64,000 nucleotides of DNA from Acidobacteriaceae bacterium KBS 146 (GTDB lineage Bacteria > Acidobacteriota > Terriglobia > Terriglobales > Acidobacteriaceae): NCBI GenBank assembly GCA_000688615.1, contig JHVA01000001.1:4323001-4387000 (forward strand), in the 5' to 3' direction. The notes beneath the pieces are model-generated. The model ran no database searches. It had not been told where the DNA came from and saw only the letters and a program-made list of their open reading frames with translations. The position numbers were made by a program, and so were the translations under genes. Shown here in pieces: positions 1-64,000 of this stretch. Each line of letters opens with the position of its first letter. Position 1 is the stretch's first letter.

Positions 1-990
1 GGCGGTGTTGATTTTCTGTTGAACCAGGTCTTTGTAGTCGGGGACGCCTACCTTTGCGGCGGCTACGCGATAGAGACGTGCAACAAACATATCGCTGAGA
101 AATTTGATGGCGTTATCGGCATGTTCGGTAAGCTCCATTACTTCGAGCAGAACAGTATGAAGGCGATTAGCTGATCCCGACCGACGGAGACGGGCAAAGA
201 TGCTAGGGCGCTGCTCGAAGGAGTCGTACACATCGTCAAGAACCCGGGTGAGCAGGTCATCGTAGTGTCGAAACTCGAGGAGTTGCGAGTTGGCGTACTC
301 GAGCAGCTGAATGGCACCTTCCGCCCCTGCTGGAGTGTCATAGAGAAACGCCGCGTTCCAGCCGATCACCGTCAGATCGGTTGGGTAGTAGGAGATGCAG
401 GATTGCAGAACCTCGTGACATTCCTGGCTTGAGAGGGAAAGGGTATCGCCGCGAACCACTTGAGCGATGTGCGAGCCATCCCGCTCGACGAGCTCTGCTG
501 CATTCGGTGAGCCGGTGATGTGCTGCACATGGATGATGAGGTAGTCCTCGGAGAGCCAGTCGGTGTAGGGCTTGACCAACGCGGAGGGGGCAATTGCTAA
601 ACGCTGTCGAACCACTTGTGCTGCTTGAGCAGCGAAGTCGATCTCCCACGCCCAGCGGCCTGTGAGGGCGATAAGGTCCTCCCAGGAGGAAGAGAAGGAG
701 AGCTGAAAGACGACGCTGACGACCCCGTAGTCGTAGTACTTGATCTCACCGGCCAGACGCTCACCGCCTTCGAGGATCAGGGGTTCGGTAGGTTCGACGA
801 TTGGAGGCCGCTTGTAGCGGACGTATCCAGGGGCTGGATGTTTGAGCGGAGGTTGCTGGACCCTGGGAGCGCTGAGAACCTCGCGAAGTTGTTCAAGGCG
901 AATCTCTTCGCAGACGTCGAACTGCAGAAGCGCATAGATCGCGCCCGAGAGAAGGGTTGTTTCGGTTGCGGATTGGGTAGTATCCGGCAT
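1..990 (-). CDS. Uncharacterised protein, 3' end cut by window edge
   Basis: This frame stays open for 330 codons from an ATG at 990 to the first base of the window, so the C-terminus lies outside. The sequence begins MPDTTQSATETT and has no signal peptide or obvious membrane segment in the visible part. A conserved-looking core reads LTVIGWNAAFLYD, LLEYANSQLLEFRHYDDLL and, further on, FLSDMFVARLYRVAAAKVG. The run of acidic and leucine-rich helices recalls the RMD1/YagE family, but I could not identify the diagnostic end of that family, so this is only a suggestion. Codon use and the uninterrupted frame make it a real gene. It lies downstream, on the same strand, of a terminator that separates it from the lipoprotein gene. 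Confidence 0.75.
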   Translation of the reverse strand, partial: MPDTTQSATETTLLSGAIYALLQFDVCEEIRLEQLREVLSAPRVQQPPLKHPAPGYVRYKRPPIVEPTEPLILEGGERLAGEIKYYDYGVVSVVFQLSFSSSWEDLIALTGRWAWEIDFAAQAAQVVRQRLAIAPSALVKPYTDWLSEDYLIIHVQHITGSPNAAELVERDGSHIAQVVRGDTLSLSSQECHEVLQSCISYYPTDLTVIGWNAAFLYDTPAGAEGAIQLLEYANSQLLEFRHYDDLLTRVLDDVYDSFEQRPSIFARLRRSGSANRLHTVLLEVMELTEHADNAIKFLSDMFVARLYRVAAAKVGVPDYKDLVQQKINTA

Positions 991-1074
991 CCTTTGAAAG
1001 GATAGTACGAGACGCCTCCCACCGCCTTGTGTTTACCTGAACGCGATTACAGGCATCTGCGAATTACTGAAAAA

Positions 1075-1106
1075 GAAAGGACAACCGGGTTGCCGGTTGT
1101 CCTTTC
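1075..1106 (-). terminator. Rho-independent terminator after the giant lipoprotein gene
   Basis: A perfect 14-bp inverted repeat (GAAAGGACAACCGG and its complement) with a 4-nt loop lies 20 nt past the stop codon at 1126. On the minus strand it is followed by CTTTTTC, a short T-run. This matches an intrinsic terminator for the gene at 1126-5214 and separates it from the next minus-strand gene. Confidence 0.85.
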
Positions 1107-1125
1107 TGCATCGATTCCTTCTCAC

Positions 1126-4100
1126 TTACTGGATAGTGATGGTGAGATCGTTAGAGTTGCCGGAGCCTGGGTTCCGAGCAGCGACAGTGACGGTCTGTGC
1201 GCTGGCAAGATCCGCTGCCGGAACCGCGATCTGTAGATGAGTATCGTCCACAAAGGTAGTGGTTCGCGGAGATCCATTCCAGAGCACGGCTGCCCCAGGC
1301 AGGAAGCCGGTTCCTGTGACGTTGAGGTAGAGATTGCTGGTGCCCGCCGCTATCGTTGTCTGACCAGTGCCGCTGAGCGTCGGTGCAGAGTTAGCCGTGG
1401 CTTCTGCAGGAAGGACGAACGGACCGCGAATAAGGAAGATCTGCGGCTTGTTGGGACTTGTTGTGCTCGGAATCACATAGGCCAATCCATCCTGCCCAAA
1501 GCGAATTCCCGGCAAGGACGAGATTGAGTTACCCGGTAGCTGTATCTGCTGTTCGAGCGTGAAATGCTGGGTATCGAACCGCTGTAGATAATAGGCGGCT
1601 GTACCAGCGGTGTTGACGGCGCTGATGAAGGCCTTTGACTCCGCCTGATATGGAACTACCCCACCGCCACTAAGGCTTGTGGAAGAGGTTCCAGTACCGA
1701 GAGGCAGAACGGCGATTTGTGATGGTGGAGTCTTGCTGGGGTCGACGATGCCTCCAGAAGATCCGAAGACGAGGCCACGGTCTACCGCCAACTTACCTCC
1801 GAAGCCTCCGAAACCGTTCAATGACGTGCCGTCAATGAGCGTTACTCCGGTTGAGTCAATGCTGTATCGATAGAACTCTGCTCCACTGGTATAGGCGTCG
1901 TAGGCGTAGAAGTGGGTCGCGTCGGCGAAGACTGGATTATCGCCGCCGTACCCTTGAGAAAATTTGCTACGGAAGCCGCCCGTGCTGCCCGAAATGTCGT
2001 AGATCCCAATACCGTAGAACGAGCCGAACTCGACTGCTACACTCGAGTCGGTGCCCGGTACGGCAGCCATACTTATAGCAGGGACATCTCCGGTGTTACC
2101 AAACGCAGTTGAGACGATAGGTACGGTGACATCCATAGTTTGGTTGAGCAGGTTGAAGCGCCCTAAGCTCTTCGCTCCGCTGAGGCCGATGTAGAGGTAC
2201 TTACCATCACTGGTCTCGGAGAGCAGGTTTGGCTCGCTGCCTACCTGAATGGGAGCTCCTACACTCCCGCTCGCAGGATCGATTGCAACCAGGCTGTTGC
2301 CTGAAATTGCGGTCGAGGTGCTTGGCAGTGCAGCGTAGATCTTCCGCGTGAAGGGATCGAAGCTGATCACATTCGCGGGAATATTCAGGAGCTGGTAGAT
2401 ATGCAGCGGAACGCCAGCGGACTGTCCTCCACCAGGCGTGGGAGTGGTGACGGAGATCTGTGCCCAGCCCAGGTTCTGGATCAAGGAGGAATCAACCGTC
2501 GCTGTCATCTGACCCGCGCTCACGAAGGTTGTAGGCAGAGCCTGGCCATTCCACAGGACGGTTGAGCCCGCGGTAAAGCCGGTACCGTCGACCGTCAGAA
2601 TCGTTGTGGAGCTGCCCGCCTGAATCAGCGAAGGAGAGATCTGCGTGAGGCTGGGCACGGCATTGAATGCGTTGCCGGTCACTGTCGTGCTTGCATTGGT
2701 TTGATTGTTAGACGAGACCGGATCGAAGCTGACCGAAGATGCAGATCCCGTCATGGTGAGCGGGCCGGCAGTGGTGGGTGTTATCGAGATCGTCACGCTG
2801 GCAGAACTGCCATTCGCAATCGCCCCGAAGCTGCAATAGAGAATTCCGCCGCCGTTGCAACTGCCTTGCGATACGGAGAAGGTTCCTCCGATGACTGAAG
2901 CAGGTAACACGGTTGTAAGAGTTACTCCCGAAGCTGCGCTCTGGCCCATGTTGGCGACCTGGACGGTATAGCTGAAGGCGCTGCCAGTTGTGGCTGTTGC
3001 GGGTGTCTGGATGCTGACCGCCAGATCGGCAGGAGAGGAGGTGATGTCCTTCACGGCCGAACTTTGGAGCACATAGAGCTGCGACGCCGTGTGGAAGGCT
3101 AAGCCATTCTCACCCCAGCGGATGAGATCGGCAGGAACGTTGTTGTAAGAAGAGGACGGTGTGACCCCCACACCTGTGACCGGGATGCTACCAGACGGAT
3201 TGAAGGTCGTTTCATCGTACGCAATGATCTGAGTAGATTGCGGATACGAATATGAAGAGGGAAGTACCCACGCGTGTCCAAGTGCCGAATCCGAGACAAC
3301 GGGCCCGGCTGCTGCGACTGGTGTGTTGGAGCTTCCGATCGTCGAGGCCGTCGAGAACTGCCCAACCTGATTCCCTGAAGCTGCATCCAGAACAGCTGCG
3401 GAAGAGAGATAAAGTCTTCCGTTATCGTACTGGATCGAGTTACCGCCTCCATTACCGAGGGCTTTCGCGCTTGTAACGCCGGTTCCATCGATGGTGAGAG
3501 CGTAAAGGTTGTAGCTTGTCGACAGTGAGTTGAGGTAAAGAGTCGAAGCGGAGCTTCCGAAGGAGAGGCTTCCCGAATTCTGATTGAAGTAGATACTGAG
3601 TCCGATACTCGTCTTGGCTCTGGCGACGCCTGAGTCATATATCGTTACCACCCCATTGGTTCCGTAGACCGCGACAGAGTTAGGCTGCCCAGGAAGTACC
3701 GCAAGCGCCTGCGCGGTGTATGGAGGGTTGTAGACACCTGGTCCGCCGCCCAGCGAGAACTGGACGCCTGCCGTACCGGTGGCTAAATTGACCTGACGAA
3801 CCGCACCTGCACCGTTGAGGCCGACGAAGAGTTGGGTACCGTCGCTGGAGAGAGCCATGCGGTTAGGCTCGCTGCCGACAAAGATGGTCTTCACGATCAC
3901 GCCTGAGGCGGGGTTGATAGCAGCGATCGTGTTGCCTAGGCCCTCGCCTGCGGAACCGGGGATGGAGGCGTAGATGAGCCCATCGACCGCGTTATAGACG
4001 ATGTCATTGATCGGCAGGTTGAGGAAGGTGGTGAAAGGCTGCGGAGGAAGTATCTGGTCCGGGTGTTCCGGAGTGGAGACCTGGATATTGGCCTGGGCGA

Positions 4101-5214
4101 AGCCTGTAAGGAGAGAAGCGGGAATAATGGCAGTCAACTGAGTCGCCCTGACATAGGTCGTGGAAAGAGCGGTGTCATTCCACATCACCACGGAATCGGC
4201 CATGAAACCGCTTCCCGAGACTGTGATCTTCGTATCGGGACTGCCGGCAGCTGCGTAGTTGGGCGAGATGGTAAAGCTCAGATTCGGGTTAACGACGGAA
4301 ATGGTCGCCGTATTCGATTGCACGACTGGCGTTCCTGGATTGCTTACAACAATTCGAATGGAACCAGCGGCTGCAAAGAAACTTGATGGAACGGAGACAG
4401 TGATATTGGTTCCGTTCTGGCTGACCACCGGAACAAAGGTGCCATTCGCCTGTACCGTAGCGTTCGCGGCGAAACCGCTTCCGGAGATGCCGATCAGAAC
4501 CGGCACGGTGGACGAGGTGTTGACCGTCACACTCGAAGGACTGACGTAAAGGATGGTTGGGACGCTCGCCGCAACGATCAACTCGGTCGGTGTTGTGATG
4601 CTGCCTCCGGGACCTGGATTGTTGACGGTGATCTGTCCGGAGCCAAAACTTTGTACATCGGCTGCCGTAAGCGAGACCTGGAGTGTTGTTGCATTGACGA
4701 AGGTGGTTGGGCGCGCTGCACCGTTGTACATCACAACGGAGTTGGCCTCGAACCCGCTTCCGGTCACAGTCACGGTTGCCGGGACGCCTTGAGGGACGCT
4801 ACGAGGCGAAAGCCCGCTTACCCTTGGCGTTGGGCTCATGATGGAGAAGTTTGCAGGGTCAGAACTTCCGCCTCCCGGTGATGGATTCGAAAGGACGAGC
4901 TGTGCCACCTGACCGGCTGCAAGCGAGGATGCAGGCACCGCTACCTGTAAGCTGGTCGCGCTGGAATAGGTCGCCTGCAGCGCAACACCATTCAAGGTCG
5001 CTGCAGTCGCGGGGATATATCCGGTTCCTGTCACAGTGAGAGTCTGTGATGGAGATCCGGCAAGAACCTGTGTCGGAGAGATCGAATTGACGGTAGGGGC
5101 TGGGTTATTCGCAGGAGTCGAAGAGGTTTTCGAACCAGAACTGCTGCCCGCACAACCAGTCAGCAGAGCAAGTGCAAGAGTGGATCCAAACAGAAGCAGA
5201 ACACTAGGGCGCAT
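1126..5214 (-). CDS. Giant lipoprotein with IPT/TIG domains, two beta-propellers and a DUF11 domain
   Basis: The protein has 1362 residues. It begins MRPSVLLLFGSTLALALLTGC, a signal peptide ending in a clean lipobox (LTGC), so it should be lipid-anchored. I start it at 5214; an upstream in-frame start would put 23 non-signal residues before the signal. Four tandem IPT/TIG-like Ig domains come first (about residues 45-390, each with a G-x-GF/Y and W/Y-NG pattern), then a YncE-like propeller (about 390-680, with a VGSEPN blade motif), a DUF11/CARDB-like domain, another IPT/TIG domain, a second propeller with the same VGSEPN motif, and a last IPT/TIG domain. Such proteins are common in Acidobacteria and probably act at the cell surface; their ligands are unknown. 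A strong terminator follows the gene. Confidence 0.88.
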   Translation of the reverse strand: MRPSVLLLFGSTLALALLTGCAGSSSGSKTSSTPANNPAPTVNSISPTQVLAGSPSQTLTVTGTGYIPATAATLNGVALQATYSSATSLQVAVPASSLAAGQVAQLVLSNPSPGGGSSDPANFSIMSPTPRVSGLSPRSVPQGVPATVTVTGSGFEANSVVMYNGAARPTTFVNATTLQVSLTAADVQSFGSGQITVNNPGPGGSITTPTELIVAASVPTILYVSPSSVTVNTSSTVPVLIGISGSGFAANATVQANGTFVPVVSQNGTNITVSVPSSFFAAAGSIRIVVSNPGTPVVQSNTATISVVNPNLSFTISPNYAAAGSPDTKITVSGSGFMADSVVMWNDTALSTTYVRATQLTAIIPASLLTGFAQANIQVSTPEHPDQILPPQPFTTFLNLPINDIVYNAVDGLIYASIPGSAGEGLGNTIAAINPASGVIVKTIFVGSEPNRMALSSDGTQLFVGLNGAGAVRQVNLATGTAGVQFSLGGGPGVYNPPYTAQALAVLPGQPNSVAVYGTNGVVTIYDSGVARAKTSIGLSIYFNQNSGSLSFGSSASTLYLNSLSTSYNLYALTIDGTGVTSAKALGNGGGNSIQYDNGRLYLSSAAVLDAASGNQVGQFSTASTIGSSNTPVAAAGPVVSDSALGHAWVLPSSYSYPQSTQIIAYDETTFNPSGSIPVTGVGVTPSSSYNNVPADLIRWGENGLAFHTASQLYVLQSSAVKDITSSPADLAVSIQTPATATTGSAFSYTVQVANMGQSAASGVTLTTVLPASVIGGTFSVSQGSCNGGGILYCSFGAIANGSSASVTISITPTTAGPLTMTGSASSVSFDPVSSNNQTNASTTVTGNAFNAVPSLTQISPSLIQAGSSTTILTVDGTGFTAGSTVLWNGQALPTTFVSAGQMTATVDSSLIQNLGWAQISVTTPTPGGGQSAGVPLHIYQLLNIPANVISFDPFTRKIYAALPSTSTAISGNSLVAIDPASGSVGAPIQVGSEPNLLSETSDGKYLYIGLSGAKSLGRFNLLNQTMDVTVPIVSTAFGNTGDVPAISMAAVPGTDSSVAVEFGSFYGIGIYDISGSTGGFRSKFSQGYGGDNPVFADATHFYAYDAYTSGAEFYRYSIDSTGVTLIDGTSLNGFGGFGGKLAVDRGLVFGSSGGIVDPSKTPPSQIAVLPLGTGTSSTSLSGGGVVPYQAESKAFISAVNTAGTAAYYLQRFDTQHFTLEQQIQLPGNSISSLPGIRFGQDGLAYVIPSTTSPNKPQIFLIRGPFVLPAEATANSAPTLSGTGQTTIAAGTSNLYLNVTGTGFLPGAAVLWNGSPRTTTFVDDTHLQIAVPAADLASAQTVTVAARNPGSGNSNDLTITIQ

Positions 5215-5463
5215 AAGTTTTCCAGAAAAGCAAAGAGAATTGTTCCGTAGAACGACAGCGGAGGAGGGAGGGTCTAAGCCCAAGCTGTTCTGTTATATCG
5301 GAAGCGTTTCGATACTATCGGGAAACTGTCGTACTGCCTAGTCAATTTTCGGGGGCGCATGTCGGAGGGATGTTGAAGATATGCGTCCTACTATGCCGCG
5401 TCGTCCGCACGCTCAGCTTCGTGTAGTGCGCTTGTAAACGATTGAAAACAGGAGATGAATGAA

Positions 5464-5529
5464 TGGTCGGGGCGATTGGATTCGAACCAACGACCCCCTG
5501 CTCCCGAAGCAGGTGCGCTACCAGGCTGC
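5464..5529 (-). repeat. Left attachment repeat: 3' fragment of tRNA-Pro
   Basis: These 66 bp are identical to 28099-28164, the 3' two-thirds (CCA end to D-arm) of the intact tRNA-Pro(CGG). Identity stops abruptly on both sides. The 5' acceptor half is missing, so this copy cannot fold into a tRNA. It is best read as attL of an element that integrated into the tRNA 3' end. A tyrosine recombinase gene starts 61 bp away. Confidence 0.9.
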
Positions 5530-5590
5530 TTAGAATCAGCAGTTTACAGGGTTTTTCTCAAACTAGATCACCTGCTTGGGAGAACCTATT

Positions 5591-6439
5591 ATGTCGTTTT
5601 CAAACTTCCTTCGCGCGCGTCAATATTTGCAGAACGTCACGCCCGCAACCCTAGAGTGGTACCGCATTAGCTTCCAGTGGCTGCCGTCCGAGACCCCAAC
5701 GCAAGCCGAACTCAACGAGATGGTGATTCGGATGCGTGAGAAGGGTCTAAAAGCAACGGGGTGCAATTCACTAATCAGAGCCATCAACGCTTATCTGCAT
5801 TGGGCCAGCGGTACGACTCGAAAGTGTGGGGCGGGTTGCAGCCATCCACAATTGCAGCAATTGAAAGAGCCGCAAGTAGTGTTACCCACCTTCACAGAAC
5901 CTCAAGTGCGGCGTTTCGTCTCCGATAAGCCGAAGGGGAAATGCCGTCGTCGGTTGCATCTCCTCGTTTTGTTCCTTCTGGATACAGGCTGTCGCATCAG
6001 CGAGGCGCTAGGCGTTCGGGTGCGGGATATTGACTTCGATAATTTGCTCGTCACCCTGGACGGCAAGGGCAGGAAACAGCGGGTCGTTCCCTTTAGCTTC
6101 GAGCTGCGGCGGGCGATGTTCAATCACTGCAAACAAGCGAACCAAACCCCCGAGCGTCTTCTATTCGAGAGCCGCTCACAGACGGCACTAGGCAAGAGGG
6201 TGATGCACCGGGACGTCAAGAAATACTGTCAGGATCTCGGGTTTGAACCCCCGCCCCGAATGCTCCATGCTTTCCGGCATACGTTCGCGGTCAACTATCT
6301 CCGGCGAGGCGGCTCAGTGTTTCACCTTCAGAAGGTGCTTGGGCATACGAGCTTGGACATGACTCGCGTGTACGCCAATCTGGTAACGACCGATCTACAG
6401 GCCGTGCACGAGCGCGTGTCGCTGCTTTCAAAACCCTGA
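5591..6439 (+). CDS. Tyrosine recombinase / integrase
   Basis: This 282-residue site-specific recombinase probably inserted and may excise the island through the flanking tRNA-Pro repeats. The N-terminal SAM-like core-binding domain covers about residues 1-95, followed by the catalytic domain. The catalytic set is complete: Arg135 (TGCRISEAL), a Lys around 159-162 (GKGRKQR), His226 and Arg229 (HAFRHTF), His252 (LGHTSL) and the nucleophile Tyr261 (RVYANL). An ATG at 5591 with GGGAGA 7 nt upstream is preferred to the in-frame TTG at 5576. At this length it resembles XerC/D-like phage integrases rather than the longer P4-type enzymes common at tRNA sites. Confidence 0.93.
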   Translation: MSFSNFLRARQYLQNVTPATLEWYRISFQWLPSETPTQAELNEMVIRMREKGLKATGCNSLIRAINAYLHWASGTTRKCGAGCSHPQLQQLKEPQVVLPTFTEPQVRRFVSDKPKGKCRRRLHLLVLFLLDTGCRISEALGVRVRDIDFDNLLVTLDGKGRKQRVVPFSFELRRAMFNHCKQANQTPERLLFESRSQTALGKRVMHRDVKKYCQDLGFEPPPRMLHAFRHTFAVNYLRRGGSVFHLQKVLGHTSLDMTRVYANLVTTDLQAVHERVSLLSKP

Positions 6440-6458
6440 AGGGTAAAATGAACCTCTC

Positions 6459-6608
6459 ATGGGACTGCTTTCGAGAGCTGTAGACAGACTTCCGAGCTGG
6501 GCGCAGATGATTTTGATGGTCCTCGCGGTTATTGTGAGTGTCTACGCAATTGCCCGCTATGGATTTTGGTCGTTCTTATTGCATGCGATCTTTTCTCCAG
6601 TGCCCTAA
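6459..6608 (+). CDS. Small single-span membrane protein (49 aa), tentative
   Basis: The frame begins 19 nt after the integrase stop and encodes 49 residues with one hydrophobic stretch (about residues 17-33, MILMVLAVIVSVYAIA) between a basic, amphipathic N-terminus and a second short hydrophobic end. That composition is unlike random translation, but the ribosome-binding site is weak and the frame is short. It could be co-transcribed with the integrase. No family recognised. Confidence 0.35.
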   Translation: MGLLSRAVDRLPSWAQMILMVLAVIVSVYAIARYGFWSFLLHAIFSPVP

Positions 6609-6702
6609 TGACCTGCGTTGTTTGGCGGTGCCTGTACGGGCCGCTAATACGCTTGTCTGCAACGTTGTAATCTGTGCTCACCCATAAAAAGAGAGCTGAA
6701 GC

Positions 6703-7500
6703 ATGACCGAGAACATCACGGGATTGGCAAAGTACGGCAAGTACCTTGCGCTCCTGATGGAGCGAAGAATAGTAGTCACTCATGACAACGGCAACGAGCC
6801 TTCTGATTGGCCGCAATACCATTTCAGCGATGTTGGCACCGACGACGACTTCGTAAGGGAATTGGCTGTCGACTTCCAGGAGTTGCTACATGCAACCTCT
6901 ATTGCCGGGGTTGACCGCGAAGCAGCGGAGACGGCTCTAATGGTCCTGTTAGTTGACGGTTTGCTACCTGCGTATAACCACCTCCGACAGATAGAAAACT
7001 CACCCCCACACACTGCGATGATTACGCAGACGCAGCAAGTGGAAGACTTCACAAGCGCATTGTGGCGTGCATACAAAACGTTGTTTCAAAAATTGTCGAT
7101 GACTCTCGGATTTGACATCGGTTTCTTATTCAGCGGAACCGCTGAGTTCGAAAAAGGCGCGACTATCTTTACTTCGACTCATCCGCACCACGCCTACGTT
7201 ATAGATTTTCTACGAACTCAGCGAGAAACATGGCAGCAAGGGCTTGAGGGATTCCGCAATCGCTTTATTGAACATCGAAACGTGAGCCGCGATGGTTTCG
7301 CGGACTATTACGCATCGGGCCGTCCCCGTGCACTCTTCGAGAACGTATGGAAAACCATAGAAGAGCTGGTACTTATTTTTCTTGCCTCTCACCTCAGAAG
7401 CTCCACCGGAGTTGGGATACAGCGAGTTACAAAAGCCGAACAAGATCCACGACACCCGCGTTGCTTTAGGTGGGTGGCGGGGTCAAATCTTGAGAGATGA
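6703..7500 (+). CDS. Uncharacterised cytosolic protein
   Basis: The protein has 265 residues with no signal peptide, membrane span or recognised domain. It looks mostly helical, with the middle containing HTAMITQTQQVEDF and LWRAYKTLFQKL. The stretch SGTAEFEKGA and the later FRNRFIEHR resemble the RxxxxH-type ends of HEPN-like helical proteins, but I would not name it. The start ATG is preceded by AAGAGAGCTGAAGC, an acceptable ribosome-binding site. The last 30 or so residues (RVTKAEQDPRHPRC onward) are low in hydrophobic content and may be a replaced tail near the junction with the integrase remnant that begins at 7554. Confidence 0.6.
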   Translation: MTENITGLAKYGKYLALLMERRIVVTHDNGNEPSDWPQYHFSDVGTDDDFVRELAVDFQELLHATSIAGVDREAAETALMVLLVDGLLPAYNHLRQIENSPPHTAMITQTQQVEDFTSALWRAYKTLFQKLSMTLGFDIGFLFSGTAEFEKGATIFTSTHPHHAYVIDFLRTQRETWQQGLEGFRNRFIEHRNVSRDGFADYYASGRPRALFENVWKTIEELVLIFLASHLRSSTGVGIQRVTKAEQDPRHPRCFRWVAGSNLER

Positions 7501-7553
7501 TTCCTTTATAGCCCTCTGTCGCAGCTAAATTCCTATAGACAAACAATTCCTAA

Positions 7554-8114
7554 AAAATACACCACTTTGATGAACAGGATCTGCTGACCGTGCCCGACCG
7601 CTCGACCCTGAAAGGGAAGCGGGACTATGTGATCCTGGCTCTTTTGGTTGGCTGCGCCCTTCGGCGAAACGAACTGGCCGAGCTCGATGTTGAGACCATT
7701 CAACAAAGAGAAGGCCGGTGGGTCTTGGCGGATCTCGAGGGCAAAGGCCGGCGGATTCGAACGGTGGCCATCCCGATCTGGGTGAAGAAGGGAATCGAGG
7801 CTTGGATGACCGCGGCAGAGATTAAAGATGGCCGGCTGCTCCGGTCGGTCTCGAAGAGCGGGAAGATCAATCGCGACACCCTGAGCGACTGGGCGATCTG
7901 GTCAATAGTTGAACACTCATCGAAGCAGATTGGAATCGAGCACTTTGGAGCCCATGATCTCCGACGGACTTGCGCCAAACTCTGCCGGAAGAACGGCGGA
8001 GATCTCGAACAGATCAAATTCCTGCTCGGCCATTCCTCGATTCAGACCACGGAGCGGTATCTAGGATCGGACCAGGAGATCGTTGTCGCTGTGAATGACA
8101 ATCTGGGGCTCTGA
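7554..8114 (+). pseudogene. 5'-truncated tyrosine recombinase (catalytic domain only)
   Basis: The frame opens at 7554, just after a stop, and reads into the catalytic domain through the linker FDEQDLLTVPDRSTLKGKRDY. The usual N-terminal core-binding domain of about 130 residues is absent. The catalytic residues remain: Arg in CALRRNELAEL, HDLRRT, and LLGHSSIQTTERYLG with the nucleophile Tyr. A GTG at 7590 could start a 174-residue product, but without the DNA-clamping half it is probably inactive. The family looks different from the recombinase at 5591, so this is likely a remnant of an earlier integration event in the same spot. Confidence 0.8.
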
Positions 8115-8144
8115 AATTCTGTTTATCCTGATACTGTAGGAGCG

Positions 8145-9219
8145 GTGTTGGCGAATCAGGATTCAGGTATCTCCGCAGGGTATCAGTTGTTGCTGGCGAA
8201 CGTGTCGACGCTCCTCCGGGAGGGTAGGCGGAGCGCCGCAAGGGTCCATCAATGCAGTCCTCACGACCACCTACTGGCTGGTAGGAAAGCATCTCGTGGA
8301 GTACGAACAGGGTGGCCAAGAGCGAGCGGCATACGGATCTGAGTTGATCAAGCGTCTGTCGGCTGATCTGGGAAGCCGTTTCGGCCGCGGCTTCTCCGAG
8401 CGCAATCTCGAGCAGATGCGGTTGTTCTATATACAGTGGTCGAATTCGCAGACGCTGTCTGCGGAATTGGGTCAGGAAGATCCCCGTGAAGTTTCGCAGA
8501 CAGCGTCTGCGAAATTCAGTTCCGGAAGCGCTCCAGCTTTCGCCCTATCCTGGTCCCACTATGTACGGCTACTCACCGTGTCCGATCAGGACGCCAGGCG
8601 GCACTACGAAGAGGAAGCTCTCCGAGGGGGTTGGTCAGTCCGGCAACTGGATCGGCAGATCTCCACCCTATCCTTCCAACGTTCACGCTCAGAACAGGCC
8701 AATACTAGGCCGACGGAAGAATCTGTCGACTTCGAGATGAAGGATCCCTTCGTCCTCGAGTTCCTGGGGCTCAAAGACGAGTATTCCGAGGCTGACCTCG
8801 AAGAGGCGCTGATCAGGGAGCTGGAGCAGTTCCTTCTGGAGCTGGGAAACGACTTCGCTTTCATCGCCCGACAGAAGCGGCTGAGAGTAGGCACTGAGTG
8901 GTATCGGGTCGATCTGCTTTTTTTTCATCGCAGGCTGCGAAGCTTGATCATTGTCGAACTGAAGCTCGGCAAATTCACGCATGCTGATGCAGGTCAGATG
9001 AACCTATATCTGAACTATGCACGGGAGCACTGGACGAATCCTGATGAGAACCCACCTATCGGCCTCGTCCTCTGCTCTGAACACGATGCTGCTGTCGCGC
9101 ATTACTCCCTCGGCAACCTCGGCAATCAGGTGGTCGCTAGGGAATACCAACTAGTACTGCCGACAGAAGAGCAGCTAGTCAGGCGATTAGAGGCAAGACG
9201 CCGTCAACTAGATATCTGA
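8145..9219 (+). pseudogene. YhcG-like PDDEXK nuclease (DUF1016), single-base frameshift
   Basis: Two frames together encode one YhcG/DUF1016 protein of about 358 residues. Codons 8145-8243 give the N-terminus (LLANVSTLLREGRRSAAR); from 8245 the next frame continues SINAVLTTTYWLVGKHLVEYEQGG without loss. The shift is one extra G in the GGG at 8242-8244. The rest is intact: the DUF1016 helical part (YGSELIKRL, FSERNLEQMRLFY) and the C-terminal nuclease with VDLLFFHRRLRSLIIVELK, that is, D then E-x-K. YhcG proteins occur in mobile and defence-rich loci. An internal GTG at 8296 could still give a 307-residue product. A sequencing error at the G-run is possible. Confidence 0.8.
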
Positions 9220-9321
9220 TGGGACATCTATCTGATGCCACACACGCACAAGCATGAGCATGTCGGACGGAGAAGAATAGCACAAGAAGCGGTAGATTTC
9301 TCTTGAGAAAGAGGTGGACAA

Positions 9322-9576
9322 GTGAACGAAGCAGAGACGTGGCAGACTGACTCCGAATGGATAAAAAAGGAGATGGGCGCCAACATCACGAAGCACAGAA
9401 TCCGCAAAGTCTCTTTCAAGCACAACGGCAAAGTGCTGACTGCTGAAGTTCCTTGTGCGCGCGTATCAGGGCATTGCGTCCGTTGCCACTCTGTCGATTT
9501 TGATGAATTCGAAGGTGCGCGTATCCGAACGGTTCCATCGCGTATTCGCGGAGGCCGACGTTCAGTTGGTTGTTGA
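9322..9576 (+). CDS. Small hypothetical protein, 3' end probably replaced
   Basis: A GTG at 9322 preceded by GAGGTGGA starts an 84-residue frame. The first 45 residues (NEAETWQTDSEWIKKEM, then KHRIRKVSFKHNGKVLTAEV) look like real protein. The second half runs over the antisense of a transposase fragment and is arginine-rich with no sensible pattern. I read it as a small gene whose 3' end was lost when IS debris arrived. No family recognised. Confidence 0.35.
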   Translation: MNEAETWQTDSEWIKKEMGANITKHRIRKVSFKHNGKVLTAEVPCARVSGHCVRCHSVDFDEFEGARIRTVPSRIRGGRRSVGC

Positions 9577-9775
9577 AACTTCGCCCACGTTCCTTGTGGA
9601 CTAACGCTCCGCCGCCATCCTCTCGATAGCGCATCCCCAGACGATGCATCTGCCGAACACTCAACGCCCGGACTGCCGCCCCAGATGCCACATCCCGCCG
9701 ACCAGCCAATACCTCAGTCAGCACTTCGATCCGCTGCAACTCCCGAGCACTCATCGTCACCAAGCCCATCCTCAT
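9532..9775 (-). pseudogene. IS transposase N-terminal fragment (ISNCY-like)
   Basis: From the ATG at 9775 the frame reads MRMGLVTMSARELQRIEVL, then VLAGRRDVASGAAVRALSVRQMHRL and YREDGGGALVHKERG. This is the N-terminal helix-turn-helix of ISNCY-family transposases. After LREYAM (about 9535) the match is lost and no catalytic DDE region follows, so only about 80 of more than 400 residues remain. The IS end at 9777-9823 lies immediately upstream, so the 5' end of this copy is preserved. Confidence 0.7.
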
Positions 9776-9776
9776 C

Positions 9777-9823
9777 GGACAGTTCTAATGGGCGGGACCC
9801 TGACATTTCTAACGAGCGCCTAC
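9777..9823. repeat. IS terminal sequence with repeated TTAGAAxTGTC boxes
   Basis: On the minus strand this segment carries two boxes of the form TTAGAAATGTC and TTAGAACTGTC, 19-20 bp apart, directly before the transposase start. Near-identical arrangements occur at 18648-18689 and, in part, at 22524-22555. They are the terminal repeats and probable transposase-binding sites of one IS family. Confidence 0.65.
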
Positions 9824-9893
9824 ACGGTCTGTTGCTGCAAAGCCGAAATGACTCAGCGGGAACAAAGTAGAACTGTCCGAATTCCGGGTTATA

Positions 9894-10022
9894 GCTGCGG
9901 TTGGACTCTCGGCTGCGCGCCTTGTGGGCTATCCCGCTGCCGCTTTCCTGTTGATACCTTGCAACAGGTCCACCCATCGCCTGCGGCACCCTCCGCTCCT
10001 GCCGCGCCAACAGCGTCCGCAT
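9894..10022 (-). pseudogene. Second decayed transposase fragment
   Basis: The minus-strand frame reads LLARQERRVPQAMGGPVARYQQ and SGSGIAHKARSRESNRS. It aligns by eye with the same region (VLAGRRxVA..., RYxxDGGxGxxHKxRGR) of the transposase fragment at 9532-9775, but is shorter and more diverged. It is followed on the same strand by another TTCGGACAGTTCTA box. Two partial copies of related IS elements therefore lie side by side in the 480-bp gap before the anchor-protein gene; I see no other gene there. Confidence 0.5.
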
Positions 10023-10058
10023 CCCTCCACCGCAGTAAACATCAGCGAGAAACCGGAA

Positions 10059-13000
10059 CTACTGCCCCGTTCCGCTCAACTGTATACCCGCCGTCGTCAC
10101 GACAGCGTTGCTTATCACATTCAGAGTCGCACCACGAACGCCCGTGCTCTTTGGCGAAAACGATACGGACACCGTGCAACTCTTTCCCACCGGAACCGCT
10201 GCTCCGTAACAAGCCGTCCCATTCACGGTGTAATCGGCAACTCCTGTGCCTGTCATCGAAATGTTCGTAACGTTCAAATCCGCCTCGCCTGTATTCGTAA
10301 TCGTGATCGATTGAGCAGGTGACGAGTGATATAAAGTCTGCGTCCCGAAATCAAGAGACGAAGGAGACAACGCAGGCACCGGGAAACCTCCTGTGCCGGC
10401 GACCGCCCAATACGTCTTCTTGCCCGTCACGGGATCCACCACCGTCACCGAGGTGTAAAACCTCCCCGGCTTCGTCGGGGTCACACTCAAGCTCATCTGG
10501 CAGGGAGTCTGCGACGCGCAGCTTCCACCATTAAGCGTATAAGTCTCCGAATTCGATGCTGTCACACTGGCCGTCACCGGCTCTCCATGAGGAGCATTGA
10601 GAGTCACCGTCCTCGACGGACTGCTCCCTCCAATCGCAATATTCCCAACATCAAACAACGTCTGAGAGACGGTCGGCGAGCTCACTCCCGGTCCAGCATC
10701 TCCATTCAGCGTGATGCTCTTAGTGAGGTTGGAGAGAAGGTCTACAAACGTCATATCCTCAGTCTTCGCCCCAGTGCTCTGATCCACAGCGAACGTGACC
10801 ACAAATGTGCACGATCCACCAACCGCAAGGCTGATGCCGGTGGATGAAAAGCCGTAGGAATCAGGAGTGATGAACGTCTGATTCTTGCACCTCGATCCGC
10901 GCAGCGGATCGAAAACTCCGAACGCATCCCCTAATATGAAGTTGGTTTGATTCGAGGAGGGAGGCCTTCTAGAGAGCATGAGGGGAGCCGTCCCCCTATT
11001 CGTCAACGTGATCGTCCCTGCATAACCGGGCACGATACTGTCTGGAAAGTCGTTCTGCGTGATGGTGAAGTCAGCACCGTCACTGTCGCCCCCTAGGCCA
11101 TACAGCTTGATTCCTCCAGACGGCGCCTGAACCACCGCTGTCCTCACCCCGCTCTCTTGCGGTATAAAGCTCACGGGAGTATCACACTCTCCTGCATGCC
11201 CCCCTGGCGGGCATATTCCAACGATAAAATCCCCAGGGTTTTCCCCCGTGACGGAAAACCCTCCTGGAAGCTCGTTCAGAAAGAGGACAAACATCGCATC
11301 CTTCCTGACCCCAATTTCAGCAGGTCCGAAGACGATGGAGCCACCGGCAGATCCTGCTTCCGTGGGCGGTAGCGACACAGGAATCGTGTAAGCCGTCTTC
11401 GAAGAAGTCGCCTGGACATAGGGCGCGCCACTAATTCCATCGACAGAGATCGTGCAGCTCGCCTGGCCCTCTAGCACCGTCGGACAGTTGTTATTTTCAT
11501 AATTGATGGACTTGATCCCCACCGGTGTGGTTCCGGAATTTGTCACCGTAACCGTCTGAGGTATACCGGTCTGCCCGAAGAACAGTCCCTCTGCAGGAGA
11601 AAGGGTCAACGGGCCTCCCGCGAGCGCAAGGCCCGTGCCAGTCAGCGAAACCGTCGCCACACGACCGGACGGGAGGCTGAGAATCCTCAACGTTGCCTTT
11701 CTCAATCCCGCTGCCTGTGGAGTGAAATTCACCTGGATTCTGCAGCTCCTTCCCGCCTGCAGTCCCACACACCGCCCGCCGCTCAGAAGAAGGAAATCTT
11801 CGGTATAAGTCAGCACCTGCCCAGTGTCATCCAGGACCTGCACGGTAACATCCTCCGCACCAGGGCCGCCATTGGTGATCGTCACACCCTGCGGATCGGT
11901 AGTGTAACCGACAGTCTCATCGGCAAATGACAACGCTGTCGCAGAAAGTCCCAATGGCGACGGCGTGACCGGAGCCGTCCCCACCCCGGTCAGTGGGATG
12001 GATACATTGGCGCCCATTTGCAGTGAGGCCACCGCCGTCCCAGTGGCAATAGGCCGGAAAACGACAATCAAAGTACAGCTCTGGCCTGGACCGAAAGTGG
12101 AAAAGCAGGAACCACCATCGATAGCAAACGCACCCGCATCTCGCCCCCCAAATGTTTGCGGAAGATTGCGCCCTGTATTTCCATTGTTCCTAATCGTGAC
12201 CACCTGCTCCGCCGAACTCGTCCCTACCTCTGTTGAAGGAAAGGATAGCGAGTTCGGAGATATTTGGAAGATCGCTTGGCCGCCGGTTCCCTGCACGAAC
12301 AACGTGCTGCTTTGGTGGGTCGTCTCGTCGGTGATGACAAACGACGATGTTCGAAGACCGAGTGCCGAAGGAATGAATCTCACCTCGACGAAACAGCTAC
12401 CCGTGTTAGGTCCGCTAATTCCAGGTTTGCAACTGGATGCCAGAGATGCCGAAAATTCGCTGCTTGCGTTTCCGCCTGTAGCTGGGCCTACAGTAAACGT
12501 GTCGTCATTGTTTAAGTAAAGTGCATTGGAGCTGGAACTATTCAATCCAACGATGCCGACATCCAATGGGTTCAAATCCAGTCGTAATCCCGAAGCCGCA
12601 GCCGTCCCGCTCTCCGTATAGCTCTTCACCGTCGTAAAGCCGGAGGTCGTGTCCTTCACCTGCAGAGATGCCGGGTATTCCTCAACCTGCGTCGGCTTGA
12701 AGATCACATAGGCCGTGCAGGAATCCTGCACAGCTAGCGTACTTGGGCAAGCAGCTCCCGCGTTATAGGAAATGTTGAAGATGCTGGTATCAGTCGGCGG
12801 CAACAGCGTTATCACTGGCGAAACCGGGACCGTTCCGTTATTCACGACAAAAAAGCCAACCGCTGTGGAGCTGCCAACCTGTACCGGGTAAGCGGTGTTG
12901 GTGGGCGTGACCGCGATGGAAGGCCCCGCCGGTTGCCCAACTCCCGAGAGAGCAATATTCCCATATTGCGTCTGTAGCGTTGCCGTGCGAGGTCCTAATG

Positions 13001-14852
13001 CACTTGGTTTAAACCTCACCGCACATTGTCCAATGACAGTATCGCAGTCCACCGCGAAATCCGCCGCGTTCTGTCCAGTGACTCCCCGATTCAAGAGATA
13101 AGTATTCTGAGGAGATGTCAACGTAACTGTCTGAGGAAGACTCTCCACTCCAACCCCCCAACCTCCAAAACCAAGCGGCTGGCCGGAAAAAGCAACTCCC
13201 TGGGGCAATTGCAGCGTAATCCCCACTGTCTGGGTAACCACATCAGCTCCCGCATGAGCATCAATACTTAAAAACTTGGGGATTGCGTTATACGCAGAGC
13301 TTCCAATCGTGTACACCTGGGCCGAAATCGTGCAACTCGCGGAAGGTGCAATCGAACCCTGCGTACAGGTACCACTCTGTCCCCATCCTTGTCCGTTAGG
13401 CACTGTCGCTGACGAGTAACTGGGAGGCGGATAGTAGGGAGTGATCGTCAGGTTGAATGGAACGGTTCCCGTATTGGTCACCGTAATCGTCTGTGGAATC
13501 CCAATCTGACTGAAGGTCAATGAATCCGGATTAATCGTAAAGCTTACTGAACCCGGCGCGATCTCCTGTGCCTGTCCACTCAACGGCACATGGATCAACC
13601 CATTCGGCGCCGTGCTCGTAATCTGAAGATCCGCAGACTTCTGCCCGGCGTTCGTTGGCGAAAGCTCCGTTAGGATCGTGCACGTCGCTCCTCCCGCCAG
13701 CGATGCACTCAGGCTGCACGGAGTCTGCGGAGACGACAGCGCATAGCTGAACTCTTGCACCGAGCTACTCGAAAGGATGATCGATGTCAGCTGAATCGGT
13801 GCGTTTCCCTGGTTCGTCAGCATGATCGCCTTCGAGCTCGTGTCCCCCACGACGACCGTATCGAACGATACCGTCGTCGGAGCCACCAGCAGCCCGCTCG
13901 GAAACGCCGTCGGAAGCGTGAAGCTCGCCGGCGCACTCGTCAGCACAGGCTGGAACGGAAGTGGCGAAGGCAGAAGCGCAAAAAGATCCGCAGCATGCTG
14001 CCCAGGATTATTCGCTAACGAAAGCGCGGCGCCAATAACATTGTTCGGCGCAGCTTCCCCAGCCGCAGTCGTATAGTCGAACAGCTTTCCACAAACCGAC
14101 CCGTCTCCCGCAGCTCCTCCGACAGACTGAATGCAGCTCGCCAGAATATCCGCCAGCGTATTGATCTCTTCGATCGGAAGCGTTGCATCATTCGGCGCAT
14201 TCGCTCCTGGAATTGTCCCCGTCGCTGGATTCACCAGCAAGGTAGCCGAGCGGAATGCAGCCGCAAGCGCAGCATCGTTGTTCGCACTCGTACCCACCGC
14301 ATCTGCAGCCTGCATAAATGGAGCCAGCGACCACACCGCCGCAACTGTCGTCACTTCATTGATGGTGATATTCGTTGTCGCAGTAATATCGCCGCACTTA
14401 CCCAGAACCGTCATCAGGTTCAGCTGCGGATTCGCTTGGCCCGTTCCAGGGTCTCCCCCCGTAGCCACCACATAGACAAGCGCATCAGCCGAAGGACAGG
14501 TATAAATCCCGGCAAGGTCGAACTCGCCAGAAGAATCCGACAATAACGGAGACGCAATCAAAGGCGTGGACGGCCCACCATCCGACGATCCAATCGCATA
14601 CAGCTGAATCGTCGCTCCAGTCACCGGAACAACTCCACCCTTCACGACTCCATACTTCATCGAAGGGGGCGGATTTCCAGTCCCCGTTCCAGTTCCAGTT
14701 CCGGTTCCTGTTCCAGTCCCTGTTCCGGACCCAGTCCCAGTTCCGGTTCCGGTTGAAGTCTGCTTCGACCCGCTCCCCCCCGAGCAGCTGATCACTACAC
14801 AAAGCACCAACGACACAAAAAGCGCCCGAAGCAACCTGTAAGATTCTCGCAT
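10059..14852 (-). CDS. Giant choice-of-anchor-D lipoprotein with ASH-type repeats
   Basis: The protein has 1597 residues. The start at 14852 gives MRESYRLLRALFVSLVLCVVISC, a signal peptide with a lipobox ending in Cys; an upstream in-frame start would only add 26 non-signal residues. A flexible Thr-Gly repeat linker follows (about residues 35-65), then a globular region of about 300 residues, then a long array of ASPM/SPD-2/Hydin-like beta domains. The array repeats LSPSSLDFGTQ, ITITNTG and CTVSVSFSP-type motifs with paired Cys residues. Such proteins are predicted to be surface-exposed; the function is unknown. The C-terminus ends QLSGTGQ, the usual end of a repeat. A truncated paralogue lies 160 bp upstream. 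Confidence 0.87.
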   Translation of the reverse strand: MRESYRLLRALFVSLVLCVVISCSGGSGSKQTSTGTGTGTGSGTGTGTGTGTGTGTGTGNPPPSMKYGVVKGGVVPVTGATIQLYAIGSSDGGPSTPLIASPLLSDSSGEFDLAGIYTCPSADALVYVVATGGDPGTGQANPQLNLMTVLGKCGDITATTNITINEVTTVAAVWSLAPFMQAADAVGTSANNDAALAAAFRSATLLVNPATGTIPGANAPNDATLPIEEINTLADILASCIQSVGGAAGDGSVCGKLFDYTTAAGEAAPNNVIGAALSLANNPGQHAADLFALLPSPLPFQPVLTSAPASFTLPTAFPSGLLVAPTTVSFDTVVVGDTSSKAIMLTNQGNAPIQLTSIILSSSSVQEFSYALSSPQTPCSLSASLAGGATCTILTELSPTNAGQKSADLQITSTAPNGLIHVPLSGQAQEIAPGSVSFTINPDSLTFSQIGIPQTITVTNTGTVPFNLTITPYYPPPSYSSATVPNGQGWGQSGTCTQGSIAPSASCTISAQVYTIGSSAYNAIPKFLSIDAHAGADVVTQTVGITLQLPQGVAFSGQPLGFGGWGVGVESLPQTVTLTSPQNTYLLNRGVTGQNAADFAVDCDTVIGQCAVRFKPSALGPRTATLQTQYGNIALSGVGQPAGPSIAVTPTNTAYPVQVGSSTAVGFFVVNNGTVPVSPVITLLPPTDTSIFNISYNAGAACPSTLAVQDSCTAYVIFKPTQVEEYPASLQVKDTTSGFTTVKSYTESGTAAASGLRLDLNPLDVGIVGLNSSSSNALYLNNDDTFTVGPATGGNASSEFSASLASSCKPGISGPNTGSCFVEVRFIPSALGLRTSSFVITDETTHQSSTLFVQGTGGQAIFQISPNSLSFPSTEVGTSSAEQVVTIRNNGNTGRNLPQTFGGRDAGAFAIDGGSCFSTFGPGQSCTLIVVFRPIATGTAVASLQMGANVSIPLTGVGTAPVTPSPLGLSATALSFADETVGYTTDPQGVTITNGGPGAEDVTVQVLDDTGQVLTYTEDFLLLSGGRCVGLQAGRSCRIQVNFTPQAAGLRKATLRILSLPSGRVATVSLTGTGLALAGGPLTLSPAEGLFFGQTGIPQTVTVTNSGTTPVGIKSINYENNNCPTVLEGQASCTISVDGISGAPYVQATSSKTAYTIPVSLPPTEAGSAGGSIVFGPAEIGVRKDAMFVLFLNELPGGFSVTGENPGDFIVGICPPGGHAGECDTPVSFIPQESGVRTAVVQAPSGGIKLYGLGGDSDGADFTITQNDFPDSIVPGYAGTITLTNRGTAPLMLSRRPPSSNQTNFILGDAFGVFDPLRGSRCKNQTFITPDSYGFSSTGISLAVGGSCTFVVTFAVDQSTGAKTEDMTFVDLLSNLTKSITLNGDAGPGVSSPTVSQTLFDVGNIAIGGSSPSRTVTLNAPHGEPVTASVTASNSETYTLNGGSCASQTPCQMSLSVTPTKPGRFYTSVTVVDPVTGKKTYWAVAGTGGFPVPALSPSSLDFGTQTLYHSSPAQSITITNTGEADLNVTNISMTGTGVADYTVNGTACYGAAVPVGKSCTVSVSFSPKSTGVRGATLNVISNAVVTTAGIQLSGTGQ
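14677..14754. repeat. Hexanucleotide repeat encoding the Thr-Gly linker
   Basis: About 13 imperfect copies of a CCGGTT/CCAGTT/CCTGTT hexamer lie in the coding region, giving (Gly-Thr)n just after the lipobox. Each unit is two codons, so gain or loss changes linker length without a frameshift. Confidence 0.8.
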
Positions 14853-15007
14853 CTGCGCCAGCCCCTGAATTATCATCTTGAGAGCTTCAGCATACAACGC
14901 ACAATTCTTGCGTAAGTTAATCTCCGCCACAATTTACGCGCTTGCACTGCACATAAAGTGGTATGGAACCCCCACTCCTGAAAACACCTGCTGAGCCGTC
15001 ACTTTCC

Positions 15008-15583
15008 TCAAGGAACCGGTGTCGACGTAGCGCTCACTGGAATCTCAATCGTGCTATCGGTCTTGCTGTTGCTGATGATCTGTAGTGTCGCCGACCGATC
15101 TCCGAGGGCGTGTGGAACAAAACCAAGAGTGACCTGGCAAGTGTCGCCGGGATCCATTGAGACACAACTTCCCACGACGGCAAAATCTCCGGAGTTTGCG
15201 CCTGACAAAGTCACACCAGAGAGCCTCAGCTCAGCGTCTCCTGTATTCGTGACAGTTACGTATTGATTCCCCCAGGTACTTCCAATTGCCTGGCTCGGGA
15301 AGACAACAGACGAGGGTGACACCGAAATCTGCGGCAGTCCTCCGGTACCCCCAAGATACACTCTGGCCAAACCACCGGTAATCCGATCTCTTATCGTCAC
15401 AGAAGAACTCTTATTGGCCCCCGCAGATAAAGGATGGAACCACACACCGATCTGGCACGGTATCCCCTGCGCGCAGGTGCCACTATCGATCAGAAAATCT
15501 CCCGGAGCATCGAGGCTGACCACCATTGGGTGCCCATCCGCTTGAGCAACGCTGACATTCTGTACCGCACTCGTATCAACGGA
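15008..15583 (-). pseudogene. Truncated choice-of-anchor-D (ASH repeat) protein
   Basis: The frame encodes the last two ASH-type repeats of a protein related to the neighbouring giant lipoprotein. ISVSPSSVVFPSQAIGS, VTVTNTGDAELRLSGVTL and CQVTLGFVPHALGDRSATL align with LSPSSLDFGTQ, ITITNTGEADL and CTVSVSFSPKSTGVRGATL there. There is no signal peptide. The anchor-like sequence begins near 15583, exactly where the plus-strand nucleotidyltransferase-like remnant ends. An apparent ATG at 15661 lies inside that foreign segment. I read it as the 3' end of a duplicated gene cut by recombination. Confidence 0.7.
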
Positions 15584-16020
15584 GACCTCAATCTGGATGT
15601 GATGCCTCTCGAGAAGGACATCCTTGGGTTCACAAATACGTGGTATAGAGGAGCCCTTCAATCGCCTAGCCGGATCAACCTACCAAACGGGCTGACCATC
15701 CAGGTCATTACTGCTCCCTTTTTCCTCGGTACGAAGATGGAAGCATTTCGAGGTCGAGGTCGAGGTGATTTCCAATCTAGCCGCGATCTCGACGACTTTG
15801 TCGCAGTCGTGGATGGGCGAGAGGATATCATCGGAGAATCACCGGAGCACCACTGGACCTTTGTGAATATCTTTCAGCTGCTGCCGGAGAACTGCTCTCA
15901 GAGCCTCGCTTCATAGATGCACTACCGGGTTATCTGTTACCTGACGAAATCTCTCAAAGGAGGCTGCCCATGGTAAGGAGCAGACTGCAAGCGATGGCTA
16001 TCGCCATCAAAAACCGTTGA
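15584..16020 (+). pseudogene. Remnant of an AbiEii-like / nucleotidyltransferase-family gene, truncated and frameshifted
   Basis: The segment encodes DVMPLEKDILGFTNTWY, then LITAPFFLGTKMEAFRGRGRG in the variant form VITAPFF, then DLDDFVAVVDGRE. I recall this pattern from a family of hypothetical proteins distantly related to nucleotidyltransferase toxins. At about 15865 the frame shifts by one base; the next frame continues EYLSAAAGELLSEPRF and DALPGYLLPDEISQ to a stop at 16018-16020. The N-terminal half is missing, cut at the junction with the anchor-protein fragment. With a deletion and a frameshift it cannot be functional. The family name is tentative; the continuity across the frameshift is clear. 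Confidence 0.6.
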
Positions 16021-16098
16021 TTTCCAAACAACAGTTGTAGGCAGTGGAGCTGTCCTAACCAGGTCTCGCCTTAGGAGCCGGAAAGATAAATTATCGAC

Positions 16099-17694
16099 AT
16101 GCACTTTCAGGTTGTATCGAGTCATGGTGATGTTCAGCGAGCGACACAGCCGGGTGTCTATCTCGTCCATAGCTCATGGAATGATTGGTGGATGTACGAG
16201 ACGCTTTACACGCTTTTTCTCGTATTGGTTCCAGGGACTGTAGTGGTAGCTGGTTCTGTGAAGATCGGTTGCCAAGGCATGACACCCGAGATTAAGGTGC
16301 CACCTCTCGATGAAAGATTTCCGGCTCTTGATCCTACCTACTTCTCTGTCGGACAGAGTGAAGACTACTACCAGACGGTCAACCAATACCCGGGGTACCG
16401 TGAGGCAATCTATGTCGGGCTGCGCGACTGCGCCTATTTTCCAGAGATCTTTGATGAGAATCTCACGGAAGATGTCATGGCGCAATCGCTGCTGCGCAAT
16501 CTGAGCATTGCGTCAGTTCGTGGTCGTCTCCACCGGCTTGCCCATGGCAAGGCTGAACTGACAAAGTACAGTTTTACCTATCTCTTTCCGAATGGCGCTG
16601 ATGTGCCTCCAAGGAACCTGAGTTTCGATGTGAGTCCTGGTGCCATGCCTCCGACAAACGTTCATGCTCTTATTGGACGGAATGGAGTTGGAAAGACCAA
16701 ATGTCTCTCAGGCATGATCGATGCTATTCTCGGCAGACCCTCTCGTCTGGGCGATACGCCGGGCTCCTTTGTCGTCGACGACGATAACGATAATGGAACG
16801 TTCCGAAACCTCATAACCGTTTCTTTCAGTGCTTTTGACTCGTCGGATCCTCTACCGGCTAATACTGTGGGGAATCGTGTGCAGTATTTTTACATCGGTC
16901 TGAAACACCAGCCTCCGGCCGCGACAGATGGGCACCGCGGTGAAGACAGACCGGTGAGTGGTCGATGGACATCTGCTCTCAAAGACGTGCCTCAGCTTGC
17001 GAATGAGTTCATTCGTAGCATGGAGCAGTGTCAGGTAGATTTACGGAAGCTTAGATGGGCGCGAGCGTTGAACACCTTGCAGACCGATCCGATGTTCGAA
17101 GAATCTGAGGTCGCTTCTTTCTCAACGATGACGGTGGATGAAATCGGCAAGGACGCTGCGAGAAAGAGATTTGGAAAGCTCAGTTCCGGTCACGCCATTG
17201 TCCTTCTAACGATTACCCGTCTCGTCGAGCTCGTTGACGAGCGTTCTCTTGTGTTGATCGATGAGCCAGAAGTCCATCTTCACCCACCCTTGCTTTCCGC
17301 CTTCGTGCGAGTTCTCTCAGATTTGCTCATTGAGCGAAACGGGGTTGCTATTGTTGCTACTCATTCCCCGGTTATCCTTCAGGAGATCCCTAGAAGCTGT
17401 GCTTGGATCTTGAATCGATCACGGCTGCGCACGCGTTCAGACCGTCCCGAGGTCGAGACTTTCGGAGAGAACGTTAGCGTCCTAACACGCCATGTATTCG
17501 GTTTGGAGGTCACGCGGTCCGGCTTTCATGCGTTGATCGCGACGGCCGTAAACCGGAACCAAGGCAGGTATGACGAGGTCCTGCAATACTTCCATGGCCA
17601 ACTCGGCGCTGAGGGACGTGCCATCGCGATGGGACTTTGCGCGACTTGGAGCCCTGAAGATTCAGGCATGAGAGATGTTGCCGAAAGCGAGTAG
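16099..17694 (+). CDS. AAA/ABC-type ATPase of a Septu-like defence pair (PtuA-like)
   Basis: The 531-residue protein has all motifs of an SMC/ABC-like ATPase: Walker A GRNGVGKT (193-200), signature-like LSSGH (361-365), Walker B LVLIDEPE (about 384-391) with the family's EVHLHP extension, and a switch His in ATHSP (about 418). The first 180 residues are a separate domain containing SSWNDWW and a FSVGQSEDYY motif. The next gene, 6 nt downstream, encodes an HNH nuclease. An ATPase plus HNH operon is the layout of Septu (PtuA-PtuB), where the complex degrades nucleic acid during phage infection. This rests on motifs and gene order, not on alignment to known PtuA. The ribosome-binding site is weak. 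Confidence 0.75.
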   Translation: MHFQVVSSHGDVQRATQPGVYLVHSSWNDWWMYETLYTLFLVLVPGTVVVAGSVKIGCQGMTPEIKVPPLDERFPALDPTYFSVGQSEDYYQTVNQYPGYREAIYVGLRDCAYFPEIFDENLTEDVMAQSLLRNLSIASVRGRLHRLAHGKAELTKYSFTYLFPNGADVPPRNLSFDVSPGAMPPTNVHALIGRNGVGKTKCLSGMIDAILGRPSRLGDTPGSFVVDDDNDNGTFRNLITVSFSAFDSSDPLPANTVGNRVQYFYIGLKHQPPAATDGHRGEDRPVSGRWTSALKDVPQLANEFIRSMEQCQVDLRKLRWARALNTLQTDPMFEESEVASFSTMTVDEIGKDAARKRFGKLSSGHAIVLLTITRLVELVDERSLVLIDEPEVHLHPPLLSAFVRVLSDLLIERNGVAIVATHSPVILQEIPRSCAWILNRSRLRTRSDRPEVETFGENVSVLTRHVFGLEVTRSGFHALIATAVNRNQGRYDEVLQYFHGQLGAEGRAIAMGLCATWSPEDSGMRDVAESE

Positions 17695-17700
17695 AGAAAC

Positions 17701-18552
17701 GTGCGACGTCTGCCTAAGCCAACTATTTCAACGCATACCGTATTCACCGCCTGCTCTTCAACAGCTTCGCCAAACGAGCTGAAGCAAAGGCTGCTGAATG
17801 TCACGCCCACTGTAGTTGCATTTGCGGAGCAGTATGAATTATTGGCCAATCTTCGCTGTCTTCACTTGGTGGGGCGTCGCGATTCTATTGATGGGCAAGT
17901 CAGTTTGACCGAAATGAAGGACCTCTACAAAAGATCATTGAGTAGTCGGACCGGAATCGCCCGCGACGTCTACGACGAACTGGTCTCCTCGGTTCCGAAC
18001 CGAATCTGCCCTTTGTGCGGCGTCGGCGTAGTAAGCACGCTCGACCATCACCTCCCGCAATCGCAATTCGTGGACTTTATCGTAACTCCTATCAACCTTG
18101 TTCCTGCTTGTGCAGACTGTAACAAGGCCAAGTTGGCCCAATATCCCAAGCTGGCACAGGAACAGACGATTCATCCCTACTTCGAGACTTTCGCCGAAGA
18201 GACTTGGCTATTCGCGGAAGTTCTACATTGCTCCCCGCCGGTCTTACGCTTCCATGTAGCTCCTCCGCCACATTGGAATGAGATTGATCGCACAATCGTG
18301 AAACGGCACTTCACAGTGTTCAAACTTGCATCATTGTTTACGGCCAATGCGGCTAATGAATTGAGCAGCCTGCGCTACCAGCTTGTGGACCGCCTAAGGG
18401 GCGACGCCGCCTCCATCAAGAAATTCCTTCATGAGCAGACTGAGAGCTGCCGCGATGCCTATCTGAATTCCTGGCGGAGCGCCGCATACGCGGCGTTGAG
18501 CAAGGATGATTGGTTTCTGACGTCGGGCTTTCTTCAAATACCTAAGACATGA
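17701..18552 (+). CDS. HNH endonuclease, partner of the upstream ATPase (PtuB-like)
   Basis: The protein has 283 residues and starts at GTG 17701, 6 nt after the ATPase stop, so the two are surely co-transcribed. The centre is an HNH/zinc fold: CPLCG (Cys103, Cys106), LDHHLPQ (Asp115, His116/117), NLVPAC (Asn132) and CADCNKAK (Cys137, Cys140, Asn141). The flanking regions are helical with no other recognised domain. In Septu the nuclease cuts when released or activated by the ATPase. The gene lies in the tRNA-bounded island, consistent with exchangeable defence cargo. A restriction-type or anti-plasmid role is the main alternative. Confidence 0.8.
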   Translation: MRRLPKPTISTHTVFTACSSTASPNELKQRLLNVTPTVVAFAEQYELLANLRCLHLVGRRDSIDGQVSLTEMKDLYKRSLSSRTGIARDVYDELVSSVPNRICPLCGVGVVSTLDHHLPQSQFVDFIVTPINLVPACADCNKAKLAQYPKLAQEQTIHPYFETFAEETWLFAEVLHCSPPVLRFHVAPPPHWNEIDRTIVKRHFTVFKLASLFTANAANELSSLRYQLVDRLRGDAASIKKFLHEQTESCRDAYLNSWRSAAYAALSKDDWFLTSGFLQIPKT

Positions 18553-18647
18553 GCGTTCATCAAATGGAGGGCAGTGGACATGTGGCTTTGCAGAGCTACG
18601 ACATTATCGCTTTGCTCCTACATTTGCGCTCACAGAGTGTGTTGGCA

Positions 18648-18689
18648 CCTGATAGAAATGTCAGGTTTAGCGCCCATTAGAAATGTCAG
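18648..18689. repeat. IS terminal sequence
   Basis: The segment carries GATAGAAATGTCAGG and CATTAGAAATGTCAG, two copies of the terminal box seen at 9777-9823, with the same spacing. No intact transposase gene is attached. Confidence 0.6.
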
Positions 18690-18902
18690 TATAGGTCCTA
18701 GTCGTCGTCGTGCGGTGGGAATGTGCGAAATCGCCGTTCTTTGGCGATTTCCACATTTCCATCCGCCTCGCGCGCATGCAGTTTTACTGCAGTGTTCAAA
18801 ACACAGATTTGCCGGGGCCGCACGTCTGGGACGGTTGTTCTCCATGACGGCAGCAGAACTGACCGTTGATCGTTGTTGGAGACGGCAGTAACCTCCATCC
18901 CC
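18690..18902. other. Decayed IS-derived sequence between HNH gene and padR
   Basis: Together with the IS end just before it, this fills a 350-bp gap without a functional gene. On the minus strand a frame ending at 18698 reads RPRQICVLNTAVKLHAREADG, which looks like the end of a real protein, perhaps an IS-encoded one, but I cannot assign it. It contains a long hairpin at 18717-18760. Confidence 0.4.
18717..18760. repeat. Long near-perfect hairpin
   Basis: Arms 18717-18735 and 18743-18760 pair over 18 bp with one bulged base (C18726) and one G-T pair around a 7-nt loop; the core is GAAATCGCC/GGCGATTTC. No T-run follows on either strand, so it is not a typical terminator. It lies in IS-derived sequence and may be a subterminal structure of the element. 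Confidence 0.6.
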
Positions 18903-18942
18903 TTGACATTCGACCTGAGCGAGTCTAGTCTCAGGTCGAATG
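18903..18942 (+). promoter_or_regulatory. padR promoter overlapped by a 13-bp-arm palindrome (putative PadR operator)
   Basis: TTGACA at 18903-18908 and TAGTCT at 18926-18931 are 17 bp apart, a good sigma-70-type promoter. CATTCGACCTGAG (18907-18919) and its exact complement (18930-18942) form a perfect inverted repeat with a 10-bp centre that covers the -35 to start region. Transcription should begin at about 18938-18940, on the padR ATG (18940-18942), so the mRNA is probably leaderless. The arrangement predicts autorepression by PadR. Confidence 0.75.
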
Positions 18943-19299
18943 ACGACTCGAGAGCGAACAGAACAATTGGAGCTGATGCAGGGGACGCTGGATCTGCTGA
19001 TTTTGCAGACGCTGGCGCCGGGACGGGCGCATGGACATGCGATTGCGCGAACAATTGAGCGGCGATCCGATGAGGTGCTGCAGGTGGGGCATGGATCACT
19101 GTATCCGGCGCTGCAGCGGCTGCTGCGGTCAGCGCTGATTGCGGCGGAGGATGGAGTCTCGGAGAACAATCGGAAAGCTCGGTTTTATCGGCTGACGGCC
19201 AAGGGGCGGAAGCAGCTGTATACGGAGACCTCGAAGTGGGAGAGGTTTTCGAGCGCGATGGCGCGTGTGCTTGCCCCTGTGGCGGAAGAGAAGTCATAG
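18940..19299 (+). CDS. PadR-family transcriptional regulator
   Basis: The 119-residue protein has a winged helix ([41 protein letters not shown]) and the C-terminal helix of short Acidobacterial PadR proteins. In this phylum padR genes commonly sit directly before large MacB/FtsX-type permeases, as here. The ATG overlaps the operator palindrome and there is no ribosome-binding site, in line with a leaderless transcript. It probably represses itself and the downstream permease; the inducer is unknown. Confidence 0.9.
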
Positions 19300-19408
19300 G
19301 GGTTTTGTCTCACCGAGATTCGGTGCGGTGAGATCCTGCGAACCCACCTCAGCGCCTTCGGCGCGAAGATGGGGCGCGCCTGAACTGATGTTTGTGGAGG
19401 GTTCGACG

Positions 19409-22021
19409 ATGTTTGACAGGGGTCGGCGACGTAGCCAGTTGCTGGAGGAGATCGAAGAGCACATCGCGATGGAAACGCAGGAGAACATGGATGCGGGCAT
19501 GTCTGCGGACGAGGCGCGGCGTGCTGCAAAGAAGAAGTTCGGCAATCCGATGACGGCGGCAGAGAACTCGCGCGAGGTTTGGGGTGGCGTGTGGATGGAG
19601 CGGCTAGCGCAGGACGTGCGTTATGCAGTTCGGCAGTTGCGGCGGAATCCGGGGTTCGCGTTGACGGCGGTTGCAGTCTTCGCGCTGGGACTGTTCGCAA
19701 GCACGGCGATCTATGCGTTTGTTGATGCGGCGCTGGTGAGACCTCTGCCGTATCACGATGCGGGGCGCCTGGTTGCGCTATATGACCGCATCCCGGTGGG
19801 CGATCGGTATCACCTCTCCTACCTGGATTACGAGGAGTGGAAACGGCGCAACCGGGTGTTCGGATCTCTGGATGTGTATCGGCCGGAGCCGGTGACGATG
19901 CGAGGCGCTAAGGGACTGGAGCAGGCTTCTGGAGCGCGGGTGAGCGATGGGTTCTTCCGTACGCTGGGCGTGGCACCGTCTCTGGGGCGGGACTTTCTGC
20001 CGGGCGAGGAAGAGGCATCGGCGGAGCCGGTAGTGCTGCTGAGTTACGAGGCATGGCAAAAGCGGTTCGGGGGAGACAACCGAGTGGTGGGGCGCTCGAC
20101 GACGATCAACGGGGAGTCGTATCGGATCATCGGCGTGCTGCGGCGGAGTTTTCACTTCGCGCCGGTGGGGCGGGCGGAGTTCTGGATGACGCTGCGCGGA
20201 ATGTGCAAGGGCAACTTCAGCTGCTTTCCTTTTTATGGCGTGGCGCGATTGAAGGACGGCGTGTCGCTGTCGGCGGCGGCGGAGAATCTGACAGCGATCA
20301 GCGGTGAGCTAGCCAAGGAGTATCCGAAGTCGAATCGCGATCGAAGCTCGACGACGTTGCCGTTGGCAGTGGCGATTCTCGGAGAGATCAGGCCGACGCT
20401 GCTTGTCCTGTTGATTGGCGCGGCACTGTTGTGCACGATCGGCTTTGTGAATGTATCGAGCCTGCTGTTGGTGCGGATGGAAAACCGCAAGAGAGAGATT
20501 GCGGTGCGCGAGGCGCTGGGCGCTTCGCGGTTGCGGCTGCTGCGTCAGTTGATCGTTGAGGGACTTCTGCTGGCCGTGTGCGGCCTTGCGGTTGGCCTCG
20601 GTCTTACCGTCCTGTTGCTGGGAGTGCTGAAGCAGCAGATTCCGGCGCAAGCGCTGGCGGCCATGCCTTATCTCGAAGGGATGCGATGGAACATGCGGAT
20701 TGTTCTGTTCGCAGGGGCGGTTTCGCTGCTTGGCGGGATGCTGTTTTCTGCCGTGCCGGGAGCGCATCTCTTCATGATGGAGATGCACGAAGGCCTGCGC
20801 GAGGGTGGGCGTAGCGCGAGCGGACGATCGTGGCGAAGGTCGGGTGCGAGCCTTGTTGTGGTCGAGCTGGCGATCACGGTAGTACTGCTGGTGAGCGCGG
20901 GGTTGCTGGCGAAGAGCTTCTATCGGCTGATGCATGTGGACACGGGAATTATCACGGATCGCCTGGCGATGGTGCACGTTGTGCAGCTCGATGGTGTGGC
21001 GTCAAGCGACGCCGGGATTGTTGCGCTCGAGCGGCAGGTGCTTTCGGAGGTCGCCAAGCTGCCCGGTGTCGAGTCGGCTGGAGTTGCGGCTGAGCCTGCA
21101 CTGGGCAGTGGCGAAGGATTCAACGCCAGGTTCACGCACTTTCGTGTTTCGGGAAGATCCTATATCGGTGAGGGTAATGAAGCGATCCAGGAGACGGCGG
21201 GTGTGGGGTACTTCGAGACGCTGCAGGTACGCTTGGTCGCTGGCAGGTTGTTTGCCGCGACGGACGATAAATCGAAGACTCGCGTGGCGGTGATCAATGA
21301 GACGATGGCCCGGCAGGAATTTGGTGATGAATCGCCGCTGGGTAAGCAACTCGTGGTCCAGTATGACCCGGAGCATACGATCGACATCGTTGGTGTGGTT
21401 GCCGACCTAAAGGATGGCGCGCTCGATCGCAAGCCGACGCCTGCGGTGTATCTACCGTTCGATCAGATTCCGACCAATAGTTTCTATGTTAGCTTCCGAA
21501 CGTCGCAGGCTGCGGGCACTACGCTTGCTTCGGTGTCGCACGCGTTACGGCAGATGGACACCGGTCTGATTGTGAATGGGGAAGAGACGATGGCAGACCG
21601 TATCAGCAACTCGGAGGCGGTATATCTGCACCGGTCGTCGGCCTGGGTGGTGGGGGCGTTCGCGGGGATCGCTCTGCTGCTGGGGACAGTCGGTTTGTAT
21701 GGCGTGATTTCGTACTCGGTAACGCAGCGCAGGCGAGAGATCGGGTTGCGTGTAGCGCTGGGCGCACAACGCTCGGAGGTGTATAGGCTGGTGATGCAGG
21801 AGGCCGCGTGGCTTTCGGTGGCGGGCATCGCGGGTGGCCTGGTGTGTTCGTTTGCAGCAACGATGTTTCTGCGCAGCCTGCTGTTCGGGGTGACGCGATG
21901 GGATGGTGGCACGTTCTTCGGAGTATCGTGCGTGTTGCTGACGTCCGCTTTACTGGCGAGCTATCTGCCTGCGCTGCGGGCGGCGAGAGTGGACCCGATG
22001 GAGGCTCTGCGGGCCGAGTGA
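19409..22021 (+). CDS. ABC-type permease of the MacB/FtsX (ADOP) family
   Basis: The protein has 870 residues. An N-terminal cytosolic helical region (RRRSQLLEEIEEHIAMETQENM; DEARRAAKKKFGN) precedes two repeats, each of one membrane span, a periplasmic MacB_PCD domain and an FtsX three-span domain (for example LVLLIGAALLCTIGFVNVSSLLL and the end FFGVSCVLLTSALLASYLPALRAARVDPMEALR). The ATG at 19409 has GGAGGG 7 nt upstream and is chosen over the more upstream in-frame starts. No ATPase subunit is encoded nearby, which is usual for this Acidobacterial family. Substrate unknown; export of small molecules or lipoprotein handling is possible. Confidence 0.9.
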   Translation: MFDRGRRRSQLLEEIEEHIAMETQENMDAGMSADEARRAAKKKFGNPMTAAENSREVWGGVWMERLAQDVRYAVRQLRRNPGFALTAVAVFALGLFASTAIYAFVDAALVRPLPYHDAGRLVALYDRIPVGDRYHLSYLDYEEWKRRNRVFGSLDVYRPEPVTMRGAKGLEQASGARVSDGFFRTLGVAPSLGRDFLPGEEEASAEPVVLLSYEAWQKRFGGDNRVVGRSTTINGESYRIIGVLRRSFHFAPVGRAEFWMTLRGMCKGNFSCFPFYGVARLKDGVSLSAAAENLTAISGELAKEYPKSNRDRSSTTLPLAVAILGEIRPTLLVLLIGAALLCTIGFVNVSSLLLVRMENRKREIAVREALGASRLRLLRQLIVEGLLLAVCGLAVGLGLTVLLLGVLKQQIPAQALAAMPYLEGMRWNMRIVLFAGAVSLLGGMLFSAVPGAHLFMMEMHEGLREGGRSASGRSWRRSGASLVVVELAITVVLLVSAGLLAKSFYRLMHVDTGIITDRLAMVHVVQLDGVASSDAGIVALERQVLSEVAKLPGVESAGVAAEPALGSGEGFNARFTHFRVSGRSYIGEGNEAIQETAGVGYFETLQVRLVAGRLFAATDDKSKTRVAVINETMARQEFGDESPLGKQLVVQYDPEHTIDIVGVVADLKDGALDRKPTPAVYLPFDQIPTNSFYVSFRTSQAAGTTLASVSHALRQMDTGLIVNGEETMADRISNSEAVYLHRSSAWVVGAFAGIALLLGTVGLYGVISYSVTQRRREIGLRVALGAQRSEVYRLVMQEAAWLSVAGIAGGLVCSFAATMFLRSLLFGVTRWDGGTFFGVSCVLLTSALLASYLPALRAARVDPMEALRAE

Positions 22022-22240
22022 GGGTGTGTTCAATCATCTGGTCTCACAATGCAATCCCCAGCTACCCCTGATCGAGATGCGGAAGATGAGCACGGGATCT
22101 CGGGTAGCGAAGCTCCACGCTTGTTCAACAAGGTTTTGATTTCGGCCTTCGCGACAAGATCCCATAATCGCCTTGCGTGGCGACTAGGAGTATTGCCCGA
22201 AAACATAAACAAAACTACTCGCTAGGAAGAGGAGGAAATC

Positions 22241-22534
22241 TTGGCGCACCATGCGAACCGGCCGCAAAGAATGTCGATTAAAGAATGTAGGCTCAATCGT
22301 CAGAGCTTCGTTCCGCTCTACCAGCAGATCAAAGACCTGCTCTTGGATCGAATTGAACATGGCGAACTTGTCGCCGGCGATGTGATTCCATCGGAGGCGC
22401 AACTTGGGGCCGCGTTTAAGGTTAGCCGCCTAACGGTGAGGCAGGCTCTTTACGAGCTTCGCGTGGAAGGTTACGTGATTCGTGAGAAGGGTCGTGGCAC
22501 ATTTGTCGGTGGATCTGCCGTGACGGGAACCTGA
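22241..22534 (+). pseudogene. GntR-family regulator, truncated after the DNA-binding domain
   Basis: A TTG start at 22241 has a strong AGGAGG 5 nt upstream. The frame encodes a GntR winged helix: PLYQQIKDLLLDRIEHGEL, IPSEAQLGAAFKVSRLTVRQAL and GYVIREKGRGTFV. Immediately after this signature the frame runs into an IS end (22524-22555) and stops, so the effector domain, about 150 residues in GntR/HutC proteins, is gone. The 97-residue product could still bind DNA, but decay is the simpler reading. Confidence 0.75.
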
Positions 22535-22555
22535 CAGTTCTAACGAGCGGCTACA
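22524..22555. repeat. IS terminal sequence truncating the GntR gene
   Basis: The stretch GGAACCTGACAGTTCTAACG and the following bases match 9796-9828 at all but a few positions. It marks the point where the regulator frame loses its family similarity. Confidence 0.6.
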
Positions 22556-22691
22556 GCTCCACTATACATAAACCGACTTATCAGACATAGAATCAATAAC
22601 TTAGAACTATCTCCTAAACAGTAACATCTCGCTCGAGTTACTGCTACCGCTATTTAGTTCCATTAGACCTCCTTGCTTATCTGGATCGCGT

Positions 22692-22879
22692 TTACGAGGA
22701 AGGCTTTTTGATCAGCGTCGCCTGAGTCGCGAGGACTTGGTTAGCTAGGTTGGTCAACTCCTTCGCAATCCGTAGAGCTTATTCGGCTGAGACGCCGAAG
22801 CTCTCAGTGTTCCATCCGATCAGGGCATCAGTTCGATCTCGCCCTTCTCATTTCGCAGATATTGAAGGTCGTCAGCCAT
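22692..22879 (-). pseudogene. Decayed small protein gene (about 60 codons)
   Basis: The ATG at 22879 has GAGGTG 5 nt upstream and begins MADDLQYLRNEKGEIE. That opening is like small hypothetical proteins with a NEKGE start. The frame then shifts by one and continues DALIGWNTESFGVSAE, meets a TAA, and reads on ALRIAKELTNLANQVLATQ to a stop at 22692. One frameshift and one nonsense codon in an otherwise sensible protein indicate a dead gene. The rest of 22556-23203 holds only an inverted repeat; I see no other gene there. Confidence 0.45.
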
Positions 22880-22903
22880 CTTTCACCTCAATATGACTCT
22901 AGG

Positions 22904-22991
22904 TCGTGTTGCACTGCCCCACTCTATAATCAACGGTGTAACGAGGTGCAGTATCACTCGATGTCTTGCATGAGATGGCACTGCAACACGA
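22904..22991. repeat. Imperfect 15-bp inverted repeat, 58 bp apart
   Basis: TCGTGTTGCACTGCC at 22904-22918 and GGCACTGCAACACGA at 22977-22991 are complementary except at one position. They may be the ends of a miniature element or a structured RNA. No gene lies between them. Confidence 0.5.
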
Positions 22992-23203
22992 TTGGCGGCC
23001 CTCTTTTTTCAGTATGGATCGCGCTCGCGTGGTGGCTGTTCTATATCATTGCCACCAGACAACGTCCCTGCCACGTGCTGACGCCGTCAAGAATCGAAGT
23101 TCTCGGAAGCGTCGCGTGGCTCACGTTCCGGTCTTTGCGATCTTGATCGCGATTAAGTTGAAGCTGCTGGCATTTTAAAGAGCATCGTCTTCCGATGATT
23201 TGA

Positions 23204-23578
23204 CTAGGGCCGAGTCGATCTAAGATGCCGCTCCTCCTGAATCTTTCTACGTCGGGTTAGAGAGAGCCCGAGTAAAAATATAACACCAGCTAAAATGATG
23301 CACTTCCACCATTGGAAGCTTTCAAGCGTCCAGTAGAGGCCCCCTAATAAGCCGCAAGTGTAGATTGCCGGAAACACTGACGGCATTGCTGTCTTTTGTT
23401 TCAACTTATGAATACCAATCATGTTGACGAAAAGAAGAACTGGGCCGACACCTAGTAGCAACGGCCACCTACGCGGCTCTTCAGTTAGAAGAAGCGCGGT
23501 GCCAAGAAGAACTATCAGATCAATTCCGACCATTCCAATAATCAGTTTCGCCCTTGCCAACTTTTCTATCGTTTCCAT
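23204..23578 (-). CDS. Small multi-span membrane protein
   Basis: The frame encodes 124 residues from ATG 23578 (a GTG at 23587 is an alternative). Hydrophobic segments include LIIGMVGIDLIVLLGTALLL, WPLLLGVGPVLLFVNMIGI, a weaker one at YTCGLLGGLYW, and CIILAGVIFLLGLSL, giving three or four spans with a basic C-terminus. No family recognised. It lies alone between decayed segments of the island and is more AT-rich than the flanking chromosome. Confidence 0.6.
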   Translation of the reverse strand: METIEKLARAKLIIGMVGIDLIVLLGTALLLTEEPRRWPLLLGVGPVLLFVNMIGIHKLKQKTAMPSVFPAIYTCGLLGGLYWTLESFQWWKCIILAGVIFLLGLSLTRRRKIQEERHLRSTRP

Positions 23579-23745
23579 TCTCCACACCCCAATCCATAGC
23601 TTCTTTGTCGTCGTGTTTTCTTCAGGCGAGCCGCGCAGACAGCGCTTGTTGATCCCTCTCTGCGAACCGAAAGCGCTGTGTCACTTTTCCAACTAGTACG
23701 ATAGAAGCGTTGATCTAATAAACAACTCATAACATGCTCTTAACG

Positions 23746-24249
23746 TTACTGGGTCCGTCCTTTCGCACATCCAGCGGCATTGCCCGATTGAACGCACCCT
23801 GGCGCTGGCGGAGGAGCAGGAGGCGGAGTCGGGGGTTTCGGCGGTGGCACTGGGTTAGGAGCTGGCTTTTGCGCAGTCTGTTGGATATTCATAGCCGTGT
23901 CTAAGATCGATCCGAACGTATTGAAAATACTCCGAGTCGCTGAAGAGGTCACCATGCCCTCGAGGGCTGCCGCTTTTGAAGCGGCGTCTAGGTCACCCTT
24001 CGTTTTTGCAAGAGTAGATGTGCCCAAGATACTTGTACCCACAATCATTGCATCGGCGGCTTTATTTGTAGCTTCGGTCTTTCCTGAGAGAGCTCCCCCT
24101 ATTTGAGTCAGACCTGCATTCACCTGGCTAACTGTTTGAACTGCTTCGTATGCTGCGAGTACACCCGATCCTCCTGCGGTGACAGGCGTTGCCAGACCTT
24201 CTCCTACAACTTCCACAGCCCTAAAACCAGCCACGGTGAGATTCGCAAC
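23746..24249 (-). pseudogene. C-terminal fragment of a large hydrophobic-repeat protein (RHS/polymorphic-toxin-like)
   Basis: The frame (GTG at 24234, open to about 24249) reads ISGVANLTVAGFRAVEVVGEGL, GGSGVLAAYEAVQTVSQV and TNKAADAMIVGTSILGTSTL in short Gly/Ala-rich helices. It then runs through a proline tract to PGCVQSGNAAGCAKG. This style is seen near the C-termini of RHS or other polymorphic toxin proteins, but I cannot confirm it. The 5' side is cut abruptly where an SRAP fragment on the other strand begins, so this is a tail without its body. Confidence 0.4.
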
Positions 24250-24255
24250 TCCACT

Positions 24256-24634
24256 TATCGCCTACGAAGAAGACGAAGGCAACCAAGCCCGTCAAGCGCG
24301 TGTTCGCCATCACCACCACCGAGCCTGGACCCTTCGCCTTCGCCGGCATCTGGGATGCCTGGAAGCGGCCGGACGGAACCTATCTCGAAACCTTTGCCTT
24401 GGTGACGACGGAGCCCAACGAACTTGTCGCGCAGATTCACGACCGTCTTGCTCTCATTCTGCACCCCAGGATTACGATCGCTGGCTCGGCATCGACACGA
24501 GGGGAGGGGACCCGCGCCCTCCCCTCGACCTTCTCCATCCCTACGACGCGGACAAGATGGTTATGAAACCCGCCAATCCCGCCGTCGGCAACTGGCGCAA
24601 CAACGGGCCGGAGATGCTTCGTCCTCCCACCTAA
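24256..24634 (+). pseudogene. SRAP (YedK/HMCES) fragment, frameshifted
   Basis: The segment encodes the C-terminal half of an SRAP protein: FAITTTEPGPFAFAGIWDAW and ALVTTEPNELVAQIHDR in one frame, then QDYDRWLGID, PPLDLLHPYDADKMVMKP and NWRNNGPEMLRP in the next. A single missing C in the run at 24464-24467 causes the shift. The N-terminal half with the essential Cys2 and the NVAPxQ motif is absent. An intact but different SRAP gene lies at 25163-25840 on the other strand. Confidence 0.75.
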
Positions 24635-24651
24635 TAAAAGAAGCAGGCAAG

Positions 24652-25039
24652 TATGGTCCTTCAAATACCGAGCGGGATGCGCCAGGTTCCGCATCATGCG
24701 GACCACCTCGGCATAGTCGCCGACCTTCGCCTTTCGAGACTTCCAGTCGTCATTCAAGTTGAGAGCGGAGGGGAGCCAGCCCGCTGCTTTCACCACTCTC
24801 AGCAGTTCAACAAGCTCCCATTTCAGGAGCGGCTTCGGTGTTCCTTTGTGGATAGGCACCTTGCCGGTCTTTTCTGCTTCCTCCGAGTGGACATCGATCA
24901 TGAGGATCAAGATGGTTTCGAGCGCAGAGCCAAGCATCACGCATCCTGCGAGGTAGACCGCAGAGGTCGACTTCCTGGCGTAGTTCCATTGAGTCGGCTT
25001 ACGTCCCGCCTTACGATTCCATCCAGGACGGAAAACCCG
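24652..25039 (-). pseudogene. Fragment of a conserved hypothetical protein
   Basis: The minus-strand frame reads RKAGRKPTQWNYARKSTSAVY, LAGCVMLGSALETILILMID, WELVELLRVVKAAGWLPSAL and YAEVVRMMRNLAHPARYLKD. It is regular, protein-like and free of stops, but no start lies before the hydrophobic segment and the C-terminus is cut at 24652 by the SRAP fragment. The RNLxHPxRY pattern recalls a helical family of unknown function. An internal ATG at 24940 could give a short product. Confidence 0.5.
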
Positions 25040-25162
25040 CTACTCTGATGAACAGACGCCACCGTCGCAACGTTCGGATACCGCGCCACGTCTACGAGCG
25101 GGTGAGGCGACGGTATGAGGTCGCGTGAAAGTGAAATCTTCGGGGAACCCTTGGGTTTCTCC

Positions 25163-25840
25163 CTATGCGCTATCCAGCAAATCGGCTGAGTTGTTCTTCA
25201 CGTTGCCAACGTCCTTACTGACAGCCTTCAATTCCATCTCGTCGGAAGGAAATGGACGCAGCAGATCAATAGGCGGCTGGTGGGTTTCTTCACGACTAAG
25301 CCAACGATTGAAGTCTGATTCATGAAGCATGACGGGCATCCGGTTGTGAACCGGCATCATTAGTTCGTTGGCATCGGTCGTGATGATGGCGAAAGTCGGG
25401 AGCCATTGACCATTAGCCGGGTCTTTCCATGCGTCCCACAGGCCCGCGAATGCCATCATTCGACCATTGCTGAGGTCGAACGCGAAGGGTTTCTTTTCCT
25501 TGTCGTGCGTCCATTCATAGAAGCCTGAAGCAGGCACGAGGCAGCGACGTTTCTTGAATGGCTGTGCCCACCATCCGCGAGTAATGGTTTCTGCCCTGGC
25601 ATTGATGGTGCTCTTGCCTTTGAGGTCGGCCAGTGACTTTGTGGAGAAGGGAACTAGGCCCCATCGCAACTGCACCAACTCACGCTCTCCGGTATCACGG
25701 TTTGCACGAATGACGGACTGCATGGTGTTGGGCGCTACGTTGTAGTCCCAAGGCGGCAGAGGGAAGTCATCGACACGAGGGACGTGGAAGGCTTCGGCAA
25801 TCTTCTGCTTGTCACTTCGTCTGTAGTAGCGGCCACACAT
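25163..25840 (-). CDS. SRAP-domain protein (YedK/HMCES), abasic-site protector
   Basis: The 225-residue protein starts MCGRYY, so after Met removal Cys2 is the N-terminal nucleophile that forms a thiazolidine with abasic sites in single-stranded DNA. Other family residues are present: NVAPN (about 34-38), GFYEW with the catalytic Glu, and HNRMP with the catalytic His. The body (INARAET, RRCLVPASGFYEW, WLSREE) is typical and complete. The start lies 16 nt after the DUF5677-like gene stop, so it is probably the last gene of a minus-strand operon beginning at 27938. SRAP genes are often carried by mobile elements. Confidence 0.92.
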   Translation of the reverse strand: MCGRYYRRSDKQKIAEAFHVPRVDDFPLPPWDYNVAPNTMQSVIRANRDTGERELVQLRWGLVPFSTKSLADLKGKSTINARAETITRGWWAQPFKKRRCLVPASGFYEWTHDKEKKPFAFDLSNGRMMAFAGLWDAWKDPANGQWLPTFAIITTDANELMMPVHNRMPVMLHESDFNRWLSREETHQPPIDLLRPFPSDEMELKAVSKDVGNVKNNSADLLDSA

Positions 25841-25856
25841 TAGACAACAAGCTCAG

Positions 25857-26789
25857 TTATTGAGCATTCTCATTTTCAGGACTGAGTTCCTCATTTATCC
25901 AGATGGTACGAAAAGCTTCCAACCTCGGTGTTAGCAATTCCTTCGAACCAAACCCGAAATGCTGATTTTGTCGTCCGAGTAACAAAAGCAGTAGAACGTG
26001 TCCGTTCTTTATGGCTGTCCGGCGTTCTTTGCTTGAATCGACTTTGTAAGTCAACCAATTGCCAACAAAATCCAATTTGTCGTTGACACTCGTTCCGGTT
26101 GCATGCTCTCTTGCAGTCGGCTCCAAATAGCAATTAAGGTAAAACACAGAAAGTTTGGAGTGATCGACTCCCAACTCCTCCAGCCGATCATCAACTTTCT
26201 TTGCCATCGTGTCTAGTGTGACCTTCGTCCATGCGTGCACCTGAATAAGCTGTCCACAACTTTTGCAAAAAGATTCGTTGTGACGGGCTTTTGCCTCATC
26301 CGCCCTTCGACGGAGCGCCTCAACTTTTTCTGCATCGACCTTCTCAGCCAACTCAGGTCTGTGGGCTGTAGCTCGTCTCCACACCTTCCAGCTGTGGGTC
26401 CATGTATTGTCAACGAGGGCGCGAGAGACCTCAGGAAACAATGCAACGTAGGCTGAAGTCACAACACGTTCATACATTCCTCGTAAGGTCTTCAATGCGC
26501 CCAGGCCATAGCCATTGCAAGCGAGGGTCAGGAGTTCATAAAAGTCGTCAACAGCAGTTCTGGCAAGAATGAAGGAGCAGAGGTCGGCCTTGTATCGATC
26601 CTCTACCGCAATTACTTTAGGGTCATCTTCAGGCAAGCCGGTTAATTCTGTGGTGTCTGGCACGGGGATCGTGTGATTAAGCATCACTGCCTTCACAACT
26701 TCCTGAAGCGCGGCATTCTCAACGAGGAAGTCTCGGTACTCTTCTATGAACTTTGTGTGAACTAAGGGATCACTAAAGGCGATTGACAT
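25857..26789 (-). CDS. DUF5677-like helical protein
   Basis: From ATG 26789 the protein has 310 residues; a TTG at 26816 would add nine. It is all-helical, with a central segment (FILARTAVDDFYELLTLACNGYG, then LKTLRGMYERVVTSAYVAL) typical of DUF5677, a family of unknown function found in accessory regions. A FCKSCG motif at about 172-177 may be half of a metal site. No signal or membrane span. The 5' end overlaps the small upstream gene and the SRAP gene follows 16 nt downstream, so these are transcribed together. Confidence 0.65.
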   Translation of the reverse strand: MSIAFSDPLVHTKFIEEYRDFLVENAALQEVVKAVMLNHTIPVPDTTELTGLPEDDPKVIAVEDRYKADLCSFILARTAVDDFYELLTLACNGYGLGALKTLRGMYERVVTSAYVALFPEVSRALVDNTWTHSWKVWRRATAHRPELAEKVDAEKVEALRRRADEAKARHNESFCKSCGQLIQVHAWTKVTLDTMAKKVDDRLEELGVDHSKLSVFYLNCYLEPTAREHATGTSVNDKLDFVGNWLTYKVDSSKERRTAIKNGHVLLLLLLGRQNQHFGFGSKELLTPRLEAFRTIWINEELSPENENAQ

Positions 26790-27027
26790 GCAATCTGATA
26801 TGAGAGAGTGGTTCAAGAGATTTATCCTCTATCGATTTCTGCGGAACCTTACGAAACACGTGGTTAAATATCTCACGGGCAAGGTCCACCGACTCCTCGT
26901 TGGTGTGGATCGTGGGAATCACTCGGACGTTGACTTGCTTCTCCCGCGCCAACCGTATACCGGCGATACCTGCCGAGGTAGACCGTATTTGGGCGATCCT
27001 CAGGAGATGCGCGTCGGGGCCAAACAA
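26773..27027 (-). CDS. Small hypothetical protein between two unknown operon genes
   Basis: An 84-residue frame starts at TTG 27027, 20 nt after the upstream stop, and overlaps the next gene. The composition is protein-like: GPDAHLLRIAQIRSTSAGIAG, VNVRVIPTIHTNEESVDL, AREIFNHVF. The frame is open a little further upstream but has no ATG or GTG, and no good ribosome-binding site is visible, so the start is unsure. Position and strand fit an operon member. No family recognised. Confidence 0.45.
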   Translation of the reverse strand: MFGPDAHLLRIAQIRSTSAGIAGIRLAREKQVNVRVIPTIHTNEESVDLAREIFNHVFRKVPQKSIEDKSLEPLSHIRLHVNRL

Positions 27028-27047
27028 GGTGAAACAGGGAAGTCCGA

Positions 27048-27938
27048 TTACTCTTCTTTGCCTTCTTCGAATAAGTTTTGCTGTCTGCGCTTTACATGCT
27101 CCACGTTAAGCACCGTTGGAATTTCGCGTTGGACCCTGAGCGTTCCATATCGAGTGCGACGGGCGGTAGTTCTCAAGTGGACGGTCAATCGGTCCCCATC
27201 CGCAAATGCCTCGCCTCGTTCAACGCTTTTCCAAAAGCTGTCGTCATCTATCTTCGCGTCAAACGATGTCGTTCCGTCGTGAAAATGCCATGCGAGGTTT
27301 CGCCTCCAAGCTGCTTTCTCAACATCCAGAGTGATCTCTTCATCCTTGGTGAAATCTTCTAATTCCGCATCGTCTGCGGCTTTAAGGTCGCTTTTAAGTA
27401 CTCGCTCGATAACTATACCTTCGCGTCTGGTTTGAAACTCTTCGATCCCGGTTTGGTGGAGCGGATCAATTGTTTTTCGGAGCTGTGCCTGGACCTCAGC
27501 ATCGTTGTAAATGCGGATAAGGAATTCCACAGGAATATCGATGTTTAGGTCGGGCCGAATGTCTTGTGGCTTCTCGATTCGTCGTCCCTTCAAACGTTTA
27601 AAGAGCTTGTACAACGTCACTCCGCTAATGCCGAAGAAGCCCAAAATTTGCATTAGGTTCGATACAGCAGATACAGCCGGGCTCGTTAGGATGCCCTCAG
27701 CCGCTTTTATGCCATCCGTGAGAATGTGAACAGGGACGATGAGCGACCCTGTCTCGAACTTGGCGTCCACCTCGACCTGGACACGCACCGAATCCCCATA
27801 AAGTATTTGAAAGACTCGATGGATTAGCAGCGCCTGACCGCGTAGCCCTATGCCGAGAACGTCCATCGGCATACGTCCGTTTGTGGTGGCAAAGCCGCTG
27901 TAGGCGATCTGAAGAACTTCAGTCGTAATTTCTTGCAT
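27048..27938 (-). CDS. Uncharacterised membrane-associated protein, first gene of the right-end operon
   Basis: The protein has 296 residues. An N-terminal domain (VLGIGLRGQALLIHRVFQIL; VQVEVDAKFETGSLIVPVHIL) is followed by a hydrophobic segment (SNLMQILGFFGISGVTLYKLF, about residues 93-112), then a basic linker (KRLKGRRIEKP) and a larger soluble domain with an acidic stretch. I recall similar unnamed proteins from accessory regions, with an FETGS-type motif before one membrane segment, but no function. It begins 160 bp inside the tRNA-Pro end of the island and leads an apparent operon with the 84-residue, DUF5677-like and SRAP genes. Confidence 0.65.
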   Translation of the reverse strand: MQEITTEVLQIAYSGFATTNGRMPMDVLGIGLRGQALLIHRVFQILYGDSVRVQVEVDAKFETGSLIVPVHILTDGIKAAEGILTSPAVSAVSNLMQILGFFGISGVTLYKLFKRLKGRRIEKPQDIRPDLNIDIPVEFLIRIYNDAEVQAQLRKTIDPLHQTGIEEFQTRREGIVIERVLKSDLKAADDAELEDFTKDEEITLDVEKAAWRRNLAWHFHDGTTSFDAKIDDDSFWKSVERGEAFADGDRLTVHLRTTARRTRYGTLRVQREIPTVLNVEHVKRRQQNLFEEGKEE

Positions 27939-28098
27939 TTGGTCGGGTCAACTGGATTTGAGCAGTTAGACCACAGCTTTGCAACGAAAAACAGAGTCTC
28001 TACTGCGATTTCTCGCGCCGATTTCCTTGCACGGACTGACCCCCTGCCTTAGAATTTCCAGCAAGAGAGACATCCCTGTAAGTTATTGGATTTGCGAT

Positions 28099-28175
28099 TG
28101 GTCGGGGCGATTGGATTCGAACCAACGACCCCCTGCTCCCGAAGCAGGTGCGCTACCAGGCTGCGCTACGCCCCG
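28099..28175 (-). tRNA. tRNA-Pro (anticodon CGG), integration target
   Basis: The 77-nt gene folds as a complete cloverleaf: acceptor CGGGGCG pairs with CGCCCCG, the anticodon arm CCTGC-TTCGGGA-GCAGG gives anticodon CGG (28139-28141), and the T arm contains GGTTCGAATCC. The CCA end is encoded. Bases 28099-28164 are the attachment repeat shared with 5464-5529, so the 3' part was supplied by the island. Confidence 0.95.
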
Positions 28176-28304
28176 ACTATGTACTGCGAGAAGTGCCGGA
28201 GAAAAGGTTCGTACCACATGCTAAGGCCGGGAATCGGGATCACCACGGGCCGGCAGGAGCGCTGTTTTCCGACTGACTTAGTTTAGCAGACTTTTTTGTG
28301 TGGG

Positions 28305-28333
28305 TTGCGGTGCGATAGGGAGCCTTTTATAGT
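28305..28333 (+). promoter_or_regulatory. Promoter of the cys leader/operon
   Basis: TTGCGG (28305-28310) and TATAGT (28328-28333) are exactly 17 bp apart. The expected start, about 7 nt after the -10 box, falls at 28340-28341, on the ATG of the cysteine-rich leader frame. The rest of 28176-28304 holds nothing I can identify. Confidence 0.65.
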
Positions 28334-28340
28334 TAAAGGG

Positions 28341-28415
28341 ATGGCTAATTTGACACAGCGCGCTTGTTGTTGTCGCCGGATGCTCCCGTGTCCGTGTGCA
28401 CGCTGTTGTCGTTAG
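28341..28415 (+). CDS. Cysteine-rich leader peptide (24 codons), putative leaderless attenuator
   Basis: The frame ATG 28341 to TAG 28413-28415 encodes MANLTQRACCCRRMLPCPCAR followed by CCR. Seven of 24 residues are Cys, including runs of three and two TGT codons. It lies 120 bp before cysD, and the promoter position predicts an mRNA starting at the ATG. Poly-cysteine leaderless frames upstream of sulfur genes are known cysteine-responsive attenuators in mycobacteria; when Cys-tRNA is scarce, ribosomes stall and the downstream genes are expressed. The same logic here is inference. No classical terminator is obvious in 28416-28535, so control could act on translation or through Rho. Confidence 0.6.
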   Translation: MANLTQRACCCRRMLPCPCARCCR

Positions 28416-28535
28416 TGCAGCCGCTCCTTCTCCTGATAGCAAAACGAATGTTGGTCGCATCGATCAGCGTTCCTGATTCCAGAACGGTTCTCTCGAGTGA
28501 CTTACAGATCGAGAATTCCGGAAAGTGACCTCTCT

Positions 28536-29477
28536 ATGACCCAGACTGTTGCTCTTGACTCCGATACGGCCATCTCCCCAGCGCGCTTGAATCACCTTCA
28601 AGCGCTTGAGGCTGAGAGCATCGCGATTCTGCGCGAAGCTGTCGCAGAGTTTGCCCGGCCGGTGATGTTGTACTCGATCGGCAAGGACTCGAGCGTGATG
28701 CTCCGGCTGGCCCAGAAGGCGTTTTATCCAGGCAAGATTCCGTTTCCTCTGTTGCACATTGATACCAGCTATAAATTTCCGGAGATGATTGCGTTTCGCG
28801 ATGCTTACACCAAGGAGATTGGAGCGGAGCTGATCGTTCACAGGAATGAGCCGGCGATTGCGGCAGGGGCGAATCCTTACACGCTGGGAACACAAAATTG
28901 CTGCGGTCTGTTGAAGACGCGGAGTCTGCTGGATGGTCTGGCCGAGGGTGGATTTGATGCCGCATTCGGCGGGGCGAGGCGCGACGAAGAAAAGAGCCGT
29001 GCCAAGGAGCGGGTCTACAGCTTTCGCGATTCAGCTGGTCAGTGGGACCCGAAGAATCAGCGTCCAGAGCTGTGGAGCCTGTATAACTCGCGCCTGAAAA
29101 AGGGCGAGAGCATTCGGGTATTTCCTTTATCGAACTGGACGGAACTGGATATCTGGCTTTATCTGTACGCAGAAAAGATTCCTATCGTGCCGCTGTACTT
29201 TGCCACCGAGAGGCCAGTGATTGTGAGAGGCAGCCAGCTGACCCTCTTCTTTGACGGAATGAAGCTTCTGCCCGGCGAAGAGGTGCGAATGGAGAAGGTG
29301 CGGATGCGTTCGCTGGGATGCCATCCCTGCACGGGAGCCATGCGAAGCGAAGCGGATACGCTACCCAAGATCATCGAAGAGCTGTTGACCTTCCGGCGAA
29401 GCGAGCGCGAGAACAGAGCCATCGATCATGACGAAGAGGGATCGATGGAGGTGAAGAAGCGAGAGGGGTACTTCTGA
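28536..29477 (+). CDS. cysD: Sulfate adenylyltransferase subunit 2
   Basis: The 313-residue subunit adenylates sulfate with ATP to give APS, together with the GTPase CysN. The PP-loop motif reads SIGKDSS (residues 47-53). Family-typical stretches follow: [38 protein letters not shown] and [11 protein letters not shown]. Length is normal. I chose ATG 28536, with GGAAAG upstream; a GTG at 28497 would add 13 atypical residues. The stop overlaps the cysN start by one base, so translation is coupled. Control probably comes from the cysteine-rich leader upstream. Confidence 0.95.
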
Positions 29478-31126
29478 TGAGTGCGACTGCGACAAGAGAT
29501 TTTGAGGAGTTCTTAGAGGCTCATCTGGGGCAGGAGCTCCTACGCTTTACGACAGCAGGCAGTGTCGATGACGGCAAGAGCACACTGATTGGACGATTGC
29601 TGCACGACACCAAGAGCGTTTACGAAGACCAGCTCGCCGCGGTGAAAAAGAGCCGAGTGAATCGCGCGGCGAACGGGCACGTTGACCTCTCGTTGCTGAC
29701 GGACGGACTTAAGGCTGAGCGCGAACAAGGCATCACGATTGATGTGGCGTACCGGTACTTTTCAACCTCGCGCCGCAAGTTCATCATCGCGGACACACCA
29801 GGGCATGAACAATACACGCGCAATATGGCAACCGGAGCTTCGACGGCTGACGTTGCGATCGTGCTGATCGATGCCAAGGCTTATCTGCGTGAGGGAAGAC
29901 TGCTGCCGCAGTCGCGCAGGCATACGTATATTGCCTCTCTTCTCGGGATTCCCCACGTGGTTGCGGCCGTCAACAAGATGGACCTGGTGGACTATGCAGA
30001 ATCTACGTTTAGCTCGATCCGCGCGGAGTTCGTTGCATTTGCATCGCAACTGGGTTTGAAGAGCGTGACGGTGATTCCAGTGAGTGCGCTTGAGGGAGAC
30101 AATGTCGTAACTCCCAGCGCGAAGATGGCCTGGTATGACGGGCCGACGCTGCTCGAGTTCCTGGAGACCGTTCCACTGGCCACGGCCGACACTCGGGGTC
30201 CCCTGCGGTTTCCAGTCCAGCTGGTGTTACGGCCGGATGCGAACTTTCGTGGATTTGCAGGCCAGGTGGCTCGTGGTGTGCTGCATCAAGGTGATCGGGT
30301 GATGGCGCTGCCCTCACGGCGGGAGACGACGGTTCGGCGCATCGTTACCTGGGACGGAGATCTCTCGGAAGCTTCCTATCCACAGAGTATTACCGTGGAG
30401 CTTGACGATGAGATTGATCTGAGTCGCGGAGAGATGTTGATTCCTGCTGGATCAGAGACGCAGAGCAGTGGGCTCCCGGAGATTACTCGGCACTTCCGTT
30501 CGATGGTGGTGTGGATGCATGAAGAGCCGCTGGTCGTAGGGCGGACGTATCTTGCGAAGCATACGACGCGGAGCGTGCGCGCAACCGTGAAGGCGATTCG
30601 GTATCGCGTGGATGTGAGTTCGCTGGACCACGTGCAGGCAGATCATCTGGCAATGAACGAGATTGCCGAAGTCGAGCTAGAGACAAACCTGCCGCTGTTC
30701 TTTGACGCGTATGCCGAGAGCAGAACGACAGGCTCACTGATCCTGATTGACGGGCTGACGAACGCTACAGTCGGCGCAGCAATGATTGTTGGGGCTGTCG
30801 ATACGGAAGGCGGTCAAGGATCGCAGGCAGCCCTGGTTGTGGTGGCTCGCCGAGCGGAGCTGGCGGAACGTTTGCGTGACGCGCTCGAGGCCCGCGGACA
30901 GCGTGCCGTTTTGATTGATGATTCGCTTATTACAAACGATAGTCTGACTTCAGTCGTCCGGGCCCTGAACCTGGCCGGAGTTACGGCGATTACGGCTCGC
31001 GAACTGTCAACCGAAGCGTTGGCAGACATAGTGCGTTCGACACAGGCCTTCGCGGAAGGTGAAGTGGTTGTCGGCGATGGATTTGAGGATGACGAGATTT
31101 TGCGGTTATCGGGAGTACGGATATGA
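29477..31126 (+). CDS. cysN: Sulfate adenylyltransferase subunit 1 with a degenerate APS-kinase-like C-terminus
   Basis: The GTPase subunit of ATP sulfurylase has G1 GSVDDGKST (29-37), DTPGH (106-110) and NKMD (166-169), then two EF-Tu-like beta-barrels. It has 549 residues; an unfused CysN has about 430-475. From about residue 448 an extra domain reads AALVVVARRAELAERLRDAL, ARGQRAVLIDDSLI and LNLAGVTAITAREL. It matches the order of an APS kinase (P-loop, LxxxGxxxxLLD, then AGLIVLVS), but the GLSGAGKS P-loop is absent. I infer a CysN-CysC fusion that lost kinase activity, in line with an APS-reducing CysH. It overlaps cysD and cysH by short ATGA-type overlaps. Confidence 0.92.
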   Translation: MSATATRDFEEFLEAHLGQELLRFTTAGSVDDGKSTLIGRLLHDTKSVYEDQLAAVKKSRVNRAANGHVDLSLLTDGLKAEREQGITIDVAYRYFSTSRRKFIIADTPGHEQYTRNMATGASTADVAIVLIDAKAYLREGRLLPQSRRHTYIASLLGIPHVVAAVNKMDLVDYAESTFSSIRAEFVAFASQLGLKSVTVIPVSALEGDNVVTPSAKMAWYDGPTLLEFLETVPLATADTRGPLRFPVQLVLRPDANFRGFAGQVARGVLHQGDRVMALPSRRETTVRRIVTWDGDLSEASYPQSITVELDDEIDLSRGEMLIPAGSETQSSGLPEITRHFRSMVVWMHEEPLVVGRTYLAKHTTRSVRATVKAIRYRVDVSSLDHVQADHLAMNEIAEVELETNLPLFFDAYAESRTTGSLILIDGLTNATVGAAMIVGAVDTEGGQGSQAALVVVARRAELAERLRDALEARGQRAVLIDDSLITNDSLTSVVRALNLAGVTAITARELSTEALADIVRSTQAFAEGEVVVGDGFEDDEILRLSGVRI

Positions 31127-31818
31127 GCGCAATTGAAACCACAGTAGACTACGAGTCTCTAACCGCTGAAGAACTGGTGGACCAGATCGCACAGGCCGCG
31201 GCGAAGGGTTCCGTGTGCCTGACCTCGAGCTTTCAGACTGAGGACATGGTTGCGCTCCATATGCTGCGCAAGCATTTACCGGATGTTCCGGTGATCTTTC
31301 TTGAGACCGGCTATCACTTTGCTGAAGTGATCGCCTATCGCGACCGTATGGCCCAGGAATGGGGATTGAACCTCATCAATGCAATGCCCAAGACCACCGT
31401 GAAGGAGTTCGAGGGACAGTTTGGCAAACTGCACATCGTGGAGCCGACGGCATGCTGCCAGGCGCGTAAGGTTGAGCCGTTGATGCGCTCTCTGGAGCCG
31501 TTTGACTGGTGGTTTACGGGGCTGAGAAGGGAGCAGTCGCCAACTCGCGCGAACCTTAAGAAGGTCGAAGATCATAAAACCCCTTCCGGAAAACACCTGA
31601 AGAAAATCAGTGTTCTGGCCGATTGGGACTGGGCACGGGTGACGGCTTATGCGGAACGTGAGGGAATTCCGCAGCTGGAGTTATATGCGCGGGGATACAC
31701 AAGTATCGGTTGCGAACCTTGCACTGCAATCCCGCAGGAGGGAACGGACGCACGCAGTGGACGGTGGGGCGGAAAGAAGCTTGAGTGCGGTATCCATACC
31801 TTCTCAGAGAAGAGCTGA
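31123..31818 (+). CDS. cysH: Assimilatory APS reductase ([4Fe-4S] CysH)
   Basis: The 231-residue enzyme reduces APS to sulfite with a thiol donor. It has the four cluster cysteines of the APS-reductase branch: Cys111-Cys112 (TACCQARK) and Cys197/Cys200 (GCEPC), plus the catalytic Cys222 in ECGIH. PP-loop elements are SSFQTED and LETGYHF. PAPS-specific enzymes of the E. coli type lack the four cluster Cys residues, so APS is the likely substrate and no APS kinase is needed. The start overlaps the cysN stop. Sulfite reductase is not in the window. Confidence 0.93.
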   Translation: MSAIETTVDYESLTAEELVDQIAQAAAKGSVCLTSSFQTEDMVALHMLRKHLPDVPVIFLETGYHFAEVIAYRDRMAQEWGLNLINAMPKTTVKEFEGQFGKLHIVEPTACCQARKVEPLMRSLEPFDWWFTGLRREQSPTRANLKKVEDHKTPSGKHLKKISVLADWDWARVTAYAEREGIPQLELYARGYTSIGCEPCTAIPQEGTDARSGRWGGKKLECGIHTFSEKS

Positions 31819-31865
31819 ATCTCTCTCTGTAGCGGATTTCGGGCCGTAAGGACTAAGCTTTCTCT

Positions 31866-32978
31866 ATGGTGGAGCGGCGACAGATTGTCGAGCTTTGGCG
31901 GAGAGGTGAAGCTTGTGTCTTAACGACAGTCATTGAGGTTGAGGGCTCAAGCTATCGTCGTCCAGGAGCTCGGCTGCTGGTAGCAGGGTCTGGAGACTAT
32001 GCCGGCACAATCAGCGGAGGCTGTCTGGAAGCGGAGGTTGTCCGGAAAGCTGCATGGAAGGTTCGGGATGGCGCAGTGTTGGAGCGCTACTCGACAATGT
32101 TCGACGATACGGCTGAAATACCATACGGACTTGGCTGTGGTGGCGTGGTGGACTTGCTGTTGGAGCCGGTGGACACCCCGGAGTGCGAGGCGTTGCTTTT
32201 GGCGATCGAAAGATCGCTTTCAGGAGAGCAAAGAACCGTCATTACATGGTTGCCCGGTGAAGGCAAGACGCTGAGTCGGGTGATTCTGGGCGAAGATGGT
32301 ATGCCTATCTTTGCCAGCAGAGACCTCCCGGAAAAGAAGCTTCTCTGTGCAAGGGGATTGCGGCCGGGACAAGTCTACGAGGGCAGGTTTGTCGAAGAGC
32401 TGCTACCACCGCAACGTCTGATTGTATTTGGGGCAGGCGATGATGCTCGTCCCCTGGTTGCGATGGCCGCGATGATGGGCTGGCAGGTCACCGTCGCAGA
32501 TGGTCGCTCCCAGCTTGCGCGAACTGAGCGGTTTCCCGAGGCCCACAGCGTGGTCTCTCTGGAAGCTGGCAAAGTTCATAGCCTCTCTATCCATGCAAAA
32601 GATGCCGCTGTGGTGATGACCCATAGCTATGAGCAGGATCGTTCTTTGTTGGCTATGCTGCTGCAGATTGCACCGCGGTATCTGGGACTGTTAGGAGCGC
32701 GCCACCGAAGTTCGCTGCTGGTAAGCGAAGCGGCTACGATGGCAGGACTTCCTCTGGAGACCTGTTGCGAGAGGATCTGGGCTCCGGTCGGTCTCGATCT
32801 CGGAGGCGAAGGTCCGGAGGCGATTGCATTGGCAATCATTGCTGAGGTGCAGGCGGCCTGTATGGGCAAGAGGGGATCTTCGCGGCACCTTAGCGTCCAG
32901 GACGTGGCGCGATATGTTGGCGAAGGCGGCAACGAAAGATATCTCAAGCGGCAGTGTGCTACGGATCTTGCATTGTGA
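31866..32978 (+). CDS. xdhC: XdhC-family molybdoenzyme maturation protein
   Basis: The 370-residue protein has the N-terminal XdhC/CoxI domain (VEGSSYRRPGARLLV, SGGCLEAEV, GLGCGGVVDLLLE) and the C-terminal Rossmann domain (LIVFGAGDDARPLVAMA, VVMTHSYEQD, LGLLGARHR). XdhC-type proteins bind molybdenum cofactor and help its sulfuration and insertion into xanthine dehydrogenase-like enzymes. It starts 47 nt after cysH and its stop overlaps the start of the next gene (GTGA), making a clear functional pair with the nucleotidyltransferase. No molybdoenzyme gene is in the window. Confidence 0.92.
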   Translation: MVERRQIVELWRRGEACVLTTVIEVEGSSYRRPGARLLVAGSGDYAGTISGGCLEAEVVRKAAWKVRDGAVLERYSTMFDDTAEIPYGLGCGGVVDLLLEPVDTPECEALLLAIERSLSGEQRTVITWLPGEGKTLSRVILGEDGMPIFASRDLPEKKLLCARGLRPGQVYEGRFVEELLPPQRLIVFGAGDDARPLVAMAAMMGWQVTVADGRSQLARTERFPEAHSVVSLEAGKVHSLSIHAKDAAVVMTHSYEQDRSLLAMLLQIAPRYLGLLGARHRSSLLVSEAATMAGLPLETCCERIWAPVGLDLGGEGPEAIALAIIAEVQAACMGKRGSSRHLSVQDVARYVGEGGNERYLKRQCATDLAL

Positions 32979-33532
32979 GAGTCGCTGCAGTCATCCTGGC
33001 TGCTGGATCTTCGCGGCGTCTTGGAAGTCCGAAACAACTGATCCGTCTGCAAGGAGAAACTCTCCTGGAACGGGCGGTGCGCGTAGCGTGTGAGGCCGGT
33101 TGCCAGCCGGTGATCGTTGTGCTCGGATCATCGGCGGAGCTGATCAGAGAGTCTTGCCCGCTGCGAGAGACTGTGATCGTAGTCAATGAGCGGTGGAACG
33201 AGGGCATGGGAACCTCGATTTCGGCCGGAGTCGCCGGTCTACAAGACGACGTAGACGGTTGCATCGTGATGACGTGCGATATGCCTGCGGTTTCAGCAGA
33301 GCACCTGGGCGACCTCATGCGCTCAGGCGAAATCACCGCATCGCGGTATGCCGAGCGACGCGGTGTCCCCGCCTACTTTCCAAAAGACAGATTTTCGCTT
33401 TTAGCGGAATTGCAGGGCGATACTGGCGCTCGCACGTTTCTGAAGGACGTACGAACAGTAGAGCTCTCCGGTGGAGAACTGGACGTCGACACAATCGAGG
33501 ACATGACGCGAGCACTGGAATTGTTCGACTGA
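32975..33532 (+). CDS. MobA-like nucleotidyltransferase (MocA type, molybdenum cofactor cytidylylation)
   Basis: The protein has 185 residues starting at GTG 32975, which overlaps the xdhC TGA. It has the GT-A nucleotidyltransferase signature AAVILAAGSSRRLGSPKQL at the N-terminus, VNERWNEGMGTSISAG, and the metal-binding MTCDMPAVS. The pattern is that of MocA, which converts Mo-molybdopterin to the cytosine dinucleotide used by xanthine dehydrogenase-family enzymes. Pairing with xdhC supports this over MobA (guanylyl transfer). The C-terminus ends ELFD, giving a normal length for the family. Confidence 0.88.
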   Translation: MRVAAVILAAGSSRRLGSPKQLIRLQGETLLERAVRVACEAGCQPVIVVLGSSAELIRESCPLRETVIVVNERWNEGMGTSISAGVAGLQDDVDGCIVMTCDMPAVSAEHLGDLMRSGEITASRYAERRGVPAYFPKDRFSLLAELQGDTGARTFLKDVRTVELSGGELDVDTIEDMTRALELFD

Positions 33533-33558
33533 GCTGTTGCGTGTCGACAGGGCCCGGA

Positions 33559-35307
33559 CTACTTCGATTTTTTATTGCCTCGTTTGAGCGTCAAGGTCGG
33601 GGGTTTGCGTTTGCCTGGGAGTTTCTTCCTCGCGTTTGCCGAGGATTTGCTGGCGGTCTTTGTCCGCTTGGCAGTCGTCTTCTTTTTGGGAGTCTTTGCG
33701 CCGGGGCTGACGGTTGTGATGAGTTTGGGGGCATTCGGCGAGCCCAGGCCGGTGCAGGCATCCCAGCCCGCGTCTGCCTTGAATGCTCCGTTATTTCCCT
33801 GCGTAATATCTCGAAATGCCGATTTCGCCTTAGCGGTGTAGATGGCAGGGTTGATAAAGCCGACGCTCTTACCGTTCTGCTGATTGGCAAGCGCGATCAA
33901 ACCTGCCCATAGAGGAGCGACGGCGCTGGTGCCTCCGATAACCATCGTCTGGCCGTCGACGCGGATGGTGTACCCGGTCTCAGGATCGGCGTTGCCAGCG
34001 ACATCGGGAACACCACGTCCCCCAGTCGAGCCTGTCGGTTTGGGGACGCTAACCTTGCTTTGCCAGGAAGGCAGCGCAAAGGCGTTGCTGACACCACCTC
34101 CTGTGGCTCCGCCATTCAGATCGTTCCATACGGTTTCGGAGGTGATGGTGCTGTTGGAGCCGGCAAGTCTGGTTCCACCACATGCCAGTACATGCGGACT
34201 CGAGGCAGGAAAGTCGACGTGCTTCCCGTTGTCACTGACGCCATCGGAGGAGCCATTGTCTCCAGAGGCTACCGTGATCGAGATCCCGAGAGCTGCTGCG
34301 GATTGGCATGCGGCATCGAGAGCATTCATCGCCTGAGTGGTCCAGTTGGTCTCAGCGGCCCCCCATGAGATCGAGATGACACTTGGCTTGTAGGTCGTAT
34401 CGTGAACGGCGGAGGCGATTGCGTCAACAAATCCCTGATCCGTGTTCGGCGCAAAGTAAACGACAATTCGTGAGCCGGGTGCCACCGCTGCGGCGACCTC
34501 GATGTCCAGCATGACCTCGCCATCGGCGCCATCGGGGGTGCCGGGTGAGTTTTTGCCTCCGGAGACGGGAACCGCTATGACCTTAGGTGCTTTTTGACCA
34601 AGGGATTGGAAGTAGGCTGTGATGTCTGCCTGACGGAAACCTCCTCCGAGCTCAATCAGCGCGATGGTTTGATTAGTGGCTTGAACAGCGGGAAAGCCGT
34701 AGAACTGAGCGACCTGTACGGGGGTGTAAGAGGTCCCGGCGGCATGGGGCCGGGCGAATCCCGAACCCTGCGCCAGGCGGGCAGCGGTGGCACCTGTCTG
34801 ACCAGCGATGCGAAAGTGAGGCTGTGCCTGTGGGCGGTTATCCAGGCCGAGGACAGCGACGACATAGCCGAGCAACTCCTCAGGAATATTGATTCCTCCC
34901 TGGCGAACCCTGCAGGTGGTATCCCCGATGGTCTTGTGCATCAGTGAGACTTCGAAAGCCCGCTGAAGATTGGCGACCGTGCCGGTCAACTTGATGGTTC
35001 GTCGGCCCGGGGCTGGTGTTCCAGGCTGAACCGTGAGGTTATATTCTTTTGCGAAGGCTCGCACCAACCGTACCGCTTCAGGATCAGCACCGTGATTAGC
35101 CCGAAACTGCGCTCGGGTCAAACGTTCTGCGCCAGTGATGTGCGCGCTCTTAAGGGCGCGTTTGCGACGGACGATGACTGACACCGTAATTCGATTTGCG
35201 AGAGGGGCAGGCGTCTCCGCAACTCCGGCGCTGGCGGTTTTTTCGCTGCCGGGAAGAAGGGTGCGATGCTGTACGGAGAAGCGTGTGAGAGATTTTTTCG
35301 GAGCCAT
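33559..35307 (-). CDS. S53 family peptidase (sedolisin/kumamolisin) with lysine-rich tail
   Basis: The 582-residue acid-type serine peptidase starts at ATG 35307 (GGAGGAAC upstream). The pro-domain spans about 40-160 and the catalytic domain about 190-545. The catalytic residues are visible: Glu264 and Asp268 (GEVMLDIE), oxyanion Asp350 (VASGDNG) and the nucleophile Ser461 (GGTSAVAP). The calcium site is near FRDITQGNNG and GWDACTGLG. There is no N-terminal signal peptide, unlike many secreted sedolisins, and the last 45 residues are extremely basic (AKTPKKKTTAKRTKTASKSS and similar), a tail I do not know from kumamolisins. Confidence 0.9.
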   Translation of the reverse strand: MAPKKSLTRFSVQHRTLLPGSEKTASAGVAETPAPLANRITVSVIVRRKRALKSAHITGAERLTRAQFRANHGADPEAVRLVRAFAKEYNLTVQPGTPAPGRRTIKLTGTVANLQRAFEVSLMHKTIGDTTCRVRQGGINIPEELLGYVVAVLGLDNRPQAQPHFRIAGQTGATAARLAQGSGFARPHAAGTSYTPVQVAQFYGFPAVQATNQTIALIELGGGFRQADITAYFQSLGQKAPKVIAVPVSGGKNSPGTPDGADGEVMLDIEVAAAVAPGSRIVVYFAPNTDQGFVDAIASAVHDTTYKPSVISISWGAAETNWTTQAMNALDAACQSAAALGISITVASGDNGSSDGVSDNGKHVDFPASSPHVLACGGTRLAGSNSTITSETVWNDLNGGATGGGVSNAFALPSWQSKVSVPKPTGSTGGRGVPDVAGNADPETGYTIRVDGQTMVIGGTSAVAPLWAGLIALANQQNGKSVGFINPAIYTAKAKSAFRDITQGNNGAFKADAGWDACTGLGSPNAPKLITTVSPGAKTPKKKTTAKRTKTASKSSANARKKLPGKRKPPTLTLKRGNKKSK

Positions 35308-35501
35308 CAGGTTCCTCCATCTGGAGTGGGATGCCCAACGTAGGCCCGTAGTCAATATGCAGCGAAGCCATGGTATGCCGGAATAGGCGGCGAAGAAAGA
35401 ATTATCTACCGGAGGGCATTTTGCGAAGGCTTGATGCACGGCCAAATCTTTTCAAGTACGGAAATATAATTTTGAATACGAAGAAGGGAAAGTGAGGCAC
35501 T

Positions 35502-36335
35502 TTGGCAAAGAGGATTGATGCCCATCATCATCTCTGGCGATACTCGGCTGAGGAATATGGATGGATCGACGAAAGCATGAAGGAGCTTCGCCGGGATTTT
35601 CTTCCGAAGGATTTAGCTGCCGAGATGCGCTCTGCCGGAGTGGACGGCGCAATTACGGTTCAGGCGCGGCAGACTTTGGAAGAGACACACTGGTTGCTGG
35701 AACTCGCCGGAAAAAGTGAGGATATCCACGGTGTCGTGGGATGGGCTCCGATCGCCGCGGAAGACTTTGTGCGGACTCTCGTGCAACTCGCAGAAGATCC
35801 GAAGTTGAAAGGTCTGCGGCACATTGTGCAGGCAGAGCCGGACGATAATTTTTTGCTGCGGCAGGACTTCAACCGCGGGATCCGCCAGATGCGTAATACG
35901 GAGCTGGTGTACGACATTCTGATCTATGAAAAGCATCTGCCGCAGACGATCCAATTTGTAGACAGGCACCCTGAGCAGAGATTCGTTCTGGACCATATCG
36001 CCAAACCGCGAATTCGGGAAGGCATGATAGAGCCGTGGAGCGTTCGGATTCGAGAGTTGGCCCAAAGGGAGAATGTCGCTTGCAAGCTGTCTGGAATGGT
36101 GACGGAGGCAGACTGGACGAGCTGGGGACTCGAGGGCTTGCGGCCCTACTTCGATGTGGTGGTAGAGGCTTTCGGACCGCACCGATTGATCGCCGGATCA
36201 GACTGGCCCGTCTGCCTGGTCGCATGTCGATATCGCCAATGGTTCGGCGTGCTGGAGAAGTACTTCGAAGGATTTAGCAGCGAGGAACGAGAGGGGGTCT
36301 TCGGCGGAAATGCAGAGAAAATATATGGGTTATAG
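35502..36335 (+). CDS. Amidohydrolase-family lactonase, probably L-fucono-1,5-lactonase
   Basis: This 277-residue TIM-barrel hydrolase starts at TTG 35502 (AGTGAGG upstream). Metal-site and family motifs are IDAHHHLW (HxH), DHIAKP, CKLSGMVTEADW and GSDWPVC. It belongs to the COG3618 group, which includes L-fuconolactonase and L-rhamnono-lactonase. A FucP-like transporter starts 90 nt downstream, so hydrolysis of L-fuconolactone to fuconate in oxidative fucose degradation is the best guess. A TATAAT at 35465-35470 is a possible -10 box but lacks a clear -35. The other enzymes of the pathway are not here. Confidence 0.85.
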   Translation: MAKRIDAHHHLWRYSAEEYGWIDESMKELRRDFLPKDLAAEMRSAGVDGAITVQARQTLEETHWLLELAGKSEDIHGVVGWAPIAAEDFVRTLVQLAEDPKLKGLRHIVQAEPDDNFLLRQDFNRGIRQMRNTELVYDILIYEKHLPQTIQFVDRHPEQRFVLDHIAKPRIREGMIEPWSVRIRELAQRENVACKLSGMVTEADWTSWGLEGLRPYFDVVVEAFGPHRLIAGSDWPVCLVACRYRQWFGVLEKYFEGFSSEEREGVFGGNAEKIYGL

Positions 36336-36425
36336 CAGCTGCAAATAGCGCTTTGAGCAAGCTGGAGCGCGAACCATGTAGGATTTGTCGCAACGATTTA
36401 TTCACGGATCACGAATGGAGAACCA

Positions 36426-37757
36426 ATGCAGATTTCGGCACCCATAACGACAGGAAAAAATCAGCCCGCCTCAGGCGGCAAGCATCCTCTGTTTCCTGTA
36501 GGGCACATGCTGCCGTTTGTGTTGGTGACGGTATTGTTCTTCCTTTGGGGGATGTCGAATAATCTAACTGACATTCTGGTTCAGCAATTCAAGAAGTCGC
36601 TCGAGCTCTCGCAGTTCAGTGCGCAGTTGGTCCAGACGGCCAATTTTTTCGGGTACTTTTGCATGGCTATTCCTGCCGGCCTGTTGATGCGTCGGTGGGG
36701 CTATAAAGCCGGAATGGTGACGGGCCTGGTGCTCTTCGGCTCGGGCATGCTTCTATTTCTGCCCGCAGCGGTGCGCGGCGAGTATGCTATGTTCCTGATC
36801 GCGCTGTTTACCGTGGGCTGCGGAGCTTCGATTCTCGAAACGGCAGCCAACCCGTTTATTGCACAGTACGGCGACCCCGCTACTTCGGAGCAAAGACTTA
36901 ATTTCTCACAAGCCTTCAATCCTCCTGGCACAGTTGTGGGCGTTTTGATTGGCACGTATTTCATCTTTTCAGGAGTAGAGCCGGGTCCAGCTGAGATTGA
37001 GCAGATGAAGGCCGCCGGCACCTACCAAGGATATCTCCATGGAGAGATTATGCGGGTAGTTCCGACCTACATGGCATTCGGAATCGTGGTTTTAATCTGT
37101 GCGTTGATTCTTTCGCGGACGAAGTTCCCCGTCATCCAGTCCGAACACGAGGGTGCAGGCGAGGACCATGGAAGCTTTGGAGATCTTTTGCGAAACCCCG
37201 CTATCTGGGTCGCGGTGGGGGCGAACTTTTGCAATGTCGGTGCGCAGATCTCATCGTGGAGCAGCCTGATTCCATATATGAAGCAGTACACCGTGGTCAG
37301 CGAACGGACGGCAGCGCACTACCTGACCGCTGTGTTGATCGCCATGCTCATCGGTAGATTTGTTTCGACTCCTCTGATGCGCTATATCCGCCCAAGCCTG
37401 ATGCTCGGCTTCTATGGCGTCTTCAACACAGTGTTGATGGTGATTGCCGTCGTGCGGCCTGGAATGGTGGGTGCATGGGCGGTCGTTGCGAGCGGCTTTT
37501 TTATCTCCATCATGTATCCGACGATCTTCGCGCTGGGCTTGAAGGGACTGGGACGAAATACCAAGCTGGGAGGATCGTTGCTGGTGATGGCTATCGTGGG
37601 CGGAGCAATCTTTCCCCCAATTGCCGGCCTGATTGCGCGGCAGACGGGAAGTTTGGCGCTGGGATACATTGTCCCGCTCCTGGGATTTGTCGGTGTAGCA
37701 ATCTTTGGCTTCTACCAATCAACACAGCGGACATTGCTTTCGGGACCCGCATACTAA
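36426..37757 (+). CDS. fucP: L-fucose:H+ symporter (MFS)
   Basis: The 443-residue major facilitator has 12 predicted spans. FucP-type motifs include LFFLWGMSNNLTDILVQQFK in helix 1, QTANFFGYFCMAIPAGLLM in helix 2, GCGASILETAANPFI and LNFSQAFNPPGTVVGVLIG. The N-terminal Asp and the Asn/Glu residues used for sugar and proton binding in FucP lie in these stretches. ATG 36426 has GGAG 6 nt upstream. It follows the lactonase gene and probably shares its transcript, forming a small fucose module. Confidence 0.9.
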   Translation: MQISAPITTGKNQPASGGKHPLFPVGHMLPFVLVTVLFFLWGMSNNLTDILVQQFKKSLELSQFSAQLVQTANFFGYFCMAIPAGLLMRRWGYKAGMVTGLVLFGSGMLLFLPAAVRGEYAMFLIALFTVGCGASILETAANPFIAQYGDPATSEQRLNFSQAFNPPGTVVGVLIGTYFIFSGVEPGPAEIEQMKAAGTYQGYLHGEIMRVVPTYMAFGIVVLICALILSRTKFPVIQSEHEGAGEDHGSFGDLLRNPAIWVAVGANFCNVGAQISSWSSLIPYMKQYTVVSERTAAHYLTAVLIAMLIGRFVSTPLMRYIRPSLMLGFYGVFNTVLMVIAVVRPGMVGAWAVVASGFFISIMYPTIFALGLKGLGRNTKLGGSLLVMAIVGGAIFPPIAGLIARQTGSLALGYIVPLLGFVGVAIFGFYQSTQRTLLSGPAY

Positions 37758-37798
37758 GGACCGGGTTCCGACTCTAAAGTGCTTAGCCTTCTGACGTG

Positions 37799-38530
37799 CT
37801 AGAAGTGCCGCAGAGTCTCTGTGGTCGTCTGAGGCTTCGATATGAAGTCCGGAGGAAGCGGTTCTGTCTCTACGTTCTTCTCCAGCGAGCGGCTTACGAT
37901 ATCGCGAGAGCCCAAACCGATCGCGAGCGAGAGCGTGAGGACGATGCCTCCAAAGAGGATGCCGAAGGCGAGGTCGACAACGGTTCCTCCAATCTCAAGA
38001 TGATCGAGTACGGTTGCAGCAGTAAGGACGAGCACCAGCCACTTGACTCCGACCGAGAGAAAACGGGCGTACTGCAGGCGCGCATTCACGGCCTCGATCA
38101 GGACGGTGCGAGCCAGAAAGCGAGCCAGGATGGTTCCGGCAATAAAGAGCAGGATCGCCCCGACTGAGTGCGTGAGATAGGGAAGAAGGAAGAACGACAT
38201 CTGCGAATTGCCGGCGTAGGCAGCGTCAAATGCAGAGATTCCGATGAGGAAACCCAATACGACATTGGCCCAAAAGACAGCGCGAGCTACAAGCAGGGTC
38301 GGTCCGTGCGAAGGGGCCCAGTCAAGCGGGACCAGCGTATTATGCGAAAGCCTCTCATCAAAACGAATGGCCGTGAGAAGGCGCTTGAGGAGAGCCGCAA
38401 GAAGCGCTCCTATTGCTGTGAGGATTAGCACGGCAAGCAACAGGGCCAGGAGGCCGGGGAGAAAATTGGCCAGTGTGACGAGAGCTCGGTGTGCGGATTG
38501 GCTCAGGGCGAGTTCGACTTGTTGCCACAT
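37799..38530 (-). CDS. Membrane protein with MscS-like conserved TM helix
   Basis: The 243-residue protein has four or five spans. The last hydrophobic stretch and what follows (VVDLAFGILFGGIVLTLSLAI, then GLGSRDIVSR) resemble the 'conserved TM helix' repeat and pore-helix region of MscS-related proteins, but there is no cytoplasmic vestibule domain. ATG 38530 has GGAGAT 6 nt upstream. It could be a small mechanosensitive or accessory channel; next to a glycosyltransferase and trehalose genes, a role in osmotic response is plausible but unproven. Confidence 0.7.
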   Translation of the reverse strand: MWQQVELALSQSAHRALVTLANFLPGLLALLLAVLILTAIGALLAALLKRLLTAIRFDERLSHNTLVPLDWAPSHGPTLLVARAVFWANVVLGFLIGISAFDAAYAGNSQMSFFLLPYLTHSVGAILLFIAGTILARFLARTVLIEAVNARLQYARFLSVGVKWLVLVLTAATVLDHLEIGGTVVDLAFGILFGGIVLTLSLAIGLGSRDIVSRSLEKNVETEPLPPDFISKPQTTTETLRHF

Positions 38531-38570
38531 GGGCGGATCTCCTTACGAGGTTTGTATGCGTTGGCGGGAC

Positions 38571-39782
38571 CTATGGATTGAACCGATCAGGCCAGCGCCA
38601 GCGCGATACAAGATAAGGTTTGTCGGCTTCAAAAGCTTGAGCGACCTCTTCAATATGCTGTTCAGGCGGAACACCACTCTGGACAAGGATAAGGTGTGAG
38701 GCAACCCATGCAAGGTAGAGTGGAGTCAACGCCCCAAGCAGATGACCGCGATTGATCGTGCGCAACCGGTATGCGAGGACGAAGTCATAAACGATGCGCG
38801 CCCAGAGATTATCAGCAAGACGAAATGCTTCCTGCGGCATTACGGAGAGGCGCTTGAGACCAAGAAGTGTATGAGGGGGAAGCACGAGTGCCCAGATCTC
38901 ATGCAGATTTTTATACGCCAGGTGAAAGGCATCGAGCATGGGGGTGACATCCAGTTGCTCCGCCGGTGTGGGAGCGGCAGCAATGGTACGGGGCGGGACA
39001 GTGGTGCGCATTCGTTGCCAGAATGAGGCTCTGCTATCAATGTCGGCAAATAGTGACGCCAGGATCTGACTCAACAATGCATTCAGGTCTTGCGTGGCGG
39101 GTTGTGGAATCGCACGCGACGGGACGCTGACTTCTCCAATGGAGTATCCAGCCGTCGCAGCTTCAGAGACGGGCCAGAGAAGTGCATCTTCCTGATTCGT
39201 CGCGGTGAAACGTTGAGCCGCGGTAGCAAGGCGCTCGGCCATGCGAAACGAGAGTGCCACATCCATCGCGAGCGGAAAACGAGGACGCGCGCAGAAGAGT
39301 GCGCGGGTGAGTGGATAGAGGATGGCGGAGTTGACCAGACCTTCGCGCGCTCCCAGATGATAGTGCGAAACGACCAGATCGGCGGAGGAATCCAGCATGG
39401 TTCGGGCCAGATGACGAATAGATTCCGGCTGCAGCGTTTGGGGTTCTGCACCAAGCAGGATGCACGTGGTCGCGTTATTTTCCTGGGCTAGCTTATAGGT
39501 ATTCAGGTAATCGGCTGCAGTATGGACCCACTGCGTTTTTGAGGCAGCTGCGGGAGCGTAGGGAAGCAGCCGAAGCGAGTCGAACGTTCGCGTGGAGTTC
39601 AGGTTGGCTGATTCAGGAATTGCTACCAGCGCAGGCTGGTCAACAAAAGCAACAGCCAGATTTGATAATGTTGGCTCAAGAATCTCGGGCGATACCGTAC
39701 TGAGGTGGATAAGCACGGTTGCACCGGCAGGCGCGCCAGTGTCGGGTTTTGTGCTGACGGTATTGATTGGCGAAGAGGCCAT
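38571..39782 (-). CDS. GT81-like glycosyltransferase (glucosyl/mannosylglycerate synthase type)
   Basis: The protein has 403 residues with no signal or membrane span. The middle (SADLVVSHYHLGAREGLVNS, AILYPLTRALFCARPRFPLA) and the C-terminal helices (LFADIDSRASFWQRM) resemble glucosylglycerate and mannosylglycerate synthases of family GT81. Where that family has its metal-binding DSDL motif I read CILLGAEPQTL, so the acidic pair appears lost; the enzyme may be altered or inactive. It lies 40 nt upstream of the MscS-like gene on the same strand and about 100 nt from treS. Compatible-solute synthesis is the contextual guess. Confidence 0.6.
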   Translation of the reverse strand: MASSPINTVSTKPDTGAPAGATVLIHLSTVSPEILEPTLSNLAVAFVDQPALVAIPESANLNSTRTFDSLRLLPYAPAAASKTQWVHTAADYLNTYKLAQENNATTCILLGAEPQTLQPESIRHLARTMLDSSADLVVSHYHLGAREGLVNSAILYPLTRALFCARPRFPLAMDVALSFRMAERLATAAQRFTATNQEDALLWPVSEAATAGYSIGEVSVPSRAIPQPATQDLNALLSQILASLFADIDSRASFWQRMRTTVPPRTIAAAPTPAEQLDVTPMLDAFHLAYKNLHEIWALVLPPHTLLGLKRLSVMPQEAFRLADNLWARIVYDFVLAYRLRTINRGHLLGALTPLYLAWVASHLILVQSGVPPEQHIEEVAQAFEADKPYLVSRWRWPDRFNP

Positions 39783-39885
39783 CGTGCTTTGCAGCTGTCC
39801 TTAGATTTGCCCGCAGATTCCTGGCGCTATGAGGTGAGATGCTGACCGAAGGCAAAGATAAAGCCTGCGGCAGGAATTCGCAAGG

Positions 39886-41616
39886 TCATCTGGCTGATAC
39901 AGAGGCTGACTGCAACTCCAGCCAGAAGAAAGTATAAGGCGCGAGGGTGAGTGGATAAGGTTGCCCGGTAATGACAGGAAAAGGAACGTAACCCAACATC
40001 TCCATCGGTGTCATTCCCGCGAACTCTGAGAGATCGAGCGCAACCGGCTGCGCGAACCGTGACAGATTTGCCACACAAAGAACGGTCTCGGTTCCGGGAG
40101 ATGTCAGATTTCGCGCGGGCCTGGTCGCTGTTTCCTCTCTGGACGGTGACGTGGGATCGTAATGACGGATATAGGCAAGAACCTTGCGGTTTTCCGGACT
40201 TAGAAACTCGAACGTGCCACGCCCAAAGACCTGGAACAGTTTACGCAGCGCGATCATGTTCCGGGTCCAGTGAAGCAAAGAGGACGGATCGGCCAGTTGC
40301 GCTTCTACGTTGACTGCCTGATATCCCCAGATAGGATCCATGACCACAGGAAAGCTGAGACGTGCCGGGTTGGCGGTAGAGAAGCCGGCGTTGCGATCCG
40401 AGTTCCACTGCATGGGGGTTCGAACAGCATTGCGGTCGCCCAGATAAATATTGTCACCCATACCAATCTCATCCCCATAGTAGAGGATGGGCGTCCCAGG
40501 GAAGCTGAGCAGCAGGGAATTGAGTAATTGGATGCGCTGACGGTTATTGTCGAGCAGTGGCGCCAGACGTCGCCTTATGCCGGAGTTGACCCGCATGCGT
40601 GGGTCGGCAGAGTAGGCAAAGTACATATAATCCCGCTCATCTGAGGTCACCATCTCCAGCGTGAGCTCATCATGATCCCGTAGAAACAGTCCCCACTGAC
40701 AGCTGTCTGGGATGGGAGGGGTTCGAGCCATGATATCTGTGATCGGAAGCCTATCCTCCTGGCGCAGCGCCATGTAGATGCGCGGCATGAGCGGAAAATG
40801 AAATGCCATGTGGCATTCATCGCCGTCGCCGAAGTAGGGTCGAACTTCAGGTGGCCACTGATTGGCCTCCGCAAGGGTGAATCGATTCGTATACTCCTCG
40901 TCAATTGCAGCACGCAGACGTTTGATGATGCCGTGTGTCTCGGGGAGGTTTTCGCATGTGGTGCCATCGCGTTCGACAAGGTACGGGATGGCGTCGAGGC
41001 GAAGTCCGTCGACACCGAGGTCGAGCCAGAAGCGCATGGCTTTAAGAACTTCTTCCATGACCGCAGGATTGTCGAAGTTTAAGTCAGGCTGATGAGCGAA
41101 GAAACGATGCCAGTAATAGGCCTTGGCGGTGTCGTCCCAGGTCCAGTTGGACTTCTCCGTATCAGAGAAGATGATCGGAGCATCTTTATAGACCTGATCT
41201 GTGGAAGACCAGACATAAAAATCGCGCTCCGGCGATCCCGGAAGCGCACGCCGCGCGACCTGAAACCAAGGATGTTGATCGGAGGTGTGATTGACCACTA
41301 ACTCGATAAGAACCTGCATTCCGCGCTGATGAGCAGCCGCGAGGAATAGCTTGAAGTCGTCGATAGACCCATAGCTCGGATTGACATCGGTATAGTCGGC
41401 AATGTCATAGCCATCGTCGCGTAAGGGGGAAGGGAAAAAAGGAAGTAGCCAGAGACAGGTGACACCAAGATCCTGCAGGTAATCCAAACGAGAGATCAGG
41501 CCGGGAAAATCGCCGATCCCATCCCCATTGGAATCCTGAAAGGTGCGCACGTGAAGCTCATAGAGGATGGCATCCTTGTACCAAAGGGAATCTGAAGCGC
41601 TGCCCGCTTTCTTCAC
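39886..41616 (-). CDS. treS: Maltose alpha-D-glucosyltransferase / trehalose synthase
   Basis: The GH13 enzyme interconverts maltose and trehalose. From GTG 41616 (GAGAG about 10 nt upstream) it has 576 residues and begins [21 protein letters not shown]; further upstream codons lack family similarity. Motifs: [15 protein letters not shown], nucleophile Asp in [11 protein letters not shown], acid/base Glu in LAEANQWP and RDHDEL. The region FWLELQSAS ends the C-terminal beta domain. It lacks the fused maltokinase found in some bacteria. It is divergent from treY, with under 200 bp of shared promoter region. Confidence 0.93.
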
Positions 41617-41793
41617 AATATTAACGCTCTCTGTCAGGGAGATGCGAGCGATGCTTCTCCGGTTGCAGGGTACAGATTCAGAAGAGGATAGGCGCAAGGT
41701 ACAACCTCTCGCAGTTCCCGGGGGCTCTAACCGGAAAAGCACTGTACTCTCGTCTACCAACTCTTACTGTAATTTACTCGACTGGGTTTATCC

Positions 41794-44490
41794 ATGCCGC
41801 GTGTTCCTATCTCGACGTATCGCCTTCAGCTCTACAAAGAATTCACCTTCGACGATGCAGGATCGATCGCAGATTATCTTCGTGACCTCGGAATCTCGCA
41901 TCTGTACTGCTCTCCTTATTTGCAGGCAGCGCCTGGAAGCACTCACGGTTATGATGTCGTCTCGCACCAGGCGGTCAACAAGGAGCTGGGCGGAGTGGAA
42001 GCACACCAGAAGTTCAGCAATCGGCTGGCTGAACTGGGGCTGGGGCAGGTACTTGATATCGTCCCCAACCACATGTCCCTTGGAAAGGAAAATCGCTATT
42101 GGTGGGATGTCCTCGAGAACGGAACCTCCAGTCGCTATGCCTCTTTTTTTGATATTGATTGGCAGCCTATGGAGGAGAGGCTGCGGGACAAGATTCTCGT
42201 GCCGATCCTGCCAGACCAGTATGGACGTGTCCTGCATCAGGGTGGCATTCGAGTTGTTCGTGCAGGCAACAAGTTTCAGGTGGAGGCAGGACAGAGTCTC
42301 CCCGTTTCTCCCCAGTCTCTGCAGGTGTTTCTGGGAAGGGCGGCCGAGTTATCGCGGTCGAAGACCCTGAGTTTTCTGGCGGCGTCGTTTGGGCGTTTGC
42401 CATCTCCGCCGTATGAAGATCGGCGCAAAGTGCTGGCACTTCACAACGACAAGAATGTTCTTTATGACCTGCTGGAAAGACTCTGCGGCGAAGAGCAAGG
42501 AGTCTGCGATGGGATTGAGCGAGCCATTGAAGAGTTGAACTCGAATGAAGATCGACTCGATGATTTTCTCAATCAACAAAACTATCGTCTTGCCTATTGG
42601 AAGACATCCGGACAGCAGCTGGGATACCGTAGGTTCTTCGACGTCAACTCGCTGGTAGGGCTTCGTGTAGAACGCGAACACGTCTTTGAAGAGACTCACG
42701 CGCTGGTTCTGGATTGGCTGGAACGGGGAGTTCTGGATGGCGTTCGCGTGGATCATCCCGATGGTTTGCGGGACCCGTTGGAATACCTGCAGCGTTTGCG
42801 TCAACGCGCTCCAGAGGCATGGATCGTGGTGGAAAAGATCCTTGAGCCCGGAGAGTTTTTGCGCGAGAGTTGGCCGATCGAGGGCACGACCGGATACGAC
42901 TTCATGAATGTAGTCGGCGCTCTGCAAGTATGGCCCCAAGGACTGACGGAACTGACGACGGTCTATCAGCAGTTCCTGGGGAAAGAGATGGCTGCCTCCC
43001 CCTCCGATTATCAGGCTCTCGCGCACGACAAGAAAATCAATGTGTCGCAGGAAGCGCTGGGCAGCGACGTCAATCGGCTGACCTCCATCTTCGTCGAGAT
43101 CTGCGAGTCCAATCGAGATCAGCGAGACTATTCGCAGGTCGAAGTTCGCAGAGCAATTCGCGAAGTCGCGGCCTGCCTTGATATCTATCGCACCTATGTG
43201 GTCCCCGAGCGCAATGAGATCACTGATGAGGACCGCCGTCACATCATCGCCGCGACCGAATGTGCGAAGGCCCAGCGTCAGGATATCGACGGTGGCTTGT
43301 TCGATTTTCTGCGTGATGTTCTTACCCTGGTGGTGACTGGTCGTCGTGAAGGTGAGTTCGTCTTGCGGTTTCAGCAGTTCACAGGACCAGTGATGGCGAA
43401 GGGGGTCGAAGACACGGCGCTGTACTGTTACAACCGTCTCACTGCGATGAACGAGGTCGGAGGAAACCCCGAAAGTGCCGGTCTAAATATTGGCGAGTTC
43501 CACGCGTATTGCGAAAAGATGCAATCGACCCATCCCCAGACGATGACCTCGCTGAGCACACACGACACGAAACGCAGCGGCGATGTTCGTGCCCGATTGG
43601 CTGTGTTGACAGAAGTTGCTTCGCGGTTTGGAACTGCCACCTATCGCTGGTCACGCATGAATGCAGGATTCCGAAAGAGGACGGCAACCGGTGTCATGCC
43701 GGACCCCAATACGGAATACCTCTACTATCAGACTCTCATCGGAGCATGGCCTATCTCTGTGGAGCGAGCCCAGGCCTACATGATGAAGGCCGTAAGAGAG
43801 GCGAAGTTGCAGACGACCTGGATCGCTAACAACAAGGAGTTTGAAGATGCGCTGATGGAGTTTGTAGCAAAGACTCTGGAGCATGCTTCCTTTGTGAAGG
43901 ATCTGCAACAGTTCGTCGATCGGATCAAAGACGCCGGAAGGATAAATTCTCTGTCCCAGACGCTGATCAAATATACGAGTCCCGGTGTTCCTGATCTCTA
44001 TCAAGGAAACGAGATCTGGGATTTGAGTCTCGTTGATCCCGATAATCGAAGGCCCGTCGACTATGAACTTCGCAGACAGATGCTTGCTGAGATCCATCAG
44101 CTCTCAGGCACGAGCGACGTTGCCTCACGCATTATGGAGCGCGTAGAGGATGGAATGCCGAAGATGTGGGTTGTCCACCGTGCGCTTCTGCTCAGAAAGG
44201 AACATCCGGAGTGGTTCGGCCCTGATGCTGCCTACGTCCCGGTGGTGGTGGAAGGCTCCAGAGTGGATCACGTTATCGCTTATCTTCGAGGTGATTCTGT
44301 AGCAACGGTTGTTCCGCGATGGACGATAAAACTGGCTGGAGCATGGCGCGATACGACTCTGCTTCTTCCTGAAGGTAGCTGGATCAATCGGCTTACGGGA
44401 GCAACGATGCAGGGTGGGCGGATTGCATTAAAGACGCTGCTCCGAGACTTCCCCGTAGCACTGCTGGTACGGGAGGGTGAGAATGCATGA
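41794..44490 (+). CDS. treY: Malto-oligosyltrehalose synthase
   Basis: The 898-residue GH13 enzyme turns the reducing end of malto-oligosaccharides into a trehalosyl unit by internal transglycosylation. It starts MPRVPISTYRLQLYKEFTF, the classic TreY N-terminus. Other motifs are SPYLQAAPGSTHGYDVV, DGVRVDHPDGLRDP (nucleophile Asp), VVEKILEPGE (acid/base Glu), GVEDTALYCYNRL, STHDTKRSGDVRAR and TSPGVPDLYQGNE. Length is normal. The 3' end overlaps the treZ start by a few bases, so translation is coupled. Confidence 0.96.
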   Translation: MPRVPISTYRLQLYKEFTFDDAGSIADYLRDLGISHLYCSPYLQAAPGSTHGYDVVSHQAVNKELGGVEAHQKFSNRLAELGLGQVLDIVPNHMSLGKENRYWWDVLENGTSSRYASFFDIDWQPMEERLRDKILVPILPDQYGRVLHQGGIRVVRAGNKFQVEAGQSLPVSPQSLQVFLGRAAELSRSKTLSFLAASFGRLPSPPYEDRRKVLALHNDKNVLYDLLERLCGEEQGVCDGIERAIEELNSNEDRLDDFLNQQNYRLAYWKTSGQQLGYRRFFDVNSLVGLRVEREHVFEETHALVLDWLERGVLDGVRVDHPDGLRDPLEYLQRLRQRAPEAWIVVEKILEPGEFLRESWPIEGTTGYDFMNVVGALQVWPQGLTELTTVYQQFLGKEMAASPSDYQALAHDKKINVSQEALGSDVNRLTSIFVEICESNRDQRDYSQVEVRRAIREVAACLDIYRTYVVPERNEITDEDRRHIIAATECAKAQRQDIDGGLFDFLRDVLTLVVTGRREGEFVLRFQQFTGPVMAKGVEDTALYCYNRLTAMNEVGGNPESAGLNIGEFHAYCEKMQSTHPQTMTSLSTHDTKRSGDVRARLAVLTEVASRFGTATYRWSRMNAGFRKRTATGVMPDPNTEYLYYQTLIGAWPISVERAQAYMMKAVREAKLQTTWIANNKEFEDALMEFVAKTLEHASFVKDLQQFVDRIKDAGRINSLSQTLIKYTSPGVPDLYQGNEIWDLSLVDPDNRRPVDYELRRQMLAEIHQLSGTSDVASRIMERVEDGMPKMWVVHRALLLRKEHPEWFGPDAAYVPVVVEGSRVDHVIAYLRGDSVATVVPRWTIKLAGAWRDTTLLLPEGSWINRLTGATMQGGRIALKTLLRDFPVALLVREGENA

Positions 44491-46228
44491 GTTTCGCGTA
44501 TGGGCGCCACGCGTCGAGAAGATAAGTGTGCGTATTGGCAATGAAGTCTTCGCAATGAAACCGCTGAATGATCGCGGGTGGTGGAGTGCACAGGTAGAGG
44601 AGGCTGGGCCCGGAACCGACTACGCCTTTATTTTGAATAACGACCCGAATTCCTATCCTGATCCAAGAGCCATGTGGATGCCCAATGGAGTGCATGGGCC
44701 GTCGCGAGTCTACGGCACGGGGGCGTTCGCATGGACCGACCAGAGCTGGAACGCACCACCTCTTGCGAGTGCCATCATTTACGAATTGCACATCGGAACG
44801 TTTACGACGGAAGGAACCTTCGATGGCGCGATCAAGCAGCTTCCGCATCTGGCAGCTCTTGGGATCACCCACATCGAGATCATGCCGGTTGCCGAGTTTC
44901 CGGGTGACTTCGGGTGGGGATATGACGGAGTTGCTCTCTTCGCGGTCCGCGAGGCCTATGGAGGACCGGATGGTTTGAAGCGATTCGTCGATGCCTGCCA
45001 CGCACACGGACTCGCAGTTCTGCTGGACGTCGTATACAACCACTTTGGCCCGGTAGGGAACTATACGGGGATGTTCGGGCCCTACATGACCAGCAATCAT
45101 CGGACACCGTGGGGAGACGCTGTCAATCTGGAGTTCGAACAGAGTGACGAAGTGCGGCGTTTCTTCTGCGATAACGCGCTGATGTGGATGGAGGAATATC
45201 ACATTGATGGCCTGCGCCTCGATGCTGTTCACGAGTACGTAGACCGTTCTGCGATTCACTTCATGGAGCAACTAACAACGGAGGTCGAAGACTTGGCTGC
45301 GCGGTTGGGCCGAAGCCTGGTGCTGATTGCCGAGAGCGACCTGAACGATCCTCGTGTCGTATGGCAACGCGAGGCTCATGGCTACGGGCTGCACGCGCAA
45401 TGGAATGACGACTTCCATCATGCGCTGTTTACCATGCTGGACGCACAAGGGGAAGGGAAGGGGTACTACGGGGATTTCGGGTCGATGGAGCGTCTGGCCA
45501 AAGCGTTGACGCAGGTCTTCGTCTATGACGGAATCTATTCTCAATATAGAAAGCGTATTCATGGACGTCCTGTAGACGCTTTATCCATGCATCACTTCGT
45601 TGGATTCATCCAGAACCACGATCAGGTCGGGAATCGCGCCACCGGCGACCGGCTGGAGCATTTCGTTGGTCTCGATCGTGCCAAAGTTGCTCTCGGTCTC
45701 GTGCTGACCTCGCCGTTTATCCCGCTGCTGTTCCAGGGGGAAGAGTTTGCGGCCTCCTCGCCCTTCCAGTACTTTGCCCACCATGAGGAAGAAGAGATGG
45801 CTCGATCTGTCTCTGAAGGACGGAAACGGGAGTTTTCCGCTTTCGGTTGGTTGCCAGAGGAGGTAGCCGATCCCGAAACCAGGGAGACCTTCGAAAGATC
45901 AAAGCTCAATTGGAACGAGATGCACGAAGAGAAGCATGCAGCGATGTTGGACTGGTGCAGGCGCCTGATAGAGCTTCGGAAAAGTTCAGGAGCGTTGACC
46001 GATGGGAACCCCCGACATGTCAAGGTCCGCTTTGATGAAGAGAAGCGATGGCTGGTCATGGATCGGGAAAAGACCAGAGTGGCCCTCAATCTGGGAGATT
46101 CCCCTGTGGACCTCGATGGATACCAAGGCTACCGGCTGTTGCTTGGCTCGGAAAACGACATCCGTCTCGTTGGCGAGAGTGTTCATATGCCAGCGGCCCG
46201 GCTTGCGGTATTTACCCTTGAAGATTAA
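44483..46228 (+). CDS. treZ: Malto-oligosyltrehalose trehalohydrolase
   Basis: The 581-residue GH13 enzyme releases trehalose from the product of TreY. An N-terminal CBM48-like domain (FRVWAPRVEKISVRI) is followed by the barrel: IIYELHIGTFTTEGTF, WGYDGVALFAV, nucleophile Asp in DGLRLDAVHEYVD, Glu in LIAESDLNDP and IQNHDQVGNRA. ATG 44483 has GGAGGG 5 nt upstream; a GTG at 44477 is the alternative. With treS across the promoter, both routes to trehalose are present. A treX debranching enzyme is not in the window. Confidence 0.96.
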   Translation: MHEFRVWAPRVEKISVRIGNEVFAMKPLNDRGWWSAQVEEAGPGTDYAFILNNDPNSYPDPRAMWMPNGVHGPSRVYGTGAFAWTDQSWNAPPLASAIIYELHIGTFTTEGTFDGAIKQLPHLAALGITHIEIMPVAEFPGDFGWGYDGVALFAVREAYGGPDGLKRFVDACHAHGLAVLLDVVYNHFGPVGNYTGMFGPYMTSNHRTPWGDAVNLEFEQSDEVRRFFCDNALMWMEEYHIDGLRLDAVHEYVDRSAIHFMEQLTTEVEDLAARLGRSLVLIAESDLNDPRVVWQREAHGYGLHAQWNDDFHHALFTMLDAQGEGKGYYGDFGSMERLAKALTQVFVYDGIYSQYRKRIHGRPVDALSMHHFVGFIQNHDQVGNRATGDRLEHFVGLDRAKVALGLVLTSPFIPLLFQGEEFAASSPFQYFAHHEEEEMARSVSEGRKREFSAFGWLPEEVADPETRETFERSKLNWNEMHEEKHAAMLDWCRRLIELRKSSGALTDGNPRHVKVRFDEEKRWLVMDREKTRVALNLGDSPVDLDGYQGYRLLLGSENDIRLVGESVHMPAARLAVFTLED

Positions 46229-46483
46229 AGGCAGCCTTGTCGGGAGCTAGTTAAGCATGGTTTAAGGATGCGGTGGAACGCTGGTCTGACAGGAGACGGC
46301 CGCAATGCGTTGCTGTTGACCCGTCCGGCACCGACCCGGAATCTGGTCACATGCCGGAAACTTTTAAATGACATTCTCGTCTTTCCAAAGGTACCGGCCA
46401 TTAATTCAAACGGTCCGATTACCGCTCAAAAAATGTTTGTAGCCAGGAATGTCACATTATTGGCAGAGGTGGACGGAAAGAAG

Positions 46484-47677
46484 ATGCGCATAAAGGCTAG
46501 TGTTTTCACGGCGATGTTGACGGCAGCCCTGCTTCTGGCAGGAGAAATGCAAAGTCCAAGCAATGTTGCCATGGCTCAGGCGGCTGCCGCTGCTGGCCGC
46601 CAGATCGGTACGGTGAAGGCGATCTCCGGAAACGCTCTGACGCTTGCCGTCGATGGAGGAGCGCAGGTCAGCGTCGCGGTTGCTGAAGGCGCCCGCGTCC
46701 TGCAACTGGCTCCTGGCAGCACGGATCTCAAATCGGCGCAGCAGATTTCCCTGGGCGATATCGCTGTCGGGGATCGAGTCTTAGTAACCGGCAAAACGGC
46801 TGACGATGGTTCGCTGACTGCCGCTCGCGTCATTCTGATGAAGTCGACCGATATCGCTCAAAAAAATGAGGCGGAGAAGACGGATTGGCAGAAGCGTGGA
46901 TCCGGTGGGCTGGTAAGTGCTGTCAATGGAGCGGCAATCACGATCTCCTCCGGTAGCAGGAAGATTCAGGTCGAAACGACAGCCACTACCAAGTTTCGAC
47001 GGTATGGCGCCGATTCGGTGAAGTTCGAGGACGCAAAGCCGGGGAGTCTCGATCAGATCAAGCCGGGAGACCAGCTTCGGGTGCGGGGCGACAAATCCGA
47101 GGATGGACTGACGATTCAAGCGGAAGACATCGTAAGCGGATCGTTCAAAAACCTTGCCGGCACGATTGCCACAATCAACCCGAGCGCCGGGACCATTACC
47201 CTCAAGGATCTTGCTACCAAGAAGCTGATGACGGTGACGGTCACTTCGAACTCCGATCTTCGCAAGCTGTCTCCCGAGATGGCTGCCAGATTCGCAACCC
47301 GGGCTCGCGGCGGAGCGCCAGCGGGAGAGCAGGCAAAGGCGGCTGCATCTGCACCGCCAGGCGCGAGTGCGTCGGCGGAAACACCGAGAAGAGAAGGTGG
47401 CATAGGCGCCGGACCGCGGGCCGGAGGCGGCGACCTCTCGCAGTTGCTTTTGCGATTGCCGACAGAATCCCTTGCCGACGTCAAGGCAGGTGATGCGGTG
47501 ATGATTGTGGCGTCTGAGCCGACGCCGGGAAGTGACAAAGTTACGGCAGTGACGATGCTTTCTGGAGTGGAACCCATTTTGGCGGCATCTCCGAATGGAT
47601 CACCGGCAATGACCCTTTCACCATGGAACATGGGTGGCGGAGCAGCAGCTACCGAAGGCGCGGGTGGTCCGCAGTAG
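46484..47677 (+). CDS. Exported DUF5666-repeat protein
   Basis: The protein has 397 residues. From ATG 46484 (GGAAAG upstream) a signal peptide MRIKASVFTAMLTAALLLAG precedes three or four DUF5666-like beta-barrel repeats (IGTVKAISGNALTLAV, VLVTGKTADDGSLTAARVIL, QIKPGDQLRVRG..., IATINPSAGTITLKD). A long in-frame extension upstream has no signal features and is not counted. A Gly/Ala-rich, low-complexity segment lies near residues 265-310. It is followed 41 bp later by the TonB-dependent receptor and may be transcribed with it. Function unknown; it is probably periplasmic. Confidence 0.8.
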   Translation: MRIKASVFTAMLTAALLLAGEMQSPSNVAMAQAAAAAGRQIGTVKAISGNALTLAVDGGAQVSVAVAEGARVLQLAPGSTDLKSAQQISLGDIAVGDRVLVTGKTADDGSLTAARVILMKSTDIAQKNEAEKTDWQKRGSGGLVSAVNGAAITISSGSRKIQVETTATTKFRRYGADSVKFEDAKPGSLDQIKPGDQLRVRGDKSEDGLTIQAEDIVSGSFKNLAGTIATINPSAGTITLKDLATKKLMTVTVTSNSDLRKLSPEMAARFATRARGGAPAGEQAKAAASAPPGASASAETPRREGGIGAGPRAGGGDLSQLLLRLPTESLADVKAGDAVMIVASEPTPGSDKVTAVTMLSGVEPILAASPNGSPAMTLSPWNMGGGAAATEGAGGPQ

Positions 47678-47718
47678 TTGTCCCTTATCAATTCGCCGTT
47701 CAAGATTGAGGAGAAGGA

Positions 47719-50658
47719 ATGAAACCGAGTAGGTCGTTGAAGTTCTTTTTGTTTTTTTTGATTGCCTTGGCATCTGGAGTGATGAGGGCTCAGCAGTCAG
47801 CACCCGCCTCTGTACATGGGGTTGTCACCGATCCAGATGATGCCGTTATTCCAGGAGCCGCGATTACACTGACCCCGACGAAAGGAAAGGCAGTTACGGT
47901 ACAGTCTGGCAGTGATGGAGGGTACACGGTTAAAGGCCTGGCGCCCGGAACCTATATCGCCACTGCAACGATGACGGGATTCGCGACCTTTGTACGGGAA
48001 GGTGTCCGCGTTGCCCCCGGCCAATCTCTCGCGCTCGACATCAAGATGGCCCTGCAGGTGGAGTCGCAGGAGGTCCAGGTGACGGCGCAGAACCAGCAGG
48101 TCAGCGTGGATGCGGACAGCAACGCGAGCTCGACGGTGATCAAGGGCAAGGATCTGGATGCGCTTTCCGATGATCCGGACGAACTTTCATCGGAGCTGTC
48201 TGCTCTGGCAGGTCCGGCAGCTGGACCGAGCGGAGGCCAGATCTATGTCGATGGCTTTACCGGAGGCCAGCTTCCTCCAAAGTCCTCGATTCGAGAGATC
48301 CGAATCAACCAAAACCCGTTTTCCTCCCAGTATGACAAGCTCGGCTACGGTCGCGTTGAGGTCTTTACCAAGCCAGGAACCGATAAATTTCACGGCAACT
48401 ACAGCATCCAGGGTGGAGATAAGGCATTCAACACCTCGAACCCGTTCCTCGGCCAATCGAACACGCAGCCGGATTATCACACAGTCTTTATGATTGGCAG
48501 CATCAGCGGCCCGATCAATCGATTTTCGTCTTTCACCGTGGGGGGATCGCATCGCGATATTCAGGACAACTCAATTGTGAACCCTGGAGGCTACTACGCT
48601 AGCTCAGCTGATGCCACGGTGCCGTGCCAGCCCGGTGATCTGACCTGCACGTACTACCCTTCCTATCCGGAGTCCGCACGTGCTGTCTTCCATCCGCAAA
48701 CCCGTAGTGATCTATCGCCTCGATTTGATTTTGCCCTTGGCGATAAGAATACGTTGACGGTTCGCTATCAGTACTACGTGAACGGCTCCAAAAACAATGG
48801 TGTCGGGAATACTACCCTGCCGACTGCGGGATACAGCAGTGATGCAACTGAGCACACCATACAGATTAGCGATACGCAGATCGTCAATTCGCATGTCATC
48901 AACGAAACCAGGTTCGAATACCAGCGTGAATCTTCCTCGCAGAATCCATTGAGCACCGCTCCCACGCTGTCCGTGCAAGGTATCTTTACCTCGGGTGGAT
49001 CGAGCCAGGGCGTTCAGCGCAGCACGTCGAACCATATTGAGATCCAGAACTATACGTCTGTCGCGTTGGAGAAACATTTCTTGCGCCTGGGTGGCAGGCT
49101 CCGGACGACGGGAGAATCGTTGACATCGACCGCGGGCGCAAACGGAACCTTTACATATTCGTATCTTCTTGACCCCTGCACAGATCCGAATCCCAGTATC
49201 CAGCGGCCATCGAACTGTGTGTCGACTCCGACACCTTGCGCGAAGGCGAACGCAAGCATTTCTTCCTATCAGTGCGGTGTCCCTGGGCAGTATGCGATCA
49301 CGACCATCAACAAACCTACCGTTAGTGGTCGCCTGACCGATGTGGGGCTCTACGCCGAGGACGACTGGAAGCCAAAGCAAAATCTTACGATCAGCTTCGG
49401 TATGCGTTATGAGGCGCAGAATGTCATCAGCAGTGCCCACGACATTGCTCCCCGGGTGTCCTTTGCGTGGGGAATACCGCGCGGTCAAGGGAAGTCACCG
49501 ATCACAGTCGTTCGTGGCGGTTACGGAATCTTCTACGATCGTTTTTCGTTGGATAACTATCTGACGACAGTGCAGTTGGATGGTACCGCTCAGGTAAGGT
49601 CTACCTTCAAGAACCCGGGTGCATCCTGCGGTCCGCAGAATCCGGAAGGTTGCGCAAATTCTGCCGTTAGCAGGCCGACGATCTATAACCTGGGAAACGG
49701 CATTCGTAGCTCATACACGTTGCAGGCTGCTGTTGGCGTCGATCAGCAGATTGGCCGGATCGGAACCATTTCGGTCAATTACCTGAACGCACGCGGTCTT
49801 CATGAGTACCTGAGCCGCAACTTTTTCAACCCAAGCACCCCAGGCACCCCTTACAACTATCAGTTCCAGTCGGGAGCCGTGTACCGTCAAAATCAGGTGA
49901 TGGTCAACGGGAACGCCCGGTATCACGGGGTCAATCTGTTCGGCTTCTATGCGCTGAGTTTCGCGGATGCGAATACCTCCGGGGCGACCTTCTTCCCGAC
50001 CAGCAATACTGACACTCACGCTGATTATGGGCGAGCGACCTTCGCACGACGCCAGTTTGGAGTGTTTGGAGGAAGCATGCAGCTCCGCTATGGCATTACC
50101 GCCAGCCCATTTTTGATTGCGCAGGCCGGCACACCGTATAACATCACGAGCGGTCTGGATCCGTTGAATACTTCAATCTATAACGCCAGGCCATACTTCC
50201 TGAATGGAGAGAGCGGCAGTTGCAGAACTTCCGCAGATTTCAGCGCGAATCAGACCGGAAGTCTGACTCCTGTGCCGATCAATTACTGCACGGGCCCAGC
50301 GAACGCCACCTTCAATCTTCGTCTTTCCAAGGTATTTGGATTTGGTCCTAAGACAGGAGCGGCGGCAGGGCCGAACCAGGGTGCGGGGCAGAATCGGCGC
50401 GGTGGAGGAAGTCGTGAAGGTGGCGGTGGCCGTGGCGGCTTTGGGCCAATGGGGATGAACGGAGCCAGTTCTGGACATCGGTACTCGTTCACTCTGGGAG
50501 CGCAAGCCATGAACCTCTTCAACATGGTGCCGTACGGAACTCCAACCAGCAGCTTGAGTTCTCCTCGCTTTGGCCAGTTCACAACTCTGTCTACCGGTCC
50601 GTTCAGTTCTCAGACTGCCGTACGTCGAATTATGCTGCAAGCATCCTTCAACTTCTAA
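47719..50658 (+). CDS. Oar-like TonB-dependent outer-membrane receptor
   Basis: The protein has 979 residues. A signal peptide (MKPSRSLKFFLFFLIALASG) is followed by a carboxypeptidase-regulatory-like beta domain (about 30-115: VHGVVTDPDDAVIPGAAITL, YTVKGLAPGTYIATATM). Next come a plug region (IYVDGFTGGQLPPKSSIREI; VEVFTKPGTDKFHGN) and a beta-barrel ending LQASFNF with the terminal aromatic residue of outer-membrane proteins. Near the C-terminus a Gly/Arg-rich insert (RRGGGSREGGGGRGGFG) interrupts a barrel strand or loop. This architecture is expanded in Acidobacteria and may import or bind polymers; the ligand is unknown. A terminator follows. Confidence 0.9.
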   Translation: MKPSRSLKFFLFFLIALASGVMRAQQSAPASVHGVVTDPDDAVIPGAAITLTPTKGKAVTVQSGSDGGYTVKGLAPGTYIATATMTGFATFVREGVRVAPGQSLALDIKMALQVESQEVQVTAQNQQVSVDADSNASSTVIKGKDLDALSDDPDELSSELSALAGPAAGPSGGQIYVDGFTGGQLPPKSSIREIRINQNPFSSQYDKLGYGRVEVFTKPGTDKFHGNYSIQGGDKAFNTSNPFLGQSNTQPDYHTVFMIGSISGPINRFSSFTVGGSHRDIQDNSIVNPGGYYASSADATVPCQPGDLTCTYYPSYPESARAVFHPQTRSDLSPRFDFALGDKNTLTVRYQYYVNGSKNNGVGNTTLPTAGYSSDATEHTIQISDTQIVNSHVINETRFEYQRESSSQNPLSTAPTLSVQGIFTSGGSSQGVQRSTSNHIEIQNYTSVALEKHFLRLGGRLRTTGESLTSTAGANGTFTYSYLLDPCTDPNPSIQRPSNCVSTPTPCAKANASISSYQCGVPGQYAITTINKPTVSGRLTDVGLYAEDDWKPKQNLTISFGMRYEAQNVISSAHDIAPRVSFAWGIPRGQGKSPITVVRGGYGIFYDRFSLDNYLTTVQLDGTAQVRSTFKNPGASCGPQNPEGCANSAVSRPTIYNLGNGIRSSYTLQAAVGVDQQIGRIGTISVNYLNARGLHEYLSRNFFNPSTPGTPYNYQFQSGAVYRQNQVMVNGNARYHGVNLFGFYALSFADANTSGATFFPTSNTDTHADYGRATFARRQFGVFGGSMQLRYGITASPFLIAQAGTPYNITSGLDPLNTSIYNARPYFLNGESGSCRTSADFSANQTGSLTPVPINYCTGPANATFNLRLSKVFGFGPKTGAAAGPNQGAGQNRRGGGSREGGGGRGGFGPMGMNGASSGHRYSFTLGAQAMNLFNMVPYGTPTSSLSSPRFGQFTTLSTGPFSSQTAVRRIMLQASFNF

Positions 50659-50676
50659 AACGACGTTTCTCTAATC

Positions 50677-50710
50677 GAGGGGCGCAGCTTTACTTGCTGC
50701 GCCTCTTTTT
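50677..50710 (+). terminator. Rho-independent terminator after the TonB-dependent receptor gene
   Basis: GAGGGGCGCAGC and GCTGCGCCTC pair as a 10-bp stem with one bulge around a 7-nt loop, followed by TTTTTC. It lies 18 nt past the receptor stop codon. Confidence 0.88.
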
Positions 50711-50766
50711 CTATGTGAAGCGAAGTTGGAAGGTTAGGAGAGCGGAAGAGGAGCTACTATGCTCTG

Positions 50767-52329
50767 GTGCGAAGATTATCTTCCATCACAGCATTCGCCG
50801 ATCGTGGCTTTAAGCTGACGCTTTCGTTATGCCTTGTGATCTGCGTTCTGCTCTTTTTCTTTTGGAGTATCCACTGGCCCCTGGTTGGAGATGCTTCGCT
50901 TATCCATTACATCTGTTTTCTGATGGACCACGGGATGGCTCCTTATCGTGACCTGGGCGATATGAATATGCCAGGGGTCTACATCATTGAATGGATCGTG
51001 ATGCACACGTTCGGGATGGGAGATATTGCTTGGAGAATCTTCGATTTCACCTTGATGGCTTCCGCTGCCGCGGCAATCCTGACGATTACGCTGCCTGACT
51101 GGTTTGCTGGCGTGTTTGCCGCTTCGCTCTTCATTCTGGTCCATGGGCGGGATGGCCTTGGGCAGGGAGGTCAACGCGATCTAACGATGGCGGTTTGTCT
51201 TCTGGTTTCTATCGCCTTTCTCTTTATAGGCGTACGCAAGATCCGCAGCTTGCCTTTCGCGCTGTTTGGTCTCTTCTCAGGAATCGCGGCAACGATCAAG
51301 CCGACGATTCTCCCCTTTGGTGCTGTCTTGCTGGTGCTGGCTCTGGTCACGTTACGCAAACGTAACCAGCAAGCTTTCAGATTTGGTGTCTGTGCAACCT
51401 TGGCCTTTCTGATAGGCCCGGTCGTAGCATTTTGTTTCCTACTCAAGAAACACTCAATGGGGGCCTTCCTCGAAGGGCTGCGTAGCGTCGTGCCTTACTA
51501 TGCGAGCCTGGGCCATAAGCCTCTCAGTTTTCTGTTGTCGCACAGCATCTCCCCATTGATGCCGCTCGTCATTATCTGGGTGGTGCTGATTGCTCTTACA
51601 AGACCGAAGCTGACATGGGAGCGCACAGCCCTTTTGTGCGGTGTCGGATTTGGTCTGGTGTCCTACGTCGTGCAGGCCCGAGGTTATCCCTACTATCGCT
51701 ACCCCTTGCTTGGTTTCCTTCTCCCGCTGATGGCGATGGATTTTATTGCGGCTTTGCAGGTCCGGGGGAAAGCGATGCTCGCGCGATGCAGTTCGATACT
51801 AGCGCTAGCGGGAGTACTTGTAGGCGCACTGGTCATAGCTCCTGCTTCGATATTTCTGATCCGGAGCTATGAGCCCCATGAGGATTTTATTTCTTCGCTC
51901 CAACAAAATCTGAATGAATTGGGTGGCCTGAAGCTCTCAGGGCGTGTTCAATGCGTTGATTCCATCTCTGGTTGTGGCACAACACTCTACAAGATGCGCT
52001 TGGTGCAGTCGACGGGAGTGCTTTCTGACTTTTTACTCTTCGGACCGGATACGACGCCGGTAATCCACGCTACGCGCGAGGAGTTCCGTCGCGAGATCGG
52101 AGAAGCTCCTCCCGATGTCATTGTGGTGAGCGGCTGGCTCCACATCGATGGTCCTGGCGATTATGAAAAACTCGAGCGGTGGCCAACCTTCAAAGCCTAT
52201 TTAGCAAACAGGTATGTGTTGAAAACGGAGTGGACTCCTAGCCGCCCTAACCATTGGTGGAGCCGGAAGCAATGGCCAGACGGATACAGGGTCTATGTCT
52301 TGCGAGCAAATCAAGACAACTTGCGCTGA
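50767..52329 (+). CDS. GT39-like multi-span membrane protein
   Basis: The protein has 520 residues from a GTG start. About ten hydrophobic segments begin with LTLSLCLVICVLLFFFWSI. After the first span comes the lumenal-loop pattern of lipid-linked-sugar glycosyltransferases (GDASLIHYICFLMDHGMAPY, then RDLGDMNMPGVYI) with acidic residues near the membrane, as in ArnT/PMT family 39. A soluble C-terminal segment of about 130 residues contains VIVVSGWLHIDG. It probably transfers a sugar from a polyprenyl-phosphate donor; the acceptor is unknown. The next gene starts about 70 nt after its stop. Confidence 0.75.
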   Translation: MRRLSSITAFADRGFKLTLSLCLVICVLLFFFWSIHWPLVGDASLIHYICFLMDHGMAPYRDLGDMNMPGVYIIEWIVMHTFGMGDIAWRIFDFTLMASAAAAILTITLPDWFAGVFAASLFILVHGRDGLGQGGQRDLTMAVCLLVSIAFLFIGVRKIRSLPFALFGLFSGIAATIKPTILPFGAVLLVLALVTLRKRNQQAFRFGVCATLAFLIGPVVAFCFLLKKHSMGAFLEGLRSVVPYYASLGHKPLSFLLSHSISPLMPLVIIWVVLIALTRPKLTWERTALLCGVGFGLVSYVVQARGYPYYRYPLLGFLLPLMAMDFIAALQVRGKAMLARCSSILALAGVLVGALVIAPASIFLIRSYEPHEDFISSLQQNLNELGGLKLSGRVQCVDSISGCGTTLYKMRLVQSTGVLSDFLLFGPDTTPVIHATREEFRREIGEAPPDVIVVSGWLHIDGPGDYEKLERWPTFKAYLANRYVLKTEWTPSRPNHWWSRKQWPDGYRVYVLRANQDNLR

Positions 52330-52402
52330 TCGCGCAAAGGACCATTTTCACTACTCTTCGATGGAGTGTGTTTCAGGTTTGCATTTTATGGCGGGAGGAT
52401 CA

Positions 52403-54403
52403 ATGCGGAGATGGGCTGTGGGGGTGTTTGTCCTTTTTGTTGCGGGGTGTTTGCAGGCGCAAACACAGGATGCAGGTAAGGCCGAGGTAGGCGGAGCGGC
52501 GGGAAGCCTCATCCTGAGCAATCGTGTTATTGCAGCACGATGCAGTGCGAGCGACCAGGGGCTCCGCGTTGAAATCAAAGACATGCATACGAACGAGGCT
52601 GTGCGATTCGATGAACCGTTCAGTGTTCTTTTTGCAGATGGATCCATCGTGCGCGGCAGCCAGATGCATCTTGTCGAGCGACCTGTTGGTGGGGATTTGA
52701 AGGCGAACCCGGAAGCATCCCGCGAGTCAGAACGAGCCGACGGGAAAGAGATTCATGCCGTGCTGGAAGACGGTGAAAGCGGTTTGCGGGTCAGGTGGAC
52801 TCTGGTAATGAGAGACGGCTCAGCGTACATTCGCCAGATATTCGCGCTTGAGGCTCCAAAACGAGACCTTGCGATCCGCCGTGTTCGCCTAATCGATGTA
52901 GAACAAGATGCAAAGCTGCGCTCGATACGTGTCGTAGGCTCCGTGAATGGTTCACCAATCACAGCGGCGAGTTTTTTCCTGGGCTTTGAGCATCCGCTCT
53001 CAACGAGCAGAGTCGTGCGCGGTGAGGGCGTGGTCGAGCTGCAACGAACGCTTCCTCTGCTGAAGGGCCAATCGATTACCTATTCGTCTGTTGTCGGAGT
53101 AGTTCGGCCCACACAGCTTCGGCGTGATTTCCTGACCTATCTGGAACGCGAGCGTGCGCATCCCTATCGCACATTCCTCCATTACAACTCCTGGTACGAC
53201 ATGGGATATTTCACTCCGTACGATCAGACACTTGCGCTGGATCGGGTTCATACGTTTGGCGAAGAATTGCACAACAAGCGCGGTGTCACGCTGGATTCAT
53301 TTCTCTTTGACGATGGATGGGACGATCATGCCTCTCTCTGGAGCTTCAACAAAGGATTTCCGACTGGATTCGTTCCGATTCGCGAGGCTGCAGCGAAGTA
53401 TGGATTTGCTCCCGGAGTGTGGATGTCACCTTGGGGAGGCTATTCCAAACCGAAGCAGGAGCGGATCAAGTATGGCGAAGCACAGGGATTCGAGATTGTG
53501 AGTGGAGGTTTTGCGCTTTCCGGACCGAAGTACTACGAGCGGTTCCGTGACGTATGCATGAAGATGATTAAAGACCAGGGAGTCAATCAGTTCAAGTTCG
53601 ATGGTACGGGCAATGCAGATCATGTCGTTCCGGGAAGCCGTTTCGATAGTGACTTCGACGCGATGATCCATCTGATTGGGGAACTGCGGGAGGCGAAGCC
53701 GGATATCTACATCAACCTGACAACCGGGACTACCGCTTCGCCTTTCTGGCTACAGTACGCCGATTCGATCTGGCGTGGCGGAGAGGATGATGACCTCGCA
53801 GGAGTGGGAACCAAGCGAGAGCGCTGGATTACGTATCGCGATGCTCAGACCTATCAGAATATCGTTGCGAAGGGGCCACTCTTTCCTCTCAACTCGCTGA
53901 TGCTGCACGGCATTATCTATGCGCGCTATGACAAGCGATTGAATGACGATCCTGGGGATGATTTTACCAATGAGGTGCGCTCTTACTTCGGAACGGGAAC
54001 ACAGTTACAGGAGATGTATCTAACCCCCGAGCTTCTTTCGAAGAGAAACTGGGATGTATTGGCGGAGGCGGCACGCTGGTCTCGTCAGAATGCAGGAGTG
54101 CTGAAGGACACGCATTGGGTGGGTGGTGATCCCGATTGGCTCGAGGTTTACGGATGGGCCTCATGGTCAACGCAAAAGAGCATTCTGGTGCTGCGTAATC
54201 CCTCTGACAAACCGCAGAAGATAACGCTGGATATGGCATCCGTTCTGGAGCTGCCGGAGGGAGCGTTGCGACGTTTTCAGGCTCGTAGCCCATGGAAAGA
54301 GGACGCGGAAAGACCGGCGTTTTCGCTGGTGGCCGGTACTCCGCATCAGTTCAATCTCAAGCCGTTTCAGGTGCTGACTTTGGAGCTCCAGCCGATTCGC
54401 TAA
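52403..54403 (+). CDS. Clan GH-D glycosidase (alpha-galactosidase-like), exported
   Basis: From ATG 52403 (GGAGG upstream) the 666-residue protein starts MRRWAVGVFVLFVAGC, so it is probably a lipoprotein or a cleaved export. An N-terminal beta domain is followed by a TIM barrel with HYNSWYDMGYF, SFLFDDGWDDHASLW, FKFDGTGN (likely nucleophile Asp) and INLTTGTTASPFW, then a C-terminal beta domain ending LELQPIR. This is the GH27/GH36/GH31-like pattern. Relatives are sometimes labelled 'enterotoxin', a name with no support here. Substrate is probably an alpha-linked galactoside or N-acetylgalactosaminide. Confidence 0.82.
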   Translation: MRRWAVGVFVLFVAGCLQAQTQDAGKAEVGGAAGSLILSNRVIAARCSASDQGLRVEIKDMHTNEAVRFDEPFSVLFADGSIVRGSQMHLVERPVGGDLKANPEASRESERADGKEIHAVLEDGESGLRVRWTLVMRDGSAYIRQIFALEAPKRDLAIRRVRLIDVEQDAKLRSIRVVGSVNGSPITAASFFLGFEHPLSTSRVVRGEGVVELQRTLPLLKGQSITYSSVVGVVRPTQLRRDFLTYLERERAHPYRTFLHYNSWYDMGYFTPYDQTLALDRVHTFGEELHNKRGVTLDSFLFDDGWDDHASLWSFNKGFPTGFVPIREAAAKYGFAPGVWMSPWGGYSKPKQERIKYGEAQGFEIVSGGFALSGPKYYERFRDVCMKMIKDQGVNQFKFDGTGNADHVVPGSRFDSDFDAMIHLIGELREAKPDIYINLTTGTTASPFWLQYADSIWRGGEDDDLAGVGTKRERWITYRDAQTYQNIVAKGPLFPLNSLMLHGIIYARYDKRLNDDPGDDFTNEVRSYFGTGTQLQEMYLTPELLSKRNWDVLAEAARWSRQNAGVLKDTHWVGGDPDWLEVYGWASWSTQKSILVLRNPSDKPQKITLDMASVLELPEGALRRFQARSPWKEDAERPAFSLVAGTPHQFNLKPFQVLTLELQPIR

Positions 54404-54437
54404 TCTTCAAGATCATCTTCTCTTTTGTTTGAATCGT

Positions 54438-56330
54438 TTATTTAGGGCTAGTCTCCGGCTTCGTGAGGGGAGCTGTGATGTCGTCGAGATAAGCCGGGCT
54501 GCCGGAGACGCGCTGCAGCTCCGGGTAGCGTTCTCCATTGTGATAATCGAGATTCGCGGTCGAGACGAAGGTGTCGGCCTGAAGGATTAGTTGAATCGGC
54601 TCGGACTTGCCCTTTGCTTCGTCAATTGCGGCTTTGAGAGCATCGGCAGAAAAGACATTGCTGTTGACGGCCAGAATTTTTTGCCCCGGCGCGAGATTGG
54701 CCCTGTCGGCTGGACCTCCCCATCGAACGTCGGTGATGGTGCCCTCATTATTCAGGCGGAGGCCAAGGGAATACCAGACGTTGATCCCGCTCGTCCGCCT
54801 GCCACCTGCGGCGACCATGGTGCGCTCGGAGCTGTTTGGTTTCTCCGTGAACACGAGCCTGTAGCCGCCTCGTTCGATCCCTTCAAAATCAGCATGGGGA
54901 TTGATGGTGTCGATCCGTTCGTGGATAAAGCGTGCCCAATCGTAGGGAAGCACCTGATTGAGATCGGTGACAAGCTCGTCGCGATTGTAGGGCACGATTA
55001 GAGGTCCTGTATTTCCCCCTTTGGCCAGGAAGATGCGAAAGAAGTCCGTGAGCGACTTTTTGTTTCCGGTCTGCTTGCGGATGAGCGTGTCGGCGTCCAG
55101 CCAGAAAAGCTCACCTTCCTGGTAGTAGTCCTGACCGCGACGCCAGTTGGACCACGCTGGATTGCCTCCGCGCAGAATACTAGCAGCGACAGCAGTGTCT
55201 TCGGTGGGCCGCCACTGCCGGCCGGGTTTGTATTCCAGGTTAGCGGCAGACATCGCGAGAAGATCGCGATATTCTGCCTGCGACTTGAGTCCGGACCGAG
55301 CGGCGAGCACGTTTCCCATGTACTGCGTCAGGCCCTCGTAGACCCAGAGCAGGGAACCCTGCTGCATCTTCGCGAAGTCATCCTGGTAAAGGTTGTAGGG
55401 GCGTCGATACTTGCCATTCCACGAGTGCGTAAACTCGTGAGCCAGCAGATCGGCTTCTGCGAGCTGATGCGCGTCGTCGGAGAAGCCTTTTTCGCCCACA
55501 CCATTATCGGAGGACTGGCCATGTTCCAGCCCTTCTCCTCCGGCTACATCAGAGAGAGTGAGCAGGAAGTGATAGACATGGTAGTGGCGTGAGCTATACG
55601 CAGCCCCGGACTCGCGGACGAGGTTATTCAGCTCTGAAAGCAGTTTTGGACGCAGATTCGAGTCTTGTGGCTGGTCCGACACGACATCGATGTAGTGTTT
55701 CGGAGTGACCTCCGGGGCAAGTGCAAACTCGTGGAAGAATTGCCCGGTGATGACGGGAGAGTCTTCGAGCTGCTCGACGGTCGTGGCAGCGTAGTGTGTT
55801 GTGCCGCCGCTCGGATGCTGTGGGTCGTATCCATCGGTCGGGGTAAGGGCCGTACCGATCCCCCAACCCTTAGGAACCTTTACAGAAGCTTGGATCGGGA
55901 TGTCTTTGACAGCGGTATTTGCAGGGTAGAGCAGGAGCTTTTCCCATTCGAGCACCGCGAGTTTCTGACTTACGCGTGAGGTGACGATGCAATCGAGATG
56001 GGCGTGAAGGGTAGTTACGCCCTCCGGTATCGTCACATGAAATTGGTACATATCGTGGTCATCACGGCGCCACTGCAGGGTCTTTCCGTTGGCGGTAAAG
56101 ACGACTCCCGTAATATCGCTGACCGGACCGGTAGGCCGGTGGTTCCCTGGAATCCACTCAGGTGTGGTAAGCGAAACGATACCTGGAGTTACGGGGATAT
56201 CAACTTCAGCGTGATAGATCTTACGGGGTGCATCAGAGAGATCAGCTGTGATCTGAATGGGAGCCTTCTGAGCGAAGGAGGCCGTCGCGATTAGCAGAGT
56301 CAACGGAAGGGCAGTAAACCGGATGGGCAT
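54438..56330 (-). CDS. M61 family metallopeptidase with PDZ domain
   Basis: The 630-residue peptidase has a signal peptide (MPIRFTALPLTLLIATASFA). The N-terminal beta domain is followed by the thermolysin-like zinc site HEFTHSWNGKYRRP (HExxH) with the third ligand Glu in VYEGLTQYMGNVL. A C-terminal PDZ domain covers about 520-600 (GGPADRANLAPGQKILAVN). The family includes glycyl aminopeptidases. It is probably periplasmic. The gene follows the glutathione peroxidase gene on the minus strand but is separated by a terminator. Confidence 0.93.
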   Translation of the reverse strand: MPIRFTALPLTLLIATASFAQKAPIQITADLSDAPRKIYHAEVDIPVTPGIVSLTTPEWIPGNHRPTGPVSDITGVVFTANGKTLQWRRDDHDMYQFHVTIPEGVTTLHAHLDCIVTSRVSQKLAVLEWEKLLLYPANTAVKDIPIQASVKVPKGWGIGTALTPTDGYDPQHPSGGTTHYAATTVEQLEDSPVITGQFFHEFALAPEVTPKHYIDVVSDQPQDSNLRPKLLSELNNLVRESGAAYSSRHYHVYHFLLTLSDVAGGEGLEHGQSSDNGVGEKGFSDDAHQLAEADLLAHEFTHSWNGKYRRPYNLYQDDFAKMQQGSLLWVYEGLTQYMGNVLAARSGLKSQAEYRDLLAMSAANLEYKPGRQWRPTEDTAVAASILRGGNPAWSNWRRGQDYYQEGELFWLDADTLIRKQTGNKKSLTDFFRIFLAKGGNTGPLIVPYNRDELVTDLNQVLPYDWARFIHERIDTINPHADFEGIERGGYRLVFTEKPNSSERTMVAAGGRRTSGINVWYSLGLRLNNEGTITDVRWGGPADRANLAPGQKILAVNSNVFSADALKAAIDEAKGKSEPIQLILQADTFVSTANLDYHNGERYPELQRVSGSPAYLDDITAPLTKPETSPK

Positions 56331-56380
56331 GAATGCATGTACCTTCGCACGAAGATTTTTAAGCAGATGATCAAAGAAAA

Positions 56381-56408
56381 ACGAGGTTGGTCACAAGACC
56401 AGCCTCGT
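56381..56408 (-). terminator. Terminator of the glutathione peroxidase gene
   Basis: ACGAGGTTGGTC (56381-56392) pairs with GACCAGCCTCGT (56397-56408), 12 bp with one wobble and a 4-nt loop. T-runs flank both strands; on the minus strand it lies 2 nt after the gpx stop codon and is followed by TTTTTCTTTG. Confidence 0.85.
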
Positions 56409-56410
56409 TT

Positions 56411-56977
56411 TTATCTGGCAAGCTCCGCTTCAATAGCCGCGACGATGCGAGGGTCGTCAGGAGTGATCTCCGGGGAAAATCGCGCCACAACGTTTCCTTT
56501 CCGATCCACAAGAAATTTTTCAAAATTCCAAAGAATACCGGGTTCAGGATTCGTGGTCGCGCCGTTGTGTTTGGCGCGGAGAAATCCGTTGAGTCGTTCG
56601 CGGAATGCCGAGCGAGTCTCGCCAAGGGCCTTCGGCTGCGCCTGAATCAGGTTCTGATAAAGGGGGTGGGTCTCGGGGCCGGTTACGGCGACCTTCGAAA
56701 ACATTGGAAAGTCTACGGAGTAATTGGTCCTGCAAAACGACGCGATTTCTTCGTTGCTACCCGGCTCCTGGGCTCCGAAGTCGTTGGCAGGAAAGCCGCA
56801 AACTACTAGACCGGCGCCCTTGAATCTCGTAGAGATTTCTTCAAGCGCTTCATATTGCGGAGTCAGCCCGCACTGAGACGCAACATTAATGAGGAACAGT
56901 ACTTTGCCACGATAGGCGGCGAGCGAAGAAGATTCGCCCGTAATCTGGTGGAGAGGGATGTCGTAGAGGTCAGTCAT
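56411..56977 (-). CDS. Glutathione peroxidase family protein
   Basis: From ATG 56977 the 188-residue enzyme has the redox site NVASQCGLTP with Cys36 (not Sec), FPANDFGAQEPGS with the catalytic Gln and WNFEKFLVD with the catalytic Trp. Such Cys enzymes usually reduce peroxides with thioredoxin. An upstream in-frame region of 54 residues has no family similarity and overlaps the divergent permease gene, so it is excluded. Divergent start to start spacing from the permease is 73 bp. Confidence 0.93.
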   Translation of the reverse strand: MTDLYDIPLHQITGESSSLAAYRGKVLFLINVASQCGLTPQYEALEEISTRFKGAGLVVCGFPANDFGAQEPGSNEEIASFCRTNYSVDFPMFSKVAVTGPETHPLYQNLIQAQPKALGETRSAFRERLNGFLRAKHNGATTNPEPGILWNFEKFLVDRKGNVVARFSPEITPDDPRIVAAIEAELAR

Positions 56978-57050
56978 GGTAGTTCCAGTGTATTCCCGCA
57001 AGAAAATTTGATCTTCAGGTTGACGGGGCAAGTTACTATCGAATACGGCC

Positions 57051-58919
57051 ATGTCATTTACTGATGTTCTTTTTGGGCGGCCGCTTGCATCAAGTGACGA
57101 GCGAGCCGAGCATATAGGGGTTGCGGCGGGAATTCCCATCTTTGGACTGGACGCCCTGACAAGTGCAGCTTACGGACCGGAAGCGGCGATGACGCTTCTA
57201 ATCCCGATGGGAATAGTGGGGCTTAACCACATTGTTCCGATTATTGCTGCGATTTTGATTCTGCTTGTCATCGTGTTTTTTAGTTATCGGCAGACGATTG
57301 AAGCTTATCCCGGCGGTGGCGGCTCTTATACGGTCGCAACAGAGAATCTTGGCGAAGGGGCGGGCCTTCTGGCTGCCGCTGCGCTAATGATCGACTACAT
57401 TCTGACAGCTGCGGTCGGAATCTCCGCAGGTGTGACTGCACTGACCTCTGCCGTGCCAGAACTGCATCATCACAGGCTGTCCATCTGCCTGGTGATCCTG
57501 ACTATTTTGGCGATTGTAAATCTACGCGGCGTCAAAGATACCGGGGCAGCATTCATTCTTCCGACGTTTCTGTTTGTTGGCTCCCTGCTCGCGGTGATCG
57601 CCGTAGGAACCTTTGATGTTTACGTCAGCGGGGGGCACCCTGTGCCGCGGATGGCGCCGCCTCCGCCGGCAGTGGCTACCGTCAAGTACCTCAGCTTGTG
57701 GCTGCTTCTGAAGGCTTTCGCCAGCGGATGCGCTGCGATGACAGGAGTAGAGGCGGTCTCCAATGGCGTAATGGCATTTGAAGAGCCTCGTCCGAAAAAG
57801 GCGAAACGTACGCTCTCCATCATCGTAGGAACCCTGATCGTCCTTCTTTTTGGAATCACGTGGCTCTCGAAGGCATACGGAATCACGGCGATGGAGCCGG
57901 ACGCACATAACTATCAGAGCGTCCTGAGCATCCTGACGACGGCAGTCTTCGGTCGGGGCTGGTTTTACTACGTGACCATGGGCGGCGTGCTGGTCGCGTT
58001 ATCGCTGAGCGCGAATACGGCCTTCGCTGATTTTCCTCGCCTTGCCAGAGCCATCTCCATGCATGACTATCTGCCACATGTATTTACTCTCCGTGGCAGG
58101 CGTCTGCTTTATTCTCATGGTATTTACGCGCTAACCGGTTTCACGGCAGTCATCCTCATCTTGTTCGGTGGCGTTACCGATCGCCTCATTCCGCTCTATG
58201 CCATAGGAGCGTTTCTGGCGTTTACGTTGTCCCAGGCCGGAATGGTGGTCCATTGGCTGAAGATGGAAAAACACCCTGGCCGGCTCTGGCATATGTTCGT
58301 GAACGCCTTTGGGGCTGTAGCGACCGGTATTACTCTCCTGGTGGTCCTGGTGGCCAAATTCATGGCTGGAGCCTGGGTAACCGCGTTACTCGTGCCGGTC
58401 CTGATCGGCATCATGATGGTGGTAAGACGGCACTACACTCGCGTAAAGCGCGAGATGAAGGATATGACTCCTCTGAACCTGAGCAATCTTGAGGAACCGA
58501 TCGTGGTCATTCCTATGGCCCGTTGGGACAGAATTGCTGAGAAGGCTCTGCGCTTCGGAATGGTCATGTCGAAGGACCTCAAGGTAGTCCATGTACATTC
58601 CGACGATGAACCAATGGGTCTTGAGGATGAATGGGACGAGAAGATTATTGCCCCTATTGAGAAAGAAGGCCTGAAGACCCCAGAGCTGGTCACCATTCCC
58701 TCAAGCTATCGGTTCATCATCAATCCTCTTATGGATTACATCCTTGAGCTCGAGCATGCAAACCCGGGAAGAAAGGTGGCCGTGCTTCTTCCAGAGCTGG
58801 TCGTACGCCACTGGTGGGAGAACGCTCTCCACAACCAACGTGTGCAACTACTGAAGCTTCTATTGCTCCTCAAGGGAAATCAGCGAATCGTTGTTGTTAA
58901 TATTCCGTGGTATCTCTGA
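57051..58919 (+). CDS. APC-superfamily permease, KimA-like potassium transporter
   Basis: The 622-residue protein has about 12 spans (residues 25-460) and a soluble C-terminal domain of about 150 residues (PIVVIPMARWDRIAEKAL; LKVVHVHSDDEP; PELVVRHWWENAL). Helix 1 reads GIPIFGLDALTSAAYGPEA and helix 2-3 YPGGGGSYTVATENLG. This order fits the KUP/KimA branch, where the cytosolic domain binds c-di-AMP in Bacillus. Amino-acid transport is the alternative. No ydaO-type riboswitch fits in the short leader. The start overlaps the unused extension of the divergent peroxidase gene. Confidence 0.85.
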   Translation: MSFTDVLFGRPLASSDERAEHIGVAAGIPIFGLDALTSAAYGPEAAMTLLIPMGIVGLNHIVPIIAAILILLVIVFFSYRQTIEAYPGGGGSYTVATENLGEGAGLLAAAALMIDYILTAAVGISAGVTALTSAVPELHHHRLSICLVILTILAIVNLRGVKDTGAAFILPTFLFVGSLLAVIAVGTFDVYVSGGHPVPRMAPPPPAVATVKYLSLWLLLKAFASGCAAMTGVEAVSNGVMAFEEPRPKKAKRTLSIIVGTLIVLLFGITWLSKAYGITAMEPDAHNYQSVLSILTTAVFGRGWFYYVTMGGVLVALSLSANTAFADFPRLARAISMHDYLPHVFTLRGRRLLYSHGIYALTGFTAVILILFGGVTDRLIPLYAIGAFLAFTLSQAGMVVHWLKMEKHPGRLWHMFVNAFGAVATGITLLVVLVAKFMAGAWVTALLVPVLIGIMMVVRRHYTRVKREMKDMTPLNLSNLEEPIVVIPMARWDRIAEKALRFGMVMSKDLKVVHVHSDDEPMGLEDEWDEKIIAPIEKEGLKTPELVTIPSSYRFIINPLMDYILELEHANPGRKVAVLLPELVVRHWWENALHNQRVQLLKLLLLLKGNQRIVVVNIPWYL

Positions 58920-58930
58920 GATCGGGTTCT

Positions 58931-60115
58931 CTAGGCCGAGACTGCGATGCCTTTTTTAGAGTGAACTGGCGAGAGCTTTCGCAGGTGAGCCACCGCCTCA
59001 GGGATTAAGAGGAGAGCTTCGTCGATCTCAGCCTCGGTTGTTAGCTTTGAGAGAGAAAAGCGAATGCTGGCGCGAGCTCTGGCAGCAGAAAGGCCCATGG
59101 CGGTAAGGACGTGCGATGGTTCGCTTGCGCCCGACTGGCATGCGCTCCCACCGCTCACAGAGAGCCCTTTGAGGTCGAGAGCGATCAATAAGGCTTCCGC
59201 CTCAACGTGGTCGAAGTAGATGTTGGTCGTGTTGACTACCCGGGGAACTCCGGCGCCGTTCACCCCGGTTTCTTCGATCTGCGCAAGAAGGCTTTGTTCC
59301 AGGCGGTTCCGAAGCGCTGCAAGCCGGGTAGGGCCGTCCGACTGCAACCATCCCGAGGCGAGCTCCGCAGCTTTACCGAGGCCCACGATACCAGGAACAT
59401 TTTCTGTGCCTGCGCGACGCTGGCGCTCATGGGAGCCACCATGAAACATCGGGGAGAGCTGCACACTGCGACGCACGTAGAGCACGCCAATCCCTTTAGG
59501 GGCGTGCACCTTGTGTCCTGACAACGTCAGCAGGTCAACCTCTTTGAGGAAGCCATGGTGACTGACATCCAGAGCAAGCTTGCCTGCAGCCTGCACCGCG
59601 TCGGTGTGGAAGAGAGCGCCACCGGCGTGGGCGATTCCTGCCAAAGCGTCGATTGGTTGAATGACCCCCGTCTCATTGTTGGCGTACATGATACTGACGA
59701 GCCGGGTATTCGGCTTGAGAGCGGCAAGCAGGGCCGTCGGTTCCACGATTCCCTGCGGAGTCACTGGAAGAAACGTGACTTCGACACCTCGTGCCTCGAG
59801 CGATTGAGCAGCGTGGAGCACGGCATGATGCTCGATTGTTGAGGTGATAAGGTGATCGCCTGGGGAAAGGACCCCGAAGAGAGCAAGGTTGTCGCTCTCG
59901 GTGCCTCCTGAGGTGAAGACGATCTCTGCCGGGCGGCAATGGAGCAGTCCTGCAACGGACTCTCGAGCGCGATCTACGGCAGACCGGGCCTGCTGCCCCT
60001 GCTGATGAATGGAACTGGCATTGCCGTAATGCTCGAGATAGAACGGACGCATTGCCTCAAAAACTTCTGGAAGGAGGGGCGTCGTGGCGTTCGCGTCCAT
60101 GTATATCCGCTGCAT
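58931..60115 (-). CDS. Cysteine desulfurase (IscS/NifS class V aminotransferase)
   Basis: The 394-residue PLP enzyme releases sulfur from cysteine. It starts MQRIYMDANATTPLLPEV. Visible sites are TSGGTESDNLALFG, STIEHHAVL, HTDAVQAAGKL, the PLP lysine in LSGHKVHAPKGIG and the active-site loop SGGSACQSGASEPSHVL with the persulfide Cys. It is typical of group I enzymes. No iscU, iscR or mnmA is next to it, so whether it serves Fe-S clusters or tRNA thiolation cannot be told. Confidence 0.94.
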   Translation of the reverse strand: MQRIYMDANATTPLLPEVFEAMRPFYLEHYGNASSIHQQGQQARSAVDRARESVAGLLHCRPAEIVFTSGGTESDNLALFGVLSPGDHLITSTIEHHAVLHAAQSLEARGVEVTFLPVTPQGIVEPTALLAALKPNTRLVSIMYANNETGVIQPIDALAGIAHAGGALFHTDAVQAAGKLALDVSHHGFLKEVDLLTLSGHKVHAPKGIGVLYVRRSVQLSPMFHGGSHERQRRAGTENVPGIVGLGKAAELASGWLQSDGPTRLAALRNRLEQSLLAQIEETGVNGAGVPRVVNTTNIYFDHVEAEALLIALDLKGLSVSGGSACQSGASEPSHVLTAMGLSAARARASIRFSLSKLTTEAEIDEALLLIPEAVAHLRKLSPVHSKKGIAVSA

Positions 60116-60249
60116 GGCTATATTTTACTAGGCGAGCGAATCAGACGGCATTTGGGATGAACGTACTAGGGCCCTGCCGCGACATTCTGATAGCCTGAGC
60201 GCGGCCCGCTGCGGATCAGACCGCACATATGGCAAAGGGAGAGACGAAG

Positions 60250-60852
60250 ATGCGTAAGCGAATCATGATGATAGGACTATTGGGCCTCTGTTGTGCTGTG
60301 GGAGCAAATGCGCAGAACGGTGCAATGGCTCCAAAGCTGGCGCCTGGAACGATGATTGAGCCGGCAAAGTCTTTCGATGCCTCGCTGTCTGCCTTTGAGG
60401 GGCAATTTGTGGGGCTGGCAAAGGCGATGCCCGCGGAAAAATATAGCTTCGCTCCAAGCGCCGCCATCTTTGCGGCTTCTCAGAAAACAGATTATTTATC
60501 GCCAAACAATCAGGGAGTGCGGAACTTCGGTCAGATGGTCGCTCACGTCGCGCAGGCGAATTACTTTTATGGCGGAAGACTGAGCGGGCTGAAGCCAGAT
60601 GTGGATGTGAAGGCGATTGGTAGCCTGACGGACAAAGACCAGATTGTCGCGGCGTTGGAAAAGTCGTTTGTCTTTGTTCATCAGGCAATCGGAACCCTGA
60701 CCTCCCAGAATGCATTCGAAAGCGTACGTGGAACGGATACGCGGGCGAGCCTTGCCGCCGGAGTGATCGCTCATGGATTTGACCACTACGGGCAGCTGGC
60801 GGAGTATCTCAGGATGAATGCAATCATTCCGCCGGCCAGCGAAAAGAAGTAG
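60250..60852 (+). CDS. Exported DinB-fold protein
   Basis: From ATG 60250 (GGGAGA 7 nt upstream) the 200-residue protein has a signal peptide [22 protein letters not shown] four-helix DinB/YfiT-like bundle follows with three spaced histidines ([41 protein letters not shown]), the usual metal site. Most DinB proteins are cytosolic thiol-dependent transferases, so export is notable but frequent in Acidobacteria. A terminator follows. Confidence 0.88.
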
Positions 60853-60872
60853 TCTCTGCTGCTACCAAAAGA

Positions 60873-60896
60873 AAAGCGTGCCATATGGCACGCTTT
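60873..60896. terminator. Bidirectional terminator between convergent genes
   Basis: AAAGCGTGCCAT and its exact complement form a continuous 24-bp palindrome between the DinB gene (plus) and the citrate synthase gene (minus). T-rich sequence follows on each strand. Confidence 0.85.
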
Positions 60897-60923
60897 CTTG
60901 TTTTTGCAGGTACTTCGTTGAGA

Positions 60924-62057
60924 CTAGCGATCTTCCGCGGGAATGTAAGGTGAAGGATAGGCAGGTCCAACATACTCGGCGCGAGGACGGATCAGGCGAT
61001 TGTCATCATGCTGTTCGATGACGTGAGCGGCCCAACCGGCAATCCGGCTGACGGCGAAGATCGGCGTAAATAGGTCGATATCGATGCCCAGCAGCGTGTA
61101 CGTCGATGCGGAGTAGAAGTCGACGTTCGCGTTTAGCTTCTTTTCTGCTTTGACAAACTGCTCAATCTTCCGCGACATCTCGAACCACTTCATATTTCCG
61201 GAAGTCTTGCTCAACTCCTCCGACATGCGGCGTAGATGGGTCGCCCGAGGATCTTCGGTGTGGTAGACCCGGTGGCCAAAGCCGGAGATCTTCTTCTTCT
61301 CCGCAAACATCTGCCGGACATGCTCGACCGGATCGGCTCCTTGCTTGTCGATCTCATAAAGCAGGCGCATGGTCGCCTCGTTAGCGCCGCCGTGCAGGGG
61401 ACCTTTGAGTGCACCGATAGCACCCGTAATGGCGGAGTGGATATCCGCCAGAGTCGCTGCAATGACACGCGCGGCAAAAGTACTGGCGTTCAGCTCGTGA
61501 TCCGCGTGAAGAATCAGCGCGATGTCGAAGGTACGGGTTGCAGTTTCCGAGGGCTTCTCACCATTCAGCATCCAGAGGAAGTTGGCTGCATGCGAAAGCG
61601 ATGGATCAGCTTCAACAATGTCTTTGCCTTTTCGAATGCGATCGAAGACGGCAACAATCATTGCAATCTGGGATGTAAGACGATAGGACTTCCGTACATT
61701 CGCGTCATGGGAGTTGTCGGCTTCGTCGACATCGTAGATGCTCAGAAGCGAGACGGCCGTGCGGAGCACCTGCATGGGAGTGGCAGTAGCCGGTACGCTG
61801 CGAAGCAGGTCGAGGATCTTGGGATCGAGTTTCCTGGCCGCGCTCAGCTTTTGTGTAAAGTCCGCCAGCTCTGTGGCATTGGGGAGCTTGCCGAACCAGA
61901 GCAGGAATGCGGTCTCTTCAAACGTAGAGTGCTGCGCGAGCTCATGGATATCGATGCCACGGTACGACAACACCCCAGCATCACCGTCGATCCAGCAGAT
62001 GGATGAATTGGTGGCTACAATGCCTTCCAGGCCTTTCGGTGCAGCGACAGTGGACAT
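60924..62057 (-). CDS. Citrate synthase (or 2-methylcitrate synthase)
   Basis: The enzyme has 377 residues from ATG 62057 (GGGGAGAAG upstream). Family motifs are SICWIDGDAGVLSYRGIDI, LHADHELNASTFAARVIAA (His), LHGGANEATM (His), ISGFGHRVYHTEDPRATHL and a catalytic Asp in the NVDFYSASTY region. It is the short bacterial type related to CitZ/PrpC. Specificity for oxaloacetate/acetyl-CoA or propionyl-CoA cannot be decided from motifs. It enters the TCA cycle in the cytosol. Confidence 0.94.
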   Translation of the reverse strand: MSTVAAPKGLEGIVATNSSICWIDGDAGVLSYRGIDIHELAQHSTFEETAFLLWFGKLPNATELADFTQKLSAARKLDPKILDLLRSVPATATPMQVLRTAVSLLSIYDVDEADNSHDANVRKSYRLTSQIAMIVAVFDRIRKGKDIVEADPSLSHAANFLWMLNGEKPSETATRTFDIALILHADHELNASTFAARVIAATLADIHSAITGAIGALKGPLHGGANEATMRLLYEIDKQGADPVEHVRQMFAEKKKISGFGHRVYHTEDPRATHLRRMSEELSKTSGNMKWFEMSRKIEQFVKAEKKLNANVDFYSASTYTLLGIDIDLFTPIFAVSRIAGWAAHVIEQHDDNRLIRPRAEYVGPAYPSPYIPAEDR

Positions 62058-62142
62058 AAATAGACTTCTCCCCACAAAACTAAATTACATCTGGTTATAG
62101 CTCAGGCGAGAAACGATTGTCACGAAGACCGGGCGAATATCG

Positions 62143-63231
62143 TCACGGCTGTGCGATTCCTGAGTGGAGTGATCGAAGGGGTGTGAAGGCGCCAAGGTCA
62201 ACCGCAGGTCTCTCTCCCGCGAGTATTTGGGCCATTACAAGCGCGGTAGCGGGTGCAAGCAGAATGCCATTTCGATAGTGTCCCGCCGAGATGAAGTGTT
62301 GCTCCGTCACCTGGCCCAGCAGAGGCAACCCATCGCTCGTTCCGGGGCGCAGACCGGCCCAGGTCTCCACTGCAACAGCGTCAGCAATTCCCGGCAGAAG
62401 CTCTGTGGCCGCAGATCGCAGCCTGGCAATGTCTTCCGGGTGAACTGTTTTATCGAAGCCAACATCCTCCACGGTTGCGCCGATGACTGCCCGCCCCGCC
62501 GCTGGTCCCGTCGTCCGAGGAACTATATAGATATCGGGAGTTCGGAGGACGAGATGCAGTGGAACCGAAGGGGGAAGCTGAATGGCAAGCATCTGGCCTT
62601 TTCGTGGAAGAGGGAGCACGTGACCGGGGGGCAGTTGCGTAAGTCCCCATGCGCCGGTACAGTCCACCACGTATCGGGGATGCAGAATCTCCGACGTGGT
62701 ATGGACTTCAATCTTTGATGAACCGGTTTGGACGAAATGCGCCGGCGTGTGACTGCGGACCTCGATCTCTGTCGCCTGAATCGCCGCCCACAGAGCTTGA
62801 GCCAGTTCCCGAGGGTCGAGGCTTTCCTCGTTCAGCAGAATGAACCGGCGATCTCTGGTATTCAGCTGCGGCTGCAGGATGGAAAGTGTTTCGTTGCTGA
62901 GGAGAGTGAGGCCTCGGTCCGCTTCGAGGTGAGAGGCGTGTACCTCCTGCAATGTGGTGCTCGTCTGAAAGGAAACCGTTGTTCCAGACAGGCGAAAGAG
63001 ATGATCCAGGAACCTGGGATAAAGAGCGCGGCTTAACTCAGAAAGTGATTGCAGCTCCGGGGGATTCTCGGGATCCCTGGCGGCGAGCATTCCGGCCGCC
63101 GCCGTAGAAGCTTCGGCTAGAGGCAATCCTTGTTCCAAAACAACTACACGAGCGCCCCTGCTCTGGAGCTCGAGCGCAAGGGAGAGGCCGATGATACCTG
63201 CTCCCGCAATGCAAACGTCAGGCGAAGACAT
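62143..63231 (-). CDS. Glycine oxidase-like FAD-dependent oxidoreductase (ThiO family)
   Basis: The 362-residue protein has a dinucleotide site at the N-terminus (VCIAGAGIIGLSLALEL) and a second at VVVLEQG. DAO-family motifs follow: STAAAGMLAARDPE, YVVDCTGAWG, LRPGTSDGLPLLG and GHYRNGILLAPATA. ThiO oxidises glycine to iminoacetate for the thiazole of thiamine. No other thi gene is nearby, so a D-amino-acid or other amine oxidase role is possible. It lies 67 bp upstream of the citrate synthase start region on the same strand. Confidence 0.85.
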   Translation of the reverse strand: MSSPDVCIAGAGIIGLSLALELQSRGARVVVLEQGLPLAEASTAAAGMLAARDPENPPELQSLSELSRALYPRFLDHLFRLSGTTVSFQTSTTLQEVHASHLEADRGLTLLSNETLSILQPQLNTRDRRFILLNEESLDPRELAQALWAAIQATEIEVRSHTPAHFVQTGSSKIEVHTTSEILHPRYVVDCTGAWGLTQLPPGHVLPLPRKGQMLAIQLPPSVPLHLVLRTPDIYIVPRTTGPAAGRAVIGATVEDVGFDKTVHPEDIARLRSAATELLPGIADAVAVETWAGLRPGTSDGLPLLGQVTEQHFISAGHYRNGILLAPATALVMAQILAGERPAVDLGAFTPLRSLHSGIAQP

Positions 63232-63362
63232 AAGACCAGTCTATGACCTTTGTTTGCAAAGGAAGATATATAGTCTCTGTACCTGCCTCTCCTCGCCGCG
63301 CGTCCGTGTGAGCAAGGAAAGCTAAGGAAGCGTTGAAAGTCTGCGTTCAGAAGGAGAGTACG

Positions 63363-64000
63363 ATGGCGGAAGAATACGTAGAGGAACGGTCAGTCTCTGG
63401 AGCGTTGCTTGCAATTGTAGCGATCTCCCTCATAGCAGCGGTGGGTGGGCTGATCTGGTGCTACATCCTGCAGAGAGATCTGCAGACAACGGGACATAAA
63501 CTCGCCCTGGCGGATCAGAAGAATGCTGACTTGAGTCAGAAGCTGGATGCAACGAATGCTCGCCTGCGAGCAACCAGTGAGACTCTCGGCCAAAGCGTCG
63601 GTATGACGCAGAAGCAGATTGAGTTGAGGGCCCAAAGTATTCTGGCGCAACAGAAGGTCGCACAGGCTAAGTTGGAAGAGGCACAGGCAGCCACGCAGAA
63701 GCAGATTGGGGCAGTCTCCAGCGAGGTCTCCAGTGTGAAGACGGACGTTGGTGGCGTCAAAACGGATGTGGCTGCCACCAGAACCGATCTTGAGGCGACA
63801 AAAACGCAGCTGACCCGTGTTGTGGGTGATGCCGGTGTGATGAGCGGCTTGATCGCTAAGAATCATGACGAGCTCGAGATCCTGAAACACAAGGGCGATC
63901 GAAACTACTATGAGTTCACCTTGCAAAAGGGCCAGCAGCCGACGCTGCTGTCGTCGATCAAGCTGCAATTGAAGAAGGCCGACCAGAAACACTCCCGTTA
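63363..64000 (+). CDS. Coiled-coil membrane protein, 3' end cut by window edge
   Basis: ATG 63363 has AAGGAG 9 nt upstream, and the frame is open for 212 codons to the end of the window. One N-terminal span (ALLAIVAISLIAAVGGLIWC, about residues 14-34) is followed by a long coiled coil with heptad-like repeats rich in Gln, Ala and Lys (KLEEAQAATQKQIGAVSSEV; VKTDVGGVKTDVAATRTDL). A globular segment then begins, containing GDRNYYEFTLQKGQ. No family recognised. Confidence 0.75.
   Translation, partial: MAEEYVEERSVSGALLAIVAISLIAAVGGLIWCYILQRDLQTTGHKLALADQKNADLSQKLDATNARLRATSETLGQSVGMTQKQIELRAQSILAQQKVAQAKLEEAQAATQKQIGAVSSEVSSVKTDVGGVKTDVAATRTDLEATKTQLTRVVGDAGVMSGLIAKNHDELEILKHKGDRNYYEFTLQKGQQPTLLSSIKLQLKKADQKHSR

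Follow-up and report, generated by a model that had tools for sequence, protein, structure and literature searches.

Mycobacteria reportedly possess polycysteine attenuators encoded by leaderless short ORFs, in which the ribosome-binding site downstream is said to be occluded and then freed by a ribosome stalled on the cysteine codons. In E. coli, the ribosome that is held near the stop codon of the tna leader conceals a Rho-loading region immediately behind it. The excerpted text of one paper lists candidate cysteine leader peptides in Mycobacterium and Propionibacterium acnes (cys operons) and in Bifidobacterium longum (cbs); its authors suggest Rho, cite the tna leader as a model and call the Rho-site evidence weak since the motifs are not conserved (PMC1262725). 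Excerpts of two further papers describe the uORFC-8-2 motif that precedes cysS in Rhodobacterales (PMC8632094) and, in a review, regulated translation of the genes downstream (PMC9031893). Among the open-access papers searched, we found none recognisable as concerning cysteine leaders in Acidobacteria.

A short poly-cysteine frame lies upstream of the sulfate assimilation operon cysDNH in the 64,000-nt stretch of DNA analysed here (herein referred to as the window), which belongs to Acidobacteriaceae bacterium KBS 146. The sequence-only reading from which this work started had described a 24-codon frame with seven Cys codons, including three and two in a row, ending 120 nt before cysD; its coordinates and its count proved exact, and the distance was confirmed by placing the cysD start at the ATG that sister loci share, the GTG at 28497 chosen by the ORF finder being an extension (table 1). 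The Cys codons are numbers 9–11, 17, 19, 22, and 23, all seven are TGT, and at the Cys frequency of the window's genes (1.0%) the probability of at least seven Cys in 23 codons is 2.3e-9, a value uncorrected for the search over frames. Like the mycobacterial polycysteine attenuators, to which the same reading had likened it in composition and position, the frame is short, carries contiguous Cys codons, sits at or near the predicted 5′ end of its transcript and precedes genes of sulfur and cysteine metabolism. It differs from them in its phylum and in its targets, since leaders of this kind here precede cysDNH and genes for a NirA-type reductase and an outer-membrane receptor; cysD, cysN, and cysH each scored above the cut-off of their models. 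Just upstream of the leader region is a tRNA-Pro (CGG) gene (window 28099–28175, minus strand), and close behind cysH on the plus strand are XdhC-like and molybdenum-cofactor cytidylyltransferase-like genes (31866–33532; matches below curated cut-offs). Rfam, searched at E up to 1, returned one tRNA and one match far under its gathering score, and nothing more.

Table 1. Features of the cysDNH leader region (positions in the window) and of the second poly-cysteine leader in the same genome (positions in locus L209).
Feature	Position	Strand	Remarks
−35 box TTGCGG	28305–28310	+	TTG and 17-nt spacer recur in relatives
−10 box TATAGT	28328–28333	+	7 nt before leader ATG; geometry recurs in relatives
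Leader frame MANLTQRACCCRRMLPCPCARCCR	28341–28415	+	24 codons plus TAG; conserved in relatives
First Cys run, TGT TGT TGT, codons 9–11	28365–28373	+	Kept in sister loci
Cys codons 17, 19, 22–23, adjoining stop codon	28389–28409	+	Read from sequence
Leader–cysD spacer	28416–28535	+	Weakly structured, no intrinsic terminator; candidate Rho-loading region
Predicted hairpin GAATGTTGGTC/GATCAGCGTTC	28446–28472	+	Not conserved in sister loci
Likely Shine–Dalgarno region of cysD, GGAAAGTGA	28520–28528	+	Aligned with GGAAGGTGA of sister loci
cysD, sulfate adenylyltransferase small subunit	28536–29477	+	TIGR02039 above cut-off; ATG conserved in sister loci
cysN, sulfate adenylyltransferase large subunit	29477–31126	+	TIGR02034 and NF003478 above cut-off
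cysH, phosphoadenylyl-sulfate reductase	31123–31818	+	NF002537 above cut-off
Poly-Cys leader of reductase gene, MAFDRTHLITTCRMCCCDRVRCRLCLPL	L209 870–956		Contig C1 near 1.040 Mb; promoter TTGACT-17-TAACGT-6-ATG
Intrinsic terminator after reductase leader	L209 about 996–1023		Hairpin CCCACTC/GAGTGGG, then TTTTTATT

The promoter with a 17-bp spacer claimed for the leader is read directly in the sequence as TTGCGG-17-TATAGT-7-ATG and recurs in relatives with the same geometry, and from its predicted position the transcript would be expected to start on, or within a few nucleotides of, the leader ATG. A generic promoter scan of the window did not call it because TTGCGG has three of six matches to TTGACA, where the scan requires four. 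A TTG-17-TA---T promoter located 5–11 nt before the start codon is present at 61/104 leaders versus 25/8504 control start codons (for a stricter form, 17/104 versus 8/8504), with a slight bias in favour of the leaders in this comparison as many of them offer multiple in-frame starts.

We compared the upstream DNA at 128 cysD loci of Acidobacteria, of which 15 come from a named collection; some genomes contribute a second cysD copy to this set, and in three pairs of loci the upstream DNA is identical. We scored start-to-stop frames located 330 to 30 nt before cysD with at least four Cys within 20 codons, a CC pair among them. Such a frame is present at 99 of the 128 loci (49/52 in the genus, 43/61 in the family and 7/15 in the named collection), and the promoter just before the start codon recurs, which is the outcome that the sequence-only reading had expected from a comparison of relatives. 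Control counts are low: 4/128 on the antisense strand, 5.3 in dinucleotide shuffles, 7/201 in intervals further upstream and 2/65 at the remaining loci, nearly all from other phyla (where the match at L040, an acidobacterial locus cut at a contig edge, is an artefact and was omitted from the other-phyla row of the combined promoter and frame test). At some of the 29 loci that fail, the leader is shorter, for example with three Cys at L098 and three consecutive Cys at L008. CysD matches occur in 53/60 genus genomes and 67/150 family genomes, both figures including weak CysH-like matches; two loci of the genus, L161 and L115, share their upstream regions exactly with the named loci L021 (Edaphobacter lichenicola M8US30, which NCBI now places in Tunturiibacter) and L014 (Granulicella sp. 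dw_53), respectively. Among nine loci from other families of the phylum, CCCC leaders occur at L298 and L300 and CxC-rich frames at L296 and L306, and the other five have nothing leader-like at cysD.

Loci of the window's clade (L087–L097) encode much the same peptide, approximately xxxxxQRACCCCRMLPCPCxRCCR, and other clades (lettered by CysD identity and leader likeness, not from a tree) have little in common with it besides Cys runs, for example MISFTQTACRTCCNACCMACCCCVQTWV and MRISCQLRCCCPFNVEQACRLTR. Codon choice is also shared: TGT makes up 247/330 of the Cys codons in genus leaders (75%) and 238/328 in other leaders, versus 10/121 in cysD of 30 genus loci (8%) and 57/180 in the window's genes. 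This preference for a minor codon would fit slow decoding, and effects at the RNA level could contribute. Two further leader types have distinctive features. Leaders of the CCCLSNIFDGC type (L015, L019, L169, L177, L181, L188, L194) contain an in-frame CGACGGGTGT that is conserved at the DNA level and for which a conserved CACCCG past the stop codon is a possible pairing partner; a U-run terminator was not found at these loci. In leaders of the QLRCCCPFNVEQAC type (L143, L145, L146, L149–L151, L154, L155, L157–L159, L161), a nearly invariant GCCAGCTCC stands right before the Cys run and may base-pair with a GGAG close to cysD, a pairing for which modelled Shine–Dalgarno (SD) accessibility gave no support.

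Cysteine leaders are not confined to cysDNH. The genome of the window carries a second poly-Cys leader, with its own promoter and followed by an intrinsic terminator, upstream of a siroheme reductase gene (table 1). The best NCBIfam matches of the encoded protein are to NirA-family and ferredoxin-type models, under their cut-offs, and CobG alone passed, narrowly. Such a leader is present at 8/9 reductase loci of the main type in the genus (L208 is without) and at 7/8 in the neighbouring family f2 (L221 is without), counts from which L222, L223, and L226–L229 were left out because each is a second match to a gene already in the tally; 10 of the 15 leader-bearing loci have a terminator. Among distant siroheme-reductase paralogues of the genus (L212, L213, L217, L218, L220, L225), none of six has a leader. 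Pairing of the L209 terminator arm with the leader was not better than in shuffles (0.394), and an antiterminator was not found there. The presence of a poly-Cys leader before the gene suggests that this NirA-type siroheme reductase acts on sulfite and not on nitrite.

In 11 relatives, a further poly-Cys leader points away from cysD (L362–L372) and lies upstream of a long ORF that encodes an outer-membrane receptor-like protein of 1052–1130 aa, the proteins being mutually 53–91% identical; these loci were chosen because they had been flagged for such a leader, and hence its frequency cannot be read from them. CarboxypepD_reg and OMP_b-brl_4 domains were found in all nine of the 11 proteins that were run against Pfam, and a terminator follows the leader in six of the seven loci that have leader and promoter inside the DNA piece analysed. 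A second Cys-rich frame close to the receptor gene occurs at 10/11 loci (antisense 0, shuffles 0.26 of 11); the automated count includes the first leader of L367 and omits the second of L362, and the corrected count is also 10/11. Eight of these second frames end in Cys-Cys-stop, one ends in CCCF and that of L362 contains CCCRC. The receptor gene thus looks to be under double cysteine control; beside cysD in the window itself there is no such gene.

The DNA between leader and cysD differs among clades. In the 120-nt spacer of the window no intrinsic terminator was found, as the sequence-only reading had noted, and the short pairings that it had pointed out near 28468–28491 show no conservation when sister loci are aligned. 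Folding of the spacer is no better than that of shuffles (z −0.70), and clade means of z are −0.26 (A, the clade of the window), −0.16 (B, its sister) and −0.79 (D), with −1.6 to −2.3 in C, E, F, and G. Across 105 loci, an intrinsic terminator lies between leader and cysD in 38, versus 6.5 in shuffles, and in none of the 26 loci of clades A and B. The leader resembles a classical transcription attenuator in being rich in codons for the end product of the pathway; unlike one, the window's spacer is devoid of the intrinsic terminator that these 38 loci and the genome's own reductase gene possess. The terminator-bearing relatives also recall uORFC-8-2 in combining tandem Cys codons with a leader ending in an intrinsic terminator, and the window differs from that motif in having no terminator, where uORFC-8-2 has two Cys codons, a conserved RNA structure, a cysS target and an alphaproteobacterial host (PMC8632094). 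Pairing between the 5′ arm of the terminator and the leader reaches or exceeds the 5% level of shuffles in 10/38 loci and the 10% level in 15/38 (loci within a clade not being independent), and in the other 23 the pairing is not better than 10% of shuffles. At L148 and L156, this pairing (−19.9 kcal/mol, vs −13.9 for the terminator) begins 10 nt past a Cys run, a modelled arrangement that is the geometry of classical attenuation.

We consider that the leader frame functions in cis as a leader peptide gene and ties cysDNH expression to charged tRNA-Cys, with a probability of roughly 0.85. Attenuation is well supported as a candidate mechanism by the conserved frames and promoters, by the terminators of other clades and by the reductase leader and terminator in the same genome. 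Transcription would start at or within a few nucleotides of the leader ATG, and a ribosome would translate the leader first. With cysteine plentiful, the ribosome would reach the stop codon and leave, and transcription would mostly end before cysD; with charged tRNA-Cys short, it would stall on the TGT codons and RNA polymerase would proceed into cysDNH. The off-switch in many relatives would be the intrinsic terminator; in the window's clade, Rho may load on the spacer, which is C-rich and weakly structured and part of which would be shielded by a ribosome stalled close to the stop codon. Such masking of a downstream Rho-loading region is what the tna leader does, with the difference that stalling in tna needs free tryptophan and induces, and here would result from a lack of charged tRNA-Cys. 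The leaders excerpted in PMC1262725 are similar in having Cys runs near the stop codon and no conserved terminator, and differ in belonging to Actinobacteria.

At the level of clades, the base composition downstream of the leader is compatible with Rho. C minus G over the 60 nt after the stop codon is 0.18 in clade A and 0.20 in clade B versus 0.11 in terminator-bearing loci, with 0.004 (sd 0.093) in 19 control regions of the window. A test for spaced C in G-poor sequence was passed by 23/25 sense and 0/25 antisense regions of clades A and B, including that of the window (ratio 1.92), compared with 9/27 ordinary window regions (Fisher 1.3e-5); in every other clade, the terminator-bearing ones among them, roughly half of the regions or more passed as well. 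The first 40 nt after the window's stop codon (C 0.28, G 0.23) are the least C-biased of clade A in a per-locus comparison in which the wrong frame was picked for L107. A rho gene is present in the genome (above cut-off). Rho-dependent termination in the C-rich spacer is our best guess for the window's clade, and if the frame is an attenuator, we would put Rho at about even odds, translation well below that and something unrecognised lower again; Rho was given no higher weight because the window's 40 nt are weakly C-biased and the spaced-C test is not specific to clades A and B.

Regulation could instead fall on translation, with the ribosome-binding site of cysD masked by the mRNA and opened when a ribosome stalls on the Cys codons. 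The closest known precedent, that of mycobacteria, reportedly works in this way and the window's clade is without a terminator; however, SD sequestration by the leader RNA, modelled in clades A, B, D, and E, was rejected because ribosome position had no effect. Mean predicted SD accessibility in clade A is 0.27 free, 0.26 and 0.29 stalled and 0.29 at the stop codon, and B, D, and E are similar, near-constant values from folding models that miss tertiary contacts and kinetics. A conserved RNA structure was likewise rejected: for clades A and B together RNAalifold predicted no pairs, and the five weak pairs around the stop codon that it found in clade B alone (one with a double change) were judged uninformative. 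We regard control at the level of translation as possible but rather unlikely. The high Cys content, and the conservation of the peptide inside the window's clade, might also suggest a functional, Cys-rich microprotein with metal or redox activity that stands before cysD by accident, but its length and sequence vary across clades with mainly the Cys runs persisting, its Cys codons are biased to TGT, differing peptides of the same kind precede other genes, and it has no match in Pfam or NCBIfam; we consider this reading very improbable. TGT/TGC repeats could in principle create a Cys-rich frame by chance, as TGYTGYTGY occurs 785 times in the genome (410 + 375), modestly above the reversed pattern (317 + 265); yet position, strand, and promoter recur in many species, the control counts are low and the 99/128 survey contradicts it, such that chance can practically be dismissed.

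The favoured reading, a ribosome-sensed attenuator, is an acidobacterial counterpart of a known arrangement: these putative poly-Cys leaders are a variant of the actinobacterial design, new in another phylum, with intrinsic terminators in many relatives and with modelled occlusion of the ribosome-binding site unsupported, a comparison made here from sequence only. The leader system is larger than the cysDNH observation alone. We lean, with a little over even confidence, toward a ribosome-sensed cysteine regulon in Acidobacteriaceae, in which TGT-rich, leaderless poly-Cys leaders separately control cysDNH, the NirA-type siroheme reductase (which would then probably be the assimilatory sulfite reductase) and a CarboxypepD_reg/OMP_b-brl_4 outer-membrane receptor that some genomes carry beside cysD, the last mostly with two tandem leaders of which the second usually ends in Cys-Cys-stop. 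One sensor would serve interchangeable outputs, either an intrinsic terminator or a C-rich spacer that has none, and the leaders would mark the receptor as an importer of a sulfur compound. The poly-Cys leader design would thereby extend outside Actinobacteria; clade-specific outputs behind one sensor form a natural series for studies of expression-platform exchange; and the leaders offer a handle on two ambiguous gene groups, namely the NirA-type reductases that may handle sulfite and the acidobacterial outer-membrane receptors whose import substrate is in question. Set against the excerpted text of PMC2965389 (2010), the system gives a clear signal and named target genes.

Not every gene of cysteine metabolism is preceded by such a leader. 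The combination of a Cys-rich short frame and a promoter was found for 19/39 frames at 30 cysD loci of the genus, a count that includes one frame in L114 belonging to a divergent gene, and for 6/25 at siroheme-reductase loci, and for 0/22 at cysK, 0/51 at TauE/SulP/cysE, 0/32 at sat and 0/53 at cysD of other phyla. The idea of a leader at all cysteine genes was rejected, since the cysK, cysE, SulP, and TauE loci are without a promoter-bearing Cys-rich frame. At sat loci, a short frame with CC occurs in 3/29, none passing the promoter test, and two of them (L272 and L280) resemble leaders; that of L272 (1327–1383, reverse complement) has five consecutive Cys codons and lies roughly 100 nt upstream of sat, which encodes the other type of ATP sulfurylase. 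In another acidobacterial family, a very Cys-rich short frame (MSSACSCCCSCLARAACCCACMRPATGW, L307 276–404) precedes a gene whose start resembles that of what is presumably a TauE/SafE-type transporter.
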